The translations under genes and the position numbers were made by a program. Under the pieces are notes generated by a model. It was not told the origin of the DNA. It saw only the letters and a program-made list of their open reading frames with translations, and did no database searches. From the NCBI RefSeq assembly GCF_018861125.1, contig NZ_JAHKQN010000018.1, positions 1 through 64,000 of the forward strand: a DNA stretch of 64,000 bases, given 5' to 3'. Every line of letters begins with the position of its first letter. Within the stretch, counting starts at the first letter, position 1. Of the stretch, positions 1-64,000 are shown one piece after another. This DNA is from Cellulophaga baltica (GTDB lineage Bacteria; Bacteroidota; Bacteroidia; Flavobacteriales; Flavobacteriaceae).

Positions 1-1
1 T

Positions 2-79
2 AAAGGAACTGAACGTGATGTAAGTAGTAAAAGAGAGAGGATTATCAATGTTGTCGAAGTCTTCAGCTTCACCGTATAA
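2..79 (+). CDS. 3' end of a possible CDS cut by the window edge
   Basis: Frame 2 is open from the window edge to a TAA at 77-79 and encodes about 25 residues ending in VVEVFSFTV. The peptide reads like the last strands of a small globular protein, but it is too short to assign. Its position directly before the first structured repeat (149-270) is what would be expected for the last gene of an upstream cassette-like unit. It could equally be chance open frame. Confidence 0.3.
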   Translation, partial: KGTERDVSSKRERIINVVEVFSFTV

Positions 80-148
80 AGTAACCTTAATTCTCTCTTT
101 TATTCTTTCTGATTTATAACTAAATTTAATAGAAATCAAACTTAAGAT

Positions 149-270
149 GTGTATAATTCATTGCTAATACTCGCCTACTTACGAAAATCCTCGCGAATTT
201 TCTATTCGGTTTGTATTTGCTAAATTAGTTGCTGAAACACGCAACGAAATCATACACAAAAACGTTAGCA
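149..270 (+). repeat. Structured intergenic repeat, attC-like (copy 0)
   Basis: Imperfect inverted outer arms GTGTATAATTCATTG (149-163) and CAACGAAATCATACAC (242-257) pair with few mismatches. They enclose a hairpin GAAAAT (183-188) and ATTTTC (197-202), and the element ends in AACGTTAGCA. Its internal sequence differs from copies 1, 3 and 4 downstream, so it is a different subtype with the same architecture. The IS3 element inserted 7 bp after its end. The attC comparison is inference. Confidence 0.5.
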
Positions 271-293
271 TTAATTTTGACCCGTCCTGAAAT

Positions 294-689
294 ATGTATA
301 CACAACACTTCAAGTATATGTATAAAAATGATGGATATGTAAAACGCTATAGCGAGAGTTTTAAACTCAAAGTTTTAGCAGAACTTACTAAAGGAAACTT
401 TTCTAAAAGACAAATAGCCTTAACTTACGGAATACAATCCAGTACTATAAACGTATGGATCAAAAAATATGATCGTAAAGATTTAATGAACACCCGTGTA
501 ACCGTGCAAACAGACGATGAACTATCCCGTATCAAAGCCCTGCAAAAAGAGCTAAAGCAACTTAAGGACCTTCTTATTAAAAAAGACTTGGACAAACTGG
601 TGACCGATAGCTATCTCGAGGTAGCTGCAGAGAACTTAGGTTATAGAGATGTTGATGAATTAAAAAAAAACTTAAACATAAAGCCTTAA
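294..689 (+). CDS. IS3-family transposase orfA (DNA-binding subunit)
   Basis: The 131-residue protein has an N-terminal helix-turn-helix of the IS3/IS911 OrfA type (residues about 18-60, with ALTYGIQSSTINVWIKKYD) followed by a leucine-rich helical segment (about 75-100) that would mediate oligomerisation. The annotated ATG lies inside the left terminal repeat, so translation may start at the Met at residue 9. The stop overlaps the ATG of orfB by one base (TAATG at 686-690), placing orfB in the -1 frame, the arrangement from which IS3 elements make an OrfAB fusion by frameshifting. orfA itself looks intact. Confidence 0.85.
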   Translation: MYTQHFKYMYKNDGYVKRYSESFKLKVLAELTKGNFSKRQIALTYGIQSSTINVWIKKYDRKDLMNTRVTVQTDDELSRIKALQKELKQLKDLLIKKDLDKLVTDSYLEVAAENLGYRDVDELKKNLNIKP

Positions 690-1546
690 TGAAAGTAGTT
701 CCTATTGATCGTAATAAAAGACTGTTTTCAGTTGGTACTATCTGCAATGCTTTTGATCTAAAAAGAGATGCTTATTACAAATACCAAAAAAGGTTTGTTA
801 TCAAAAAACAGATAGAACAAGATATAATTGAACTTGTTCGTGAAAGCAGGAGAACACTACCTAGAGAAGGCACCAGAAAGTTAATGAGGTCATTATAAAA
901 TGACTTTCACAAGTACAACCTTAAAGTAGGAAGAGACCAGTTGTTTCGAATCTTAAGAGAAAATAAGTTGCTCATAAGAAGAAAAAAATATTCTTCTAGG
1001 ACAACCAATTCATATCATCGGTTTTACAAGTATGGAAATAGTATAAAAGATCTTACTATTAATAAACCTAATCAAGTTTGGGCTTCCGATATTACCTATA
1101 TAAGAACCATTAAAGGATTCTGTTACCTAGCCTTGATTACAGATATGTACTCACGTAAAATCGTTGGATACGACCTCAGTGATAGCTTAGAACTAAAAGG
1201 TTGTGTCAGAGCTTTGAACAAAGCTATTTATAATGCTAAAAATATTAAAAAGCTTATTCATCATTCTGATAGAGGTATTCAATATTGCAGTAATATCTAT
1301 ACCCAAATACTAAAAAGAAAGAAAATTAAAATCAGTATGACAGAAGAAAATCATTGCTATGAAAATGCCCTAGCCGAAAGGGTCAACGGTATTCTAAAAG
1401 ATGAATTCTATCTTGATCAAACCTTTACCAGTGTGGTCCATGCTAAAAAAGCAACCAAAAATGCAATCAAATTATACAACTCTAAAAGATTACATTTATC
1501 TTTAGATTATAAAACACCAAATTACGTGCATCAAGATGCCGCTTAA
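689..1546 (+). pseudogene. IS3-family transposase orfB (DDE integrase), interrupted by an in-frame TAA
   Basis: One reading frame from 689 to 1546 encodes a complete OrfB except for a TAA at 896-898, after GTRKLMRSL and before NDFHKYNLKVGRDQLF. Both sides are in the same frame, so the lesion is a single nonsense change, not a frameshift. Downstream lies the rve/DDE catalytic core: QVWASDITYI (first Asp), HHSDRGIQY (second Asp) and ENALAERVNGILKDEF (Glu). The C-terminal YNSKRLHLSLDYKTP motif is also present. The element could move only by stop readthrough or with transposase supplied in trans. A sequencing error at one base is the alternative. Confidence 0.8.
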
Positions 1547-1607
1547 ATAATAATATTAATCTGTAGCCGTATTTTAGGACGTGACATTTAAAATAAACTC
1601 TACTAGA

Positions 1608-2084
1608 ATGAATCAGAAAGAAGAGACTTTCGAAATCTGGAAGGAAAATACATTTACAAGAATTGATAATTGGAAAAAATCTTTCGATGTGAATTATATG
1701 AAAATCAAATTAGATTATTCAATAAAATCTCTTTCTGAATTAGAAAAATATATCCTTTCAGAATATAGTGAAGCGGATTTAAAAAATAAAAAAAACAATC
1801 TTGCCCTAGATGGAATCGCATCTTATATTGGAGAAACTTTTATTGAATTAATACCTGAATCGAAATGGGGTATTTATGCTCGTGATAAATCGAATATTTA
1901 TTATAACCTCCCTTGTATTTTTACAAAATATAGTGGCTCTATTTCGGTGCATTTTTTATTAAGAGATATCTTAAGTAAAAGGAGAAGTGAAGTACTTGAA
2001 ACTCGTTTAAATAAAGTACTGAAAAATGATGAAAGATTTCGGCAACTTGTAATTAAAACTAATGCTAACAATACCCAAACGTAA
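1608..2084 (+). CDS. Hypothetical protein, first gene of cassette-like run
   Basis: The frame is open from 1581, but its first codons lie in the IS right end. The ATG at 1608 (MNQKEETFEIWKEN) is the sensible start and gives about 158 residues. The protein is charged and soluble, without signal peptide or membrane segment, and predicted mixed alpha/beta. I do not recognise the family. The gene begins about 38 bp after repeat copy 0 once the IS is removed and ends where repeat copy 1 begins. The IS has separated it from whatever lay upstream, so it may have lost or gained a promoter. Confidence 0.6.
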   Translation: MNQKEETFEIWKENTFTRIDNWKKSFDVNYMKIKLDYSIKSLSELEKYILSEYSEADLKNKKNNLALDGIASYIGETFIELIPESKWGIYARDKSNIYYNLPCIFTKYSGSISVHFLLRDILSKRRSEVLETRLNKVLKNDERFRQLVIKTNANNTQT

Positions 2085-2264
2085 TACAGACTATAGGGCA
2101 AAACGGAAAGGTCTTTGTATATTTATAATGTCGCTAAATCTGTTGGATTTAGCTTTGGATAAAACAAAAAACAAATCAAAACCAAAAGCTTTAGCTTAGT
2201 ACGCAGACGAAAACTACAAGTTTCCTTGCCTCCGCACTACGCTTAGCCCAACCGTTATGGTGCA
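2085..2264 (+). repeat. Structured intergenic repeat, attC-like (copy 1)
   Basis: This gene-free stretch follows the stop at 2084. It contains a hairpin GCTAAATC (2133-2140), loop TGTTG, GATTTAGC (2146-2153), then a conserved A-rich tract and the box AAAAGCTTTAGCTTAGTACG, and ends AACCGTTATGGTGC. The hairpin occupies the same place as those at 4002 and 5008 with compensating base changes in both arms. I could not find convincing inverted outer arms for this copy. The next gene starts about 25 bp further on. Confidence 0.55.
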
Positions 2265-2288
2265 TTAAAGAAAATTATTGTAAACTGA

Positions 2289-2777
2289 ATGAAATTATTT
2301 CCGAAAAGAAATTTTACAGCTGAATTAAGTGAAATTAATTCTATAGCAATGGGTGAATTAAAACGGAATACTGATATAACTGATTCCCTCATTTCTGACT
2401 GGACAAAAAAAGCATTTCGTGGACAAGTAAATGAAAACGGATTTAAAATAATATCATCTGAAATTGGTCACGGAGCAATTTGCGTGTTAAATGGAAAATT
2501 TGATGGAAAAACTGGCGAAATTGAAGTTCGAATTCATAAAGCATTTAAAATTATGTTTTCGATTTTGATGTTAATACCAATTATCGGATTCGTAATTATA
2601 GCATTGACAAACGGAATTAAAGAATCTTTTGGAATAATTATCCCTTTGATAGTGTTAATTGTATTTGTGAGATTTATATTTATGGAGTTGAGTTTTCGCT
2701 TTGTTTCTAAGACCGGACTGAATAAATTGACAAGAATTATAGGAATAACTAAACTTGAGAAAAAACAGAATAATTAA
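2289..2777 (+). CDS. Hypothetical membrane protein
   Basis: The 162-residue protein has a hydrophilic N-terminal half (1-95, beta-rich, with ISSEIGHGAICVLNGKFDG) and two closely spaced membrane segments at about 96-115 and 120-140, then a basic tail. There is no signal peptide. It is followed directly by the next gene (TAA then ATG, no gap), so the two are co-translated and probably function together; this is the only two-gene unit in the run. The family is not recognised. Confidence 0.6.
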   Translation: MKLFPKRNFTAELSEINSIAMGELKRNTDITDSLISDWTKKAFRGQVNENGFKIISSEIGHGAICVLNGKFDGKTGEIEVRIHKAFKIMFSILMLIPIIGFVIIALTNGIKESFGIIIPLIVLIVFVRFIFMELSFRFVSKTGLNKLTRIIGITKLEKKQNN

Positions 2778-3278
2778 ATGAGTTCAAAAGTACCAACAGT
2801 AAGACAGACTAATTGGATTTCTATAATTCCTCACCTAATAATTATGGGAGCTATAATTTTCATATGGTATTTGATAAATCCAGAAAAGGCATTTATTTAT
2901 GGCGCAATGACTTACTTGTTGATTTCATTCTCTTTAAGAAACTTAATTCCAAAAGACCATAGAAATGGAATAAAGAAAAACAATACTGAAAAATTTGAAG
3001 AAGCAATTCTTGACTTTCAAAAGAGTTATACTTTTTTCAAAAAATATGAATGGATTGACAAATACCGATTTATTACTTTATTAAGCTCTTCCAAAATGTC
3101 ATATCGAGAAATGGCTTTAGCGAATATAGGCTTTTGTTACTCTCAAATAGGGAATGGTATAAAATCAAAGGAATATTATCAAAGAACTTTGACAGAGTTT
3201 CCAGAAAGCGGACTTGCTAAAAGTGCTCTAAAAATGATGAGTGCAATGGAAAATAACGCATCACGATACGATATATAA
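2778..3278 (+). CDS. Membrane-anchored TPR-like hypothetical protein
   Basis: The 166-residue protein has two membrane segments near the N-terminus (about 17-33 and 38-54) and a cytosolic helical domain. That domain contains a TPR-like hairpin (ALANIGFCYSQIGNGIKSKEYYQRTLTEFP, about 113-142) and a preceding partial unit (FEEAILDFQKSYTFFKKY). It abuts the upstream membrane gene with no spacer. A protein-protein interaction role is likely for the TPR part; the biological role is unknown. Confidence 0.6.
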   Translation: MSSKVPTVRQTNWISIIPHLIIMGAIIFIWYLINPEKAFIYGAMTYLLISFSLRNLIPKDHRNGIKKNNTEKFEEAILDFQKSYTFFKKYEWIDKYRFITLLSSSKMSYREMALANIGFCYSQIGNGIKSKEYYQRTLTEFPESGLAKSALKMMSAMENNASRYDI

Positions 3279-3376
3279 CAAATTGGGCAATTAGTGTTTA
3301 ATCAAAAGATTGTTGTCTATTTGCAAAGTCGCCAAATATTTAACGTTTTGCGTCAGCCGAAAAAAAGACACTAAGT
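3279..3376 (+). repeat. Short or degenerate copy of the structured intergenic repeat (copy 2)
   Basis: The 105-bp gap between two small genes keeps the block AAGTCGCCAAAT found at the base of the hairpin in copies 3 and 4, but the second hairpin arm is missing. Outer arms TTAGTGT (3291-3297) and ACACTAA (3368-3374) are perfectly complementary. It looks like a shortened member of the family; the next ATG follows 10 bp later. Confidence 0.4.
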
Positions 3377-3383
3377 AATTATT

Positions 3384-3953
3384 ATGGGTTTTGGATTTAA
3401 CTTATTCTTCATTTTCATTCTTGTTCCATTAACGGGAATATTATTGATTATATGGCTGTTATCTCGAAAAATACTGATTGGAAAAATACTTGGAATTATT
3501 TGGCTCGGAATTTTCGGACTTGCATTCTTATCGGGAATTACTCAATGGTTGACAGCAAAAACTGTATTGGATAAAGAAGATTATTATGGAGAATATGTGA
3601 TTAACAGAGAGCTTTTTAAAGGCAAACAAACAGATTGGCAATATAACCACTTCCGATTTGAAATAATGGAAAATGACTCAATCTACTTTTATGAAACTGA
3701 CAATGAAACGATATTAAAAACATATAAAGGAAAAATAAGTACGACTGAACCATACAATTCGGCACGTTTGATTATTAATATGACACAACCAACTCACCAT
3801 ATTTTGACAAGTAATCCGACAACTTATAGAAGTGCTTGGAATTATTATTTAGTATTTAAATCACCGAAATTTCACAATATGTTTTTTAAGAAAGGTAAAT
3901 GGAAATCAACAGGCTCAAAAGAAAGCCGAACGCACAACAATGGCTATAATTAA
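3384..3953 (+). CDS. Hypothetical membrane protein
   Basis: The 189-residue protein has two N-terminal membrane segments (about 5-27 and 34-53) followed by a polar, probably beta-rich domain (about 65-175). The tail is basic (KGKWKSTGSKESRTHNNGYN). The family is not recognised. The last codons overlap the left arm of repeat copy 3, as happens when a cassette recombination site overlaps the 3' end of its gene. It is transcribed in the same direction as all genes of this run, and no promoter of the flavobacterial type is obvious in the short upstream gap. Confidence 0.6.
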   Translation: MGFGFNLFFIFILVPLTGILLIIWLLSRKILIGKILGIIWLGIFGLAFLSGITQWLTAKTVLDKEDYYGEYVINRELFKGKQTDWQYNHFRFEIMENDSIYFYETDNETILKTYKGKISTTEPYNSARLIINMTQPTHHILTSNPTTYRSAWNYYLVFKSPKFHNMFFKKGKWKSTGSKESRTHNNGYN

Positions 3954-4124
3954 TACGGGTTCTGTTGCTTAACCCAAAGTTTAGAGTTTTTAACTAAGTT
4001 CGCCAAATCTTTTGATTTGGCTTTAGAACAAAAAATATAAAACAAAATAAAAAGTTTTGGCTAATTGCTTAATCGGAAGTTAATCGCTTATTAATTCCCG
4101 TACTAACCATAGCCTAAACGTTAA
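3942..4124 (+). repeat. Structured intergenic repeat, attC-like (copy 3, most complete)
   Basis: The outer arms at 3942-3959 (starting GGCTAT, ending TACGGG) and 4097-4114 (starting CCCGTA, ending ATAGCC) pair over 18 bp with three mismatches, all of the A/G kind that still allow wobble. The centre holds the hairpin GCCAAATC (4002-4009), TTTT, GATTTGGC (4014-4021), then TTTAGAACA, an A-rich tract and AAAAGTTTTGGCTAATTGCT. The element ends CTAAACGTTAAC. The left arm lies within the end of the upstream gene. Confidence 0.6.
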
Positions 4125-4160
4125 CAAGCTAAAAAAAAGCTAGCATAACTCAAAGTTCTT

Positions 4161-4916
4161 ATGAAAAGGGCACTCATTCTAATATTATTTTTTTCTCTAT
4201 TAAGTGGAGGTGGCTATTTATTTTATTTGAATAAACGAATAGAAGGCGTTTGGGTACTTAACCATACAACTGACAACAATCAGACAGAATTTAAAAGTGA
4301 CGGACAAGGTGTGTGGGATATCCAAAACCAAAAAATTTATTATTATAATTTAAGTTCTTTACAAAATGTTCGAGGCAGTAATTATTTTGACTTTGGTATG
4401 AAGTTTAATTTAAAGTCAGAGGAAAATGTTAATGGTTTTGCTTTCAAGATTAATAAAGTGAATAGAGATAGCCTAGTCATAAACATAACCGGTTCGGTAC
4501 AACGTGAAATTGTACTAAAAAAAATCCCAGATACTTTAAAAAACAATTCTATTTGGAAAGAGAAGTTAACAGGAAAAGCTTTTGAATTTAATATCCCTAA
4601 TTATGTAGACTTCTCAGAATTTGCAAACATTCCTAAATCTAATGACACAATTTATTTTGATAGCCAATTCATTATGCATAGGAACCAAGTTGAGAACATT
4701 CCGAACTGGGAATCGCCAAGTTGGGGTTTAGCAAAAGTTGAAGGATTTGATTTAATGTTTGCGCATAACTGGCCAACATTGATTTTAACAGAGAATAACG
4801 ACGGTATAGCCTTTTATGGGTATAATATCAATGGAAAAATGTTCAAGTGTGAATTGAATGAAATTCAAATAAATCTTTCACAATTCAAAAATAAAATAAG
4901 GTTCAATCAAAACTAA
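4161..4916 (+). CDS. Hypothetical secreted or membrane-anchored protein
   Basis: The 251-residue protein starts with a hydrophobic signal/anchor (residues 1-22, MKRALILILFFSLLSGGGYL). It continues with a beta-rich domain that begins IEGVWVLNHTTDNNQTEFKSDGQGVWDI, the pattern of lipocalin-like lipoproteins in this phylum (W and V/L near the start, then alternating strands). I cannot assign a named family. It is the last gene of the cassette-like run, with repeats on both sides. Confidence 0.55.
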   Translation: MKRALILILFFSLLSGGGYLFYLNKRIEGVWVLNHTTDNNQTEFKSDGQGVWDIQNQKIYYYNLSSLQNVRGSNYFDFGMKFNLKSEENVNGFAFKINKVNRDSLVINITGSVQREIVLKKIPDTLKNNSIWKEKLTGKAFEFNIPNYVDFSEFANIPKSNDTIYFDSQFIMHRNQVENIPNWESPSWGLAKVEGFDLMFAHNWPTLILTENNDGIAFYGYNINGKMFKCELNEIQINLSQFKNKIRFNQN

Positions 4917-4935
4917 AACTCGGACGGAAAAGCCT

Positions 4936-5089
4936 ACACACAACACAACCTATAAACAATACGGGCTTCGGGCATAAACGAATTGGTTTGTATATTTTAC
5001 TAAGTCCGCGAAATCTTTTCATTTCGCTTTAGAACAGAAAAAAATAAAAAGTTTTAGCTAAGTGCTTAATCGAGATGTTGTGTGTAATG
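4936..5089 (+). repeat. Structured intergenic repeat, attC-like (copy 4)
   Basis: Outer arms ACACACAACA (4936-4945) and TGTTGTGTGT (5076-5085) are perfectly complementary. The central hairpin is GCGAAAT (5008-5014), CTTTTC, ATTTCGC (5021-5027), followed by TTTAGAACA, an A-rich tract and AAAAGTTTTAGCTAAGTGCT. The outer-arm sequence is entirely different from copy 3 while the inner part is nearly the same, so pairing rather than sequence is conserved. It lies downstream of the gene ending at 4916 and closes the cassette-like run; the following gene is on the opposite strand. Confidence 0.6.
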
Positions 5090-5131
5090 CAAAAACACTC
5101 GAATACGGAAGAAAAAAAAGACAAAAACAAT

Positions 5132-5620
5132 TTAGTTTTCGTCTTCAGGTTTAATTAATTCCGACTGATATTTTTCTAAAAACTTCTTCTGCCTCGCAAT
5201 CATTTGTTGCCTTAATTTATCAATGTCCATAAAGTCATTTCCTAAATTACTTCCAAAAAAATCATCATTAAAGAAATGTTTGCTAAAAAGTGAATCTTGA
5301 GAAAAAACATCTTCAAATCCTTGATTTTCAAATCCTGAATAGTTTGAGAAAAATCGTGATTTAAAAGATTGTATCAGACTATCTTTATCAGACAATGAGA
5401 GATTACCGAACTTATTGTTCGAAGACCAAGAATAAATACTGTCATATCTAATTAGGTTTCCGTTTTCATCAAATTCTTTATCAACTTTCCAAGTGCCTTT
5501 AGGCTCTTCAACTATATTGGTTTGATTTTCTTCTTTTTCAACTTTTTTAGTTTCATTTTCTTGCCCTTTACAGCCAACGCTCATCAAGCCAACTATAAAT
5601 AACAAAATATACTTTTTCAT
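5132..5620 (-). CDS. Hypothetical lipoprotein downstream of hsp20
   Basis: I chose the ATG at 5620 rather than the longer frame (5674) because it opens a lipoprotein signal peptide, MKKYILLFIVGLMSVGC, with a lipobox Cys at residue 17. The mature 145 residues are acidic and rich in Ser, Asp and Phe (FSQDSLFSKHFFNDDFFG) and end in a helical stretch KLRQQMIARQKKFLEKYQSEL. The family is not recognised. It follows the small heat-shock gene by 90 bp on the same strand, so a shared stress-responsive transcript is likely. Confidence 0.6.
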   Translation of the reverse strand: MKKYILLFIVGLMSVGCKGQENETKKVEKEENQTNIVEEPKGTWKVDKEFDENGNLIRYDSIYSWSSNNKFGNLSLSDKDSLIQSFKSRFFSNYSGFENQGFEDVFSQDSLFSKHFFNDDFFGSNLGNDFMDIDKLRQQMIARQKKFLEKYQSELIKPEDEN

Positions 5621-5710
5621 CACTTTATATTTTAAGTTCAACTTGTTATTAAGAAGATGCTGAAAAATCAGCATCCTCTTAATATTTTACTCTAAAATTT
5701 AGTGAAACAA

Positions 5711-6187
5711 TTATGAAATCTTAATGCTTCTGGCTGGTTTTTGTTTAGCCTCTTCTTTTTTTGGTAAAAGAATATTTAAAATACCATTTTCATAATTTGC
5801 ATTGATCTTTTCATCGTTTACACTTTCTGGTAAATTAAAGGTTCTTTTGAACGAAGAATAACCAAACTCTCTACGTGTATATTTTTCTTCTTTATGTTCA
5901 CTTTCTTCCTTTGTTTCTGTAGAAATAGATAATACTTGATTATCGAGGTCAATTTGAAAATCTGATTTCTTTAGACCTGGAACAGCCATTTCAACCATAA
6001 AAGCATCGGCAGTTTCTTTAATATTTACTTTGGGTAAAGTAATTCCAGTATTAAAATTAGAAGTGAATACTGATTGTAGATCTCTATTAAAGATATCATC
6101 CAACCAATTTGACAAATTTGGGAAGTTTTGATTTGAATTGCTGTTCGCTAAACTTCCATTTTTAGGAACACTAACTAAATTGCTCAT
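5711..6187 (-). CDS. Small heat-shock protein, Hsp20/alpha-crystallin family
   Basis: The protein is an ATP-independent holdase that binds unfolding cytoplasmic proteins. I place the start at 6187 (MSNLVSVPKNG); the longer frame from 6211 has no support. It has 158 residues: a short N-terminal arm with WLDDIFNRDLQ, the alpha-crystallin domain at about 45-145 (PKVNIKETADAFMVEMAVPGLKKSDF, YTRREFGYSSFKRTFNLPE, ENGILNILLPK) and a short tail whose RSIKIS end carries an I-x-I motif. A perfect 16-bp palindrome lies just upstream (6213-6228). Confidence 0.9.
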   Translation of the reverse strand: MSNLVSVPKNGSLANSNSNQNFPNLSNWLDDIFNRDLQSVFTSNFNTGITLPKVNIKETADAFMVEMAVPGLKKSDFQIDLDNQVLSISTETKEESEHKEEKYTRREFGYSSFKRTFNLPESVNDEKINANYENGILNILLPKKEEAKQKPARSIKIS

Positions 6188-6212
6188 AATTAAAAAATTT
6201 AAATTAAACATT

Positions 6213-6228
6213 ATTTCAAATTTGAAAT
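6213..6228. promoter_or_regulatory. Perfect 16-bp palindrome upstream of hsp20
   Basis: ATTTCAAATTTGAAAT is a perfect inverted repeat ending 26 bp before the hsp20 start. It could be an operator or part of the promoter. In AT-rich DNA such a palindrome could also occur by chance. The rest of the 330-bp gap (6229-6541) holds the ohr promoter described below and nothing else I can assign. Confidence 0.35.
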
Positions 6229-6483
6229 CTTAATTGATTTCAGCTTCAATAAAACAAAAAAAATACCAAAATAAACAGAACCAGTTTTTATGTGAAAAAC
6301 CACTTAATTCTCTGAAATTTTGACATATTAATGAATTATTGACATGTTTTAATCTAAATTACCGACCTATTTACATTCTACAATCGATTGATTATTTAAG
6401 AACTAGACTAATAAATAGTATTAAAACCTATGAATGTAACTTATGTAAACTATGTCTCTTTACGAACAATAAACATTGTAAAA

Positions 6484-6526
6484 TTGGTTTTTTTAAAATT
6501 TTTACTACATTTGCATCGTGTGCGAT
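6484..6526 (+). promoter_or_regulatory. Flavobacterial promoter and likely OhrR operator of the DoxX-ohrR-ohr operon
   Basis: TTG (6484-6486), a 19-bp spacer and TACATTTG (6506-6513) match the Bacteroidota consensus TTG-N17-23-TAnnTTTG exactly. Directly after it, where transcription would start, lies the inverted repeat ATCG-TGTG-CGAT (6515-6526). A MarR-type repressor bound there would block initiation; OhrR is encoded two genes downstream. The promoter is seen directly, the operator assignment is inference. Confidence 0.65.
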
Positions 6527-6541
6527 TTAATCTTTAACGAT

Positions 6542-6970
6542 ATGAATAACAAAACTTCAATTTTTCAAAACATAGCTAGAGTAATTTTAGGAGGACTAAT
6601 GCTTTTAGCAGGTGTAGGACACTTAACTTTTCAAAGACAAGAATTTTTAGCACAAGTACCTCGTTGGTTACCAGATAATGCGCTATTTATGGATTTTATG
6701 GTACTGTCATCAGGTATTGTGGAAATTTCATTAGGATTTGCAATGGTTTTCCTAACTAAGTACAAAATAAAAATAGGAATAGCTTTAGCCGTATTTTATG
6801 TATTAATCTTTCCAGGGAATATTTCGCAATACACTAATGGTATTAGTGCCTTTGGACTAGACACAGATCAAAAAAGGTTAATTCGATTGTTTTTTCAGCC
6901 TGTATTTATTTTATGGGCATTATGGTCAACAGGAGCATTAGCATATCTTAAAAATAAAATAAAAAAATAA
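6542..6970 (+). CDS. DoxX-like integral membrane protein
   Basis: The start at 6542 (MNNKTSIFQNIARVILGG) is preferred to 6518, which precedes it in frame but lies on the predicted transcript start. It has 142 residues with four membrane segments (about 8-28, 50-72, 77-95 and 110-130). The typical DoxX features are R-x2-LGxxMLxAGxGHL near the N-terminus and a final KRLIRLFFQPVFILWALW. DoxX relatives are linked to redox stress and thiosulfate or quinone metabolism in other bacteria. It is the first gene of the operon with ohrR (2 bp gap) and ohr, which supports a role in peroxide or membrane redox stress. Confidence 0.8.
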   Translation: MNNKTSIFQNIARVILGGLMLLAGVGHLTFQRQEFLAQVPRWLPDNALFMDFMVLSSGIVEISLGFAMVFLTKYKIKIGIALAVFYVLIFPGNISQYTNGISAFGLDTDQKRLIRLFFQPVFILWALWSTGALAYLKNKIKK

Positions 6971-6972
6971 TT

Positions 6973-7434
6973 ATGAGTACTACTTGCGAACAATTACAAC
7001 TTAATAATCAATTGTGTTTTCCTTTGTATGCTGCCTCTCGGTTAACGACAAAAATGTATACACCACACTTAAAACCGTTGGATATTACCTACCCACAGTA
7101 TTTGGTATTATTGGCTTTGTGGCAGTACGAGAAAATGTCAGTCAAAAATATTGGTGCTCGTTTATTTTTAGAATCCAATACACTTACTCCATTATTAAAA
7201 CGCTTAGAACAAAAAGAACTTATTCATAGAATTCGATCTAAGACAGATGAACGCACGGTTATGGTGTCTTTAAGTACAAAAGGAGAAAAATTAAAAGAGC
7301 AAGCAGCAGAAATTCCTTTGAAAATTCAAAGTGCTTTTACAACAGAAGATTTTAATGAATCGGAGCTTATTTCATTCAAAAATAATCTAGTCAAGTTATT
7401 ACATATAATACAAGATAAAACGAATAATAAATAA
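6973..7434 (+). CDS. ohrR: OhrR-type MarR-family peroxide-sensing repressor
   Basis: The 153-residue winged-helix regulator is of the one-cysteine OhrR type. The sensing Cys is at residue 15 in NNQLCFPLYAASRLTTKMY, the same position and context as in Bacillus OhrR, and the downstream LDITYPQYLVLLALW is also conserved. The DNA-binding wing is KTDERTVMVSLSTKGEKL (about 88-105). Oxidation of Cys15 by organic hydroperoxides would release the operator. It sits 12 bp before ohr, its usual target, in one operon that it probably autoregulates through the inverted repeat at 6515-6526. Confidence 0.9.
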   Translation: MSTTCEQLQLNNQLCFPLYAASRLTTKMYTPHLKPLDITYPQYLVLLALWQYEKMSVKNIGARLFLESNTLTPLLKRLEQKELIHRIRSKTDERTVMVSLSTKGEKLKEQAAEIPLKIQSAFTTEDFNESELISFKNNLVKLLHIIQDKTNNK

Positions 7435-7446
7435 AAGATATAAATT

Positions 7447-7860
7447 ATGAAACAGTTATTTGAAACCGCAGCAACAACAACAGGAGGTAGAAACGGACAT
7501 GTGAAAAGTTCGGATGGTGTGATTGAGTTTGATTTAAAAATGCCAATACAAATGGGTGGAGAAGGCGGAAAATTCACCAATCCAGAACAATTATTTGCAG
7601 CTGGATATTCAGCTTGTTTTGACAGTGCTTTACAAATGGTTGCTGGTGCAGAAAAAATAGCAATTGAATCGGCTACCACTGCTAACATAGGTTTAGTAAT
7701 GCACAACCCAACTTCATACGGTTTAACAGCAGTTTTAGATGTAGAAGTTAAAGGTGTAGAAAAAGAAAAAGCACAAGAATTGTTAGAAAAAGCACACGCA
7801 GTATGTCCATATTCTGTAGCCTTGAAAGGAAATGTAGACGTTAAAATAAATTTAAAATAA
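7447..7860 (+). CDS. ohr: Organic hydroperoxide resistance protein Ohr (OsmC family)
   Basis: This thiol peroxidase reduces organic hydroperoxides in the cytoplasm. At 137 residues it is standard Ohr length. Both catalytic cysteines are present: Cys57 in GYSACFDSALQMVA and Cys120 in AHAVCPYSVALKGN. The N-terminal signature TTTGGRNGHVKSSDG and LKMPIQMGGEGG distinguish Ohr from OsmC. It is the last gene of the operon and is followed by a strong hairpin terminator. Confidence 0.95.
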   Translation: MKQLFETAATTTGGRNGHVKSSDGVIEFDLKMPIQMGGEGGKFTNPEQLFAAGYSACFDSALQMVAGAEKIAIESATTANIGLVMHNPTSYGLTAVLDVEVKGVEKEKAQELLEKAHAVCPYSVALKGNVDVKINLK

Positions 7861-7886
7861 GCTATTTTAAACACTGCAAATAAATA

Positions 7887-7923
7887 AAAGTGGTTTGAAT
7901 TAAAATTCATACCACTTTATTAT
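7887..7923 (+). terminator. Terminator of the ohr operon
   Basis: AAAGTGGT (7887-7894) pairs with ACCACTTT (7911-7918); inside, TGAAT and ATTCA extend the stem. It is followed by ATTATTT. It lies 27 bp after the ohr stop and before the next gene's leader. Confidence 0.7.
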
Positions 7924-8008
7924 TTAATAAGAGTTTAGCATAACTAACTTTACTAAAAGTAAATTTTATATTTAAATTTGTTTGAAATGAAAACGCATCT
8001 ATTTTAAA

Positions 8009-8593
8009 ATGATCAATATATCAGAGCTTATAAAACAGAGATATCCTCATTTTAACCTTACAGATGACGAAATATCTATTTTAGAGCAACATATAACAAC
8101 GTGTTATTTTAAACGAAATGACCTTTTCTTGAAAGAAGGAACACCTTGTGAAAAAATAGGCGTAATATTTAAAGGCACAGCTTACTCTTATAAAATGGAT
8201 GATAATGGAGAAGAAGTTATAAAACACTTCTTCTACCCCAATAATCAAGATATTCTTTTTAATTATGAGAGCTATTTACAAAATGAAAGCTCTAATTTAA
8301 ATATTAAATTTCAGGAAGAATCATTTGTAGGTTTCTTTGATATTCAAGAAATCATAAACCTTTACACAGAGTATCCTCGTTTTCTTCATTTAGAAATGCT
8401 ATTGGTAAAACAACAATTTCAATATGCTTTGCAAAGAAGTAAGACATTACAACTTGGTACAGCAGAAGAAAAAATAAAATTATTACAAAAACACAAGCCT
8501 AAAGCTTTTGAATTATTTCCTTATTCACACATTGCCTCCTATTTAGGTATTCATAGAAACACATTTAGGCGTGTTTTTTCAAAACAGCAATAA
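8009..8593 (+). CDS. Crp/Fnr-family transcriptional regulator
   Basis: The 194-residue protein has an N-terminal cyclic-nucleotide-binding-like beta-roll (about 20-115: KRNDLFLKEGTPCEKIGVIFKG), the long dimer helix (about 125-150) and a C-terminal helix-turn-helix (SHIASYLGIHRNTFRRVFSK). Bacteroidota have many such small Crp paralogues whose ligand is unknown; the phosphate-binding motif of true cAMP receptors is not evident. It stands alone, just upstream of the DUF4334-SDR-decarboxylase cluster on the same strand, and is the obvious candidate regulator of that cluster. Confidence 0.85.
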   Translation: MINISELIKQRYPHFNLTDDEISILEQHITTCYFKRNDLFLKEGTPCEKIGVIFKGTAYSYKMDDNGEEVIKHFFYPNNQDILFNYESYLQNESSNLNIKFQEESFVGFFDIQEIINLYTEYPRFLHLEMLLVKQQFQYALQRSKTLQLGTAEEKIKLLQKHKPKAFELFPYSHIASYLGIHRNTFRRVFSKQQ

Positions 8594-8760
8594 ACCCTCA
8601 TTACTTTATACAAAAAAGCATCCATCTTATATGTACAACCATAATTGAAAACTATGTTAATCAATAGAGATTTTGCTGATTCAAGTATTTTAAAATAAAA
8701 AATATTGCCTATCTCCCTGCGCATAAAAATGTAATCAATAAAATCCAATAAAACCTATTT

Positions 8761-8774
8761 GCACCATATGGTGC
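8761..8774. promoter_or_regulatory. Perfect 14-bp palindrome upstream of the DUF4334 gene
   Basis: GCACCATATGGTGC is a GC-containing perfect palindrome in an AT-rich gap, about 80 bp before the first gene of the cluster. It is a likely operator, with the adjacent Crp/Fnr regulator as first candidate; no consensus for that protein is known to me. Confidence 0.45.
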
Positions 8775-8853
8775 GTTATTTACTTTGAACGCTATTATAC
8801 TTTTGTATTAGAGTTATTTACTCGATTACGTACAAGTGATTAAAATAGCATTT

Positions 8854-9432
8854 ATGGACACAAATAATAAAAAAGTAAACACAGAACTCTTAAACGAAAT
8901 ACTAAGTAATGGAGAAGGAGATGTTTCTGACGTAGTAAGAATTTATGACCAATTAGAACCTGTAAGTTTAGGTTTTATGACCGGTCGTTGGAAAGGTTAT
9001 GAAATTAAAACAGGCCATTCTTTAGATGGTATGTTAGTACCTTCTGGCTGGTATGGAAAAGTATTTAAATCTCCCGAAGAAGTACATCCGTTAGTTTTCT
9101 TTGCTAAGAATAAAACTCAATTATATGCTGTAAACCCCAAGAAACTTTCTATGGATGTAAAAGTTCCTAGCAAAATTATAGGTGTTTTAATGTCATTAGC
9201 AAAGCCGTTTTTACAAACAAAAAAGTCTGGTGCTCGGCTAAGAATGATTGAGTATAGAGGAAAAGCAACAGCAACAATGCAATATGATGATAAACCTATT
9301 AATGATCATTTTATAAAAATTAATGAGAATACCGTATTGGGACTTATGGACAAAAAAGGAGATTCTCCAAATTTCCCTTATGCTTTTGTATTAGAAAGAG
9401 ATAATGAGTCTAACTACCAAATAAAATTCTAA
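8854..9432 (+). CDS. DUF4334 / GXWXG domain protein
   Basis: The start is set at ATG 8854 (MDTNNKKVNTELL); a GTG in the same frame at 8836 is possible. It has 192 residues. The GXWXG domain is at about 30-90 (LGFMTGRWKGYEI, LVPSGWYGKVFKS) and the DUF4334 domain follows (GARLRMIEYRGKATATMQYDDKPINDHF, LGLMDKKGD). The family is widespread and of unknown function, possibly a small-molecule binder. It is separated from the SDR gene by only 4 bp, so the two are translated together. Confidence 0.8.
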   Translation: MDTNNKKVNTELLNEILSNGEGDVSDVVRIYDQLEPVSLGFMTGRWKGYEIKTGHSLDGMLVPSGWYGKVFKSPEEVHPLVFFAKNKTQLYAVNPKKLSMDVKVPSKIIGVLMSLAKPFLQTKKSGARLRMIEYRGKATATMQYDDKPINDHFIKINENTVLGLMDKKGDSPNFPYAFVLERDNESNYQIKF

Positions 9433-9436
9433 GCAT

Positions 9437-10180
9437 ATGAAATTCAAGGATAAAATAGTATTGATTTCTGGAGGAGCCAGTGGAATAGGTCAATTACATG
9501 CCACAAAATTAGCTACAGAAGAAGGCGCTATAGTTGCCATTTTAGATGTAAATGAAAAAGGATTAGAAGAAACAGCTTCTCGATCAGAAAACATACACCC
9601 CTACTATTGCGATGTAACAAATATTAAATTAGTACGAGAAGTAATTAATAAAGTGGTTACTGACTTTGGACCTATAGATCGTTTATTTAATTGCGCTGGG
9701 ATTATGCCGGCCGGTTTGCTGAAAGATTTAAACGCAGAACATATCAACAAGTTAATGCTAATCAATTACAGTGGAATGGTTAATATATGCCAAACTGTAG
9801 TGCCTGAAATGTTAAAAAGAAATAGTGGTGATGTTATTATTTACGGTTCTACTGCAGGTATGCTGGTTACTCCCAAATTTGGTGCCTATGGTGCTACAAA
9901 AAGTGCTAATAATTTTTACACCAAAGTATTAATTGAAGAAAACAAAAAATCTAAAGTTAGAATATTATTGGTTTGTCCGCCAGCTGTAAATACACCGCTT
10001 TTAAAACAAGCAGAAGAAACGGATCAACCCGATATGTTCAATAGCACTTTCTTCAAAAAATATATGACCTCTTCTCCTGAAGCTGTTGTAAATGCTGTAG
10101 AAAAAAGCATTAAAAAAGGAAAAAAAATCTGCTATCCAGGTGCTGCTGGTATAATGGCGTTTTTAAATAGATTTATGTAA
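9437..10180 (+). CDS. Short-chain dehydrogenase/reductase
   Basis: The 247-residue classical SDR has a Rossmann cofactor motif SGGASGIGQ (about 10-18), an Asp after the second strand (ILDVNEKG) that favours NAD(H), NCAG (about 87-90), the catalytic Ser in YGSTAG and YGATK as the YxxxK catalytic pair (about 155-159). The substrate is unknown. It is co-transcribed with the DUF4334 gene. Part of its C-terminus (FFKKYMTSSPEAVVNAVEK) is duplicated as a degraded fragment at 11108-11190. Confidence 0.85.
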   Translation: MKFKDKIVLISGGASGIGQLHATKLATEEGAIVAILDVNEKGLEETASRSENIHPYYCDVTNIKLVREVINKVVTDFGPIDRLFNCAGIMPAGLLKDLNAEHINKLMLINYSGMVNICQTVVPEMLKRNSGDVIIYGSTAGMLVTPKFGAYGATKSANNFYTKVLIEENKKSKVRILLVCPPAVNTPLLKQAEETDQPDMFNSTFFKKYMTSSPEAVVNAVEKSIKKGKKICYPGAAGIMAFLNRFM

Positions 10181-10248
10181 ATATCAATTAATAAACATAA
10201 TAAAATAAGCGCCCAAATGCGTAAATAATAATTTTAAAAAATATAATC

Positions 10249-11025
10249 ATGAAAAAACAATTTTTTATACCAAATGAAATAACATCAAATTTTGATAGAC
10301 CAGATTATTCATTTCCAGATTCTGAAACCTATGCCATAGCTTTTAAAACAGATAAAGCTGCACTTGAAGGTTTTTTACCTGAAGGATTAAGTTTTGTACC
10401 AGGTTACGAAGATGTGGTATTACTACGAATTAATAAGTTTGAATGTACAGAGAAAAAAATTAGACCTTATTGGGAGTCTGTTATTTCTGTTCCAGCTTCC
10501 ATAGAAGTAAATGGAGAAACTGTAATTGGTGAATATGCTGCGCAACTCTACTTAGGTTCTATTGAACCAGAAAGTGATATATCTCCTATTTTGAGCGGTC
10601 AATTGCTGTATGGTTATCCTAAAAGAGAAGCTATATTTTCTATAAATGGTGAATTTGGAAAGGATGATGTAAAGGTTGTGAAGGAACGTCATGGAAAAAC
10701 ATTATGGGATTTAGACTTTAAAACTTGGACATCAGAAGCACCAGATAATCTTGGATCTGCGGTACCTCAAGGGCCTTTATTACTTTGTAAAGCCATTCCT
10801 AATGTTAGTGGAAACGGTTGGGATGTTTTAGAGATTAATACACCAAATATGGTTGATGGTTCTTTAAAAATGAAGGAAATGAGACCTCTAGAAGGAAAAA
10901 TTAATGGAGATATACTTTTAGATACTGGTCGTGCTTTACCTGTAAAAGAAGTTCTTGAGTCATACTATTTAAAGTATGATTGGGTATTAACTTGCGGAAC
11001 TACGCTACATAATTACCTTAAATAG
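10249..11025 (+). CDS. Acetoacetate decarboxylase-family protein
   Basis: The 258-residue protein is of the ADC fold. The Schiff-base lysine motif is intact at Lys125 in LLYGYPKREAIF, equivalent to the GYPK motif of clostridial acetoacetate decarboxylase, and the preceding EYAAQLYLG matches the family's substrate cleft region. Family members include decarboxylases, aldolases and dehydratases, so the lysine shows Schiff-base chemistry but not the substrate. It lies 68 bp after the SDR in the same direction. Confidence 0.8.
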   Translation: MKKQFFIPNEITSNFDRPDYSFPDSETYAIAFKTDKAALEGFLPEGLSFVPGYEDVVLLRINKFECTEKKIRPYWESVISVPASIEVNGETVIGEYAAQLYLGSIEPESDISPILSGQLLYGYPKREAIFSINGEFGKDDVKVVKERHGKTLWDLDFKTWTSEAPDNLGSAVPQGPLLLCKAIPNVSGNGWDVLEINTPNMVDGSLKMKEMRPLEGKINGDILLDTGRALPVKEVLESYYLKYDWVLTCGTTLHNYLK

Positions 11026-11078
11026 TAAGTAAAGTAAGTCTATAAATTTAGAAACCGTTTTTTAAATTTTTAACCAAA

Positions 11079-11112
11079 AGCGGTTTCGATGTTTAATTGA
11101 AATCGCTTTTTT
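11079..11112 (+). terminator. Terminator after the decarboxylase gene
   Basis: AGCGGTTTC (11079-11087) pairs with GAAATCGCT (11099-11107) with one wobble, followed by a T run to 11112. An alternative stem GAAACCG/CGGTTTC overlaps it. The T tract runs into the SDR fragment that starts at 11108. Confidence 0.55.
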
Positions 11113-11190
11113 CAAAAAACACAAGACCTCTTACCCTAAAGATGTTCTTAATGCGATTGAAAAAAGAATTAAAAAAGGTAAAATACTTGT
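11108..11190 (+). pseudogene. Fragment of a second SDR gene
   Basis: The frame reads FFKKHKTSYPKDVLNAIEKR then IKKGKIL, close to residues 203-230 of the SDR encoded at 9437-10180 (FFKKYMTSSPEAVVNAVEKS, IKKGKK). Nothing recognisable precedes or follows it. It is the remnant of a duplicated or replaced SDR 3' end. The DNA differs at many positions, so the event is old or the source was a related gene. Confidence 0.7.
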
Positions 11191-11255
11191 TGTCGTAGTT
11201 CAGCTAAGATTCTCAAGCAATAAGTAAATAATAAACATCTTTAATTTTTATAATT

Positions 11256-12332
11256 ATGAAACACGCAAAATTAAGTACCGATTTTAAAAAGTATGGTCTT
11301 AAAGAAAGTAATATTCCTGAAGTTTGGGAAGATGGATTTCGTACTACGGGTGAAAAAGGAACTTTTGAATGGTGGTATTTTGATGCCCATTTAAAAGATG
11401 GTTCTACAGCTGTAATAGTATTTTATACAAAACAGTATAACAAAATTAAAGAACCGCTTTTACCTTTAATTACCATAAATATAGATAAACCAGATGGAAG
11501 TTCTATTGTTAAAAGGATAGAGTATAATAAGGACGAGTTTTCTGCATCAAAAGAATCTTGTAATGTTCAGATTGGCAAAAATTACTTTAGAGGAAATTTA
11601 AGTGAATATGAAATTTATTTTGAAGATGAAGATTTAAAATTATCTGCAAAAATTAAAAGAACAACGGAAAGCTGGAGACCAAAAACCGGATATAATGAAT
11701 TTGGGGATAAAAACTACTTTGCTTGGGTAGTAGCTGTACCACAAGGCCATGCAGAGTTAACATACACATATAAAGGCGATACTGCCAAAACAGAAGGTTC
11801 TTGTTATCATGACCATAACTGGGGTAACGCAAGCATGGTCGATTTAATGAATCACTGGTATTGGTCAAGATCAGAAATAGGGCCTTATAGTGTTATTGCT
11901 TCAGAATCAATCTCGGCTGATGATTTTAATAATGAAAGTTTAATTGTATATAACCTTTCTAAAGATGGAAAAACCATTGTAGATAATGAAGAATTGGTAA
12001 AAGCCTATAGAACTTACGGTAAAATGGACAGTAAGCATAACAAAGATATTAGTGATGATGTTTCGTTTATTTATAGAAACCCTGAGACAGGTTATAGATA
12101 TGAATATAATTTATTCCGTAAAAAAACTATTGAAACAGAAGATTTATTACTATCAGTTATAGGATCTAAGAATATAAAATACAAGCTAGCACAAATGATT
12201 ACTGGTTTTGATGGTATTTATTATAGGTTTACAGGAATTGCAGAATTAAAAGTTTACAAAAACGATGAACTTCTTGAGTCGTACTCAAGTGACAAAGCAA
12301 TTTGGGAGTTAATGTATCTTGGTAAAGCTTAA
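11256..12332 (+). CDS. CrtC/AttH-like lipocalin-type protein
   Basis: The 358-residue soluble protein is built of two lipocalin-like beta-barrels. Family signatures are EWWYFDAHLKDG near residue 38 and SCYHDHNWGN at about 187-196, found in the carotenoid hydratase CrtC and AttH group. No signal peptide is visible. CrtC adds water to a carotenoid double bond, but this group also includes many proteins of unknown role, and no carotenoid genes are nearby. Its neighbours (SDR, decarboxylase family, DUF4334) suggest small-molecule modification. Confidence 0.7.
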   Translation: MKHAKLSTDFKKYGLKESNIPEVWEDGFRTTGEKGTFEWWYFDAHLKDGSTAVIVFYTKQYNKIKEPLLPLITINIDKPDGSSIVKRIEYNKDEFSASKESCNVQIGKNYFRGNLSEYEIYFEDEDLKLSAKIKRTTESWRPKTGYNEFGDKNYFAWVVAVPQGHAELTYTYKGDTAKTEGSCYHDHNWGNASMVDLMNHWYWSRSEIGPYSVIASESISADDFNNESLIVYNLSKDGKTIVDNEELVKAYRTYGKMDSKHNKDISDDVSFIYRNPETGYRYEYNLFRKKTIETEDLLLSVIGSKNIKYKLAQMITGFDGIYYRFTGIAELKVYKNDELLESYSSDKAIWELMYLGKA

Positions 12333-12400
12333 AAATTTGAGCTCTACTAAATTTATTTATAAGAACAATAAATTTTTAATACAACAACAGAAATTTACTC

Positions 12401-13198
12401 GTAAAAATAGCTATAATAGGATTTGGAAATATTGGTAAATATTTAGCAGAATGGGTTGTTAATCCTACCTCTTTTGAATTGAATTATATAGTTGCTAGAA
12501 GAGAAATTAATATAGAAGGATTTGATTTTAAAAACGAACCTGTACAGTTCACAAAAGAAGTTACCGCAGACTTAATTGAATGATGTTGATATTATTATTG
12601 AATGCGCAACCAAAGAAGTTGTTTCTCAATTATTAAAATTTGATGAAATAGATCGTACTGGCTTAAAATTAATTGTAATTAGTACTGGTGGTCTTTACCA
12701 AAATAAAGAGGTTTTAAAAACCTTGAAAAACTGTGAGGTAATTTTACCAATAGGTGCTATTGCAGGTCTTGATGTTATAAAAGCTGTGAATGATGAGATT
12801 GAACCTATAAACATACAAACTACAAAACATCCTAAAAGTCTAGAGGTTACGCCATTTTTTTATAGTTCTGATATTGATTTGGCTTCAATTAAAACAGCCT
12901 AAACCTAAACTATTTGGGAAGGTGATGTAAGTGAAGCTGTAAGTTTATTTCCTAAAATATTAATGTAGTAGCTAGTATTTATTTTGCATCTAAATGTGAC
13001 GGTTTAAGAATTAAAATAGTTGCAGACCCTAACGCTAATAGCAATATGCATGAGATAACTTATGAAGGCGATTTCGGAAAAATTTATACTCGTACTGAAA
13101 ATAAACCAAGCCCTACAAACCCAAAAACAAGCTTTTTAGCTGTTAAAAGTGTAATTAGTTTCCTTAGAAATATAAATTCCATTATTAAAATTAACTAA
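12401..13198 (+). pseudogene. Decayed L-aspartate dehydrogenase (NadX-like)
   Basis: Three frames together rebuild the family. The N-terminal NAD fold is VKIAIIGFGNIGKYLAEWVV from 12401, without an ATG and ending at TGA 12581. The middle segment 12576-12902 reads DVDIIIECATKEVV and LPIGAIAGLDVIKAVND. The C-terminal domain follows as TIWEGDVSEAVSLFPK, then, after another frame change, NVVASIYFASKCDG, KIVADPNANSNMHEITYEGD and SPTNPKTSFLAVKSVISFLR. There are at least two frameshifts, two TAA codons near 12900 and no start, so it cannot make active enzyme. Aspartate dehydrogenase makes iminoaspartate. Confidence 0.8.
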
Positions 13199-13260
13199 GA
13201 CTCGTTTGTGCCTAGAACTATTTTTATAAGACTTTTAATAAATAAAATAATTACATGGAT

Positions 13261-13288
13261 AACCGCTTTTTAAGCGGTTTCTTTTTTT
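13261..13288 (+). terminator. Terminator after the aspartate dehydrogenase pseudogene
   Basis: AACCGCTT (13261-13268), loop TTT, AAGCGGTT (13272-13279), then a run of T after one C. It is a perfect stem with T tract and most likely the original end of the metabolic cluster transcript. Confidence 0.8.
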
Positions 13289-13390
13289 TAAATAAATAGA
13301 ATCTATTTGTTTTATTTTTCTAACTTTCTTGCTCAGTTGCAATTAAATTGAATAGCTTACAAACGTAAAACTGTATAAAATAGTAATCCT

Positions 13391-13900
13391 ATGAAAAAAA
13401 TTGCAATAGGTTGTGGAATATTCTTAGTTGTGGGGCTTGGTTTAATATGCTTAATGTTCTACATACTTTCTTTACCCAAATTAAAAGATAGTTCTGATCA
13501 AAAACATTTTTCTGAAATTGTAAATAAAACGCTGACTACAAAAAAACGAACTTTAATTCTAGTACATCCGGGTATTCTTAAAAACGAAAATTACACGAAT
13601 CATTTAGAAGATGGAACTAGTTATGGCATGGATTCACATTTAGAAGTGAATGCAGCAATTCCAATAGGTTCAAAAGTAATAATTGACAAAGTTGTACTAT
13701 ACACCGGTAGAGTAAGTGGTACTACTAGCGCTTATCTTTTTGGTAAAGTATACCCTAAAGACACACAAAAAGAATACACATTTGAATATACTTGGGGATA
13801 TTATCATTCTTTATATGAAGATAAACCTTACTGGACATTTGAGCTTGCTTTTTGGCAAGACGCACCTTTGAATAAAAAGTACTTTATTGCTGTTCCGTAA
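13391..13900 (+). CDS. Hypothetical protein with N-terminal membrane anchor
   Basis: The 169-residue protein has one N-terminal membrane segment (about 4-28, IAIGCGIFLVVGLGLICLMFYIL) and a periplasmic beta-rich domain (KRTLILVHPGILKNENYTNH, SKVIIDKVVLYTGRVSGTTSAYLFG, YTFEYTWGYYH). It has no lipobox at the usual place and I do not recognise the family. It stands alone between a terminator and the next gene. Confidence 0.55.
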   Translation: MKKIAIGCGIFLVVGLGLICLMFYILSLPKLKDSSDQKHFSEIVNKTLTTKKRTLILVHPGILKNENYTNHLEDGTSYGMDSHLEVNAAIPIGSKVIIDKVVLYTGRVSGTTSAYLFGKVYPKDTQKEYTFEYTWGYYHSLYEDKPYWTFELAFWQDAPLNKKYFIAVP

Positions 13901-14014
13901 TACATTTGTAGTGTTATTCACTAAGCAATATATTTAGTAGCAATCGTTTAATTTAAACAATATTTTCGAATTGTAATTATTAACTGAAACGCATTAATCC
14001 AAACCAAACTTATC

Positions 14015-15121
14015 ATGAAAAAACTAATATTTACATTTTTATTTTTAATACACCTTACAATTTTTGCTAATGATGGAGCTTATTATGCTTCTGGAAATCA
14101 ATTAATTCCTATTACTGAAAATGACGTTAAAATAACAAAAGAAATATTAACGGTCGCTAGAAAAACCGTTGATGGTATAGAATATGCTTATGTAACTGTT
14201 AACTATACTTTTTTTAATCCTGGTGTCGAAAAAAAAATATTAGTTGGGTTTGAAGCTCCTTCTCCATCTGGTGATGTTAATGGTTTTCCTAAAAATGGTG
14301 CCCACCCTTATATGTCAAATTTCAAAGTAATTATGAACGGGACAACTCTAAATTTTGAAACTGCTATGGTAAATTCCGACAACTATTATATCAATAATCA
14401 AATTGATGCCAAAACTGAAGAAGAAGTTACTGGAGAAGACTTTAATTCAAATTCACCTGAATTTTATTACGTCTATCATTTTAATGCAAAATTTAATCCC
14501 GGGAAAAATAAAATTGTTCATACTTATAGGTTTGAAATGTCAGGCTCTATATCTGAAAATTATAGTTTTGATTATATTCTAACTGCTGCAAATAGATGGG
14601 CTAACAATCAAATAGATGATTTTACACTAAATATTGATATGGGGTTAAATCAAGGTTTTTCTGTAAAAAACAGCTTTTTTGATCATAAAAACGAATGGCA
14701 AATTAGTAACGGTAGAAGTATTGATATAGAAGGTTATACTAATTTTATAAATCAAAGTGATAAAATTACATTTAAAAAGAAAAACTTTCATCCAAACGGC
14801 GAGCTATATGTAAAGTCTTTAAATGGTCCAATGAAAAGTCATTTTATGACTTTTGATTATACATATCATAATTTACCTAAAAAAATAGATTTGGGTAATA
14901 CTAGTACTAATTCCGTCAACGAAAACTCATTTAAAATATTAAGAAATTTACCTTTTGCGATTAAAGGTTATGTTTTTAAAACCAAATTAATTCAAGATTA
15001 TTATTTATCCCAAAATTGGTATATACCTAATCCTGATTATAAATCAAATCTGGACGAACTATATACAGAAGAAAGAGATTGGTTAAGTATTGTAAAATCG
15101 AAAAAATGGGATAAACAGTAA
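14015..15121 (+). CDS. DUF4424-like secreted protein
   Basis: The 368-residue protein has a signal peptide (1-19, cleaved after FA). The mature part starts NDGAYYASGNQLIPITENDVKITKEIL, then VTVNYTFFNPG and VGFEAPSP, the order typical of DUF4424 proteins. The N-terminal domain is all beta. The C-terminal quarter resembles the small Asp-Glu-Leu-Tyr module seen at the end of similar proteins (YLSQNWYIPNPDYKSNLDELYTEERDWLSIV). Function is unknown; probably periplasmic. Confidence 0.6.
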   Translation: MKKLIFTFLFLIHLTIFANDGAYYASGNQLIPITENDVKITKEILTVARKTVDGIEYAYVTVNYTFFNPGVEKKILVGFEAPSPSGDVNGFPKNGAHPYMSNFKVIMNGTTLNFETAMVNSDNYYINNQIDAKTEEEVTGEDFNSNSPEFYYVYHFNAKFNPGKNKIVHTYRFEMSGSISENYSFDYILTAANRWANNQIDDFTLNIDMGLNQGFSVKNSFFDHKNEWQISNGRSIDIEGYTNFINQSDKITFKKKNFHPNGELYVKSLNGPMKSHFMTFDYTYHNLPKKIDLGNTSTNSVNENSFKILRNLPFAIKGYVFKTKLIQDYYLSQNWYIPNPDYKSNLDELYTEERDWLSIVKSKKWDKQ

Positions 15122-15160
15122 GGTTAGTTATTAAAAAATTGAATAAAAATATTGATAAAC

Positions 15161-15700
15161 ATGAAAATCATATTCACAATAACAATTTTAATTTTAACTT
15201 CTTGCAAGTACAATCAAGAAAAAAAAATCGCTATAAACAACATAATTACGGAACAAAATATATTACTTGAAAATAAAATAGATAGCTTATTCGAACTCAA
15301 TATTAGAGGTGATCTAAATTCAATAACAATTAAAGCACCAAAAAAATTAGATTTTACTTTTCCAGAAAATACTGAATTTTTTAAAATATATCAGTTTGAT
15401 GACTTTAATGCTGATAATAAAGAAGATGTAATTATCAATTTAGGTGCATGTGGTACTGGCGGTTGCATATATGCTATATTCCTTAATGAATATAATAACT
15501 ACTATAATTTAGCTTTTATGGATTATTTAAAAGGTACTGTATTTGAAAAAGAGTTAAATGGATTTTTAAGTATAAAATCATTTGAAGAAATTGAGCCTTA
15601 TAATCCTTTAAAACTTTCTGTAACTAAATTTAAATTAGATGACAAAAAATATCAATATGTATTAGATACAACGTATGTTTTTAACAACAATCAGAATTAA
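15161..15700 (+). CDS. Hypothetical lipoprotein
   Basis: The start at 15161 (MKIIFTITILILTSC) gives a lipoprotein signal with the Cys at residue 15; the longer frame from 15152 only adds three residues. The mature protein of about 165 residues contains YQFDDFNADNKEDVIINLGACGTGGC, which resembles the Asp-rich calcium-binding loop of FG-GAP/VCBS-type proteins, here as a single unit. It is followed after 6 bp by the GNAT gene, so the two are probably co-transcribed. The exact role is unknown. Confidence 0.55.
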   Translation: MKIIFTITILILTSCKYNQEKKIAINNIITEQNILLENKIDSLFELNIRGDLNSITIKAPKKLDFTFPENTEFFKIYQFDDFNADNKEDVIINLGACGTGGCIYAIFLNEYNNYYNLAFMDYLKGTVFEKELNGFLSIKSFEEIEPYNPLKLSVTKFKLDDKKYQYVLDTTYVFNNNQN

Positions 15701-15706
15701 TAAAAA

Positions 15707-16306
15707 ATGAATATAGCTATTTTAAATTCGACTATTCAACTCGAAAATGACCGCGTAAAACTCATCCCCTTTGAGAGTGAAAGAAATGAAGAACTCAAAG
15801 AAATTATTTTCTCCCCAGAAATTTGGAAATATATGGGCACGGATATGAAAACCGAGAAAGATTTTGAAAACTACGTAACTAATACTCTCAAAGATCAAAA
15901 AAATGGGATTTGTTATCCTTTTTTAATTATTGATAAGAAAAACAATAAAGTTGCAGAAAGTACTAGATATGGGTATTTAAATAGTATAAGCCAAAAATGC
16001 GAAATCGGATGGACTTGGTATGGAACCGAATTTCAAGGTACAGGCTTAAACAAAAGCTGTAAGTTCGAATTATTAAAGTTTGGTTTTGAAAGTATCGGGT
16101 TTAGAAGAATTCAATTTAGTGCTGACCAAGAAAATCTGAAATCACAAAAAGCTATTGAAAAACTAGGCGCTAAAAAAGAAGGTATTTTTAGAAACAATTA
16201 TATTGCACCAAACGGAGAAAGTAGAAATGACGTGTATTATAGCATAATAAAGGAAGATTGGAATGCATTAAGAGTAGAAAATTTTAGAGAGTTTTTATCG
16301 AGATAA
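15707..16306 (+). CDS. GNAT-family N-acetyltransferase (RimJ/RimL type)
   Basis: The 199-residue protein opens with a strand carrying LENDRVKLIPFESERNEELKEI. It has the acetyl-CoA region (EIGWTWYGTEFQGTGLNKSCKFELLKFGFE) and the RimJ/RimL signature RRIQFSADQENLKSQKAIEKLGAKKEGIFRN. The expected Q/RxxGxG/A loop is represented by QGTGLN. Such enzymes acetylate amino groups of proteins or small molecules; the substrate cannot be told from sequence. It lies 6 bp after the lipoprotein gene. Confidence 0.85.
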   Translation: MNIAILNSTIQLENDRVKLIPFESERNEELKEIIFSPEIWKYMGTDMKTEKDFENYVTNTLKDQKNGICYPFLIIDKKNNKVAESTRYGYLNSISQKCEIGWTWYGTEFQGTGLNKSCKFELLKFGFESIGFRRIQFSADQENLKSQKAIEKLGAKKEGIFRNNYIAPNGESRNDVYYSIIKEDWNALRVENFREFLSR

Positions 16307-16388
16307 ATGTAAAATCTACTTCGCTATCTACACGCAACCTTTCTTTAAAAAATCCATCTGATATACAGAACATTAAAACCGAACTAAA

Positions 16389-16838
16389 ATGAAAAAAATC
16401 CATTTCATTCTAATACTTGTTACGCTACTTTTTCAAAGTTGTCTTGATGATGACTGTGGAGAATGTTTTTCACCTCCTTATAGTTTTGCTTTTGAAATTG
16501 TTGACAAAACAAGTGGTGAAAATTTATTTACAAACGGAACCTATAACGCTGAAGATATAACAATAACGGACAGCTTAAATGATGATGAACCTATTACATT
16601 TACATTTATATCTGAAAATGAATATAATATAATTGATATTAGTTCAATTGGTTGGCAAACAGAAATAGTAGACCTTACCATAGCAGTTTCTGACACTCTT
16701 ATTTTCAATTTTTATGTTGATGCTGAAAGAAATACAGCCGATTGCTGTAGTTATACGGAATATAATGAAATTACAATTTCGAGTTCTGAATTCGAGTTAG
16801 ATACTGAAACAGGAATTTACATAATACTTGTAGAATAA
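16389..16838 (+). CDS. Hypothetical lipoprotein
   Basis: The 149-residue protein has a lipoprotein signal peptide (MKKIHFILILVTLLFQSC, Cys18) and an acidic, Cys-rich mature start (LDDDCGECFSPP). A second CC pair occurs near the C-terminus (NTADCCSYTEYNEI), so disulfides or metal binding are possible. It looks like one beta-sandwich domain. The family is not recognised. It converges with the first copy of the 72-residue protein 14 bp away. Confidence 0.55.
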   Translation: MKKIHFILILVTLLFQSCLDDDCGECFSPPYSFAFEIVDKTSGENLFTNGTYNAEDITITDSLNDDEPITFTFISENEYNIIDISSIGWQTEIVDLTIAVSDTLIFNFYVDAERNTADCCSYTEYNEITISSSEFELDTETGIYIILVE

Positions 16839-16852
16839 AACGCATGTAATAA

Positions 16853-17071
16853 TTAAGATAATTTAGCTTTGTTCCCTTTTGTAGTAAATGACAATTCTTT
16901 TTTGATTCTTGAATTTTTAAACTTATATAAACGAGCAGTTGAAGTTTCATAGCTAGTTTCTGTAACAATAGTTTGTGGTGCAGTTTCAACTTTCACTTCT
17001 TTTTTCGCATCTTGTGCTTGAGCTGTTACTCCGATAAAAATAAAAAAGATTGTGATGATTAAAGTTTTCAT
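16853..17071 (-). CDS. 72-residue secreted protein, copy A
   Basis: The protein has a signal peptide (MKTLIITIFFIFIGVTAQAQ) cut to leave a 52-residue basic mature protein with ETSTARLYKFKNSRIKKELS. Copies at 20801-21019 and 26732-26950 differ at only a few residues (variable site TIVTETSY / TIVTTTSY / TIVISTSY). The near-identity of coding and upstream DNA marks recent duplication or gene conversion. The family is not recognised; a secreted or periplasmic small protein is what the sequence supports. Confidence 0.7.
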   Translation of the reverse strand: MKTLIITIFFIFIGVTAQAQDAKKEVKVETAPQTIVTETSYETSTARLYKFKNSRIKKELSFTTKGNKAKLS

Positions 17072-17250
17072 GTCTTGCGTATTTGTTACATATATATAAC
17101 GCAGAACTTGTTGTTTTGCTAGGTTCTCATTCGCTCAACGACATTCTTTTTCGTTCATTTGAAAAATATCAGCTAAGCGGTAAAACTCCCCCGATTAAGC
17201 GCATTTAGGCAGTTTACAGCTCAGCGATTGTGCATGTAGTTCATCGAGAA
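17072..17250 (-). repeat. Conserved upstream block of the 72-residue gene, copy A
   Basis: About 175 bp directly before the start codon are almost identical to blocks at 21020-21195 and 26951-27125. The block includes a near-palindrome GTTATATATATGTAAC close to the ATG (read on the - strand), CGCTTAATCGGGGGAGTTTT, and, in copies A and B, the inverted pair AGAAC/GTTCT. Conservation of non-coding DNA at or above the level of the gene suggests a structured leader, a small RNA or a repeat unit. The remaining gap to 17498 holds the lyase promoter region. Confidence 0.6.
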
Positions 17251-17438
17251 TTACCAAATACCACTTATTGCACTACTCCACTTTTTTGTAATAATCTCAG
17301 TTAAAAAATATAAGTTGAAAATTAAATTATAACATACTCGCTATAAACGCATTAGAACCAAAAACCATTTCCTAAATTTTAACACCTTTAGAATCCACTT
17401 TTTATTTTCATTTTTTAGGATTGTTCCACACATTTGAT

Positions 17439-17446
17439 TACGTTTG
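17439..17446 (+). promoter_or_regulatory. Possible -7 element of the heparinase II/III-type lyase gene
   Basis: TACGTTTG matches the Bacteroidota -7 consensus TAnnTTTG, 53 bp before the ATG. The nearest upstream TTG gives a spacer of only 15 bp, shorter than usual, so the -33 element is uncertain. No TTGGTNNACCAA operator is present here. Confidence 0.35.
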
Positions 17447-17498
17447 AAATGATTTATATTCATAATGTGTTAAATTTTTAATATAAAAAATAGACTTC

Positions 17499-19499
17499 AT
17501 GTATTTTAAGACAACATTTTTTACCGTATTCCTACTTTTAATTACATTACAATTATCATTTTCACAAGACACCCAAGAGCTAGAAGCCGAAAATGCTATT
17601 AATGAAAATTTAAAAGGTGAAAGTGTACTTGTAGGCCTTATGAAAACTAAAAACTCATCTTTAAAAAAGGAATTAAAAGGTATACACCCAAGAGTATTTT
17701 TAACACAAGAAGAAATTGACAATTTAAAAGATAAAACAAAATCTCAAAAAGAATTATGGCAAATAGCCTTGGCAAATGTTAGAGCCATGAGTATTGAGCC
17801 TGCTCCTGCTCCTGCGCAAGCAAGAAGAGTACAAAATCCTGTTGGCTTAGGTATTGCCGAAGCGGCACTTGCCTATAAAATTACTGGTGAGAAAAAATAT
17901 TTAGAGGCAGCTAAAAAATACATGAACACTGCCATGTCTTATAAAGTTTGGGGTTACGAGTATAACAAACCTGATGTTGATTTGGCTGCAGGGCATTTAC
18001 TGTACGGATTAGGTTGGGGTTATGATTTACTTTATCATGATTTAACTGTTGAAGAACGCGAAAAATACAAAGCCAAATTAATCAGACAAGCCAACTTATT
18101 GTATGAGTTTTACAAACCAAAATCGGGTAAAACGTATGCTTATAGTCAAAACCATACTTTTATCCCTATGGCTGGTTTGGCAGTTACCGCTTATGCACTT
18201 GCTGGCGAAGCTAACGATGCCAAAAAATGGGCCGCATTACCTAGAGCAATTTATGAAGGCGTTTTAGCGACTTATTCTGATGATGGTTTTTATTATGAAG
18301 GTGTTGAGTATTGGATATTTTCTACACCTTGGCTAATGCATTATTTAGATGCACATTTACATGCTACTGGTGAAGATTTATATGCAAAAGCTCCTGGTTT
18401 TAAATTAATTCACAAATATATTGCTCACGCTACATTACCTGGTGCTGATTCTCATTTTGATTATGGTGACACTTACACTGGCAACCAAACGAGATCAAAA
18501 ATTAGTAAAGATTATGGTCGTGAACGTATTGACGGACACTTTAAAACAAGTTATAATATTCTGTACAAATTAGCCAGTAAATTTAATATTCCGGATGCGC
18601 AAGGTGTTGCCGATTGGTTGAAGAAAAAAGGTCAAGTAAATGCCGAAGAAATGTGGACCTTTATTTGGTATAATCCTGAAATAGCTTCTACACCAATTGA
18701 AGAACAAGAAAAATGGCACTATTTTAAGGATCACGATGTGGTATTTTGGCGTTCTAGTTGGGGTGATGATGCTACTGCGTTTTCATTTAAATGCGGGCCA
18801 TCAGAAGGACATTCGGTATTAAAAAAGCAAGTTTCATTTCCGGAGTGGAGATTATCAAGTGGCCACGCGCACCCTGATGCTGGTAGTTTTATTATTTGGG
18901 CAGATGGAAAATATTTAACGGGAGATTCTGGCTACGAAGGTTTAACGGTTACACAAAGTCATAATACCTTAGTTTTTGATGGCAAAGGGCAGAATAATGA
19001 AGGTGAAGGTCATGATGTTTTTTACGGTATCCCGTACGAAAGAATCAATAAAATTAAAATCACTGATGTACAAATGACTGCCAAAAAAGTGTCTATTATA
19101 GCAGATGCTACTGCAGCATACGAACCAGAAGTTGGTGTAAATAGATTTATTAGAAAGTTTGAATTTCAAGCACCCGGAAATTTTACAATTACAGATGATG
19201 TTGAAACAAATACTCCAAAAATGGTTACTTCATTCTTACATGCCGATAATACGATTAAAAAAATATCAGAGAATACTTTTGAATTTGAACCTAGTGGTAC
19301 GAGTTTAATGGTAACTATAGTAGCTCCTAAAAAATTTAGTACAGCAATTGAAGAAAATATTCTCACAGCTCCTGGAGATCCAGGTAGTGTTGATAAAGGT
19401 GGACTTCAAGAACGAGGAAAGAAACTAGCTATTTCTACTTCTGAGAAAGTATCAAAAGCAACTTTTATTACAAAGTTGGCTATCCAAAAAGTAGAATAA
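17499..19499 (+). CDS. Heparinase II/III-type polysaccharide lyase (DUF4962, PL15-like)
   Basis: The 666-residue secreted protein has a signal peptide (1-22). An alpha/alpha-toroid domain of DUF4962 type covers about 60-400, starting HPRVFLTQEEIDNLK and including YSQNHTFIPMAG (Asn-His near residue 218) and DDGFYYEGVEYW. A C-terminal heparinase II/III beta-sheet domain carries SSGHAHPDAGSFIIWADGKYL near residue 455. This layout fits exo-acting lyases on uronic-acid oligomers, PL15 (oligoalginate lyase) among them; PL17 does not match at the N-terminus. It is 22 bp upstream of an Nramp-like transporter. The substrate is inferred, not shown. Confidence 0.7.
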   Translation: MYFKTTFFTVFLLLITLQLSFSQDTQELEAENAINENLKGESVLVGLMKTKNSSLKKELKGIHPRVFLTQEEIDNLKDKTKSQKELWQIALANVRAMSIEPAPAPAQARRVQNPVGLGIAEAALAYKITGEKKYLEAAKKYMNTAMSYKVWGYEYNKPDVDLAAGHLLYGLGWGYDLLYHDLTVEEREKYKAKLIRQANLLYEFYKPKSGKTYAYSQNHTFIPMAGLAVTAYALAGEANDAKKWAALPRAIYEGVLATYSDDGFYYEGVEYWIFSTPWLMHYLDAHLHATGEDLYAKAPGFKLIHKYIAHATLPGADSHFDYGDTYTGNQTRSKISKDYGRERIDGHFKTSYNILYKLASKFNIPDAQGVADWLKKKGQVNAEEMWTFIWYNPEIASTPIEEQEKWHYFKDHDVVFWRSSWGDDATAFSFKCGPSEGHSVLKKQVSFPEWRLSSGHAHPDAGSFIIWADGKYLTGDSGYEGLTVTQSHNTLVFDGKGQNNEGEGHDVFYGIPYERINKIKITDVQMTAKKVSIIADATAAYEPEVGVNRFIRKFEFQAPGNFTITDDVETNTPKMVTSFLHADNTIKKISENTFEFEPSGTSLMVTIVAPKKFSTAIEENILTAPGDPGSVDKGGLQERGKKLAISTSEKVSKATFITKLAIQKVE

Positions 19500-19521
19500 C
19501 ATAACGCTTTTTATAAAATAT

Positions 19522-20790
19522 TTGTTATCAACCAATATGTCAAAAATAAAGATACTTATAAAAAACCTCGGTCCCGGACTTTTGTTTGCTAGTATGGCCA
19601 TTGGAACTTCGCACTTAGTACTTTCTACAAAAGCAGGAGCGCAATTTGGCTGGTTAATGGTTATTCCTATTTTATTAGCCAACATTTTAAAATATCCTTT
19701 TTTTGAATTTGGAATTAGATACACTAATGTTACAGGTAAAAGTATTATTGAGGGGTATAATGATAGAGGCCGTGGCTATTTGTGGTTGTATGCATTTATT
19801 ACTTTGGCAACAAGTTTGGCCAGCCCAGCGGCACTTTGTGCTATTACTGCCGGACTTCTTATTAATTTATTTAAAATAGAAACTGTACCCATCACTACTA
19901 TTGCTTTTGGGTTGTTTGTATTAAATAGTATTATACTCATAATTGGGAAGTATAAATTTTTAGAAAACACTTTAAAGCTTCTAATTCCAATTCTATTTAT
20001 AGCATTATTAATTACCACTGGCTTAGTTATTGAAGCAGGACCAGTGACAGCCATACCAACTTTTGAAACCCCTAAATTTTTTAATGAACTGGGTGTGTTA
20101 TTTTTAATCACTTTAATCGGTTGGATGCCAACAGCAGTTGAAGCAAGTAGCTGGCTAAGTCTTTGGACTGCTGAAAAATATAAAGTAGACGAAAACAAAC
20201 CGCCTTTAAAAGAAGCCTTGCAAGAATTTAATACAGGTTACGTACTTACAGCCGTTCTTGCCATATTATTTTTAACGATTGGATGCATGACGCTTTACGG
20301 TTCTGGTACGGAACTTAGTGGTAATGCTGTTACTTTTGCCGATCAAGTAATTAATTTATTTACTACGCATATTGGTAATTGGGCTTATGCATTTATTGCT
20401 GTTTCGGCTTTTGCGACTATGTATAGTACTTGTTTAACACAGCACGATGCTATTTCAAGAGTGAGTATTGATATTATTGGTTTGCTTGTTGGTGAGCATG
20501 AAGAATATACGGGTAAAAAATATTATATTATAGGCATTATCGTAATCGCTGCCGTAAGTATTATTGTAATGTACACTTTAGGGGCGAATATGGGCCTAAT
20601 TTTATCTATTGCTACTGCCATTTCTTTTATACTAGCTCCTATTGTTGGGTATATGAATTTAAAAAATGTAACTAACAGTGATTTTCCTGAAGTGAATAAA
20701 CCAAAAAAGAGACTTCAAATTTTAACTTTTGTAGGTATTACATTCCTCTCGTTACTAGCTATTTATTATGGTTGGATTATGCTTTTTTAA
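19522..20790 (+). CDS. Divergent Nramp-fold transporter next to the lyase
   Basis: The 422-residue inner-membrane protein has about 11 membrane segments and the Nramp opening LGPGLLFASMAIGTSHL. Classical Nramp metal transporters carry DPGN in segment 1 and MPH in segment 6. Here the positions read MAIGTSH and GWMPTAVEA, so the metal-binding residues are missing and Mn/Fe transport is unlikely. Position 22 bp after a secreted polysaccharide lyase suggests uptake of a sugar-derived product, by inference. A second divergent Nramp-like protein is in the alginate operon at 58685. Confidence 0.75.
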   Translation: MLSTNMSKIKILIKNLGPGLLFASMAIGTSHLVLSTKAGAQFGWLMVIPILLANILKYPFFEFGIRYTNVTGKSIIEGYNDRGRGYLWLYAFITLATSLASPAALCAITAGLLINLFKIETVPITTIAFGLFVLNSIILIIGKYKFLENTLKLLIPILFIALLITTGLVIEAGPVTAIPTFETPKFFNELGVLFLITLIGWMPTAVEASSWLSLWTAEKYKVDENKPPLKEALQEFNTGYVLTAVLAILFLTIGCMTLYGSGTELSGNAVTFADQVINLFTTHIGNWAYAFIAVSAFATMYSTCLTQHDAISRVSIDIIGLLVGEHEEYTGKKYYIIGIIVIAAVSIIVMYTLGANMGLILSIATAISFILAPIVGYMNLKNVTNSDFPEVNKPKKRLQILTFVGITFLSLLAIYYGWIMLF

Positions 20791-20800
20791 AGAATTTAAA

Positions 20801-21019
20801 TTAAGACAATTTAGATTTGTTTGCTTTTGTTGTAAAAGACAATTCTTTTTTAATTCTTGAATTTTTGAACTTGTATAAACGAGCCGTTGAAGTTTCGTAA
20901 GATGTTGTTGTAACAATTGTTTTAGGTGCAGTTTCAACTTTTACTTCTTTTTTCGCATCTTGTGCTTGAGCAGTTACTCCGATAAAAATAAAAAAGATTG
21001 TGATGATTAAAGTTTTCAT
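20801..21019 (-). CDS. 72-residue secreted protein, copy B
   Basis: This is the second of three copies. The signal peptide is identical to copy A; the mature part differs at PKTIVTTTSYETS and in the tail TTKANKSKLS. It is antisense to and 11 bp from the transporter end, so the two genes converge. Its conserved upstream block is nearly identical to that of copy A, closer than copy C. Confidence 0.7.
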   Translation of the reverse strand: MKTLIITIFFIFIGVTAQAQDAKKEVKVETAPKTIVTTTSYETSTARLYKFKNSRIKKELSFTTKANKSKLS

Positions 21020-21195
21020 GTCTTGCGTATTTGTTACATATATATAACGCAGAACTTGTTGTTTTGCTAGGTTCTCATTCGCTCAACGACATTCTTTTTC
21101 GTTCATTTGAAAAATATCAGCTAAGTGGTAAAACTCCCCCGATTAAGCGCATTTGAACGATTTACAGCTCAGCGATTGAGTGTGTAGTTCATCGA
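21020..21195 (-). repeat. Conserved upstream block of the 72-residue gene, copy B
   Basis: It is the same block as at 17072-17250, differing from it at only a handful of positions. The homology ends abruptly near the ATCGA motif, about 100 bp before sbcD. Confidence 0.6.
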
Positions 21196-21296
21196 TAGCG
21201 CTATAATCTTATTTAAAATAAAACCTAGTAACACCCTTAAAAGTAAATTCATTATTTTTAATTTGTAAGAGCTTAAAAAAACAGCATCCACTATAC

Positions 21297-22499
21297 ATGA
21301 AAATACTTCATACTGCCGATTGGCATTTAGGACATAGGTTACACGAACAATCACAATTTGAAGAACAAACCTTATTTTTAAATTGGATTGAACAGTATAT
21401 TATTGACCATAAAATTGATGTATTACTAGTATCTGGTGATGTGTTTGATACCGGATCACCATCAAACCAAAGCCTAGAAATGTATTATAGCTTTTTAGTT
21501 AAACTTAAAGCTACAACTTGCAAATCAGTTATTATCACAGGTGGTAATCACGATTCTCCCGGAACTTTAAATGCTCCTAAATATTTATTAGATGCTTTGG
21601 CTATAAAAGTTGTTGGTAAAGCTACCGAAGAAATTGAAGATGAGGTTTTTGAAATTGAGGTAAACAATGAAAAGATTATTATTGGTGCTGTACCTTTTTT
21701 AAGAGATGGTGATATTAGGCGTGCTGTTGCTGGCGAGTCTTTTGATGAGCTTACCGATAAATATAAAAATGCTTTAATAAATCATTATGAAGCAATAGCT
21801 GAGCAATGTAAATTGATAAATACTACAAATGCACCTGTTATAGCAATGGGTCATTTATTTGCTACGGGAGGTTCAATATCTGATAGTGAACAGAATATTT
21901 ATGTGGGCACTTTGGGGCATATTGGCGCTGAAGACTTTCCCTCCTATTTTGATTATATCGCTCTAGGTCATTTACACCGCCCACAAATAATTGGTGAAAA
22001 TGATAAAGTTCGTTATTCGGGTTCTCCAAACATTTTAAGTTTCAGCGAGATTAATTATGATAAAAAAATATTAACACTAACGGTTGAAGGCAATAAATTA
22101 ACAAAAGTTGAAGATGCTGTTATTCCTAATTTTAGAGCGTTCTATAAAATTACAGGAACACTAACGGAATGTATTGAAAAATTTCCTGAGCTAATTTCAA
22201 ATATTTACGGATTAACGCCTTGGGTTGAAATTGTATTGAATGAAGATAATACGGTAAATACTGATAAATTAAAAAAAGAAGCCAGTAACTACTCCTTTGA
22301 AATATTAAAAATCTCTTTAAAAAGACAACGGAAAATCAAAGGAATTGAAGAGTTGTTGGAAGACACAAAATCAATTAAAGAATTGTTACCTACTGAGGTT
22401 TTTAAATTAAAATGTGAAGAAATGGGTTTTGACTTAAAAGAAAGACCCGAAGTTTGGGATGCTTTTAATGAAGTTTTACAAGTTGTTAAAAATCAATAA
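21297..22499 (+). CDS. sbcD: Exonuclease subunit SbcD (Mre11 family)
   Basis: This nuclease subunit of the SbcCD complex opens hairpins and protein-blocked DNA ends with Mn2+. It has 400 residues. All phosphoesterase motifs are present in order: ADWHLGH (6-12), SGDVFDTGSPS, TGGNHDSPG, MGHLFA and ALGHLHRPQ. The C-terminal part (about 270-395) is the capping domain. sbcC follows after 12 bp, the usual operon. Confidence 0.95.
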   Translation: MKILHTADWHLGHRLHEQSQFEEQTLFLNWIEQYIIDHKIDVLLVSGDVFDTGSPSNQSLEMYYSFLVKLKATTCKSVIITGGNHDSPGTLNAPKYLLDALAIKVVGKATEEIEDEVFEIEVNNEKIIIGAVPFLRDGDIRRAVAGESFDELTDKYKNALINHYEAIAEQCKLINTTNAPVIAMGHLFATGGSISDSEQNIYVGTLGHIGAEDFPSYFDYIALGHLHRPQIIGENDKVRYSGSPNILSFSEINYDKKILTLTVEGNKLTKVEDAVIPNFRAFYKITGTLTECIEKFPELISNIYGLTPWVEIVLNEDNTVNTDKLKKEASNYSFEILKISLKRQRKIKGIEELLEDTKSIKELLPTEVFKLKCEEMGFDLKERPEVWDAFNEVLQVVKNQ

Positions 22500-22511
22500 G
22501 CATAGTCTGAT

Positions 22512-25500
22512 ATGAAAATTTTAAAAATAGAATTACAGAATATAAATTCTTTAAAATCAGACACTCCTATTGTTATTGATTTTGAAAACGAGCAATTTAA
22601 AGATGTTGGTTTATATGCCATTACAGGTTCTACTGGTGCAGGAAAAACAACGCTTTTAGATGCTATAACAATTGCATTGTACCATAGTGTACCGAGATTT
22701 AATGGTACAAAAGGCAGTTTAATTAATGTGGTTAGCCATGGTTCTCCTGAGGCTTTTAGTAGAGTTACTTTTGAGAACGACCATACTATTTATGAAGCTT
22801 TTTGGGGCATTCGAATAGCCGATAAAAAAGGGAAAGAATATAAGAATCCTAAAGAAGAAGTTAGTTTAAAAAACTTAACTACTGATGTTACAATAGCCAA
22901 CCAAAAAAGAGAATTAATAACTAAAGTAAATGAAGTTACGCAATTAGATTATAATCAGTTTTTAAGATCTGTAATGCTTGCTCAAGGTGAGTTTGCTTCA
23001 TTTTTAACTGCTAAAGGGCCGGATAAAGGTAAATTACTAGAGCAAATTACTGGTGAGGAAATTTATAAGAAAATTGGTCAAAGTATTTTAGAACGAAAAT
23101 CTAAAGAAGAAAATACATTAAAAGAAATTCAATCTAAAATTAATGCTGATGACGTATTAACAGACGAAGCTAAAATTGAATTAGCAGAAAAAGATAAAAT
23201 ACTTGATAATGAAATTATAAAAGTTGAAAACGAAACAAAAATAATTGAAGCTGTCGTTGACTGGTATGTTGATTTTAAAAATTTAGAAGAAAAATCAAAA
23301 GAATTAGAAGAAAATTCTAAAAAGATTGATGCTTTTGTTGAAGAGCACAAAACTGAATTAGAAGCTTTAAATCTAAACGAAAAAGCTTTGCCTTTTGCTT
23401 CTCATATTCAAGATTTAAATAGACTTGAAAAAGAACATTTTGAGAAGGCCAAAACTTTAGCAATTCTAGAAAGTGAATTAACAAAGTTAAATCCTGAAAT
23501 TGAAAATTCTGAGTCAACTACAAAATCTCACACCGATACATTAGAAAAAATAAATATTGAGTTTGATGAATGGCTTCCTAAATTTGACACGGTTACAAAT
23601 TTAGATGGTCAATTAAAGAATGAAATAACTAATCAGCAAAAAGCAAAACATCGAGCAGATGAAATTACTGCTAAAATTGATAGCCTTACAAAAGAAAATG
23701 AAGCAATAACTAAAGAAAATTCTTATAAAAATACTGAAATTGAAAAAGCTAAAATATTTTTAAATGAACACAAAAAACTCAAAGAGGTTGACTTAGAAAT
23801 TTCGAACTGGACTAAAAATTTAAGTACGCTAAAGTCTGAAAAAAAATCATTAGAAGAAGATACCGCTTATCTAAATCAGAAAAATTCGGCACTTAAAGAA
23901 ACCACTCTTTTACTTGAAAAAGATAACGAACAACTCCAAAATAAACTAGCTTCATTTCATAAAGTAGAAAAAAAATATTTGACTATTACTGAAGAGCTTT
24001 TAAAATACAACATTGCTTCAATACGTGAAAAAGAAAAAGAATTATCCTCACAAAAAGCTAAGTGGGAATCTTTTAAAAACATTGCTACTTTAGTTGTAAA
24101 AACTCAAAAAGAACAAGAAATTTTAATTGTTCAAAAAGAAACAGCAACAAAAGATTTAGATAAGGTTGAAAAGCAACTGCAATCATTAAAAAACAATAAA
24201 GAAGTCCAAGAAAAATCAGTTGCCGATGCTGCTAAAATTTTAGAATTAGAAAAAAGCATTTCAAAATACGAGAATGATCGGCAAAATTTGATTCCTGGAG
24301 AACCTTGTGGATTATGTGGTTCTAAAGAACATCCGTTTACGGAACATTTAAAAGCTGTAGATGTATCAGAATCTGAATTAGAGCTAAAAAAACGTGAGAC
24401 ACAATTGACTGAAACCTCAAATTCAATTAATAATCTTGAAAAAGAAGAAGTACAATTAAACACCACTCTTAAAGGGATTTCAACACAACTTGAAGCTATT
24501 ATTGATGAAATTAACTCTCATAAACTTGATGCTAAAAAATTAGCGCTCAATTGTGAGGTTAGTGACATTGATAAAATACAAAGTGAGTTACAATTAGCTA
24601 CGGAGCAATTAAAAACGGTTGATGATAATTTAAAAATTGAGCAAGAACTACAGCATCAAAAAAACAGTCTATCTGAAAACATAAAAGATCAAAGTGAGAC
24701 TATTAACACTTTAAAAACGGCCATAGCAACCAAAAAAGAAAAAATAAAGAATATAAAAACCGAGATTGAGCAGAAACAAAAAACAATACGTAGTTTACAA
24801 AAAGAATGTACTGGTTTAGAAAATGAATTAAGTACCAAACTTGCCAAGTTTGACTATAAACTACCTTCTGTTTTAGAGATAGACGCCTTTATTCTGAATA
24901 TTGAAAATTCAATAACTAATTATAACAAAACTCAAGATCAATTAAATAGCTTAGAAGCGAATATAGCTGTACTTAAAAGTAACTTAGCTAGCAATACAAA
25001 ACAATTAGAAAATCTTTCCAAATCGCAAAAGGAGTATCTTGAAAACAGTAAAGAAAGTGAGCTTAAAGTAGATCGTATAAAACTGAAGCGTAGCGCCATA
25101 TTACCTTTTAATTTTAGTGTTGAAACTAAAAGAACAGAATTACAATCTTTCATAAAAGAAGTAACAGATAAAGTTACCATAAGTAAAAAAGAACTGGAAA
25201 ATCTGCGAAAATCAAAAAATGAAAAAGAAGTATTAAAACTCAATACTGTAAACGACCAAAAAAAATTAATTGATCAAATTAAAGATTTAAATTCAAAATT
25301 AAACTCACAAATAATTGCTAGTATTTTTGAATCTAAACAAGCTGTAGAAAATGCATTATTACCAAAAGAGCTTACTTTAAAATACACGCAAAACAGAGAG
25401 CGTATAAAAGAAAATCAAGTAAAATTAAAAACTTTAAAAGAAGAAAACTCAAATGCTATTTTAAAATTAAACAACTTAAAAAACTTTGAAACTACTGAGG

Positions 25501-26165
25501 CTGAAAGCAAAACAATTTTAGAAAATTTAAAAGTACAGAGTAAAGCTATTTCAACCGAAAAAGGAAAAATTGTTGAAGCCTATAGAAAAGATCAAGAGAT
25601 TAGAGATCGAAATAAAGAAATTTATAAAAAAATTGATGCACAAGAAGCTGTGTGTACTATCTGGAGAGACCTTTTTAAAGTTATTGGGAACTCAAAAGAT
25701 GCTTTTAATGTGTATGTACAGCGCTTAACTTTAAAACAATTATTAGATCTTGCCAATGTACACTTATACAAATTAAACAAGCGATACTCATTAAAAATTG
25801 AAACTGATTACAAACCAAAAGAAGAACTTAATTTTAATTTAATTGATCATTACCAAACTGATCAAGTAAGATTAGTAGACACATCAAGTGGTGGTGAAAA
25901 ATTTATTATTAGTCTGGCGTTAGCCTTAGGCTTATCTGATTTGGCCAGTAAAAATGTTAAAATAGACTCTCTGTTTATTGATGAAGGTTTTGGTACCTTA
26001 GACAAGAACACTTTAGAAACTGTAATTTCTACACTAGAAACATTACAATCTCAAGGTAAAATGATTGGGATTATTTCACATGTTGAAAATTTAAAAGAAC
26101 GTATTGCTACTCAAATTCAAATTACTAAAAAAAGTAATGGGGTAAGTTCGGTAGCTATTGTTTAA
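22512..26165 (+). CDS. sbcC: Exonuclease subunit SbcC (Rad50-like SMC ATPase)
   Basis: The 1217-residue protein has Walker A GSTGAGKTTLLDAI near residue 38, two long coiled-coil arms rich in Lys and Glu, and a zinc hook CGLCG at about 599-603 for dimerisation. The ABC signature DTSSGGEKFIISLALALG is near residue 1125 and Walker B SLFIDEGFGTLD near 1155. It pairs with SbcD to process DNA ends. The length is typical for Bacteroidota and nothing is missing. Confidence 0.95.
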   Translation: MKILKIELQNINSLKSDTPIVIDFENEQFKDVGLYAITGSTGAGKTTLLDAITIALYHSVPRFNGTKGSLINVVSHGSPEAFSRVTFENDHTIYEAFWGIRIADKKGKEYKNPKEEVSLKNLTTDVTIANQKRELITKVNEVTQLDYNQFLRSVMLAQGEFASFLTAKGPDKGKLLEQITGEEIYKKIGQSILERKSKEENTLKEIQSKINADDVLTDEAKIELAEKDKILDNEIIKVENETKIIEAVVDWYVDFKNLEEKSKELEENSKKIDAFVEEHKTELEALNLNEKALPFASHIQDLNRLEKEHFEKAKTLAILESELTKLNPEIENSESTTKSHTDTLEKINIEFDEWLPKFDTVTNLDGQLKNEITNQQKAKHRADEITAKIDSLTKENEAITKENSYKNTEIEKAKIFLNEHKKLKEVDLEISNWTKNLSTLKSEKKSLEEDTAYLNQKNSALKETTLLLEKDNEQLQNKLASFHKVEKKYLTITEELLKYNIASIREKEKELSSQKAKWESFKNIATLVVKTQKEQEILIVQKETATKDLDKVEKQLQSLKNNKEVQEKSVADAAKILELEKSISKYENDRQNLIPGEPCGLCGSKEHPFTEHLKAVDVSESELELKKRETQLTETSNSINNLEKEEVQLNTTLKGISTQLEAIIDEINSHKLDAKKLALNCEVSDIDKIQSELQLATEQLKTVDDNLKIEQELQHQKNSLSENIKDQSETINTLKTAIATKKEKIKNIKTEIEQKQKTIRSLQKECTGLENELSTKLAKFDYKLPSVLEIDAFILNIENSITNYNKTQDQLNSLEANIAVLKSNLASNTKQLENLSKSQKEYLENSKESELKVDRIKLKRSAILPFNFSVETKRTELQSFIKEVTDKVTISKKELENLRKSKNEKEVLKLNTVNDQKKLIDQIKDLNSKLNSQIIASIFESKQAVENALLPKELTLKYTQNRERIKENQVKLKTLKEENSNAILKLNNLKNFETTEAESKTILENLKVQSKAISTEKGKIVEAYRKDQEIRDRNKEIYKKIDAQEAVCTIWRDLFKVIGNSKDAFNVYVQRLTLKQLLDLANVHLYKLNKRYSLKIETDYKPKEELNFNLIDHYQTDQVRLVDTSSGGEKFIISLALALGLSDLASKNVKIDSLFIDEGFGTLDKNTLETVISTLETLQSQGKMIGIISHVENLKERIATQIQITKKSNGVSSVAIV

Positions 26166-26332
26166 TTGGCAACTAAAGCTATGACTATGAAAACTATATA
26201 GTAGATTTACAAGTAATTACAACCTTTTACATAACAAGTGTCTATGCATAAACAACTATACTATTATTTTAATTATAGCGTTTGAAATAGAACAACCAAA
26301 CACCATTTACAAACCCTTCAAAAGAAAAAATT

Positions 26333-26665
26333 ATGTTAGCACTGATATTATTTTATTGGATAGGAAAGTATTTTTACAATTTAGCCGATGAATTTGATAA
26401 ACAAAAATGGGGTTATGCTATTTTAGGCATAGTTTCTTATTATGTTGGTTGTTTAGGTTTTGGTTTAATTTGTGGTATTATTACAGAGATTGTTTCTCCA
26501 GGTACAATAGATACTATTAATGAAACTTTATTAAGTATCATAGCATTACCATTTGGAATTTTAAGTTGCTATTTACTTTATAAATATCTAGAAAAAACTT
26601 GGAAGAAAAATAATCCGAATCCGATTGATATGTTAGACGAAATTGGAAAACAATCTTTAGATTAA
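26333..26665 (+). CDS. Small hypothetical membrane protein
   Basis: The 110-residue protein has three probable membrane segments (about 2-18, 30-52 and 62-83) and a hydrophilic charged tail ([20 protein letters not shown]). There is no signal peptide beyond the first segment. The family is not recognised. It follows sbcC by 167 bp and converges with copy C of the 72-residue protein. Confidence 0.5.
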
Positions 26666-26731
26666 AAAACAAAACTTTTTTTATTAAGAATTTGAGCAAA
26701 TATTATTTGATTATAGTATTTGCTTTTTTAG

Positions 26732-26950
26732 TTATGACAACTTCGCTTTGTTTGCTTTTGTAGTGAAAGACAATTCTTTTTTAATTCTTGAATTTTTGAA
26801 CTTGTATAAACGTGCCGTAGAAGTTTCGTAAGATGTTGATATAACAATTGTTTTTGGTGCAGTTTCAACTTTTACTTCTTTTTTAACATCTTGTGCTTGA
26901 GCAGTTACTCCGATAAAGATAAAAAAGATAGTGATGATTAAAGTTTTCAT
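26732..26950 (-). CDS. 72-residue secreted protein, copy C
   Basis: This is the third copy and the most diverged: QDVKKEVKVETAPKTIVIST replaces the A/B versions, while ETSTARLYKFKNSRIKKELS is unchanged. All three copies point the same way (- strand) and sit in gaps between + strand genes. Confidence 0.7.
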   Translation of the reverse strand: MKTLIITIFFIFIGVTAQAQDVKKEVKVETAPKTIVISTSYETSTARLYKFKNSRIKKELSFTTKANKAKLS

Positions 26951-27125
26951 GTCTTGCGTATTTGTTACATATATATAACGCAGACATTGTTGTTTTGCTA
27001 GGTTCTGATTCGCTCAACGACACTCTTTTTCGTTCTTTTGAAAAATATCAGATAAGTGGTATAACTCACCCGACCAAGCGTATTTGATCGATTTACAGCT
27101 CAGCGATTGTAGATGTATTTCGTCG
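26951..27125 (-). repeat. Conserved upstream block of the 72-residue gene, copy C
   Basis: It aligns over its full length with the blocks at 17072 and 21020 but carries more substitutions, including one that breaks the AGAAC/GTTCT inverted pair (the right half reads TGTCT). The near-palindrome GTTATATATATGTAAC near the start codon is unchanged. Confidence 0.6.
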
Positions 27126-27181
27126 GTTTGCTCAAAATCATCGAACTCACTTTTTAAGTATCTTTACATAAAAAACAAAGC

Positions 27182-27817
27182 ATGAACATCAATATAAACG
27201 CTGTACCAAATGAACTTAAAACTTTAATTGGCACTGAAGAAGTTGATTTTATAGTTAAAGCCAAAAGAAGAAAACCTTTAAGTTATTCAATTTTACTATT
27301 TGTGTTTTCTACTTTTTGGTTGGGCATAAGTGGTACCATCGGTTTTTTATTTTTAGGCCCTTTGTTTTTTGGTGAAGAAGTGCATTTTAAAGAAAACGGT
27401 GTCGCAAAAGTGGCTACCTTAGATAATTATGATTCACTATTAATGCCCGCAGCAATACTCAGTTTTTTTATGCTTATTGGTATTGTTATATTGATTAGCG
27501 CTATCGTAATTTTTTTTCAAAAAGGAGGCTATTTTGTGGGAACACCTAGTCGGTTAATTCAATTTAGAAAAGGCAAAGCTACAAGTACAGATTGGGAGCA
27601 ATTTAATGGCACGATAAATACAAAAAGTAAAGGAACTAGTGGAAACATCACATTTCAACTCAGAACAGGAAAAATGCGTAGTAGAAAAAATGGCCCTAGC
27701 CAATATGTACCAAGCACTATTTCTATTTCAGGTATTGATAATTTGTATTCAGTAGAACAAAAATGTAGAACTCGTATAAAAGAAAATGATCCTACACCAG
27801 CAAATACTAGCGTTTAG
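27182..27817 (+). CDS. Hypothetical membrane protein
   Basis: The 211-residue protein has two membrane segments (about 35-60 and 93-118) framing an external loop, and a cytosolic C-terminal domain that looks like a PH-type small beta barrel (GTPSRLIQFRKGKATSTDWEQFNGTINTKSKGTSGNITFQLRTGKM). The family is not recognised. It converges with upp, the stops being 2 bp apart. Confidence 0.55.
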   Translation: MNININAVPNELKTLIGTEEVDFIVKAKRRKPLSYSILLFVFSTFWLGISGTIGFLFLGPLFFGEEVHFKENGVAKVATLDNYDSLLMPAAILSFFMLIGIVILISAIVIFFQKGGYFVGTPSRLIQFRKGKATSTDWEQFNGTINTKSKGTSGNITFQLRTGKMRSRKNGPSQYVPSTISISGIDNLYSVEQKCRTRIKENDPTPANTSV

Positions 27818-27819
27818 AT

Positions 27820-28473
27820 TTATAATTTAGAACCATAGGCTAAATCACCAGCATCACCTAAACCAGGAATTATATAGCCTTTTGAATTTAACTCATCATC
27901 AACAGCTGCAATCCATAAATGGGTGTTCTCTGGGAATTTAGTGGCTACAAAATCTACACCTTCTTGCGAACCTATTACTGATGCTATATGAATCTGCTTT
28001 GGAGTTCCGTGTGGTTTTAATCCTTCTAATACATTTTCTAAGGTTCTACCAGTAGCTAACATAGGGTCGGCTAAAACGAGTATTTTACCTTCTAATGATG
28101 GCGCTGCAAAATAATCGACAATTACCTCAAATTCATCTTCGCCATTTTCATGTTTTCTAAAAGCAGAAATATAACCATTCTCTGCATCATCAAAATAATT
28201 TAACAAACCTTGGTGCAATGGCAAACCAGCTCTTAAAATTGAACATACCACTATTTCATCAGCAAGTACGGGTACGTTTTTAGTTCCTAATGGTGTTGTT
28301 ATTTCTTCATCTTTGTATGGCAATGTTTTACTAATCTCATAACTAATAATTTCACCAACACGTTCTATATTTTTTCTAAAACGCATACTATCTTTTTGAA
28401 TAGTTGTATCTCTAAGTTGTTTTAGAAATCTGTTTAAAATAGAATTTTCGTTTTCAAAATTATGTATCGTCAT
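27820..28473 (-). CDS. upp: Uracil phosphoribosyltransferase
   Basis: The enzyme salvages uracil with PRPP to UMP in the cytoplasm. At 217 residues it is normal length. The PRPP loop is VLADPMLATGRTLENVLEGL (about 133-152), preceded by SILRAGLPLHQGL. The C-terminal uracil-binding segment is GYIIPGLGDAGDLAYGSKL. It is monocistronic. Confidence 0.95.
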   Translation of the reverse strand: MTIHNFENENSILNRFLKQLRDTTIQKDSMRFRKNIERVGEIISYEISKTLPYKDEEITTPLGTKNVPVLADEIVVCSILRAGLPLHQGLLNYFDDAENGYISAFRKHENGEDEFEVIVDYFAAPSLEGKILVLADPMLATGRTLENVLEGLKPHGTPKQIHIASVIGSQEGVDFVATKFPENTHLWIAAVDDELNSKGYIIPGLGDAGDLAYGSKL

Positions 28474-28651
28474 AGCAAATAATATTGTCTAAAAATACAA
28501 TTTTTTAGCTACAAGTTTAAATCTCGATTTTTGATTTCAGTTATTTTTAAAAGCTTTTGAAGAAAGGAGAATGTTTAATTGATTCTAATTTTACGATAGT
28601 CCACATCTAATATTGAACTATTAGAATTTATATTAATTACAAATTTTTATT

Positions 28652-29134
28652 ATGAATCATTCTGACAAAAAAACAAAAAGCAGTACTTACACTAAATTCT
28701 TTTTAATGTTAGGTTGCTCATTTGTAGCCATGTATATTACAATGTACTTAAATACATATGCAATTGACCATGTTTATTTTAGCTTAACACGGTTTTACAT
28801 GACCTGTTTAGGTATTTCAGCAATGGCATTGATTATGCTGTTTTTTATGTTGAAAATGTATAAAAACACTAAAAAAAACATAGCTATTATATTTGGGAGT
28901 ATTATCATTTTTTTCGGATCATTGTCACTAGTAAGAGCCCAAAAACCAATTATTGGTGACCTTTTTTGGTTGAGAGCTATGATTCCACACCATTCTATTG
29001 CAATACTAACCAGTGAAAGAGCTGCAATAAAAGATCCAGAAGTTAAACAACTTTCAAAAGAAATTATTGAAGCTCAAAAAAAGGAAATACTAGAAATGAA
29101 AGCAATGATAGAGCGATTAGAAAATGAGAATTAG
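28652..29134 (+). CDS. DUF305-like membrane protein
   Basis: The 160-residue protein has three membrane segments (about 18-38, 48-68 and 76-92) and a C-terminal helical part with WLRAMIPHHSIAILTSERA, the M-x-HH-x2-A/I motif of DUF305, a ferritin-like helical domain thought to bind metal. A single unit is present rather than the tandem pair of longer members. Its stop codon overlaps that of the OmpA gene on the other strand by 4 bp. Confidence 0.7.
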   Translation: MNHSDKKTKSSTYTKFFLMLGCSFVAMYITMYLNTYAIDHVYFSLTRFYMTCLGISAMALIMLFFMLKMYKNTKKNIAIIFGSIIIFFGSLSLVRAQKPIIGDLFWLRAMIPHHSIAILTSERAAIKDPEVKQLSKEIIEAQKKEILEMKAMIERLENEN

Positions 29135-31089
29135 TTGCTATAAACAATAAACTCTGATCTACGGTTTAGTGCATGCTCTTCTTCAGAACATTCTACATCA
29201 TTACTACATTTGTTTACTAATTGTGACTCTCCGTAACCTTTACCTGTTATACGGTCTGTATCTATTCCCATAGAAACAATATATTTTACTGTAGATTTTG
29301 CTCTACGGTCAGACAACCAGATATTGTATCGGTCACTATCTCTACTATCAGAATGTGAACCCACTTCTACCCTAGTATTTGGGTTTTCTTTCATGTACGC
29401 TACTACCTTATCTAATTCAGGATATGATTCTCTATTTAAATACGAGCTGTTTAAGCTGAAGTAAATAGGGTTCATTTCAAGTATTTTAACTAAATCGGCA
29501 CCAATTACCGTCGAAGCTTCACCTTTTTCCATGGCGATTATAAAGTCAAGCTCTCCTAACGTTTCATCGACTTCACCAATTGGCGTAATTAAATATGCCG
29601 TAGCATCATTATAACTTTCTGCTTGTGAAACAAATCTATACTTTATATTGGGAAATTCTATTTCTGAAGCAAATTTACCCTCAAAATCAGCATCAATTTC
29701 TCTTAATTCATTTTTAGAGTAATCATACACCGTAATTCTTGCAAATGGAATAGCTTCACCTGTAACTTTATCAATTACAGTTCCATTAATTTTTGAATAT
29801 ACAACTTCTTGTTCTTCCTCTTGTTTTTCATATTCAAAGCCATAAATATCATCATCACCTACTCCTCCTTCTCTGTTAGAAGCAAAGAAACCCGTACTAT
29901 TTTCTTCATCTAAAATAAGGGAAAAGTCATCTTTATTACTGTTTACTGGTGCCCCTAAATTCAACACCTCGTCACTATCTAATTTTATACTATACATATC
30001 AAGTCCGCCAAGGCCAGGATGTCCATCAGATGCAAAATACAATTCATTATCAGCCGCAATAAATGGGAAAGTTTCACGAGCTTCCGTATTAATTGTTTCT
30101 CCTAAATTTTCAGGTGTACCGAAACTTCCATCTTCTAAAATTTCAACTTTAAAAATATCAGATGCACCATAACTAGGTTCCATATCTGATGCAAAATACA
30201 TTGTTTTTTCATCGGCGCTCAAAGTTGGGTTTGCCGTTGAATAAGAATTACTATTAAAAGGTAATTCTGTAATGTTTGTCCATTTACCACTTTCTAAAGT
30301 TGCGCTATAAATTTTTAGTCTGCTTAACCCTGTTTCGTCTTCTACAAAGTTTCCATTCTCACTATTATTACGGGTAAAATATACGGTAGTACCATCTTTT
30401 GTAAAGACGGTAGATGATTCGTTTGTTTTTCCGTTTAGTTCACTTGAAAACTCTACAGGTGCGGCATATTCTCCTTCTGAAACAGTATCTGCCTTAAATA
30501 AATTTAAAAATGGTTTATTCGTCCATTTATGAATATTACCTACAAAAGTTCCTGAATCGCGAGCACTTGCAAACACAAGCCCTTTCTCATATAATGACGG
30601 AGCAAAATCAGATTCTTTTGAATTTACTGATAATGGTTTAAGCGTAAATTTTGTTTTGCTATTGTTTATTTTTTTAAGATAATCAATGTTATTTGAAAAC
30701 TTTAAAGCTCTTAAATCATTCTTTTTTGATTTGTTGAACTTACGCATGTAATTATCCGATTTTTTATAATCACCAACTGATTTTAATGACTGAGCATATC
30801 TAAAATAATATTCGGTACCAATCGTAGTTTCTTTTAAATCGAAAAGTTTACCGTACCAATTAGATGCTTCTTCGTAATCGCCATTATTATAATTTGCATC
30901 ACCTAAATTTTCATAAATCTCTTGCGATTCATAACCTTTTGAAACAAGTTGTTCATAGGTTTCTATAGCTTTAGCATAAGAATAGTTGTCAAAACTTTCT
31001 GAAGCCTTTTTTAAGCCATATTTTTGTGCGAAAGTGCTTTGAAACACACCCAAGAAACAAAGCAATATGATGTAGTGTTGTTTTTTCAT
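29131..31089 (-). CDS. OmpA-family protein with TPR, PD40 and carboxypeptidase-regulatory-like domains
   Basis: The 652-residue secreted protein has a signal peptide (1-21), TPR-like units (about 25-135), PD40/WD40-like beta-propeller repeats (about 170-420, with TVYFTRN, KTMYFASDMEPSYGASDIF and ELYFASDGHPGLGGLDMY), a CarboxypepD regulatory-like domain (about 435-510) and a C-terminal OmpA peptidoglycan-binding domain (about 540-650, VEVGSHSDSRDSDRYNIWLSDRRAKS). It lies 3 bp after the PorP/SprF gene and in the same transcript as the adhesin. This trio recurs in gliding Bacteroidota, where the OmpA protein probably anchors the outer-membrane complex to the wall. Confidence 0.85.
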   Translation of the reverse strand: MKKQHYIILLCFLGVFQSTFAQKYGLKKASESFDNYSYAKAIETYEQLVSKGYESQEIYENLGDANYNNGDYEEASNWYGKLFDLKETTIGTEYYFRYAQSLKSVGDYKKSDNYMRKFNKSKKNDLRALKFSNNIDYLKKINNSKTKFTLKPLSVNSKESDFAPSLYEKGLVFASARDSGTFVGNIHKWTNKPFLNLFKADTVSEGEYAAPVEFSSELNGKTNESSTVFTKDGTTVYFTRNNSENGNFVEDETGLSRLKIYSATLESGKWTNITELPFNSNSYSTANPTLSADEKTMYFASDMEPSYGASDIFKVEILEDGSFGTPENLGETINTEARETFPFIAADNELYFASDGHPGLGGLDMYSIKLDSDEVLNLGAPVNSNKDDFSLILDEENSTGFFASNREGGVGDDDIYGFEYEKQEEEQEVVYSKINGTVIDKVTGEAIPFARITVYDYSKNELREIDADFEGKFASEIEFPNIKYRFVSQAESYNDATAYLITPIGEVDETLGELDFIIAMEKGEASTVIGADLVKILEMNPIYFSLNSSYLNRESYPELDKVVAYMKENPNTRVEVGSHSDSRDSDRYNIWLSDRRAKSTVKYIVSMGIDTDRITGKGYGESQLVNKCSNDVECSEEEHALNRRSEFIVYSN

Positions 31090-31092
31090 AGC

Positions 31093-32040
31093 TTAAAAGA
31101 ATCTAGGAGTTAATGCGTTCTGGTTTTTCGATTTAAATTCATACCTTAAAAAGACCTCAAAAGAACCATCATTAAAACTTGAAGCTCCTAAAGTTGTAGT
31201 TTCTTTATCATAGGCTAAACCTATCATTAAACGTTCTGTAATTTGAAATCCTAAAAGTGCACTTAATGCTGCATCCCATCTGTACCCTGCACCTAGTGAA
31301 AAAGTATCATTATAAAGCAACGTTGCCGAAGCATCAGCCTGTAAAGGAGCACCATTAACACCTTTAAATAAAATTGCTGGTTTTAACTTTAAATTATAAC
31401 TTAAATCAAAAACATATCCTGAAATAAAGTACCAGTTCATACGCTCAGTACCTACATATGAAGTTTCGCTTGTATCAAAATGTTCCGTTTCTAAAAAGTT
31501 AGGAATGGAAACACCTGCATAAAAACGCTCATTATGAAAATAGATTCCTGCACCAAAATTGGGTGAAAACTTTTTGTCAATATTTGTGGTTCCTGGTGGT
31601 GCTGATGATGGATCATAAACTCTCAATTGATTAAAATCGATATTTAAAAAATGACCGCCAGCTTTTAAACCAAATGATATTTTATCAGTTTCAGAAGCTA
31701 ATATTGTATACGAAAAAGTAGCATCAAAATAAGTGTCTTGATTAGTTCCGTTCCCTATTTCGTCGTTTACTATAGATAAACCTAAACCTACTCGATTGTT
31801 TATGGGACTATGAATATTAAATGTCTGTGTTGTCGGCGCACCATCTAATCCCACCCATTGTGAACGATGCAATGCTGCAATGCTCAACACACCTCTTGAA
31901 CCTGTATAACCAGGATTTATAGCAAGGGTATTATACATATATTGAGTGTACTGTGCATCTTGCTGTGCATTTGCATTAAAAAATGGCACGGCTAGCAAAA
32001 GCAATACAATTAGTGATTTTATATGGTTACGAAAGTTCAT
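31093..32040 (-). CDS. PorP/SprF-family outer-membrane protein (T9SS)
   Basis: The 315-residue beta-barrel protein has a signal peptide (1-25) and the family start QQDAQYTQYMYNTLAINPGYTGSRG, then SQWVGLDGAPTTQTFNIHSP. SprF proteins act with the type IX secretion system to export or hold a partner adhesin encoded immediately upstream. Here the partner is the 2873-residue protein, 13 bp away, with a type B sorting domain. Confidence 0.9.
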   Translation of the reverse strand: MNFRNHIKSLIVLLLLAVPFFNANAQQDAQYTQYMYNTLAINPGYTGSRGVLSIAALHRSQWVGLDGAPTTQTFNIHSPINNRVGLGLSIVNDEIGNGTNQDTYFDATFSYTILASETDKISFGLKAGGHFLNIDFNQLRVYDPSSAPPGTTNIDKKFSPNFGAGIYFHNERFYAGVSIPNFLETEHFDTSETSYVGTERMNWYFISGYVFDLSYNLKLKPAILFKGVNGAPLQADASATLLYNDTFSLGAGYRWDAALSALLGFQITERLMIGLAYDKETTTLGASSFNDGSFEVFLRYEFKSKNQNALTPRFF

Positions 32041-32053
32041 ATTTTTCGTTTGT

Positions 32054-35000
32054 TTATCTGTTAAGGTATAAATAGCCCGACTTTTGGTTTACTTCGTCAT
32101 TTTTTACATATTTAATAACATAGAAATAAGTACCTGTTGGCAATTGTTCGTTAGCGTTTAATGTTACTCTACCGTTTGCTTCACCAACAAATGCATTAGA
32201 GTTATTATTATACGTTTGTGTTGAGAATACTTTTACGCCCCACCTATTGAAAACTTCAACGGAATTATCAGGGAAAGCCTCTATGTTTTGTATTAAGAAA
32301 ACACCTTGATTACTATCTGGAGTAACCAAATCACTTACAATTATGATATCACAAGCAACGTCTGCTGGTGGTGTTCCGCCGATAGAATCACAAGCATCTA
32401 ATGGGTCTGTATTATCAATAACCTCAGCACCATCATTTATACCATCATTATCTGTATCAGGGTCTTCAGGATCAGTTCCAATATTCGCTTCTTCATCATT
32501 TGTTAAGCCATCTTCATCACAATCAGAAGTGCCCAACGGTGTTCCACCAATAGAATCACAATCATCTAACGGATTAGTATTGTCAATAACTTCTTGTCCG
32601 TCATTGATACCATCATCGTCAGAATCCGCATCATAAGGGTCTGTACCTAATGTATTTTCTTCGTCATTAGTTAACCCATCATTATCAAAATCATTGGTTA
32701 TTGTAATAATTCCTGTACCAATATTTCCTGCAATATCGCTTGTACTCACATTTAAAATTGAAGGATAATTGGTAACCGTATACGAACCACTATCTGGTGT
32801 TAATGTTGCTGTATCAAGACTCCAATCACCATTAGCATCAACAGTAACTGTATATGTTACATCATCAATACCATCTTCATCAGTATCAATAGCAACCGTT
32901 AAAATTTCATTTGCTTCACCAGTTCCTCTAATTACTGGTGTTAAATTATCTGTAATTTGATCTTCTACTGTTGGTGCAACCGTATCAATTACAATTGTAA
33001 ATACTGCAGAAGAAACACTTGTATTATCATACACATCAGATGCTATCGCGGTAAGATCATACATATCATCAAAAAGTGTCGTACCTGTATAATCAAAACT
33101 CCAATCACCAGCGCTATCAGCAGTTGTAGTACCTATACTTACTCCATCAATAAATACTTCTATAATCTTATCAGCCTCAGAAGTACCGCTAATTATTAAA
33201 GTATTATCATTCGTTATTTGATCATCAACAATATTAGAATCTATTGAAATATCTGTTATAATTGGACTTACGATTACAACTGTTTGAACATCATAATCTT
33301 TTTGCTGAATTACTGTATTCGTATTTCCTGCACTATCAATAGTAGTAACACTACCATCAACAATTGTATCTGCATCTAAAGCTAAATCTGCCCCAGAAAC
33401 AACAATACTAAATTCGCCAGCACTATCAACTGCACCTGTACTAACAACTCCGTTAATATCTAAACTAACAATATCACCAGCCGTAAATTCTCCACTAACT
33501 GTTCCTGTAATTGTAATATCTCCTTCAGATTCTATTCTATTAACTGTATTATCATCAGTAATATCATCAATAAATAAACCTGGTACTGGATTTGTAATAT
33601 CTATATTATATAATTTATCAGTAGTTACTGTTCCTGTATTTCCTGAAGAACTAGTTGTTGTAACACTTCCTGCTACTGTAGTATCTGCATCTACTATTAA
33701 ATCTGAACCAGAAACAACAATACTAAAATTACCAGCACTATCAACTGTTCCTGTAGAAATAACTCCATTAATATCTAAAATAACAATATCACCAGCCGTA
33801 AATTCTCCGCTAACTGTTCCTGTAATAGTAATATCACCTTCAGATTCTGTTTTATTAATTATATTGTCGGCAGTAATATCATCAATAACAAATGCTGGCA
33901 TTGGTAAATCAGTCTCTACATTATAAACTTTATCATGTGTTGCTGTTCCAATATTACCTTTAGTATCTGTAGTGCTTACACTTCCTGCAACTGTTGTATC
34001 TGAATCTATTGCTAAATCTGAACCAGAAACAACAATACTAAATGCACCTGTACTATCAATTGTTCCCGTAGTTGTAACTCCGTTAATTATTAAAGTTACC
34101 GTATCACCCGTCATAAATTCACCCGTTACCGTTCCGGTAATTGTAATAGTAGTCGTTGCTTCAGTAGCGTTAATTGTATTATCTACTGTTATATCATCAA
34201 TAACAAGCGTTAATACGGGCACCGTAGCATCGATTGTAATTGGAAAACCAGTTGAAATAACTCCTGTATTTCCTGCTTCATCTGTAGCTTGTGCTGTTAT
34301 AATATAATCTCCATCTGCTAATGTAGTTCCGGTATGATCAAAAGACCAATTACCTGAACTATCTGTGGTGGTTGTTCCTATACTTGAACCATCAATAAAT
34401 ACCTCAACAGTACTATCAGCCTCAGCGGTTCCACTAAAAATTAAGGTGTTATCATTTGTTATTCCATCAGTTATATCAACCCCAGAATCGTCACTAATAG
34501 CCGTAACAATTGGTGCATTCGGAACTACAATATCTACAGCATACAATTTATCCGTTGTAACCGTTCCCGTATTTCCTGAGCTATCTGTTGTAGTAATACT
34601 CCCTGCTACTGTAGTATCTGCATCTACTATTAAATCTGCCCCAGAAACTACAATACTAAATTCGCCAGCACTATCAACTGCACCTGTACTAACAACTCCG
34701 TTAATATCTAAACTAACAATATCACCAGCTGTAAATTCTCCGCTAACTGTTCCGGTGATCGTTACCGTATTTTCAGATTCTGTTTTATTTATTATATTAT
34801 CAGCTGTAATATCATCAATGACAAATGTAGGCATTGGTAAATCTATCTCTACATTATAAACTTTATCATGTGTTGCTGTTCCAACATTTCCTGTAGTATC
34901 TGTTGTACTAACACTACCTGCAACTGTTGTATCTGAATCTGTTGCTAAATCGGAACCAAAAACAACAATGCTAAATACACCTGCACTGTCAACTGTTCCT

Positions 35001-38000
35001 GTTGTTGTAACTCCGTTAATTACTAAGATTACCGTATCACTCGTCATAAAATCTCCTGTTACTGTTCCTGTAATCGTAACAGTACCCATTGCCTCCGTAG
35101 CATTAATAGTATTATCTGCTGTAATATCATCAATTACCAACGTAGGTGTTGGTTCAATAATATCAACATTATAAACTTTATCATGTGTTGCTGTTCCAAC
35201 ATTTCCTGTAGTATCTGTTGTACTTACACTTCCTGCAACTGTTGTATCCGAATCTATTGCTAAATCGGAACCAGAAACTACAATACTGAATACACCTGCA
35301 CTGTCAATTGTTCCTGTTGTTGTAACTCCATTAATTACTAAAGTTACCGTATCACCTGTCATAAAATCTCCGGTTATTGCACCAGTAATAGTAATGTTTC
35401 CTTCGGACTCAGTTTTATTTATTATATTATCTGCTGTAATGTCATTTATTACTAATGTAAGTGCTGGTTCATCAACATCAACATTATAAATTTTATCATG
35501 TGTTGCAGTACCAGTATTACCAGCTATATCTAATGAACTTACACTCCCTGCAACCGTTGTATCTCCATCTAATGCTAAATCGGAACCAGAAACAATAATG
35601 CTGAATAAACCTGCACTGTCAATTGTTCCTGTTGTTGTAACTCCGTTGATTACTAAAGTTACCGTATCACCTGTTGTAAAATCTCCAGTTACTGTTCCTG
35701 TAATTGTAATGTTACCTTCGGATTCTGTTTTATTAACTGTATTGTCAGCTGTAATATCATTTATTATTAATGTAAGTGCTGGTTCATCAACATCAACATT
35801 ATAGACTTTGTCGTGTGTTGCTGTTCCTATATTACCAGCATCATCAGTAACGCTAATACTTCCAGCAACTGTTGAATCTGCATCTAATGCTAAATCTGAA
35901 CCTGAAACTACAATACTAAAAGTTCCTGAACTATTTACAGTTCCTGTTGTAGTAACTCCGTTAATCACTAAAGTTACCGTATCGCCAGAAGAATAATCCC
36001 CGGTTACTGTTCCGGTAATTGTAATGTTACCTTCGGATTCTGTTTTATTTACCGTATTATCAGCGGTGATATCATTCAATACTAATGTTAACGTAGGAGA
36101 ACTAGTGTCAATAGTGATTGGATAAACTACAGAAAGTGTTCCTGTATTACCTGCAACATCTATTGTCTGTGCTGTAATGTCATAATCACCATCAGCTAAT
36201 GTTGAACCTGTATAATCAAAAGTCCAATTTCCTGAACCATCTGTTATTGTAGTTCCAATACTTGTACCATCAATAAAAACTTCAACGGTACTATCAGCTT
36301 CTGAAGTTCCGCTAAAAATCAAAGTATTATCACTTGTTAAACCATCAGTACTGCTCGTTCCTAAGTCATCAGAAATTGACGTAACTACTGAGCTATTTGG
36401 TGCTGTAGTATCAATAGTAATCGGAAAATCAGTACTAATTGCACTTACATTACCAGCCAAATCTGTTGCCCTAGCTGTAATAATATAATCTCCTTCCGAT
36501 AGCACAGTACCTGTATAATCATACGTCCAATCACCAGCACTATCCGTAGCTGTACTGCCAATACTTACACCATCAATAAAAACCTCTACTACACTATCAG
36601 CTTCTGAAGTTCCACTAAAAATTATTGTTGTATCATTTGTAATACCATCAGAAGTATTACTACCTGTATCATTAGTAATAGAAGTAACTAAAGGAGCTAT
36701 AGGAGCTGTTGTATCAACAGTAATTGGAAAATCTGCAGAAAAACCACTTATATTTCCTGCCTCATCTATAGACTGCGCTGTTAATATATACGTATCATCA
36801 GCTAATACTATCCCCGTATAATCAAAAGACCATTGACCAGAACCATTTGCTAAAACAGTGCCTACACTTACCCCATCAAAAAAGAGTTCAACTGTATCAT
36901 TTGGCCCTGACAAACCTGTTATTATTAACGTATTATCTGAGGTAATCTCATCTGTAGTACTTTCTCCTGTATCATCAGTAATTTTAGAAATAAAAGGCGC
37001 AAAGTTATTGTCTGTTTCAATTGTAAAAGAAAATTCAGCAGACTCAGCACTTAAATTCCCTGCTGTATCTGATGCTATTGCTGTAATTCCATAATCATTA
37101 TCCACTAAAGTAACACCTGTATAATCAAAAGTCCAATTACCACTACTATCTGACGTAGTTGTTCCGATACTATTACCATCCAAGAAAAGTTCTAAAATAA
37201 CATTTGCATCTGATGTTCCACTAAAAATTAATTGATTATCAGATGTAATACCATCTGTAGAACTGCTACCCGTATCTTCACTAATTGCCGTAATAACAGG
37301 AGTTGCTGGTGCTGTAACATCAATAGTTAATGGGAAATCAGTACTTAAAGCACTTGAATTCCCAGCTAAATCTGAAGCTCTTGCTGTAATGGTATAATCG
37401 CCTTCTGCCAAAACAGTTGATGTATGATTATAACTCCATTCCCCACTACTATTTGTAGTTGTAGTGCCAATACTCACACCATCAACAAAAACTTCAACAA
37501 TACTATTTGCTTCTGATGTTCCACTGAAAATTAATGTTGTATCATTTGTAATACCATCAGATGTACTACTTCCTGAATCAACTGTGATGGTTGTTACTGT
37601 TGGTTCGTTTGGATTTATAGTGTCAATTGTGATTGGAAAATCTGCTGAAACAGCACTCGTATTACCAGCAGTATCTATTGCATATGCTGTTAATGTGTAA
37701 TCACCATCAGCAAGAGGAATACCTCTATAATCTAAAGTCCATTGCCCCAAAGTAATATTAGCTGTTATAGTCCCAATACTCGTACCATCTAAAAAAACTT
37801 CAACTGTTTCTCCATTATCTGCAAACCCTGCTATAATTAAAGTATTGTCTGATGTTATTTCATCTGTAGAACTACTCCCTGTATCATCTGAAATTGAATT
37901 AATTACAATTAATGTAGGTGCAATTGTATCAATCGTAATTGGAAATTCGGCAGATGAAACACTTTCATTACCTATAGCATCTGTAGTTATTGCAGTAATA

Positions 38001-40675
38001 TCATAATCACCATCTGATAATACAACAGCTGAATGATCGTAAGACCAAACTCCTGAACTGTTTGTTGTGGTTATTCCGATACTTGTTCCGTCAATAAAAA
38101 TTTCAACTTCACTATTTGCTACTGCAGTACCTCTTATTATTATTTCATTATCGTTTGTAATACCATCAGTGGTATCATTACCAGTATCATCAGAAATAGC
38201 TGTGACCACTGGTGCTGCAGGTAAAGCTGTACTTATTATTACACTGTCATCTGCTTTAATACCTACATTACTTCCATCACTATTAGTTACATAAGCTTCT
38301 ACAGTTAATGTATTCCCTTCTCCAGGGCTCGAATAACTTACGTTAAAAGTCCCAGAAGGTATATCAGATGCCGTTAACACATACTCAACACTGTTTATAT
38401 ACAACTTATCACCAGCAACTGCATCAGAAGGTAATTGTACGGTAACATCTATATCTCCTATAAGTTCTGTACTGTTTAAATAACCATCATCATCAATATC
38501 TTCAACAATAATAACTGTTGGAGCACTAGGGTAACGAGAATCAAAAATTAGTTCTGCTTCATCTGAAGTTAAATCAGTACATAAAAAATATTCATCAGTA
38601 ATATTTACACGATACAAGTAACCATTATATGTTGCCGTAATACCTGTTAGCGTGAGTGTTTCTGTATTACTACCCGTATAAATATCTGTTGTATTTGATG
38701 GATCTATATCAATAAAACCACTACCATCATCAACTTGCCATTGATATTCTAATGCATCGCCGGTTGCATTTACACTAAAAGTTTGTGCTCCAGTACCATT
38801 AGTGGTTACATCTTGAGGTTGCCCTGATGCGTTTGCTATTACTATTTCTTGTCCTTCTTGCTGAAAATCATAGACTGTATTACCTTCCCCGCTATCTAAA
38901 TTTGCGGGTGTTGTATAACCGTCAACAACCGAAGTACCCGTAACAAGTCCGTTATCATCAACAACTGTTACTAGATCTCCCAGAAGTCCGTCATTATTAT
39001 CATCCGTAAAACCTGCCTCAAAAACATCGTAACAATTATCACCATCAGCATCAAGTTCAACAAAATCATAAATACCATCAGGTGAAGCTTCAGAATCTGC
39101 TAATGTATAATTTGTTAAGCCACTGTCTACTGAAGATTGTGCAACATCTGGCACTCCATCAGAACCTACACTACCAGTAAGCACTCCATTTGTATGTGTT
39201 TTTTTATGACCAGCCTCATCAGCATCATAAATTCCATCATTATCACTATCCAAATCTATATAATCTGCAACTTCATCACTATCCGTATCTCTATCTTTAC
39301 AAGCAAACAGAATTATTTCAATAGCATCTACCGTTGTATCTCCAGCTATTGCTTCACTAAATTCTAATGTAAATTCTGAAATTCTTTGGTTTATTTGCAA
39401 AGAACCTGCCGCAGTACCATCACTATCCGTTAATGTTGTTTCTGGTGTATACGAAGCATCTATATCCAAACCTACACCGCCATCTTTTGCCGTTGTAGTT
39501 GTTGTAACAAAGTCGTAAGTACCTGCTAATTTATACCAAGTTAACCCATTTAATAATGTTACAATTAATGTTGTTTGTTCTGAATTTGTATTACTGCCAC
39601 CTATTCTATCTAAATGAAGTATTGGACTGTCTACAATAACAGGATTATCAAATTCATCAACAAATTCAACTTTTGTAGTACATCCATCAACATAAGTTGC
39701 CTCAAAAGCTGTATCACCACTTAGATCTTCAGACCAAAAATCACCACTGGTAAAATTACCAACTCCAAGATCAGTAGCATTAGTAGTAGTTACTTTTGCA
39801 ATTACACCATTACCATAATCATACGATGCTGTTGTTGTTGCAACACTCCAGCTTCCGGATTGTGATGGAGTACATTTACCTTCATCATCATCTAAAATAC
39901 CATCATTATCATTGTCAAAATCACAACTATTATTTATACCATCACCATCACTATCATTTGCTGTAATTGTACCTGTAATTGCACCATACGTACAAGGATC
40001 AATAACTAAGTTCGAGAAAGCAAAATTTACAGTATCTGAAATAGCTCCTAAAAAGCCTTGGCTAAATGTTGTATTTATAGTAAATGTGTTTGTAAGTGAA
40101 TTAATTTGTAAGCTACCCGCTCCTGCAGAACACTCATCAATACCACCGAATAAAAAACCTGTATCTGTTTGGAAAGTTGTTGTAGTTGTTTCAAAACTAT
40201 CAGAAGCATCTTCATTCAGCTCCGTCCATGTACCAGATGCTAGTGTAAAAATTCCTGTTGAGACATTTCCTAACGTTGAGAAACCACCAACTCTGTCTGC
40301 ATGAAGAATTGGATTTTCAATTTCAATTGGCAAACCTGATACATTATCGAAAAAACTAAATACAATAGTTCCGTTATTATCTTCTACCGCAAAGTTTAAA
40401 GAGGGGTTGTTATAAATTGAAGGATCACTAAATCTATCTGAAGATTCTGAACAATCCATAGTTCCACTCGTTTGAGAATCTATATCACCAGAAAATTGTG
40501 CTTGTACTTTTACTAAACCATCTGAGCTTATAGATTCATAAAGTCCAGAACCCAAATCTGTCCATGCTCCAGTTGTTTGAGAAATTGCAGATTGGAAAGA
40601 AAACAATATTGCTATTGCAAAAATAAATTTTTGAATAGCTAGTTTGGTTGGTTGTGTTTTAAAAACTCTAGGCAT
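32054..40675 (-). CDS. Giant Ig-like-repeat surface adhesin, T9SS type B substrate
   Basis: It has 2873 residues and a signal peptide (1-33). The N-terminal part (about 35-800) has two related beta domains and Asp-rich calcium loops (DSDGDGINNSCDFDNDNDGI). About 817-2575 is a repeat tract of two families: roughly nine units of about 100 residues (ISDDTG-TNDNTLIFSGTSEADSTVEVFIDG-AGN) and eight of about 103 (TLVINDITADNTVNKTE-TVAGSVSTTD). Thrombospondin type 3-like repeats follow, then the T9SS type B/gliding C-terminal domain (VEVFNRWGVKVFSTQTYNN, GTYFYVIKY). It is predicted to be exported through the T9SS and held by SprF. Confidence 0.9.
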   Translation of the reverse strand: MPRVFKTQPTKLAIQKFIFAIAILFSFQSAISQTTGAWTDLGSGLYESISSDGLVKVQAQFSGDIDSQTSGTMDCSESSDRFSDPSIYNNPSLNFAVEDNNGTIVFSFFDNVSGLPIEIENPILHADRVGGFSTLGNVSTGIFTLASGTWTELNEDASDSFETTTTTFQTDTGFLFGGIDECSAGAGSLQINSLTNTFTINTTFSQGFLGAISDTVNFAFSNLVIDPCTYGAITGTITANDSDGDGINNSCDFDNDNDGILDDDEGKCTPSQSGSWSVATTTASYDYGNGVIAKVTTTNATDLGVGNFTSGDFWSEDLSGDTAFEATYVDGCTTKVEFVDEFDNPVIVDSPILHLDRIGGSNTNSEQTTLIVTLLNGLTWYKLAGTYDFVTTTTTAKDGGVGLDIDASYTPETTLTDSDGTAAGSLQINQRISEFTLEFSEAIAGDTTVDAIEIILFACKDRDTDSDEVADYIDLDSDNDGIYDADEAGHKKTHTNGVLTGSVGSDGVPDVAQSSVDSGLTNYTLADSEASPDGIYDFVELDADGDNCYDVFEAGFTDDNNDGLLGDLVTVVDDNGLVTGTSVVDGYTTPANLDSGEGNTVYDFQQEGQEIVIANASGQPQDVTTNGTGAQTFSVNATGDALEYQWQVDDGSGFIDIDPSNTTDIYTGSNTETLTLTGITATYNGYLYRVNITDEYFLCTDLTSDEAELIFDSRYPSAPTVIIVEDIDDDGYLNSTELIGDIDVTVQLPSDAVAGDKLYINSVEYVLTASDIPSGTFNVSYSSPGEGNTLTVEAYVTNSDGSNVGIKADDSVIISTALPAAPVVTAISDDTGNDTTDGITNDNEIIIRGTAVANSEVEIFIDGTSIGITTTNSSGVWSYDHSAVVLSDGDYDITAITTDAIGNESVSSAEFPITIDTIAPTLIVINSISDDTGSSSTDEITSDNTLIIAGFADNGETVEVFLDGTSIGTITANITLGQWTLDYRGIPLADGDYTLTAYAIDTAGNTSAVSADFPITIDTINPNEPTVTTITVDSGSSTSDGITNDTTLIFSGTSEANSIVEVFVDGVSIGTTTTNSSGEWSYNHTSTVLAEGDYTITARASDLAGNSSALSTDFPLTIDVTAPATPVITAISEDTGSSSTDGITSDNQLIFSGTSDANVILELFLDGNSIGTTTSDSSGNWTFDYTGVTLVDNDYGITAIASDTAGNLSAESAEFSFTIETDNNFAPFISKITDDTGESTTDEITSDNTLIITGLSGPNDTVELFFDGVSVGTVLANGSGQWSFDYTGIVLADDTYILTAQSIDEAGNISGFSADFPITVDTTAPIAPLVTSITNDTGSNTSDGITNDTTIIFSGTSEADSVVEVFIDGVSIGSTATDSAGDWTYDYTGTVLSEGDYIITARATDLAGNVSAISTDFPITIDTTAPNSSVVTSISDDLGTSSTDGLTSDNTLIFSGTSEADSTVEVFIDGTSIGTTITDGSGNWTFDYTGSTLADGDYDITAQTIDVAGNTGTLSVVYPITIDTSSPTLTLVLNDITADNTVNKTESEGNITITGTVTGDYSSGDTVTLVINGVTTTGTVNSSGTFSIVVSGSDLALDADSTVAGSISVTDDAGNIGTATHDKVYNVDVDEPALTLIINDITADNTVNKTESEGNITITGTVTGDFTTGDTVTLVINGVTTTGTIDSAGLFSIIVSGSDLALDGDTTVAGSVSSLDIAGNTGTATHDKIYNVDVDEPALTLVINDITADNIINKTESEGNITITGAITGDFMTGDTVTLVINGVTTTGTIDSAGVFSIVVSGSDLAIDSDTTVAGSVSTTDTTGNVGTATHDKVYNVDIIEPTPTLVIDDITADNTINATEAMGTVTITGTVTGDFMTSDTVILVINGVTTTGTVDSAGVFSIVVFGSDLATDSDTTVAGSVSTTDTTGNVGTATHDKVYNVEIDLPMPTFVIDDITADNIINKTESENTVTITGTVSGEFTAGDIVSLDINGVVSTGAVDSAGEFSIVVSGADLIVDADTTVAGSITTTDSSGNTGTVTTDKLYAVDIVVPNAPIVTAISDDSGVDITDGITNDNTLIFSGTAEADSTVEVFIDGSSIGTTTTDSSGNWSFDHTGTTLADGDYIITAQATDEAGNTGVISTGFPITIDATVPVLTLVIDDITVDNTINATEATTTITITGTVTGEFMTGDTVTLIINGVTTTGTIDSTGAFSIVVSGSDLAIDSDTTVAGSVSTTDTKGNIGTATHDKVYNVETDLPMPAFVIDDITADNIINKTESEGDITITGTVSGEFTAGDIVILDINGVISTGTVDSAGNFSIVVSGSDLIVDADTTVAGSVTTTSSSGNTGTVTTDKLYNIDITNPVPGLFIDDITDDNTVNRIESEGDITITGTVSGEFTAGDIVSLDINGVVSTGAVDSAGEFSIVVSGADLALDADTIVDGSVTTIDSAGNTNTVIQQKDYDVQTVVIVSPIITDISIDSNIVDDQITNDNTLIISGTSEADKIIEVFIDGVSIGTTTADSAGDWSFDYTGTTLFDDMYDLTAIASDVYDNTSVSSAVFTIVIDTVAPTVEDQITDNLTPVIRGTGEANEILTVAIDTDEDGIDDVTYTVTVDANGDWSLDTATLTPDSGSYTVTNYPSILNVSTSDIAGNIGTGIITITNDFDNDGLTNDEENTLGTDPYDADSDDDGINDGQEVIDNTNPLDDCDSIGGTPLGTSDCDEDGLTNDEEANIGTDPEDPDTDNDGINDGAEVIDNTDPLDACDSIGGTPPADVACDIIIVSDLVTPDSNQGVFLIQNIEAFPDNSVEVFNRWGVKVFSTQTYNNNSNAFVGEANGRVTLNANEQLPTGTYFYVIKYVKNDEVNQKSGYLYLNR
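32960..38230 (-). repeat. Tandem DNA repeats coding for the adhesin's two Ig-like repeat families
   Basis: Repeat units of about 300 bp run through this stretch in the order (N- to C-terminal) seven of type 1, five of type 2, one type 1, three type 2, one type 1, with a last diverged unit after it. Two type 2 units share an almost identical block (GEFTAGDIVSLDINGVVSTG, then AVDSAGEFSIVVSGADL). Such units can expand, contract or be mis-assembled. Confidence 0.8.
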
Positions 40676-40917
40676 ATAGTAAATAAATCATCTACTTATA
40701 ACTATTTTCAAACCAAAACAATTGAGCAAGAAAAAGCTTATAGTAATTGATTGTAAAAAAACTATATTTTAATACAAGCTAAAAACTAATGTTGTGAACC
40801 TTATGAAAACTATTGTGAAAAGCTAATCCTATGTTATAAAACTACTATTTATCGATAGTAAAATACCCTGAAAATAAAGGCTTAATCGATAAATTACATA
40901 TTTTTAAAAAAATTAAA

Positions 40918-42459
40918 TCATACTTTTTTGACAAGTTTTTTGTATACAAAAAAACCTAAAATACTAATCAAAATCCATAGTAAATCAACACTTAAAATTT
41001 GAATATTATTTTGTAAATAATTGTTCCAAAACCATTTTTTTGTAACAATACCATTTGCAACAGGTACCAATAAGCCAAAAATACTACCTAATAGAATGGA
41101 GTTTTTATTAGTAAAGTTATTATCTTTTTTTAAGATATAGAACACACTAAATACTAACCAACTGATAAAATAAAAGCTATAAATAAAAAATTTATCTGCA
41201 GGGTAACCTACTTTAACAGCTATAAAGGATAAAGCTGTTACAGGATACATACTCAAGCATATTGCTAAATAAATACGAACTACTTTTTCATTAAACTTTC
41301 GCTTTTTTTCAGGAACATTTTTTTTATCACGAGCAACTAACCAAATCATAACTCCTGAAATAATTACAAAACAAGTAATTAACCCCAAAATTAAGCTAAT
41401 AATTTTAAGCGTATACCCACCATAATCACCATAGTGGATACGGTAAAGTATATTTTTAATAGCATCTAAATAGCTCGTTTTATCGTAAGGATTTTTTTTA
41501 AAAACAACTTCCTGGGTTGTCGGTTTAATTATGACTTCACCAAAACCATTGAATTTGTTTTCGTAATTAACATGTCCGTTTATAGACACATGCATATTAT
41601 TATCTCCATAATTAAAAATATGAGCTTCAACCACCTTAAAATCAGGCCAAAATTCTTTTACTTTATCAACACAATCATTAATTGAAAAATCTAATTTTGT
41701 GGGTGAATTTTCAAATTCAAAATGTGGATGACTGTAGCCTAAGTCTTCATAAAATTTAGCTTCATCACCATCATAAATAATCATGACACTTGGTGCAATA
41801 AGCAACAATTTTATCATAAAAAAAGCACCAGTAACAGCATATACAAACTGAAAAGGCAAACCTAACATACCTAAAGTAGTATGTGCATCTGTCCACATAG
41901 TTTTCAGTTTTGAAAATGGTCTAAAAACATAAAAGTTCGATACAATTTTTTTCCAATGAACTAAAACTCCTGTAACAATAGCAAAAAGAAAAAACAAAGC
42001 AACAAAACCTGATAAATAATACCCTATCGGGTATGGTATTTGAGTCAAAAAATGTAAACGGTACAAAAATTCTCCTAAGGTATAAGAGTCTTCATAAGTA
42101 GTTTTATCAAAATTTTTAGTATCTAAGTAAAAGAAATCTGAAGCTTTTGCTTTATCATTTGCTAAACTATCTTTAGAAGCACCAAGATAAACCCCAACCT
42201 GTTGTTCAATATAATATTTTTTTAACTCTATATCTCTACCATATAAGTCATAATTAGTACTTAATGAATCTAAACTTTGATCTATATTCATCTCTAGATC
42301 ATCAGTAGTTTTCACAGTATGATTACGTTCCCAATTTACTATTTCATCCCTAAAGAAAGAAAAAGAACCAGCGAAGAAAATAATATATAAAACTACGCTT
42401 ATAACTATACCACTAACAGTATGTGTATGAAATAAAATATTGTACGTTCTATTTTTCAT
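40918..42459 (-). CDS. PepSY-associated membrane protein, probable iron-siderophore reductase
   Basis: The 513-residue inner-membrane protein is of the PepSY_TM family. The N-terminal membrane helix starts HTHTVSGIVISVVLYIIFFAGSFSFFRDE. A periplasmic region, a second membrane pair (about 145-165 and 200-220), a PepSY stretch and four C-terminal helices follow. Conserved His residues at membrane edges could ligate haem. In other bacteria such proteins reduce siderophore-bound iron in the periplasm. Operon position after a TonB receptor and two tiny membrane proteins supports this. Confidence 0.8.
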   Translation of the reverse strand: MKNRTYNILFHTHTVSGIVISVVLYIIFFAGSFSFFRDEIVNWERNHTVKTTDDLEMNIDQSLDSLSTNYDLYGRDIELKKYYIEQQVGVYLGASKDSLANDKAKASDFFYLDTKNFDKTTYEDSYTLGEFLYRLHFLTQIPYPIGYYLSGFVALFFLFAIVTGVLVHWKKIVSNFYVFRPFSKLKTMWTDAHTTLGMLGLPFQFVYAVTGAFFMIKLLLIAPSVMIIYDGDEAKFYEDLGYSHPHFEFENSPTKLDFSINDCVDKVKEFWPDFKVVEAHIFNYGDNNMHVSINGHVNYENKFNGFGEVIIKPTTQEVVFKKNPYDKTSYLDAIKNILYRIHYGDYGGYTLKIISLILGLITCFVIISGVMIWLVARDKKNVPEKKRKFNEKVVRIYLAICLSMYPVTALSFIAVKVGYPADKFFIYSFYFISWLVFSVFYILKKDNNFTNKNSILLGSIFGLLVPVANGIVTKKWFWNNYLQNNIQILSVDLLWILISILGFFVYKKLVKKV

Positions 42460-42461
42460 TA

Positions 42462-42758
42462 TTAGATAATTGGGTTATACATTTTGCCTAAATAAATTGC
42501 TATTGACAACAAAAATGAGAACGCCAAGTAAATAGCCCATATTTTCCATCCGTTTTTTGCTAAAAAAGCAATAATCATTAATACAACCCATAGAATAAAA
42601 CCTGTAAAACTTGAAGTTATAATTATATTTTTATGATTAAAAAAAAATGCTAGCGCTATATGCAATGTTATAGTTACAATAAAGCCACCAATAAAACCTG
42701 CTGTAATTTTTCCGAAGCGTTGCCAATTTGACGATAAATATTTAGTGTTTGCTGGCAT
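42462..42758 (-). CDS. Small membrane protein, DUF3649-like
   Basis: The 98-residue protein has three membrane helices (about 15-37, 42-64 and 70-92). It begins with a soluble stretch NTKYLSSNWQRFGKITAGFIGGF similar in layout to DUF3649 iron-uptake accessory proteins, which in Proteobacteria sit beside a PepSY reductase and a TonB receptor. The assignment rests on size, topology and context, not on strong motifs. It is 2 bp from both neighbouring genes. Confidence 0.55.
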   Translation of the reverse strand: MPANTKYLSSNWQRFGKITAGFIGGFIVTITLHIALAFFFNHKNIIITSSFTGFILWVVLMIIAFLAKNGWKIWAIYLAFSFLLSIAIYLGKMYNPII

Positions 42759-42760
42759 AA

Positions 42761-43090
42761 TTAGATTAAAAATTCAAATATTAAAGCTATTGCAAAAAAC
42801 ATAAAAAGAGTTTTATAATTTATTAATTGTAATGGAGTTAGCAATATTATTAGACTAGACAAGGTCATCAAGATTACAAAAAACAATAAAATACCACTAC
42901 CAAACCCAAAAGCAATAATATGTAAAACTAAAGAGAGTATTATAAAAATACTAGCTATACTCTTTGATAACATTTGATTATTAAAAAGCCAAATTTCAAT
43001 ATTAAACCCATTATATTTTACAGCCCTTTTAGAAGTGCTAAAAAAAATATAAAAGGACAAAAAAACTAGTAAAATGGCTGTCGTTATCAT
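42761..43090 (-). CDS. Small membrane protein, DUF3325-like
   Basis: The 109-residue protein has four hydrophobic helices. STSKRAVKYN after the first helix and a central SKSIASIFIILSLVLHIIAFGFGSG resemble DUF3325 proteins, partners of DUF3649 and PepSY proteins in siderophore loci. It abuts the next gene, leaving 2 bp. The family call is by topology and context. Confidence 0.5.
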   Translation of the reverse strand: MITTAILLVFLSFYIFFSTSKRAVKYNGFNIEIWLFNNQMLSKSIASIFIILSLVLHIIAFGFGSGILLFFVILMTLSSLIILLTPLQLINYKTLFMFFAIALIFEFLI

Positions 43091-43107
43091 AATGTTTTTA
43101 AAATTAG

Positions 43108-43142
43108 AACAACCCTGAGTGCAAAAAACACTCAGAGTTGTT
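43108..43142 (-). terminator. Hairpin inside the iron uptake operon
   Basis: AACAACCCTGAGTG (43108-43121) pairs with CACTCAGAGTTGTT (43129-43142) over 14 bp with two mismatches and a 7-base loop. It sits between the DUF4198 gene and the small membrane proteins. No strong T run follows on the - strand, so it may be a partial terminator or an mRNA-stability element that sets different levels for the two halves of the operon. Confidence 0.5.
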
Positions 43143-43181
43143 ACTTGGAAAAAATAAACTAAACTTCACTCAATTTAATAT

Positions 43182-43898
43182 CTACTTTATGCAATATGTG
43201 GCACAATGCCATATAAACTCATATGCTTCACCTTTGTAAGAACCTGGCGTACGCTCTTCAAAGGTGGTTTCAATTATATATTTAGTATCCCAAGGCTTTT
43301 TAAAACTTACATATCCATTTTCATCAGTTTCTAAAGTTTTTGTCCATAAATCAGACACATAAACTTTAAATTCATTTTTAGGCAAAGGCTTGTTCTTAAA
43401 TAAAACTTGTAATTTAACTTCTTCATTATTTTCAGAAACATCTTTTACTGTTATTCCTGAATCATTTGCTACAGCTGTTTCTCCAGTTTTACTTCCAACT
43501 TTTACTTTTGCGATAGAATTATAATGGGTTTTAAATATTCCAAAATCATAAGCTGTATAATCAATTACATCAATTTTATCATTATCTAAAACAACTGTAT
43601 AAATCCCATTACTTTTTGGAGTAAATGCCCCTACATAATAATCTTCAGTAGATTTAACTGTTATTTCGCTTTTGTTACCATTAGCATCAACCAACCAAAG
43701 GGTAAAATCTTTTACTGATGGAAATGCTTCTCCATTTACTTTTTCAATAACACCATACGTGTATTCTCCAAAATAAACTCTTACTTCTTGTTCTTTATTT
43801 TTTTCTCCTTCAGGACTAGTTTCAATCCATAAATAATGAGCAAAAGATTGTGCAGATACAAAAAGTAGTAATGCAAATGTTAGTATTATTTTTTTCAT
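43182..43898 (-). CDS. DUF4198-family periplasmic protein
   Basis: The 238-residue protein has a signal peptide (1-20, cut after SFA). The mature protein starts HYLWIETSPEG, the typical metal-binding-like N-terminal His of DUF4198, and has two Ig-like beta domains (about 22-135 and 145-225). It ends HCATYCIK with a Cys pair. Members accompany TonB receptors for metals and are thought to help metal uptake. It follows the receptor gene by 17 bp. Confidence 0.8.
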   Translation of the reverse strand: MKKIILTFALLLFVSAQSFAHYLWIETSPEGEKNKEQEVRVYFGEYTYGVIEKVNGEAFPSVKDFTLWLVDANGNKSEITVKSTEDYYVGAFTPKSNGIYTVVLDNDKIDVIDYTAYDFGIFKTHYNSIAKVKVGSKTGETAVANDSGITVKDVSENNEEVKLQVLFKNKPLPKNEFKVYVSDLWTKTLETDENGYVSFKKPWDTKYIIETTFEERTPGSYKGEAYEFIWHCATYCIK

Positions 43899-43915
43899 TG
43901 GTGATCTTTTTATTT

Positions 43916-46255
43916 TTAAAATGAGTATGTTAAAGTTAATCTGCCATTTATACCTGGCTCAGATTGCCAGTAAAGATATGTACCATAATCTGATCCTGAA
44001 TATAAATATTCATCTAAAATATTATTGACGTTCGCTTGAATTCTAAGCTTACTATTTTGCCATGATAAACCACCATCTAATCTAAAATAATCTGGCAAGT
44101 CACTTTCATTATCTGAACCCCATGCCCATGTTGAACGATCTATTTGGTATTGATAACCTAATGAAGCTCCAAAACCTCTTAATTTTGATTCTTCAGCAAA
44201 TGTGTAATTTACCCAACCATTTGTTACGTGTTTAGCATGCCCTGCAACTCTAGTTCCTATAAGGTCAGGATCACTATCTTCTGTAATTTCTACATTAGTG
44301 TTTGCATAATTTAAAATTACATTTAATTCTGGCGTAACTTCTCCTTGTAAATCAAATTCAACCCCTTTTGATTGTACTTCCCCTAATTGAATAGAGAAAT
44401 TCACGTTATCGGGGTCTGTAACTAATACATTTTGTTTTGTTATTTGGTAAACTCCTAATGATGTTTTTAGACGACCATCGAAAAAGGTTTTCTTAATTCC
44501 TCCTTCAATATCATTCGCTTCTACCGGGTCAAAATAATCACCACTTTCACTAAGTCCTGTTTGTCCAATAAAAGATTGATCATATAAAGCATAGGCTTTC
44601 AAAGTAGGTATAACATCAACACTTAAACCAAATCTTGGAGAAAATTTTTCATCATTTTCATCTTTACCATCTGTAGTTAAGTTTGTATACCTTCCTGCTA
44701 ATGTAAGTCTTATTTTATCTTGTAAAAACCCAATTTCATCTTGAAAATAAATTGATCTATTTATAGAACCATAAGAATATACACCATCTCTAAATTGTAA
44801 ATCAACAGATCTATCAAATTCTGGCAATACACTATTTCCGTATGTTGGGTTATAAATATTAAAAGGCTCATCAACATCAATAATAGCATATTGATTAAAA
44901 TCAGCCCAGTACTTTTTCTCACTAAAATCAAAACCTCCCAATATTTTATGAGAAACTGTTCCTGTATCAAATTTACCATTTAGATATGCCTGAAAGTATT
45001 TTCCAACAGAAAGTGCATCCCATATACTAATATAACGTGTTGCATCACCAGTATCAGAATCTAAACTCCAAAGCCAAATAGAATTCCCGACTTGATCATA
45101 TCTCATGTAAGCAAATTGTGATTCAAAGCTCCAGTTATCAGAAAACTGATGACTGAAATTTGTAAATAAAGATACTTCTTGAATGTCTGTAGCTGGATAA
45201 TTAGAATCTGTAAATTTAAAATCCCGATCAAGACTACCGTAACCGTCAGCAGTTGGCGCAAAAACATATGCTGAACCTATATAACTCTCTGCATCTTGAA
45301 CACTCAATTGTGCAGTTAAAGCTGTCTTATCACTAATGTTATATGTTAAAGATGGTGTAATACCAAAACGTTCAACATCTTCCCCTCCTCTATGTGAATC
45401 AGCTGTTTGATACATTCCGTTTAAACGGTATAATAACTTCCCGTTTTCAGTAAGCTTACCACCAAAATCTGCAGTTGCTCTATAACTATCAAAACTACCT
45501 GTAGCAACAGATACTTGTGCTACTTTATTTATCGTAGGTTTTTTAGTAACCACATTATAAAAACCTCCTGGTTCACCAGCAGACATCATAAAACCTGCTG
45601 GACCTTTTACAAATTCTATACGTTCAACAGTACTCATATCTTCTGATAAAGGTCCCCACGAATCTTCAATATTAATACCATTTCTAAAAGCAGGAAGCCT
45701 AAAACCCCTCATATTAATACGTGCAAAATGCCCCCAATGTTCTAACATAGTTACGCCACTAACATTACGAATAACACCATCCATAATACTAGTTGCTTGT
45801 TGATCTTGTAGCAAATCACTACTAATTACTTGTATATTCTGAGGTAGATTTACGATCTCAGTTTTTAAACGTAATGATGTTGAAGGTGTTTTTACATTAT
45901 ACTTATTTTGACGACCATTAACCACAACCTCTTGTAATGCTTCATCTTTCTCTTGAAGTTTTATTGTTTTTATAGTGGTTGATTTATTGCTTATTACATT
46001 TACAGTAATACTTGATTTTGCATAACCTATTGAAGAAACTTCTAAAGTATAATCACCTAGTGGAACATTGTTCAAAATAAACTTCCCGTCTTTTTTAGTC
46101 ATAACACCAAATGAAGTGTTTACTAATCTTACGGTAACATCTGCTATAGGTTTACCATTTAATGTAACAACTTTACCATTAATTGTACTTGTTTGTGCCA
46201 TTGCAAACGATATCATTCCAAAAATTGCAACAAAAGCAAGTAATTTTTTAAGCAT
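43916..46255 (-). CDS. TonB-dependent siderophore receptor
   Basis: The 779-residue outer-membrane protein has a signal peptide (1-20), a CarboxypepD regulatory-like domain (about 22-105, TSTINGKVVTLNGKPIADVTV), a plug domain (about 130-235: LPQNIQVISSDLLQDQQATS, RGFRLPAFRNGINIEDSWG, FVKGPAGFMMSAGEPGG) and a 22-strand-type barrel ending RLTLTYSF. The plug motifs are those of siderophore receptors. It heads an operon with DUF4198, two small membrane proteins and a PepSY reductase, and diverges from an AraC regulator. Confidence 0.9.
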   Translation of the reverse strand: MLKKLLAFVAIFGMISFAMAQTSTINGKVVTLNGKPIADVTVRLVNTSFGVMTKKDGKFILNNVPLGDYTLEVSSIGYAKSSITVNVISNKSTTIKTIKLQEKDEALQEVVVNGRQNKYNVKTPSTSLRLKTEIVNLPQNIQVISSDLLQDQQATSIMDGVIRNVSGVTMLEHWGHFARINMRGFRLPAFRNGINIEDSWGPLSEDMSTVERIEFVKGPAGFMMSAGEPGGFYNVVTKKPTINKVAQVSVATGSFDSYRATADFGGKLTENGKLLYRLNGMYQTADSHRGGEDVERFGITPSLTYNISDKTALTAQLSVQDAESYIGSAYVFAPTADGYGSLDRDFKFTDSNYPATDIQEVSLFTNFSHQFSDNWSFESQFAYMRYDQVGNSIWLWSLDSDTGDATRYISIWDALSVGKYFQAYLNGKFDTGTVSHKILGGFDFSEKKYWADFNQYAIIDVDEPFNIYNPTYGNSVLPEFDRSVDLQFRDGVYSYGSINRSIYFQDEIGFLQDKIRLTLAGRYTNLTTDGKDENDEKFSPRFGLSVDVIPTLKAYALYDQSFIGQTGLSESGDYFDPVEANDIEGGIKKTFFDGRLKTSLGVYQITKQNVLVTDPDNVNFSIQLGEVQSKGVEFDLQGEVTPELNVILNYANTNVEITEDSDPDLIGTRVAGHAKHVTNGWVNYTFAEESKLRGFGASLGYQYQIDRSTWAWGSDNESDLPDYFRLDGGLSWQNSKLRIQANVNNILDEYLYSGSDYGTYLYWQSEPGINGRLTLTYSF

Positions 46256-46261
46256 TTTAAT

Positions 46262-46302
46262 TTGCTATTTATAATTAGTCTAAATAAATTTGTGCAAATC
46301 TA
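46262..46302. promoter_or_regulatory. Divergent promoters sharing a palindrome between receptor and AraC gene
   Basis: On the + strand TTG (46262-46264), 20 bp, TAAATTTG (46285-46292) is a consensus promoter for the AraC gene. On the - strand TAGATTTG (46302-46295) would serve the receptor operon. The facing -7 elements form the palindrome ATTTG-TG-CAAAT (46288-46299). Polymerase or the AraC protein bound at one side would affect the other, so the two are likely regulated together. Confidence 0.5.
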
Positions 46303-46333
46303 ACAAAGAGAATTCAGTAATAAATGACGAGTT

Positions 46334-47308
46334 ATGATAAAAAAAAGACGCGAAATTAAAGTTGCTGCAAAAAAAAATATTATTTCACTTAATGATGAAT
46401 TGGCTGAATTAAAAAATAAGTCAACAAAAGACAATGTAACCGCTTGTAATTATGAAATAAAGCCAGAATATGGCATTGGAAATATTCACCACTTTACAAC
46501 TGATAATGTGAGCATAAGCATTAGCCGTTTTTTCTTGAAAAAAGATTTTTTATACGCCTTACCAATTCAAAATAAATTAATGCAAATCAACTTCTTACTT
46601 ACAGGGGAAAAAATCATTTATTTTACTGATAGAAAAGAAATATTTTATGAAAGCAAAGAGTCTTATTTAGTAAATATTAATGGATTTAATGGGTCGAATA
46701 GAATACTTGGAAAAAAACTTTTTAAAGAGATTAAAATAAATATTCCATTAAATTTTTTAAAACTACATGGCTTAATGACCAATTCTGAAATAAAAACTAT
46801 TAATGATTCTAATTTAATACTTCCTATTACTGATGAATTATACGGTATACTTGAAAATTTTGAACGCAAACATATCTCTGACATAACTAACAACCTGTAC
46901 TTAAAAGCTAAAATATTTGAATTAATAGCTATTCAACTTAAGAATTACAGAGACAGAAACAATGGTAATTTGATTATTGGAAATGACAAGACTTTAAAGA
47001 GACTTTATAGTATTAAACAAACTATAAATAATAATATTCATAAAAACTATACAATTCAAGAAATCGGTGAAGATTTTGGGGTAACAGGTAACACCCTAAA
47101 TAAAGACTTTACACGAATTTTTGGTTGTTCAATAAATGAATATAGTAAGCAAGAAAAAATGCTTTTTGCTAAAAATTTATTAGAGAATTCAGAAAAATTA
47201 ATTTATCAAATTGCAGAAGAAACTGGCTATAAAAATGCCACTCACTTTACTGCTGCCTTTAAAAGAATGTATGGAACTACACCTAAAGAATACCGTAATA
47301 AAATGTAA
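46334..47308 (+). CDS. AraC-family regulator of the siderophore receptor operon
   Basis: The 324-residue protein has an unconserved N-terminal sensor part (about 30-215) and a C-terminal double helix-turn-helix (about 225-322): YTIQEIGEDFGVTGNTLNKDFTRIFG, then IYQIAEETGYKNATHFTAAFKRMYGTTPKEYR. The layout is that of PchR-type regulators, which bind a ferric siderophore and switch on the receptor gene next to them. The divergent position agrees. Confidence 0.85.
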   Translation: MIKKRREIKVAAKKNIISLNDELAELKNKSTKDNVTACNYEIKPEYGIGNIHHFTTDNVSISISRFFLKKDFLYALPIQNKLMQINFLLTGEKIIYFTDRKEIFYESKESYLVNINGFNGSNRILGKKLFKEIKINIPLNFLKLHGLMTNSEIKTINDSNLILPITDELYGILENFERKHISDITNNLYLKAKIFELIAIQLKNYRDRNNGNLIIGNDKTLKRLYSIKQTINNNIHKNYTIQEIGEDFGVTGNTLNKDFTRIFGCSINEYSKQEKMLFAKNLLENSEKLIYQIAEETGYKNATHFTAAFKRMYGTTPKEYRNKM

Positions 47309-48190
47309 CTAGTGCTTTTTATTAAAAATCTTTTTGTAGACACTCATTATTAAAACTGCAATAGCACCAATTACTAAGCCTAATAAAAATTCTTTAAGCA
47401 TACTTGGCAAGTAAGGTATTTTCTCTAAAACATCATGAAAATAATGAATATTATGAGCAAACACTCCACCAGCAACTGAGAGTAATGCTAAGGTACCAAC
47501 AACAGCTAAAATTTTAATTACCCAAGGCAAAGCATTTACTAGTAACCTTCCCACTTTGTCAGAAAAACTATTTTCCGATTCGTTTAAATTAATAAGCTTA
47601 AGTCCAAACTCATCCATCCTAACAATTAAAGCAACAATACCATACACTCCAACAGTAGCTATAATTGCTATTATAGAAACTACTATAATTTGAGTAGAAA
47701 TTGGTTCACTAGTCACCGTTCCTAAAGCAATAATTACTATTTCAACAGATAAAATAAAATCGGTAACAATAGCCGCTTTTATTCGTTGTTTTTCTAATAT
47801 TTGAAGTTCTGCTAACGAAATATTCTCATCAAGTAAATCTTCACTTTTATACTCATGACCTGCTAAGTATTCATATATTTTTTCAGCACCTTCATAAGCT
47901 AAATACAAACCGCCTAAAACTAAAATTATAGTTACAGCAATTGGTAAAAAAGCACTTAACAAAAAGGCAAATGGTAGAATTATAAGTTTATTTATAAAAG
48001 AGCCTTTTGAAATAGCCCATAGCACAGGTAATTCTCTATCTGAAATAAAGCCAGATGCTTTTTCTGCATTAACCGCTAAATCATCACCTAAAATACCCGC
48101 AGTCTTTTTAGCAGCAACTTTACTCATTACAGCTACATCATCCATAAGTGCAGCAATATCATCTAACAATGCAAAAAAACCTGATGCCAT
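47309..48190 (-). CDS. DUF808-family inner-membrane protein (YedI-like)
   Basis: The 293-residue protein starts MASGFFALLDDIAALMDDVAVMSKVAAKKTAGILGDDLAVNA, the signature of DUF808. Six to seven membrane segments follow (first at about 72-115, last at about 262-285). It is widespread and of unknown function. The stop is directly adjacent to the end of the AraC gene, which it converges with. Confidence 0.9.
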   Translation of the reverse strand: MASGFFALLDDIAALMDDVAVMSKVAAKKTAGILGDDLAVNAEKASGFISDRELPVLWAISKGSFINKLIILPFAFLLSAFLPIAVTIILVLGGLYLAYEGAEKIYEYLAGHEYKSEDLLDENISLAELQILEKQRIKAAIVTDFILSVEIVIIALGTVTSEPISTQIIVVSIIAIIATVGVYGIVALIVRMDEFGLKLINLNESENSFSDKVGRLLVNALPWVIKILAVVGTLALLSVAGGVFAHNIHYFHDVLEKIPYLPSMLKEFLLGLVIGAIAVLIMSVYKKIFNKKH

Positions 48191-48280
48191 ATTTTTAATT
48201 CTTTTTTATTTAAAACGCTAAATTTAAGGTTTTTCTTTTAGTTAAATTAAACTATCTTCTATTTCAAAAATAAACTCATT

Positions 48281-48616
48281 ATGAACTATAACCATAAAAC
48301 ATTTAAGCCCATACAAAATTCAGAAAATGGAGAAACTTCCAGTGAAACAATTTTTAAATACCAACAAAGCGGAAATATTTTAACTTCTGAATACAGTGGC
48401 GGACAAATTATTAGTGGTCATTTAATTGGCTTAGTAGATAATAAAGGAATTATTGAAATGAGGTATCATCAAGTAAATAAAAAAAGGGAATTAATGACTG
48501 GAGAATGCATCTCTACTCCTGAAATATTACCAAATGGCAAAATAAGACTTTATGAAAGTTGGAAATGGACGTCAGGTAATCAATCAAAGGGAAAATCTAT
48601 TCTTGAAGAAGTTTAA
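48281..48616 (+). CDS. Small conserved hypothetical protein
   Basis: The 111-residue soluble beta-rich protein contains YNHKTFKPIQNSENGETSSETIFKYQQ and HLIGLVDNKGIIEMRYHQVN. This short family is common in Bacteroidota and often carries the unreliable label n-acetylglutamate synthase in databases; no GNAT fold or acetyl-CoA motif is visible, so I do not adopt that name. Confidence 0.65.
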   Translation: MNYNHKTFKPIQNSENGETSSETIFKYQQSGNILTSEYSGGQIISGHLIGLVDNKGIIEMRYHQVNKKRELMTGECISTPEILPNGKIRLYESWKWTSGNQSKGKSILEEV

Positions 48617-48675
48617 TTAAATATGTATTTGAGTAATTATCATATTAACTATAATTTTAGTAAATTTCTGGTATA

Positions 48676-49437
48676 ATGAAACTTACTAAAAAAAACACCA
48701 ACGAGTATTATATAAATAATAAAAAAAGTTTCTGTGGTGTTCCTATTTCTAGAGAAATAATAAATAAGAGTTTTGAGTTTGCTTTTCAAATGGTATTTGA
48801 AGATGGTCATCATAGAGCTCACCGTTCTGGCGGAGTTAATAAAAGGTGTAGACGTGAGTTATTTGCAAACACTTTTCAAGGTAAAATTGCTGAATTTATT
48901 CTTTACCAAAAGTTGATAAGTTCTGGTTTAAAAGATATAGAATCTCCTGATACTACCATTCACGGAAAAGGTATTTGGGATGATGTAGATTTGGTGTGTA
49001 ACCAAAAAAAAATAAACATAAAATCTACAGTATTTTTTGCAAACCTTTTACTTTTAGAAAAAAAAGACTGGAATACAAAAGGTGAATACACTCCAAACCT
49101 TAATGTTGATGCTACAAAAAATTATGATTATTTTGTTTTAATTCGACTAAAACCTGATTTGAAAAATATACTAAAAAAACAAGATATATTTGATTCCGTT
49201 GCTATTGATAAAATTGAGCTAAAGGGCACAATTGATAATGAAAATTGGGAGTTTGATTTTGCTGGTGTTTGTACTTTAAAAACTATTAAACACATTATTA
49301 AAGAAGCGTATTGCATGCCACAAAACTCATTGTTAAACGGAACTTTAAAAATGGATGCATCAAACTACTATATTCAATGTGGAAACCTAAAAGACTACAG
49401 CTATTTAATTGAAGAATTAAATAAACAAAAGACCTAA
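48676..49437 (+). CDS. Hypothetical protein with a possible PD-(D/E)XK nuclease core
   Basis: The 253-residue soluble protein has FQGKIAEFILYQKLI (Glu73 on a helix), then IWDDVDLVCNQKKINIKST (Asp103/Asp105 and Lys116). This is the order helix-Glu, strand-Asp, strand-xxK of restriction-like nucleases, with Asn in place of the usual acidic residue before Lys116. There is no partner methylase nearby, so it may be an orphan or solitary nuclease. An Arg/His-rich stretch precedes the core (DGHHRAHRSGGVNKRCRR) and could bind DNA. The call is tentative. Confidence 0.45.
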   Translation: MKLTKKNTNEYYINNKKSFCGVPISREIINKSFEFAFQMVFEDGHHRAHRSGGVNKRCRRELFANTFQGKIAEFILYQKLISSGLKDIESPDTTIHGKGIWDDVDLVCNQKKINIKSTVFFANLLLLEKKDWNTKGEYTPNLNVDATKNYDYFVLIRLKPDLKNILKKQDIFDSVAIDKIELKGTIDNENWEFDFAGVCTLKTIKHIIKEAYCMPQNSLLNGTLKMDASNYYIQCGNLKDYSYLIEELNKQKT

Positions 49438-49438
49438 A

Positions 49439-49464
49439 AAAAGTCCAGCTTAAACTGGACTTTT
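49439..49464. terminator. Bidirectional terminator between nuclease-like gene and alginate locus
   Basis: AAAAGTCCAG (49439-49448), loop of six, CTGGACTTTT (49455-49464) is a perfect stem with A run on one side and T run on the other. It serves the convergent genes ending at 49437 and 49486. Confidence 0.85.
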
Positions 49465-49485
49465 AAAATTATATTTAATGGTTAA

Positions 49486-50238
49486 TTAACTAAAAGCTAA
49501 TCCACCATTTATATCAACATTATTTCCTGTTAAGAAAGAAGATTCATCACTAGCTAAATAAGCAACTAAATCTGCCACCTCATCAGGGCTACCTTCTCTT
49601 TTTAATGGCGTAGAGCCTGCAACTCTTTCTCTTACCTCATCTTTAGTAAAATCATCATGAAATTTTGTTCCAATTAATCCTGGACAAACTGCATTAATTC
49701 TAATTCCCTGAGGTCCAAATTCTTTAGCCCAGTTTCTAGTTAATGTCATAACAGCACCTTTTGACGCAGCATAAAGTACTGATCCGCCACCGCCACCATC
49801 ACGACCAGCTTGTGAAGCTAAATTTATTATTGAAGCTCCTTTACCCATTAGTGCTTTAAAAGCCTTGGTTACAAAAACTGTTCCTTTAAAATTTACTCCC
49901 ATAACTAAGTCATAGAAATCCTCATCTAATTCTTCTGCTGTTTTTCTACCAAATAAACCTCCTGCATTATTAACCAAAATATCAACTTTATCACCAAAAG
50001 CTTCTTTAGTTTTAGCTACCATACTATCAATATCAGCTTGTTTAGTAACATCACCATAAACAGCAATTGCCTCACCGCCTACAGCTTTTATAGCTTCCAT
50101 TGTAGCATCTTTATCAGCTTCACTATTCAAATAGTTTACTACAACCTTAGCACCTTCTTTTGCTAATTTTACACATATTGAACGTCCTATATCACGACTA
50201 CCGCCAGTTACTACAGCTACTTTTCCTTTTAAACTCAT
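49486..50238 (-). CDS. SDR reductase, probable DEH reductase of alginate catabolism
   Basis: I set the start at 50238 (MSLKGKVAVVTGGSRDIG); the longer frame overlaps the GntR gene and is not needed. It has 250 residues with cofactor motif TGGSRDIG (Asp replaces the usual Gly of TGGSRGIG), NNAG, SQAGRDGGGGGSVLYAASK with catalytic Tyr and Lys, and CPGLIGTKFHDD. In flavobacterial alginate loci an SDR reduces 4-deoxy-L-erythro-5-hexoseulose uronate (DEH) to 2-keto-3-deoxygluconate; position inside this operon makes that the likely role. Later-step enzymes (kinase, aldolase) are not in the window. Confidence 0.75.
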   Translation of the reverse strand: MSLKGKVAVVTGGSRDIGRSICVKLAKEGAKVVVNYLNSEADKDATMEAIKAVGGEAIAVYGDVTKQADIDSMVAKTKEAFGDKVDILVNNAGGLFGRKTAEELDEDFYDLVMGVNFKGTVFVTKAFKALMGKGASIINLASQAGRDGGGGGSVLYAASKGAVMTLTRNWAKEFGPQGIRINAVCPGLIGTKFHDDFTKDEVRERVAGSTPLKREGSPDEVADLVAYLASDESSFLTGNNVDINGGLAFS

Positions 50239-50263
50239 TTTCTTTTTTTTATATTCAAAATAA

Positions 50264-50980
50264 CTATGCTCTAATATCTCCACAATACTCATAAAGTAAC
50301 TTAAAATGTTTTTTCATTTTACTTTTTGCTAATTGTGGCTTTTTTTGTTTAATTGCTTCATAAATTTCTAGATGTTCATTTATTCTTAAAGCATCAAATT
50401 CATCATAATTTGTATGATACTTTTTAAAATCTACTAGTATTTGAGGGGTAATACCTATCATAATTTGATTCATGGTCACATTACCACTTGCTTTTGCAAT
50501 GGCTAAGTGAAATAATAAATCTTCTTGAACTGCATCTTCACCAGATAATAATTTAGCTTCATGCGCATCCATAGCTGCTTTTATTCTTAATAAATCATTC
50601 TCTGTTCGCCTTAAAGCTGCTAACCTTACTGCTTTTAACTCTAACATTATTCTGGTTTCTACTAACGATCTGAAGTTTGGTAAGTCCATTGACAGGATAT
50701 CTTCAATCATACCATTCATGGCAATAGCTCCAATGTTAGCTACAAATGTTCCGCTTTGTGGCATTGAAATTAGAATACCGTATGATTCTAATTTTAGAAT
50801 TGCCACTCTAACACTTCTTCTACTTACTTCAAATTTTTCTGCTAGTACTCTTTCTGCCGGCAACTTATCACCGGGTTCTAAATGTTTATTAGTAATTAGC
50901 TCACTTATTTGAGACATCAGTTTTTTTACTCTACTAGTAATTTCTTGATTCTCATTTTTTGAAAGGGCGTCTAAATTCAT
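50264..50980 (-). CDS. GntR-family (FadR subgroup) repressor of the alginate operons
   Basis: The start at 50980 (MNLDALSKNENQEITSRV) is chosen over 51103 because the longer frame would run through the operator. It has 238 residues: winged helix about 15-85 (LEPGDKLPAERVLAEKFEVSRRSVRVAILKLESYGIL) and FCD ligand-binding domain about 95-230, with helical Asp/His residues (VQEDLLFHLAIAKASGN, INEHLEIYEAI) that usually hold a metal and sugar-acid ligand. It sits 25 bp before the SDR gene. The likely ligand is a keto-sugar acid such as KDG, by analogy. It probably binds the double sites at 51001, 55909 and 61172. Confidence 0.85.
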   Translation of the reverse strand: MNLDALSKNENQEITSRVKKLMSQISELITNKHLEPGDKLPAERVLAEKFEVSRRSVRVAILKLESYGILISMPQSGTFVANIGAIAMNGMIEDILSMDLPNFRSLVETRIMLELKAVRLAALRRTENDLLRIKAAMDAHEAKLLSGEDAVQEDLLFHLAIAKASGNVTMNQIMIGITPQILVDFKKYHTNYDEFDALRINEHLEIYEAIKQKKPQLAKSKMKKHFKLLYEYCGDIRA

Positions 50981-51000
50981 ATAAATTTTAAAATTAAAAA

Positions 51001-51025
51001 CTGGTACACCAGATTGGTTCGGTAA
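51001..51025 (-). promoter_or_regulatory. GntR double operator at the gntR-SDR operon
   Basis: CTGGTACACCAG (51001-51012), one base, TTGGTTCGGTAA (51014-51025) is a diverged form of the 12-1-12 site seen at 55909 and 61172. A -7-like TATGTTTA lies at 51030-51023 on the - strand, overlapping the site, consistent with autorepression. The rest of 51026-51334 contains a hairpin GGCTAACCGACC/GGTCGGCCAGCC (51089-51125), perhaps the end of the SusCD transcript, and nothing else I can assign. Confidence 0.7.
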
Positions 51026-51334
51026 ACATATTAAATTTATTTTATACTGAAAAATAACTAAGCCATTATAAATTTTATTAACATTAAAGGCTAACCGACC
51101 CAACTCTTACATAGGTCGGCCAGCCTATTTAAAAACAAACTCAACTTATTAATTGTTCACTTAAAAAAATATAATTTTAAACTTTATTATAAATCAATAG
51201 CTATACTACTAAAACCAAAATATTTAATTTCGCTATTTATAAAATACACATTATAATGCACCGATAAATTAAAACTTATAGATAACCTATTTTAGATTTA
51301 GCTCTTTAAAAAACGTATATCTAATTAATTATTA

Positions 51335-52672
51335 TTAATATCCTTCATTTTGTGTAATTACACCATCTGTAGCAAGAATTTCAGAAACTGGAATTGGAAA
51401 TAAATAATAATTAGCATTTACTGTTTCTCCCATTGCAACATCAACAGTACCTGTTCTAACTAAATCAAACCATCTTTGCCCTTCAAAAGCAAATTCAAGT
51501 CTTCTTTCATCATAAATAACTTGCCTAACATCTGCTTGAGAAGTTACTGTTCCTGTTAAACTATTTAAACCAGCTCTTGTTCTTATATCATCTAACAATG
51601 GTAAAACTGTAGTTGCTGCCGCACCATTTTCATTCAACGTTTCTGCATATAATAAAATAATATCAGCATATCTCAATTCAATCCAATCATGCTCAGCTCC
51701 TAAATCTCCTTCTTTAGGAAATTTTACTGCTGTTGTACCATCTGCACTAAGTGTTACAGCTCTTCTTAAATCTGTACCACCTCCGTTAGCATCACTCGTA
51801 TCAAAAGCTGCTACTAAATCTGGATCTACAGGAAAATCAGCTTTTGAATCATCACCAACAAACCAATTCCAAAAATCAGACCCAAAAGAATACTCGTCAG
51901 TAATTGAACTTGATACTTGTGTCGAGAATATTATTTCTGAATTTTCTACTTCATTTTGAGCTCCAAAAATCTCATCAAAATTATCTTTAAGACTAATACC
52001 TGCTGCATCTGCACCACTTACAACCGCTGCTAAATGAGCTTCTGCATTTGCAAAATCACCAAGGGTAACATAGACTTTGCCTAATAAACCTTGCGCTGCA
52101 TATTTAGAAGCTCTACCATTTTCAATTTCTGTATCTAATGCCGCGATTGCATCTTGTAAGTCTGGTATAATTACACTATTGTAAACATCATCTACTGATT
52201 GTCTAGCTAAAACCGAAGTTTCTGTTAAACTTGGATTGGCTACTAAATTTACAGTAACATCACCAAAAACTTGAGCTAATTTAAAATAAGATAATGCTCT
52301 TAAAAATTTTGCTTCTCCAACTTCTGTAGCATCTAAAGAGTTTTCAATAACATTATTAGTACTTAAAATTGATTTATACATTGCTGTATAAAAAGGACCA
52401 AAAAATTGGTCTTCCATGGCTGTTAATCCATTATCAAATTCATCAAACTCAGTATACGGTGCTTCGTCCATTACAGCATTATCTGCTCTAAATTCTCCCA
52501 TTATTGCTATTGGAGTAATTCCTCCTAATTGATAATAATAAGCTGCACTTAACACTCCATCAAACTCTGTTAAAGAATCTGAACTAGCTATATTTGGTGG
52601 AAATTGATCTAACTCACTATCACATGCTGTTATGGATAGTAATAACCCTAATAGTATATATATATTTTTCAT
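51335..52672 (-). CDS. SusD/RagB-family surface glycan-binding lipoprotein
   Basis: The 445-residue outer-membrane lipoprotein has signal MKNIYILLGLLLSITAC (Cys17). The helical TPR-like SusD fold includes KFLRALSYFKLAQVFGDVTVNL, GKVYVTLGDFANAEAHL and the conserved C-terminal RYADIILLYAETLNENG, then VIYDERRLEFAFEGQRWFDLVRTG. It caps the SusC transporter and captures oligosaccharide, here presumably alginate oligomers. It is 12 bp downstream of susC. Confidence 0.95.
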   Translation of the reverse strand: MKNIYILLGLLLSITACDSELDQFPPNIASSDSLTEFDGVLSAAYYYQLGGITPIAIMGEFRADNAVMDEAPYTEFDEFDNGLTAMEDQFFGPFYTAMYKSILSTNNVIENSLDATEVGEAKFLRALSYFKLAQVFGDVTVNLVANPSLTETSVLARQSVDDVYNSVIIPDLQDAIAALDTEIENGRASKYAAQGLLGKVYVTLGDFANAEAHLAAVVSGADAAGISLKDNFDEIFGAQNEVENSEIIFSTQVSSSITDEYSFGSDFWNWFVGDDSKADFPVDPDLVAAFDTSDANGGGTDLRRAVTLSADGTTAVKFPKEGDLGAEHDWIELRYADIILLYAETLNENGAAATTVLPLLDDIRTRAGLNSLTGTVTSQADVRQVIYDERRLEFAFEGQRWFDLVRTGTVDVAMGETVNANYYLFPIPVSEILATDGVITQNEGY

Positions 52673-52684
52673 TATTATTATTTT

Positions 52685-55600
52685 TTAAAAGTTAACATTT
52701 AAGCCCAAAGTAAAACTTCTTACTACTGGTGCAGCACCTACCTGAGCACCGTATGTTGTTGGCCCTAAATAATCTCCACCTGATGTATAAACACCTTCTG
52801 GGTTATACGATGTATAATTATCAGCCCAGATATATAATAGATTAGTCCCTGCAGCATATAATCTTACTGAGTTTAAACCTAACTTATCAGTCAAATCTGA
52901 ATTAAATGTATATCCAATTGTTAAATTTCTTAAAGCTATATATGATGCATCTTGAATCATAGCATCAGTTTGATATCTGTTTCCTGTATAAAACTCTCCG
53001 TTATGATCAGCAATTCCGTCACCATCAGCATCAAAACTATCTACTAACCTTCCACTCCATTGAGATTCATAATACAATGGATCAATATTATAAACTTCTG
53101 CTCCATGTGAACCTTGAAATTGTAATGACATATCAACGTTTTTGTAGTTAAATGTGTGTGACATACCCCAGTAAAAATCTGGTGAATTTTGCCCTATTTT
53201 TACTAAATCACCACCATCTTCAACACTTCTTGTATTATCAATTACACCATCACCATTTTGATCAACAACATAAGATTCACCTGTTGCATTGTTTGGATGT
53301 CTAGTACCATCTTCTAAGTAAATCATTTCAACATCACCGATAGTTTCTAATCCCCACATTTCTCCAATTTCTCCACCTACATAGTTTCTAAACACTGGCC
53401 CTCTACCACTAACACCGTAAATTGCTTGTGGTAATTCTTCCAAACCTCCTAAATCTTTAATTTCTGTGTCTACTGTAGAAAGGTTAGCTCCAAAAGACCA
53501 CGAAAAATTGTCATTCTGTATAACTCTTGCATTTAATTCTAATTCAAGACCAGAACTTCTAACATCACCTGAATTAAGCACGATTGATGAAGTACCTAAC
53601 ACTTCTGAAACACTTTGGTTAATTAATATATCTTCAATATCAGACGTGTAATAATCTACACTAAACCTAATTCTATTTTTAAACAAGCCTAAATCAATAC
53701 CATAGTTTGTTTCTGTATTTGTTTGCCAAGTTAAATCTGGATTTGCAACATTATCAGGAATTAAAAAACCTGTACCATAAATAGTTGCTTGTGGCTCAAG
53801 AAGACTCAATGCATCATAAGAACCTAAGAAAGATGTTGTACCTAATGAACCTGTACTAAATCTTAATTTCAATTGACTTAAACCTTCACTTTCTTGTAAA
53901 AATGATTCGTTATGAACATTCCAACCTAAAGAAAGTGCTGGGAAAGTTTCAAATTTATTATTAGCTCCAAAACGAGAATCTCCATCTCTTCTTACAGATG
54001 CTGATATTAAAAAACGATCATCATATGCATAGTTTATTCTACCAAATACACTTTCTCTTACTCTAGTTTCATCTCTTTCCGTAACTGTAATATCAGAAGG
54101 GTCAAAAAGATTGTAATTTTGTATTTCTGTATCAGGAACATTTACACCATCTAAAGATGTGCCTCTTAATGTTGTCGTTTGAAATTCAACACCAGCTACG
54201 GCAGATATATCATGCTTACCAAATACCTTTGCATAATTTAAAGTTGTCTCACTTAAAACAGAAGATACTTTTAAATCTGTTTGATCCATATATGTTTGTG
54301 TAGTTCGAGCTCTAGAATCATAACCTAATAATCTATGTTCATAAAACTGAGTATCTTTAAGATCGCCTCCTAAAACAGTTTTTGCATTTAAACCATCTAA
54401 AATATTTAATTGAAGGTAAGAGCTTACGTTTCCAAAAAATGTTCTTTCCCAACGTTCAGTATTATCAAGTTTTGCTGCAGGTCCTGCGTCACCTGAACCA
54501 CCAATACCATTATTAGCTCTACCATAATGCCAATCTTGAGCAGCCATACCAGGCTCTAATTCGTAAATACTACTTGCTTCGTAAGTTGACCCTCTGTAAC
54601 CATCATCAAAAGCAGCAAGACCTAAAGACTGTGCTTGAGCATCTAATTGTTGTACAAAAGCAATAGATTCTTCGGTATGATATACTGGGTGTACTCCATA
54701 AGCTCTCAAAAGATCTCGCATATCGTGACCTAACATATCTCTATGTGAAGTAAAACCGTTAAAGCTAATTCCTGTTTTAAATTTGTCTCCTAACTTAGCA
54801 TCTACATTTAAACGTGCATTTAAACGTTCAAAACCTTCCGTAATTATTACACCTTCAGAATTTTGGTAACCAATTGAAGCAAAATAATTTACATCATCAG
54901 TACCACCACTCATACTAAAATCATGACTTACTGTACTTCCTCCTCTAAATAACCAATCTTCAGGGCTAATAGCACCAGGTGAATTTTCGTAAGCATTTAG
55001 TCTGTATTCTACAAAATCAGAATCAACTTGAGAAAGATCCCAGTTACCTGCAGCAATCTCTTGTCTTGAAAAAGCCGCCCATTCAGGTCCAGACATTAAA
55101 ATATTATCTCTGTATTTACTTGAGAAGCTAGTGTAAGCATTATAACTAAAAGTTGCTTTACCAGATTTTCCTTTTTTAGTTGTTACTAAAATAACACCGT
55201 TTGCACCTCTTGATCCGTAGATAGCGGCAGAAGCAGCATCTTTTAAAACCTCTAAGCTTTCAATATCATTAGGGTTTACTGTTGCTAAACTTCCTGAAAT
55301 AGGATAACCGTCAACAACAATTAAAGGACTTGAATCACCTGATATTGATGATGCTGCTCTAATTTGAATTTTTGGATCTGCACCAGGAGAACCATTTTGA
55401 TTCTGAATTAATACACCTGGTAATTTACCTGCTAAAGCATCATCAACACGAGTAGCTTGTATTGCAGCAACATCGTCACCTCCAACTTTAGCAACTGCAC
55501 CAGTTAAATGTGATTTTTTTCGTGTACCATACCCTACTACCACAACTTCTTCCAACAATGCTGCATCTTCAGCTAAAGTAATATTAAGAGTTTTCTGATT

Positions 55601-55858
55601 TGTTATTGTAATTGTTTGAGATACATACCCGATTGAAGATACTTTAAGTACATCGCCACTTTTTACATTAATTTGATAATTTCCATCAAAATCAGTTGCC
55701 GTTCCTTTTGAAGAATTGGCAATTACAACATTTACACCCGGAATTGGCACATTGGCCTCATCTGATACCGTACCGGATAATTGGTACCCGTCTTGTGCAA
55801 ATAATGATACATTAAATATCATCATCAACAACAAAGTAAGTTTAGTTTTTAAATTCAT
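52685..55858 (-). CDS. SusC/RagA-family TonB-dependent oligosaccharide transporter
   Basis: The 1057-residue outer-membrane protein has a signal peptide (1-21), a CarboxypepD regulatory-like domain (about 25-100, YQLSGTVSDEANVPIPGVNV), the SusC signature LEEVVVVGYGTRKKSHLTGAV, a plug domain (IRAASSISGDSSPLIVVDGYPI, LKDAASAAIYGSRGANGVIL) and a long barrel ending in VRSFTLGLNVNF. It imports oligosaccharides with SusD using TonB energy. Context makes alginate oligomers the probable cargo. A GntR-type operator lies 51 bp before its start. Confidence 0.95.
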   Translation of the reverse strand: MNLKTKLTLLLMMIFNVSLFAQDGYQLSGTVSDEANVPIPGVNVVIANSSKGTATDFDGNYQINVKSGDVLKVSSIGYVSQTITITNQKTLNITLAEDAALLEEVVVVGYGTRKKSHLTGAVAKVGGDDVAAIQATRVDDALAGKLPGVLIQNQNGSPGADPKIQIRAASSISGDSSPLIVVDGYPISGSLATVNPNDIESLEVLKDAASAAIYGSRGANGVILVTTKKGKSGKATFSYNAYTSFSSKYRDNILMSGPEWAAFSRQEIAAGNWDLSQVDSDFVEYRLNAYENSPGAISPEDWLFRGGSTVSHDFSMSGGTDDVNYFASIGYQNSEGVIITEGFERLNARLNVDAKLGDKFKTGISFNGFTSHRDMLGHDMRDLLRAYGVHPVYHTEESIAFVQQLDAQAQSLGLAAFDDGYRGSTYEASSIYELEPGMAAQDWHYGRANNGIGGSGDAGPAAKLDNTERWERTFFGNVSSYLQLNILDGLNAKTVLGGDLKDTQFYEHRLLGYDSRARTTQTYMDQTDLKVSSVLSETTLNYAKVFGKHDISAVAGVEFQTTTLRGTSLDGVNVPDTEIQNYNLFDPSDITVTERDETRVRESVFGRINYAYDDRFLISASVRRDGDSRFGANNKFETFPALSLGWNVHNESFLQESEGLSQLKLRFSTGSLGTTSFLGSYDALSLLEPQATIYGTGFLIPDNVANPDLTWQTNTETNYGIDLGLFKNRIRFSVDYYTSDIEDILINQSVSEVLGTSSIVLNSGDVRSSGLELELNARVIQNDNFSWSFGANLSTVDTEIKDLGGLEELPQAIYGVSGRGPVFRNYVGGEIGEMWGLETIGDVEMIYLEDGTRHPNNATGESYVVDQNGDGVIDNTRSVEDGGDLVKIGQNSPDFYWGMSHTFNYKNVDMSLQFQGSHGAEVYNIDPLYYESQWSGRLVDSFDADGDGIADHNGEFYTGNRYQTDAMIQDASYIALRNLTIGYTFNSDLTDKLGLNSVRLYAAGTNLLYIWADNYTSYNPEGVYTSGGDYLGPTTYGAQVGAAPVVRSFTLGLNVNF

Positions 55859-55908
55859 TTGACATTCACTTTAGTTATTAAATAATATGAGTTTTTTTGG
55901 TTGAAATT

Positions 55909-55951
55909 TTGGTGCTCCAATTTGGTGTACCAATTTAACATTTCAAATATA
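55909..55951 (-). promoter_or_regulatory. GntR double operator and -7 element upstream of susC
   Basis: TTGGTGCTCCAA (55909-55920), one base, TTGGTGTACCAA (55922-55933) has the same 12-1-12 geometry as the other two sites. The -7 element TATATTTG (55951-55944, - strand) lies 10 bp upstream, so the operator covers the probable transcription start: a repressor layout. No clear -33 TTG is seen. The rest of the gap to 56327 holds a terminator at 56266 and otherwise AT-rich DNA with no assignable feature. Confidence 0.75.
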
Positions 55952-56265
55952 TGTTATTTAATTGTTAAATAAAAAATTTATTTTAACTTTTATTGTGAAA
56001 TACATAAAATTTACAATGAAAATCAGCTAAATTGATTTTTTAAACCCCTTAAATCATGAAATGCATAAAATGATTTTAATGCAGACATGAGAATAATTAA
56101 TAAACAAAAGACACAATCGCCTCTTGTAAAATCATTTAGTTAATTGAGAACATCAACTATAAAATTTTAAAAATTTGCATTTTTATACAAAACGTGGAAA
56201 ATAACTTGTCTGAATAAGTATAGAAACGTAAGCTAATTCAACTAAATTCATTAGTTGATTAATAA

Positions 56266-56294
56266 AATGAGTGGTAAATTAAACGGCACTCATT
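56266..56294 (-). terminator. Probable terminator after the PL6 gene
   Basis: AATGAGTG (56266-56273) and CACTCATT (56287-56294) form a perfect 8-bp stem with a 13-base loop, followed on the - strand by TTATTAATC. It lies 34 bp past the PL6 stop and separates the lyase operon from susCD. Confidence 0.5.
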
Positions 56295-56327
56295 AACTTA
56301 TAATTAACAAACACCATTTTACCTATT

Positions 56328-58673
56328 TTAATTTAAAGGACCTAAATTTTTATTATCTGTCCCTTTTTTATTTAATGGAGAGCTTTCTGACAACTTAAAT
56401 GAGTCTGAAGAAAAACCAGGATTAAACGTCCATAAATTCTTCACATTATATTTCTGATCTCCTGTTACTTCAAGCATATCAGAATTGTAAAAATTATTAT
56501 TATAAATATTTACAATAGGTTCACCAACTACCAAATGCATATTAAGTCCTTTGGAATTATTAAAAATATTATTCTCAATATCATTTACTTGTACACCATA
56601 TAATGATATTGCTGTTTTGTATTTATTTTTCTTACCATGACCTACATTATCAAATAAATTATGATCTATTTCTAAAAATGGACCAAAAGTACTCTCATCT
56701 TTACCACCTCTATATAAGCGTAACGCTGCACCCTGCAAATTAGACACTGTGTTATTTTTCATGATAAAATATTCTACATTATAAGCACCTATGTCATCAG
56801 TTTCTTTATCTAATGCGGTAATATGACCCGATATGTTTTTAAATGTTGAATTTTGTATGCTAATGGTATCGGCAAATGTACCTTTTGAAACCCGAAGTAC
56901 ATCAAAAGAATGATTTACAACCATATCTTTAAACTCACAATTATTAATAAATAGCTTATAATTCTCAATCATAGAGTTTTTACTAGTACTTATAACGGAA
57001 TTACCTGCATAATCTGGAGATTTAGTTCCATCAAAGGACATATTTACTAGTGATAAGCTTCCTCCATTTTGTATTTCAAAAGCCATCATACGCTCAAATA
57101 ATATCGTAGCTTTTTTTTCTCCTGATGTTTTAAATGTTAGTGGATGATTAATTTTTACAGCTTTAGTTATTAAATACGTACCGCCTTCTTCCAATTCAAT
57201 AATATCACCTGCTTCTGAAGTTTTAACAATATCATATAAGGTATTTATTCCTGCTTTTACTTTTATAGTTTTACCTGAATTTAAAGCTATTTCAGAATCT
57301 GATTTATAATAATAAGATGTACCTGTATTTCCTTTAGTTGCAATTTTAGGGCTAATAGTTATTTTATTTTTAATCTTATCTGATTGCGGAATTAAAAACC
57401 CTTGTTCATTTTTAACTAAGCTAATGGCTACATTTTCAAACCCTTGCTTTATACTAGTTTCTCCACTTTCATTTAATAAATTATCCTCAAAGTTAATCCC
57501 GCTGATATCATCATAAACCGTAAAAATATCTTTCTTATTTTCGTTATAAAATACATTTCCTGAAATTTCAGATGTTCTCGGTGCTTGACTTCGTTCTGCA
57601 TCACTACCTGCGCATAGTTGAATGTGATCGCAATTAACAAATGTATTGTTGTTCACTTTAGAATCTATTACAGGAACATAACGATTTGGAGGTGAATCAG
57701 GAACACCATTCATCATAACAAATGCTCCTCTAAAACGGTAGCCTGTTAAACCAACATGATAATTATTGATAACCGTTTGTGTTTCATTAATTACACGAAC
57801 ACCACCAGTACTAGGTTTTCCATTACCTATAAATACATTTCCATCTACTAGAGTTTCATTACCATGACGCATAGTTAAAGTACCCGTACATTCGAAAAAA
57901 GTATTGTATTTAAATGTATTCTGGCATGCTTTATTTGATATAATTTCATGCTCACCGTTAGTTCTATCAAAATAATTAGATTCTACCAAAGTATTTGAGT
58001 TTTCCAATGCATGGTGACTTGTTCCTATTCTTAAGGTTTCCCCTCCATTATTTCCGTAGGTAGGTCTTGGTCCAAAATAATTATGATCAATTTTGTGATT
58101 ATTTGCTCTACTCTCTTTAGTATCCAAACCAACAATCATGGTTACACCTAAATTCTTTTTCCCTTCAATATGATTATGATCTATTCGGTTATTTTTTCCA
58201 TAAATAGTAATCCAGTAATCTTGAACTTGACGCTCAGGGTTATTATAATTATCAATAACACAATCCGTCAGACGGCTATTATTAGCCATTTCTTCTCTAT
58301 TTTTCCTAAAAGATATAACTGCATTAGTGGGTGTGTATCCATTTTTAAACACCAAACCATCAACAATTAAATACTCTCCGGCTAGTTGAAGGTTAGAATT
58401 ACCTTCTAAAGTTACTTTACCCTTTTCTTCTACTGTTAAAGTAATGGGTTTTTCGAAAGTACCATTTCCTTCAAAAACCAATTCCGCATCATTCCAAACT
58501 CCATTAGCTAGTGTGATCACATCACCTGGATTGGCATTTTTCACAGCATCATTAAATTCAATTATATCCGTCACCAATAAATCATCATTTTCAGAACTTT
58601 TATTAGTCTCTTTGCATGAAAAAATGAATATTAAAGAGAATACTAAAATAGAATACTTAAGTTGAGTTTTCAT
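56328..58673 (-). CDS. PL6-family alginate lyase (two parallel beta-helix domains)
   Basis: The start at 58673 (MKTQLKYSILVFSLIFIFSC, lipobox Cys20) is chosen; the longer frame from 58775 has no signal and overlaps the transporter. It has 781 residues. The N-terminal catalytic beta-helix (about 30-400) carries Lys248 (EHEIISNKACQN) and Arg269 (LTMRHGNETL), 21 residues apart, exactly the spacing of the catalytic Lys/Arg pair in the PL6 enzyme AlyGC. A second beta-helix fills about 480-781, as in two-domain PL6 enzymes. It is a predicted surface or periplasmic lipoprotein acting on mannuronate-containing alginate, 11 bp after the transporter gene. Confidence 0.9.
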   Translation of the reverse strand: MKTQLKYSILVFSLIFIFSCKETNKSSENDDLLVTDIIEFNDAVKNANPGDVITLANGVWNDAELVFEGNGTFEKPITLTVEEKGKVTLEGNSNLQLAGEYLIVDGLVFKNGYTPTNAVISFRKNREEMANNSRLTDCVIDNYNNPERQVQDYWITIYGKNNRIDHNHIEGKKNLGVTMIVGLDTKESRANNHKIDHNYFGPRPTYGNNGGETLRIGTSHHALENSNTLVESNYFDRTNGEHEIISNKACQNTFKYNTFFECTGTLTMRHGNETLVDGNVFIGNGKPSTGGVRVINETQTVINNYHVGLTGYRFRGAFVMMNGVPDSPPNRYVPVIDSKVNNNTFVNCDHIQLCAGSDAERSQAPRTSEISGNVFYNENKKDIFTVYDDISGINFEDNLLNESGETSIKQGFENVAISLVKNEQGFLIPQSDKIKNKITISPKIATKGNTGTSYYYKSDSEIALNSGKTIKVKAGINTLYDIVKTSEAGDIIELEEGGTYLITKAVKINHPLTFKTSGEKKATILFERMMAFEIQNGGSLSLVNMSFDGTKSPDYAGNSVISTSKNSMIENYKLFINNCEFKDMVVNHSFDVLRVSKGTFADTISIQNSTFKNISGHITALDKETDDIGAYNVEYFIMKNNTVSNLQGAALRLYRGGKDESTFGPFLEIDHNLFDNVGHGKKNKYKTAISLYGVQVNDIENNIFNNSKGLNMHLVVGEPIVNIYNNNFYNSDMLEVTGDQKYNVKNLWTFNPGFSSDSFKLSESSPLNKKGTDNKNLGPLN

Positions 58674-58684
58674 ATATAAATTTA

Positions 58685-59962
58685 TTAAAAATATTTTGTC
58701 ATAATTCCAATTACACCAGTATAAGATACTACGCATGAGAAAAATAATGCCGCATACAAACCAATGTTTATCCAAATACTGGTTTTGTAATCTTTCATTA
58801 CTTTCTTACTATTCACTAATAGAATAATACCCAATACTACCAATGGAAGAATAAAGACATTAAATACTTGTGACAATATTTGAATTTCTATAGGGTTTGC
58901 ACCAAATGCGGGACCAATTAAAGCCACTAAACAAGCTACAGCAGTTATTATTTTAAACTGACGTGAACTCGTGTCTAATTGCCCCGATTGGTAATCTGCA
59001 ACTAAGAGTGGTGCTATTAATAAACAGGGGAATATTGAAGATAAACCAGCGCTTAAAGCTCCAAAAAAGAATATAGTTACCGCCCATTTTCCTGCTACTG
59101 GCTCTAAAGTATTTGCCATATCTAACACATTTGCAACTTCTTTACCTTCATAAAATAAAGCGCCAGCAGCTACTGCCATTATAGTAGCACTTATTACAAA
59201 AATTAAAATAGCAGCTGTTATAGAATCTTTCTTTTGATCTTTTAAATTTTTAACAGTCCAACCTTTTCCTTTTACAAATAATGGTCTTGATAAAAATGTT
59301 GCCGCTGCCATAGTAGTACCAACAAAAGCAGCTACTAACATTTTACCGTCAGGAACATTAGGTATTGAAGGCATTAGACCTTTAACTACATCAACAGGTA
59401 GTGGTTGCACCATGCATAATGACAATACAAATGACAAACCCATTAATGTTACAAAAATGACTAGTATTTTTTCAAAGAAAGTATATTTACCTACCAACAT
59501 TAGTAAGTAAAATGAAACTATTATAACGATAGCAATTACTAAAACAACTTCATATTTAATATCATTAAACCCTTTAAAATTAACTGCTAAAATTTCATAA
59601 ATAATGTTGGAAGAAATTCCTAAAATTCCCATTAATGAATTCCATTGACCAAACGTAATTCCTATAATGATTAAGATTGCTAATGTTTTACCGTATTTAA
59701 AATGTTTTTTGAAGCCGAAAAGTGCAGTTTCTCCTGTTAATAAAGCATAATTGCCATAGACAAACATTAAAATACCAGAGAATAAGCAACTTAACAACAA
59801 GACCCATAGTAATACCATATTAAATTTACTACCTGCTACTATCATTGAAGTTACACTGCCTGTACCAATGGTGTAACCTATGGCAAAAATACCGGGGCCA
59901 AAACTTAAAACTAAAGCAATTATTTTTTTAAAAATGGATTTTTTCTCTTTAGTTTCTGACAT
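58685..59962 (-). CDS. Divergent Nramp-fold transporter of the alginate operon
   Basis: The 425-residue inner-membrane protein has about 11 membrane segments and starts SFGPGIFAIGYTIGTGSVTSM. The metal motifs of Nramp (DPGN in segment 1, MPH in segment 6) are replaced by YTIGTGSV and AAFVGTTMAAATFLSRP. It lies between PL7 and PL6 lyase genes in one operon (39 and 11 bp gaps). Transport of an alginate breakdown product such as an unsaturated uronate across the inner membrane is the reasonable guess; loss of metal residues argues against Mn2+ uptake. No other inner-membrane sugar transporter is in this locus. Confidence 0.75.
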   Translation of the reverse strand: MSETKEKKSIFKKIIALVLSFGPGIFAIGYTIGTGSVTSMIVAGSKFNMVLLWVLLLSCLFSGILMFVYGNYALLTGETALFGFKKHFKYGKTLAILIIIGITFGQWNSLMGILGISSNIIYEILAVNFKGFNDIKYEVVLVIAIVIIVSFYLLMLVGKYTFFEKILVIFVTLMGLSFVLSLCMVQPLPVDVVKGLMPSIPNVPDGKMLVAAFVGTTMAAATFLSRPLFVKGKGWTVKNLKDQKKDSITAAILIFVISATIMAVAAGALFYEGKEVANVLDMANTLEPVAGKWAVTIFFFGALSAGLSSIFPCLLIAPLLVADYQSGQLDTSSRQFKIITAVACLVALIGPAFGANPIEIQILSQVFNVFILPLVVLGIILLVNSKKVMKDYKTSIWINIGLYAALFFSCVVSYTGVIGIMTKYF

Positions 59963-60001
59963 GTTTTGGTTATTTAAATAGTTGGTTGAGTTAAGGGTAT
60001 T

Positions 60002-61075
60002 TTAATCATTATTTGGATCGGTTCCTTCTCCGACCGTAGCTTCTTTAAACCAAACCTCAGCATAGCAACCATTTGCATATTGCTTAGCTATATCACCTCC
60101 ATAAGTTTCAGAACCTGTACTCCATACTATATTCTTATCTGGAGATTTTCCGTTGGTTTGATTGTATGCGCCTTGTTTAAAATATTGTATTTCACCTGCA
60201 TAAGCATTTTCTCGTTCCACACCATCACGACCAATTACTGCATATAATGACCATATTTGTTCAGGAATTTCTTCTTTAGTAGAAAAATCAGATTTTAATA
60301 AGTTTTTTGTAAATTTTACTGTCTTATGATTATCACTAGTAAAAGTCAAATACATAATACCTTTATAAACATTAATCTCATAACTAAATTCTTCACCCAA
60401 AGCAATACCATCTTGTGGTTCTTCAGGGTATGTATCAGGAGTTTCTCCTACAACAGACATATTATCACCCCAAATAGCAGTTGAATAATCCCATCTTCCA
60501 GAATTATCACCCTCTGTATTTATTTCATAATTCCAAAATACAGAGCCTTTAGTATGGCCTGGGAATTTTTTGTAAAATATTTTTATAGGTTCATTTTCAT
60601 GACCTTCATCACTATGTATTTGACCAACTACTACAGAATATGAAGCCGCTACTCTTGCATCGCCAGAAGTAGAAACATGTTTTACTTTTAATGTTCCTGT
60701 TAACTTACCCCCTGTTTCAGGAATCCAATGTTTTTTTTGTCCTAATTCCGTTCTTGTATTGCTTGATGTTTTTGACGTAATTCCTGAATTAGGTGTTTTG
60801 TAAACCACCCAATCTATATCATTTTCTTTCTCAACGTAGAAAAAATCATCTTTTGCATAGTCAACTAACTCTTCAGTATGAGTACCGTCACCTAAAAGTA
60901 TTTTCCATTCTTTCATAAATGGAATAACGTCACTTGGGTATGTATTTACCTTTTTAGTTATTTTCTCAGTTTCGTTTTTGGTTTTTTTTGCTGTATTTGA
61001 ACAACTATTCATTAAGAATAAAACACCAATTAATAAAAATGATTGAAAGTATCGCTTAATATCTAAAATATTCAT
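60002..61075 (-). CDS. PL7-family alginate lyase
   Basis: The 357-residue lipoprotein has signal peptide with Cys25 in LFLMNSC. The jelly-roll catalytic domain covers about 50-310 with all three PL7 motifs: NTRTELG (R108, E110), QIH (152-154) and YFKQGAYNQ (298-306) with the catalytic Tyr. QIH rather than QVH at the second motif usually goes with activity on guluronate-containing alginate. It is the first gene of the PL7-transporter-PL6 operon and has a perfect GntR operator upstream. The last 50 residues (about 308-357) are a Gly/Asn-rich tail. Confidence 0.95.
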   Translation of the reverse strand: MNILDIKRYFQSFLLIGVLFLMNSCSNTAKKTKNETEKITKKVNTYPSDVIPFMKEWKILLGDGTHTEELVDYAKDDFFYVEKENDIDWVVYKTPNSGITSKTSSNTRTELGQKKHWIPETGGKLTGTLKVKHVSTSGDARVAASYSVVVGQIHSDEGHENEPIKIFYKKFPGHTKGSVFWNYEINTEGDNSGRWDYSTAIWGDNMSVVGETPDTYPEEPQDGIALGEEFSYEINVYKGIMYLTFTSDNHKTVKFTKNLLKSDFSTKEEIPEQIWSLYAVIGRDGVERENAYAGEIQYFKQGAYNQTNGKSPDKNIVWSTGSETYGGDIAKQYANGCYAEVWFKEATVGEGTDPNND

Positions 61076-61171
61076 TTACTTAATTTTTTATTCTTTTTTT
61101 ACTAAAAATAAGTTTTTTACAATATCAAAAAGATAATTTCGCAACTTATTTAATTATTCACTATTAAATAT

Positions 61172-61222
61172 TTGGTACACCAATTTGGTGTACCAAATAT
61201 AATTATATTTAAATAGTATCAA
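61172..61222 (-). promoter_or_regulatory. Promoter and perfect GntR double operator of the lyase operon
   Basis: On the - strand TTG (61222-61220), an 18-bp spacer and TATATTTG (61201-61194) make a consensus promoter. The operator TTGGTACACCAA (61172-61183), one base, TTGGTGTACCAA (61185-61196) is a perfect 12-1-12 inverted repeat overlapping the -7 element. It is the best copy of the site in the window. Confidence 0.85.
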
Positions 61223-61353
61223 AAAATTAAAAGGATTTTTCTTTTTAATTATTAACTAAAAATGCAATTGAAGGCCAATAAAGCTCGGAAAGCCTCATAA
61301 ATTGAGGCAAAATAATTTACACTTGAAAAGAGAGGAAACCGGTATAAAAACAA

Positions 61354-61381
61354 AAAACCTTCTGATTTCTCAGAAGGTTTT
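61354..61381 (-). terminator. Terminator of tRNA-Pro
   Basis: AAAACCTTCTGA (61354-61365), loop TTTC, TCAGAAGGTTTT (61370-61381): a perfect 12-bp stem directly 3' of the tRNA on the - strand. Confidence 0.8.
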
Positions 61382-61382
61382 G

Positions 61383-61457
61383 TCGGGGTGGCAGGATTCG
61401 AACCTGCGACCTCCGCGTCCCAAACGCGGCGCGATAACCGGGCTACGCTACACCCCG
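61383..61457 (-). tRNA. tRNA-Pro (anticodon TGG)
   Basis: Read on the - strand it starts CGGGGTGTAGCGTAGCCCGG, has the anticodon stem-loop CGCGTTTGGGACGCG with anticodon TGG, a T arm GCAGGTTCGAATCCTGC and acceptor end CACCCCGA. It is 75 bases without encoded CCA. All four stems pair. Confidence 0.95.
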
Positions 61458-61537
61458 AAAAAAAGATAAGGCTAAAAGACCTTTATTTTTCGGACTGCAA
61501 ATATATAATAATTATTTCTATATCAAAGTTATTCAAC

Positions 61538-61572
61538 AAAAAAAGGTGTCAATAATATTGACACCTTTTTTT
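61538..61572 (-). terminator. Terminator of the large T9SS protein gene
   Basis: AAAAAAAGGTGTCAAT and ATTGACACCTTTTTTT (within 61538-61572) form a long perfect stem with T run, starting 16 bp after the stop at 61589. Confidence 0.85.
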
Positions 61573-61588
61573 AATAGCACATTTAATT

Positions 61589-64000
61589 TTATCTGTATAA
61601 GGTAAAGTGACCTACATACTGTTGCTTATCTTCGTCATTTGCATTAACTACATACCAATAATCTCCACTAGGTAAATCGTTACCTTCATAAGTCCCATCC
61701 CACGAAGTAATTTGATTTAATACAGCTACTACTCTACCATACCTATCATAAATCTTCACTTCAATATAAGGGAAGTACTCTCTATTGTTAGGCTCCCATG
61801 TATCGTTATTATTATCTCCGTCTGGTGTAAAGAAATTTGGAAACTCAGGAACAGTATCAAAATCAAATGGAATGGTTACTGTAACAAAACATCCTTTTTC
61901 ATCTTCTACCTGAACCATTATATCCGTATCCATAAATACTTCAAAAGTATTTACACTACCAGTGGATATTCCTTGGAATGAATAATCATAATTACCATAA
62001 CCGCCTTCTGCTACTGCAGTTATTTCATTTGCAGCTGTTTTTGTAACTGTTAATGATAACGGGTCATATTCTTCTATCGTAAAATCTACTTGCGTCATAC
62101 AACCATTACTATGGTATATATACACAATATGATCTCCTGCTGGCAAATCACCAAATGTGCTTTGTGATGTTGCAAGGGTGATGTCATCAACATCAAGACT
62201 GTACATTAAGTCTGAAACTACTGAACTATCAGCCATTTCAACATTTACAGTACTATTAGGGAATATACCTTCACAACCATATTCTGGAATTGCTTCTGCA
62301 GTTAAATCGACACCAAGCTCAATTTCAAAAAACGTTTCATCAACACAACCATTTTGATCACGAACATATAAATGATACCATTCACCCCCTTGAAGGTTCG
62401 TAAACAGTAAATCATCATTACGCGTGAACCCTTCAGTGATGTCACTTGGGTCTATTTCAGGGAAACCTTCTCCTTCAATTTTTGTTTCATAATATGAAAT
62501 ACCTAATACATCTTCAAAAGGAGTTCCGCCTGTTATTGCAAATTGCACTTCTCCATCAAAAGCATCTAAACAAATTTCTGGTTGCGTAACAACTGTTGAT
62601 ATACTTAATACTTCTGGTTCTGTTATTGGATCTACCATTACAAACTCACCACAACCTTGCTCATCCTGAATTAGAATTTCATAATCTGAACCTGCATCTA
62701 AATTTTCAAAAGTGTAAATATTAGGATTATCACTATCTATAAAAAATTCATTAAAGTTAGGATTGATTGAAAATTGAACTAAACCTTCACCTCCACTTAA
62801 AACTTCAATTGTAATTGTACCATTTTCTTCACCATTACAACTGATATTCGTAGTTGTTATGTTGTAGACTATAGGTTCTGGTCTTTCAATCACTAGAGGC
62901 CCCTCAACATCATAACAAGTTGTACCACTAGTTACAGTTATGTAATACTCACCTTCATCAAGTCCTTCAAAAGTTCCATCTGATTGTGGCCCCATTACTA
63001 CCGTTGCCGCAGGGTCTGGACTAAAAGCCGTGTACGCTGCAGATGGTGTAGGATTACCTAAATACAAAGTATACATCTCAGCACCAACTCCTCCTGATGA
63101 GAAAGATTCTATACGACCATCAGTTTCTGATGCACATGAAATATCATCTGGTAAATTAGCTACTAAATCTATATCTTGAGCATCAACCAAAGTAATACCT
63201 TCAGAAGATAAACTCTTACATACGCCTGAATCACCAACTTTTCGAACATCATATTGATAAAAACCAATTGTTGCATCAATAAGTACCGATGTTCCTACCA
63301 TTTGAATAAAAGGATCAGTATCAGCAGCACTTGTTAATCTATACTCATAGCTAAATCCTGCTTCTGGATTTTCAACACTCAACTGAATTTGACCATCACC
63401 ACCACAACCTGGAGCAGTTACCTGCACTAATTTAGGGTCAATTGGTGTTGGAGGCTCTACATAGTAAGGCTCTGTAACAGTTACACAGTTGTAACTTGAT
63501 GACACCTCAATTGCATACCAACCTGCGCTAATAAAACCACTAGTCATTCCATCAAAAGTTGGACTATCTTGTAATCCGCTTGTTGAGGCAATATCAGTAT
63601 TATCATTACTATTTAAGTATAGTAATTGATATTTATAACCTGCACCTGGCACACCGCCACTAGCACCTGCTACACCTGTATCACTATCTCCACTTGCAGG
63701 ATCGAAAGATTCTAATATTGCATCATTACCATCAGGACAAACTAATTCTTGCGTTTCTCTAATTTCAGCTACGATTGGATCAATAGGGTTTAAAGTTATT
63801 GCAGATGAACTTGAACATTCTTCAACATCTTTAATTTCTACGATATAATCACCACTTGATAAATCTGTAAATTCATTTGCGCTACCATAAGCAACAAGCT
63901 CAACATATGTTTCTGAACCTATAGCTATAGTACCTGTTGCATCTTGCATTAATAATCTATACTCATATGGTGAAGAATCCCAACCACCAACTCCAGTAGC
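61589..64000 (-). CDS. Large SprB-repeat surface protein, T9SS type B substrate (5' end outside window)
   Basis: The frame is open from the window edge (codons before the Met at 63949 continue to 64000), so only the last 803 residues are seen. They contain SprB-type repeats (YNITTTNISCNGEENGTITI, VVTQPEICLDAFDGEVQF, LVCPDGNDAILESF), each with a paired Cys and Gly-rich ITGG core, and end in the type B T9SS sorting domain (FPNFFTPDGDNNNDTW, EVKIYDRYGRVVAVLNQI, WDGTYEGNDLPSGDYWYVV). SprB-like proteins are cell-surface adhesins for gliding. No SprF partner is visible downstream, where the tRNA lies. Confidence 0.85.
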   Translation of the reverse strand, partial: ATGVGGWDSSPYEYRLLMQDATGTIAIGSETYVELVAYGSANEFTDLSSGDYIVEIKDVEECSSSSAITLNPIDPIVAEIRETQELVCPDGNDAILESFDPASGDSDTGVAGASGGVPGAGYKYQLLYLNSNDNTDIASTSGLQDSPTFDGMTSGFISAGWYAIEVSSSYNCVTVTEPYYVEPPTPIDPKLVQVTAPGCGGDGQIQLSVENPEAGFSYEYRLTSAADTDPFIQMVGTSVLIDATIGFYQYDVRKVGDSGVCKSLSSEGITLVDAQDIDLVANLPDDISCASETDGRIESFSSGGVGAEMYTLYLGNPTPSAAYTAFSPDPAATVVMGPQSDGTFEGLDEGEYYITVTSGTTCYDVEGPLVIERPEPIVYNITTTNISCNGEENGTITIEVLSGGEGLVQFSINPNFNEFFIDSDNPNIYTFENLDAGSDYEILIQDEQGCGEFVMVDPITEPEVLSISTVVTQPEICLDAFDGEVQFAITGGTPFEDVLGISYYETKIEGEGFPEIDPSDITEGFTRNDDLLFTNLQGGEWYHLYVRDQNGCVDETFFEIELGVDLTAEAIPEYGCEGIFPNSTVNVEMADSSVVSDLMYSLDVDDITLATSQSTFGDLPAGDHIVYIYHSNGCMTQVDFTIEEYDPLSLTVTKTAANEITAVAEGGYGNYDYSFQGISTGSVNTFEVFMDTDIMVQVEDEKGCFVTVTIPFDFDTVPEFPNFFTPDGDNNNDTWEPNNREYFPYIEVKIYDRYGRVVAVLNQITSWDGTYEGNDLPSGDYWYVVNANDEDKQQYVGHFTLYR

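Follow-up and report, generated by a model that had tools for sequence, protein, structure and literature searches.

A probable worn end of an integron-like array in Cellulophaga baltica and a non-IntI tyrosine recombinase proposed to move its cassettes

The closest described systems are the integrons that use the recombinase IntI, among them chromosomal superintegrons and CALINs. According to excerpts of the literature, the core sequence of integrons is RYYYAAC...GTTRRRY (PMC3053210) and an extra domain specific to IntI sits around patch III (PMC9668308). An excerpt of the survey by IntegronFinder 2.0 mentions a single complete integron for Bacteroidetes proper, that of Salinibacter, and finds it intriguing that some clades lack integrons (PMC9024848). 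No cassette system of the kind described below was found in the literature searched.

A stretch of the C. baltica genome is very probably the worn end of an integron-like array, whose cassettes would be moved by a non-IntI tyrosine recombinase. Judged from sequence, the system would work like an integron yet falls outside IntI, a new variant with integron-like arms, arrays and an upstream recombinase but no IntI insert. As in IntI integrons, a recombinase gene and a candidate attI-like site are associated with a one-strand array of mostly single-gene cassettes, the site lies at the 3' end of the gene, core arms are complementary, cassettes are repeated, and the bottom strand is predicted to fold preferentially. 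In contrast to IntI integrons, the recombinase has no IntI insert and its N-terminal domain is tentatively HARP-like, the recombinase gene precedes its array and shares its strand, A-C mismatches are conserved in the site stems, and the lineage is one in which the survey found no IntI.

Repeats and cassettes of the window

The window, that is the whole stretch of 64,000 nucleotides analysed, carries five repeats between 143 and 5080, one of 124 bp and four of a 190-bp type, two of the four with deletions. They lie where the first-pass annotation had placed them and are far above chance: copy 3 has 44 matches in its own genome at E values up to 10, of which 22 (copy 3 included) reach 1.3e-6 or better, with 1.4e-71 for the best non-self match. 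Iterated profiles, applied to fetched stretches of the C. baltica genome, define a family of 65 sites, some partial, of two types. The copies are less uniform than first described, copy 0 (143-266) representing another type, shorter but homologous at its ends, and copies 2 (about 3265-3347) and 4 (4942-5080) carrying internal deletions.

143..266, + strand: attC-like site of type B, about 124 bp (119.3 bits, G000:C5:143-266; nhmmer 149-266)
264..2069, + strand: cassette 1, opening with GTTAGCATTA and closing with TAATGCTAAC, arms matching at 7/7
278..1586, + strand: insertion sequence within cassette 1 (rve and HTH_Tnp_1 Pfam matches; ends read by eye), which we take to be of IS3 type
1608..2084, + strand: gene of cassette 1, no Pfam family
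2067..2256, + strand: full-length type A site (111 bits; alignment), ending with GTT + ATGGTGC
2289..2777, + strand: cassette gene, hydrophobic stretches by eye (ORF and Pfam scan)
2778..3278, + strand: second of the ORFs in unit 2, with a TPR match under the cut-off
~3265..3347, + strand: type A site with internal deletion, ending with ATTTAACGTT (nhmmer 3272-3361)
3384..3953, + strand: cassette gene, hydrophobic stretches by eye, no family above the cut-off
3936..4122, + strand: full-length type A site (135 bits), overlapping the 3' end of gene 3384..3953
4161..4916, + strand: cassette gene, no Pfam family
4942..5080, + strand: last of the sites, an internally deleted type A copy (71 bits; alignment)

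The ORFs before 1608 belong to the insertion sequence. The latter has terminal inverted repeats, an interrupted second transposase frame and, likely, a 3-bp target duplication, TTT. The type B site ends with GTT at 264-266 and has lost its left AAC. The deletion in site 3265..3347 was read from an alignment to a full-length relative (L041:675), and the last site's own arms, TACACAC and GTGTGTA, pair with each other. The overlap of a repeat with a gene 3' end, already noticed, is that of site 3936..4122.

In the C. baltica map, gene and site strands mostly agree and a stop codon closely precedes most sites, with exceptions in both respects. Placement after stop codons favours the view that the repeats are RNA elements, either terminators or structured 3' UTRs, as had been suggested as an alternative; against it, nothing in Rfam matched except a tRNA. 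The central-hairpin pattern shows no clear excess in the window (13 against a mean of 7.7; 10 of 100 shuffles have as many).

Unit arms and folding of the sites

A unit opens with GTT and seven variable bases, and closes with the reverse complement of these bases followed by AAC. Such complementarity across the unit marks the boundaries of integron cassettes and bears out the attC logic first attributed to the repeats. The end motifs AACGTT and TGTTGTG correspond to GTT plus a variable arm. Counting only pairs with both arms readable, consecutive arms match at 6-7 of 7 positions in 32 of 38 cases in C. baltica (shuffled mean 1.9), pairs match in 37/42 and 44/50 cases in the arrays of the relative G031, and in 244 of 303 over all fetched loci (shuffled mean 10.6, maximum 20), where overlapping loci cause some sites to be counted twice. 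Arms within a single site match in only 2 of 55 cases in C. baltica. The nulls of one control consist of direct and reversed arms only; an opposite-strand control is uninformative because an inverted pair is identical on both strands.

These arms also bear on the idea that homologous recombination between the long repeats alone shuffles the cassettes, with no dedicated recombinase. Sites of 120-190 bp, up to about 95% alike, would lend themselves to such exchange, which would also be able to move genes, and 59 of the 303 arm pairs are mismatched. However, exchange inside repeats would split the arms of a unit, so that the 244 matched pairs count against this explanation, as do the 160 distinct 7-mers among 396 arms (all fetched loci) and the edges of moved units, which lie at GTT. 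Homologous recombination as the sole agent is very unlikely.

Within the window, cassette 1 (264...2067) is the sole one of the four units with arms matching at 7/7; units 2 and 3 keep 5/7 arm bases (counted by hand on alignments) and unit 4 matches at 0/7. The stretch is a decayed array end, three of its four units having damaged arms. A second 7/7 pair, 4403...6207, bounds no unit. More generally, the longest ORF is on the cassette strand in 95 of the 97 ORF-bearing cassettes. The departure from the classical core reported by the first-pass annotation is confirmed, GTTRRRY being found in 19/399 arms and RYYYAAC in 19/400. This motif separates poorly, because, among the 8 first arms listed for the upstream side of canonical IntI loci, 7 likewise deviate from RYYYAAC...GTTRRRY.

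Covariation in the sites involves almost no G-T pairs: in 460 cells, 113 changes are two-sided and none is one-sided. Of the five measures of covariation, two do no better than shuffles. In the inner stem, compensatory changes occur without G-U intermediates in type A and with one G-U in type B. Conserved A-C mismatches are found in the stems. With regard to the two extrahelical bases that mark the folded bottom strand in IntI-type integrons, the consensus has 1x1 A-C mismatches and an asymmetric inner loop, and the type A L stem lacks a conserved one-sided bulge. The bottom strand is predicted to fold better in 232 of 238 sites (shuffled 68/100), some of them counted twice through overlapping loci. 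Among three window copies folded as single strands, one is beyond shuffles (3936..4122, ssDNA z -2.48) and two are not. The fold of that copy would suit an RNA element. However, the near absence of G-U type changes, the pairing of arms across the unit instead of within the site, and the mobility of the units make terminators or 3' UTRs hardly credible.

Array mobility and the recombinase at array heads

In G031, two arrays of 44 and 54 sites each occupy a single strand. This genome has seven multi-copy cassette families, and units have moved with exact ends: one cassette is present in 13 copies, every copy with the same boundary between C and GTT. Within the genus, a 7-kb C. baltica array is matched in 16 of 17 other genomes and, among the matches listed, these fall nearly all on sites, the window genes occurring singly elsewhere. 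Fixed synteny of repeats and genes, named at the outset as an argument against cassettes, is not what these matches show. A homologue of 2289..2777 is the sole gene of a cassette in two relatives. Of ten loci checked for homologues of window genes, L306 and L320 are enclosed by 7/7 arms (strand confirmed) and L273 is flanked by two profile sites whose arms could not be read; the proposition that all such homologues are cassettes was rejected, seven of the ten having no convincing cassette. A search of the fetched loci for cassettes common to different genomes gave only four pairs and is uninformative because all come from overlapping loci. Immunity and defence genes are among the first 25 families listed per scan of the 88 cassette proteins (including the transposase of cassette 1).

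Arrays of relatives and of other C. baltica contigs are directly preceded, on the same strand, by the gene of a tyrosine recombinase whose catalytic residues are evident in its sequence. The lack of an integrase in the window, noted initially, is thereby answered in part, since this recombinase heads arrays outside the window contig but by the curated model is not an IntI. In C. baltica, its genes are on contigs C34 and C2, the C2 copy not being one open frame. Among the 39 recombinase loci with more than 1.2 kb downstream, a 7/7 arm pair opens within 400 bp of the recombinase stop in 28 (nulls 3 and 4), and in a set of named genomes the count is 23 of 44 (nulls 4 and 2); at 11/39 and 21/44 loci no first cassette was detectable. 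The pair at G101, one of the 28, looks accidental. With pairs taken as genuine, the first cassette opens 27-274 bp past the stop. By hand count, 16 of 27 intervening stretches end with TATAAACNA or TATAACNA, followed by GTT, and some attI-like sites are short palindromes. In G018, G076 and G125, a listed site on the recombinase contig lies upstream and on the opposite strand.

The sites could be ordinary attC sites of a canonical integron whose intI was lost or missed (CALIN). The arm logic is the same, arm pairs are also present at the phylum's canonical IntI loci, and true intI is present in 84 of 296 phylum genomes. However, none of these 84 belongs to the family of C. baltica, and no C. 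baltica protein reaches the 265-bit cut-off of TIGR02249, the curated IntI model. Two recombinases scanned with it score 196.4 and 184.4 bits. Six array-type recombinases displayed over the patch III region lack the IntI-specific insert, which the three displayed IntI have (rec_G328, a seventh, is truncated there), and columns ~180-240 of the IntI model are skipped. Moreover, the arrays follow the recombinase gene on its own strand; with IntI, most pairs are found upstream and on the other strand (8/14). A canonical integron is very unlikely here. In a tree computed with rec_G328 and IntI_L166 left out beforehand and IntI_L159 mis-extracted, the other 10 IntI make up a single clade (100/99), separate from the array recombinases; the node uniting IntI with Xer does not reach the starred level and carries a long-branch flag, and ARRAY labels are scattered.

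The closest solved relatives of the recombinase include archaeal Xer proteins (PDB 5hxy, 4a8e), which, with the palindromic attI-like sites, would fit modules in which genes between small dif-like sites are moved by XerCD. Such dif modules are unlike the present sites, which are long, with unit-specific arms and, within the G031 arrays, of one orientation; a dedicated recombinase gene heads the arrays. The C34 protein is under the Xer equivalog cut-offs (XerC 164.9/335, XerD 174.2/329.6, archaeal XerA 209.9/220 bits), and the two scores with NF040815 (XerA) are 209.9 and 189.2 bits for a cut-off of 220. The array recombinase also differs from XerA/Xer by an extra N-terminal domain and by its linkage to cassette arrays. 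A system of Xer/dif modules is extremely unlikely.

This N-terminal domain is tentatively HARP-like. It is predicted to contain five strands and two helices, the composition given for HARP in an excerpt of PMC4666394. PF07443 (HARP), run on 18 N-termini, gives 25.4 bits in one (cut-off 25), 19.8 in a second and none in 16; C. baltica's own recombinase has no PF07443 match. A PDB profile search with the domain returned nothing useful. The VIA-align rows span only residues 96-360, and the HARP assignment therefore rests on Pfam and predicted secondary structure. Unlike HARP in SMARCAL1 and T4 UvsW, the domain is fused to a recombinase instead of a helicase motor.

A cassette, in this view, is a gene (or no gene) followed 3' by a structured site, which in the excised circle would form a long imperfect hairpin, with AAC/GTT and the cassette-specific 7-bp arm as outer stem. 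The recombinase encoded just upstream on the same strand would then exchange strands next to GTT, between the attI-like site behind its gene and the folded site of the incoming cassette, with the bottom strand as probable substrate. Excision would occur by exchange between sites, as in integrons. The HARP-like domain may replace the IntI-specific insert in recognising folded DNA. A broader reading, somewhat favoured, would make this a second integron system of Bacteroidota that builds superintegrons of some 50 cassettes and has reached different classes of the phylum as well as plasmids. Its tyrosine recombinase, with a HARP domain and no IntI insert, would recognise folded single-stranded sites by means of a junction-binding domain and A-C/T-G mismatches. 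Were the system to work as proposed, folded-site cassette recombination would be possible without the IntI insert, whose purpose would become testable.

Distribution of sites and recombinase

One model finds the site in 104 of 120 family genomes, 91 of them with two or more sites; a cassette system is present in most sampled genomes of one family. With recombinase presence scored at E 1e-50, sites occur in 82 of the 85 genomes having the recombinase and in 22 of the 35 lacking it, three genomes having a recombinase and no sites. Related arrays, some with dozens of cassettes, are widespread in the bacterial group. If the proposed system operates, it would account for a large stock of small genes open to exchange, including immunity and defence genes.

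Among phage records, 35 have a recombinase match, none covering 80% of the protein. The gene tet(X3) was examined for cassette ends: it has an attI-like palindrome and an opening GTT, no closing arm was found, and cassette status is not claimed. On Acinetobacter plasmids, tet(X3) is immediately preceded by a truncated recombinase of this family, and this remnant offers a lead on the exit of tet(X3) from its source.

Repeat family and paired unit ends

The window opens one contig (C5) of a draft genome of 3.92 Mb assembled into 36 contigs. Five repeats lie on the + strand within its first 5.1 kb, and the intervening genes are also on the + strand. Copies 1-4 are of a single type, about 190 bp long, and copy 0 is of a second type, about 124 bp long, with ends common to both.

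Features at the beginning of the window
143-266, +: repeat copy 0
~278-1586: insertion sequence inside the first unit, second transposase frame interrupted; we take it to be IS3-type
2067-2256, +: copy 1
3265-3347, +: copy 2, internal deletion in the alignment
3936-4122, +: copy 3
4942-5080, +: copy 4, internal deletion in the alignment
5132-5674, -: ORF ahead of which the run stops
5711-6211, -: gene past the array end, presumably resembling a small heat-shock protein

In a Pfam scan, none of the five cassette ORFs of the window scored over the cut-off. The repeats seen in the first-pass annotation are real and belong to a genome-wide family. Searching the genome with one window copy gave 44 matches with E no higher than 10, of which 22 at E 1.3e-6 or better, and profile searches of fetched stretches of this genome gave 65 sites, some of them partial. 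The sites are grouped in arrays, and most gaps between them hold one or two ORFs. Many sites lie near contig ends, as long similar repeats are expected to break assembly.

When the sites are read side by side, what follows GTT in one site turns out to be the reverse complement of what precedes AAC in the next. Within this genome, 32 of 38 consecutive pairs with readable arms (the seven variable bases) agree at six or more of the seven bases (shuffled pairing: mean 1.9, maximum 7 in 1000), and the two arms within one site agree in only 2 of 55 cases. Since arms match between neighbouring sites and not within a site, the unit spans the GTT of one site to the next GTT, and its two ends belong together. 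Paired ends of this kind are the trace that insertion of a circular cassette leaves in integrons. A relative whose genome is one contig (G031) carries two arrays of 44 and 54 sites, 98/98 on one strand, with agreement in 37/42 and 44/50 arm pairs. Over all loci pooled, overlapping loci included, 244 of 303 pairs agree (shuffled mean 10.6) against 26/380 for own-site arms, with 160 different 7-mers. Moreover, when chains of at least three matching units were sought independently of any site model in 20 stretches behind recombinase genes, 13 stretches had them, with some low-complexity links, against at most 2 when direct or reversed arms are used. Thus, the cassette logic proposed earlier holds, and it is near certain that the units are cassettes.

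Contents and mobility of the cassettes

Among 111 cassettes with good arms from the window's genome and G031, repeated copies counted, the longest ORF lies on the cassette strand in 95 and on the opposite strand in 2; the other 14 lack an ORF of 60 aa. The 88 distinct cassette proteins match scattered families, including immunity proteins (WapI-like in two, NTF2-fold Imm-NTF2-2 in one) and the defence genes HamB and PtuA (one each).

Seven multi-copy families take in 27 of 91 cassettes of G031. The commonest, a 558-bp cassette with no evident ORF, is present in 13 copies in both arrays of contig C1 (L121-L128). All copies run from C|GTT to just before a further GTT, and, three tandem pairs excepted, neighbours differ. 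These comparisons indicate that the cassettes move. Fixed synteny, which the first-pass annotation had held to argue against a cassette system, is not borne out, since likeness within the genus is mostly at sites and the window genes stand singly elsewhere. A 7-kb array of the window's genome matches 16 of 17 other genomes of the genus and, among the matches listed, nearly all fall on sites rather than genes. Homologues of the window genes appear singly in other genomes: that of 2289-2777 is alone in a cassette in G015 and G014, flanked in the latter by two type A sites; those of 2778-3278 occur in G011, G017, G005, G004 and G014; and those of 3384-3953 in G003 and G006, with no cassette around them in the stretch examined.

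The site as a predicted DNA fold

In type A sites, the inner stem (14 pairs picked after the alignment had been seen) is preserved in 92.8% of the 460 cells; 113 changes are two-sided and none is one-sided. The stem exceeds all 500 shuffles in three measures, namely paired cells, cells with both sides changed and covariation score, but not in the counts of changed pairs or pair types. The type A structure also scores above every slid version. Type B shows a single G-U among 13 pairs, and some G-U pairs are present in other type A helices drawn by RNAalifold. G-U steps are common in RNA helices, so their near absence from the sites points to selection at the DNA level. A-C mismatches between stems are conserved in type A (33/33, 27/33 and 33/33) and type B (17/17 and 17/17), and correspond to T-G on the opposite strand. 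The bottom strand is predicted to fold better in 232 of 238 sites taken with their own arms, by a mean of 4.2 kcal/mol (composition shuffles: 68/100, mean 1.0 kcal/mol). In integrons, a passage of PMC3053210 describes the bottom strand as the substrate of IntI.

The array recombinase and its relatives

Eight proteins of the window's genome match Phage_integrase. The search for an IntI suggested earlier yielded no IntI-level protein, but did reveal recombinases directly upstream of cassettes: the two most IntI-like, on contigs C2 and C34, are both well under the IntI cut-off, and cassettes start just downstream of each on the same strand. That of C34 is a 371-aa open frame, followed by a short run that ends with the contig; that of C2 (L046:8657-9740, -) is not one open frame, being broken near the N-terminus at a run of A. 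Neither contig can be joined to the window's array. In the alignment, the catalytic R, K, HxxR, H and Y are present and the IntI insert, of which the I2 helix of VchIntIA is presumably part, is absent. In VchIntIA, this helix touches, in trans, the DNA that surrounds the second extrahelical base, according to a passage of PMC3053210. Since the array recombinase lacks the insert, it should by analogy read its site in another way than IntI; we put forward this mode of recognition as a proposal.

At 28 of 39 family loci with more than 1.2 kb downstream, a perfect arm pair opens less than 400 bp after the stop codon (nulls 3 and 4), although one, in G101, looks accidental. The set of loci from named genomes gave 23/44 (nulls 4 and 2). 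The stretch before the first GTT ends in TATAAACNA or TATAACNA in 16 of 27 cases and several others are palindromic, making it a candidate attI. Among the matches listed, 9/9 sites in G108 and 10/14 in G153 (4 being in a second cluster) lie downstream of the recombinase on its strand; in three others (G018, G076 and G125), the contig with the recombinase has a listed site that faces the other way. At canonical IntI loci of the phylum, used as control, arm pairs are upstream and on the opposite strand in 8/14 versus downstream in 3/14. Of 120 genomes sampled from the family, 104 carry sites (91 of them at least two), with 82/85 among those having the recombinase versus 22/35 among the rest (Fisher p 5e-6). 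The array-head recombinase is likely the enzyme for the cassettes.

Of 296 genomes from across the phylum, 77 carry recombinase homologues (E 1e-60), with a perfect first cassette in four outside the window's class (G328, G174, G217 and G164). Genera with a named homologue include Polaribacter, Algibacter, Flavobacterium, Gillisia and Algoriphagus; the window itself is probably from Flavobacteriaceae. True IntI was found in 84 of these 296 genomes, one in the window's class and none in its family. According to a passage of PMC9024848, the one complete integron that IntegronFinder 2.0 recorded in Bacteroidetes proper is that of Salinibacter; passages of other papers count the phylum among integron hosts. 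Our search of open-licence papers, bioRxiv set aside, returned no account of such arrays in Flavobacteria nor of integrons with this recombinase. The system probably works like an integron and, since its recombinase does not score as IntI, stands outside the IntI-defined family.

NCBI labels some plasmid members of the recombinase family 'site-specific tyrosine recombinase/integron integrase', the name attached to the general XerA model NF040815. On Acinetobacter plasmids, tpnF (222 aa), a shortened family member, precedes tet(X3) (L270:2628-4649; L322:4028-6049); an attI-like palindrome between them ends in GTTATGTGCC, and no matching closing arm was found at these loci. On a Chryseobacterium plasmid (L271:7974-17014), a family recombinase is followed by three self-palindromic stretches opening with GTTGGGAAAAATC, at 9122, 11217 and 13598 (spacing 2.1-2.4 kb), with a group II intron maturase on the opposite strand within the run. 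A Flagellimonas marinaquae plasmid carries a type B site (L323:3908-4023) directly behind a dihydrofolate reductase family gene, near erm(F).
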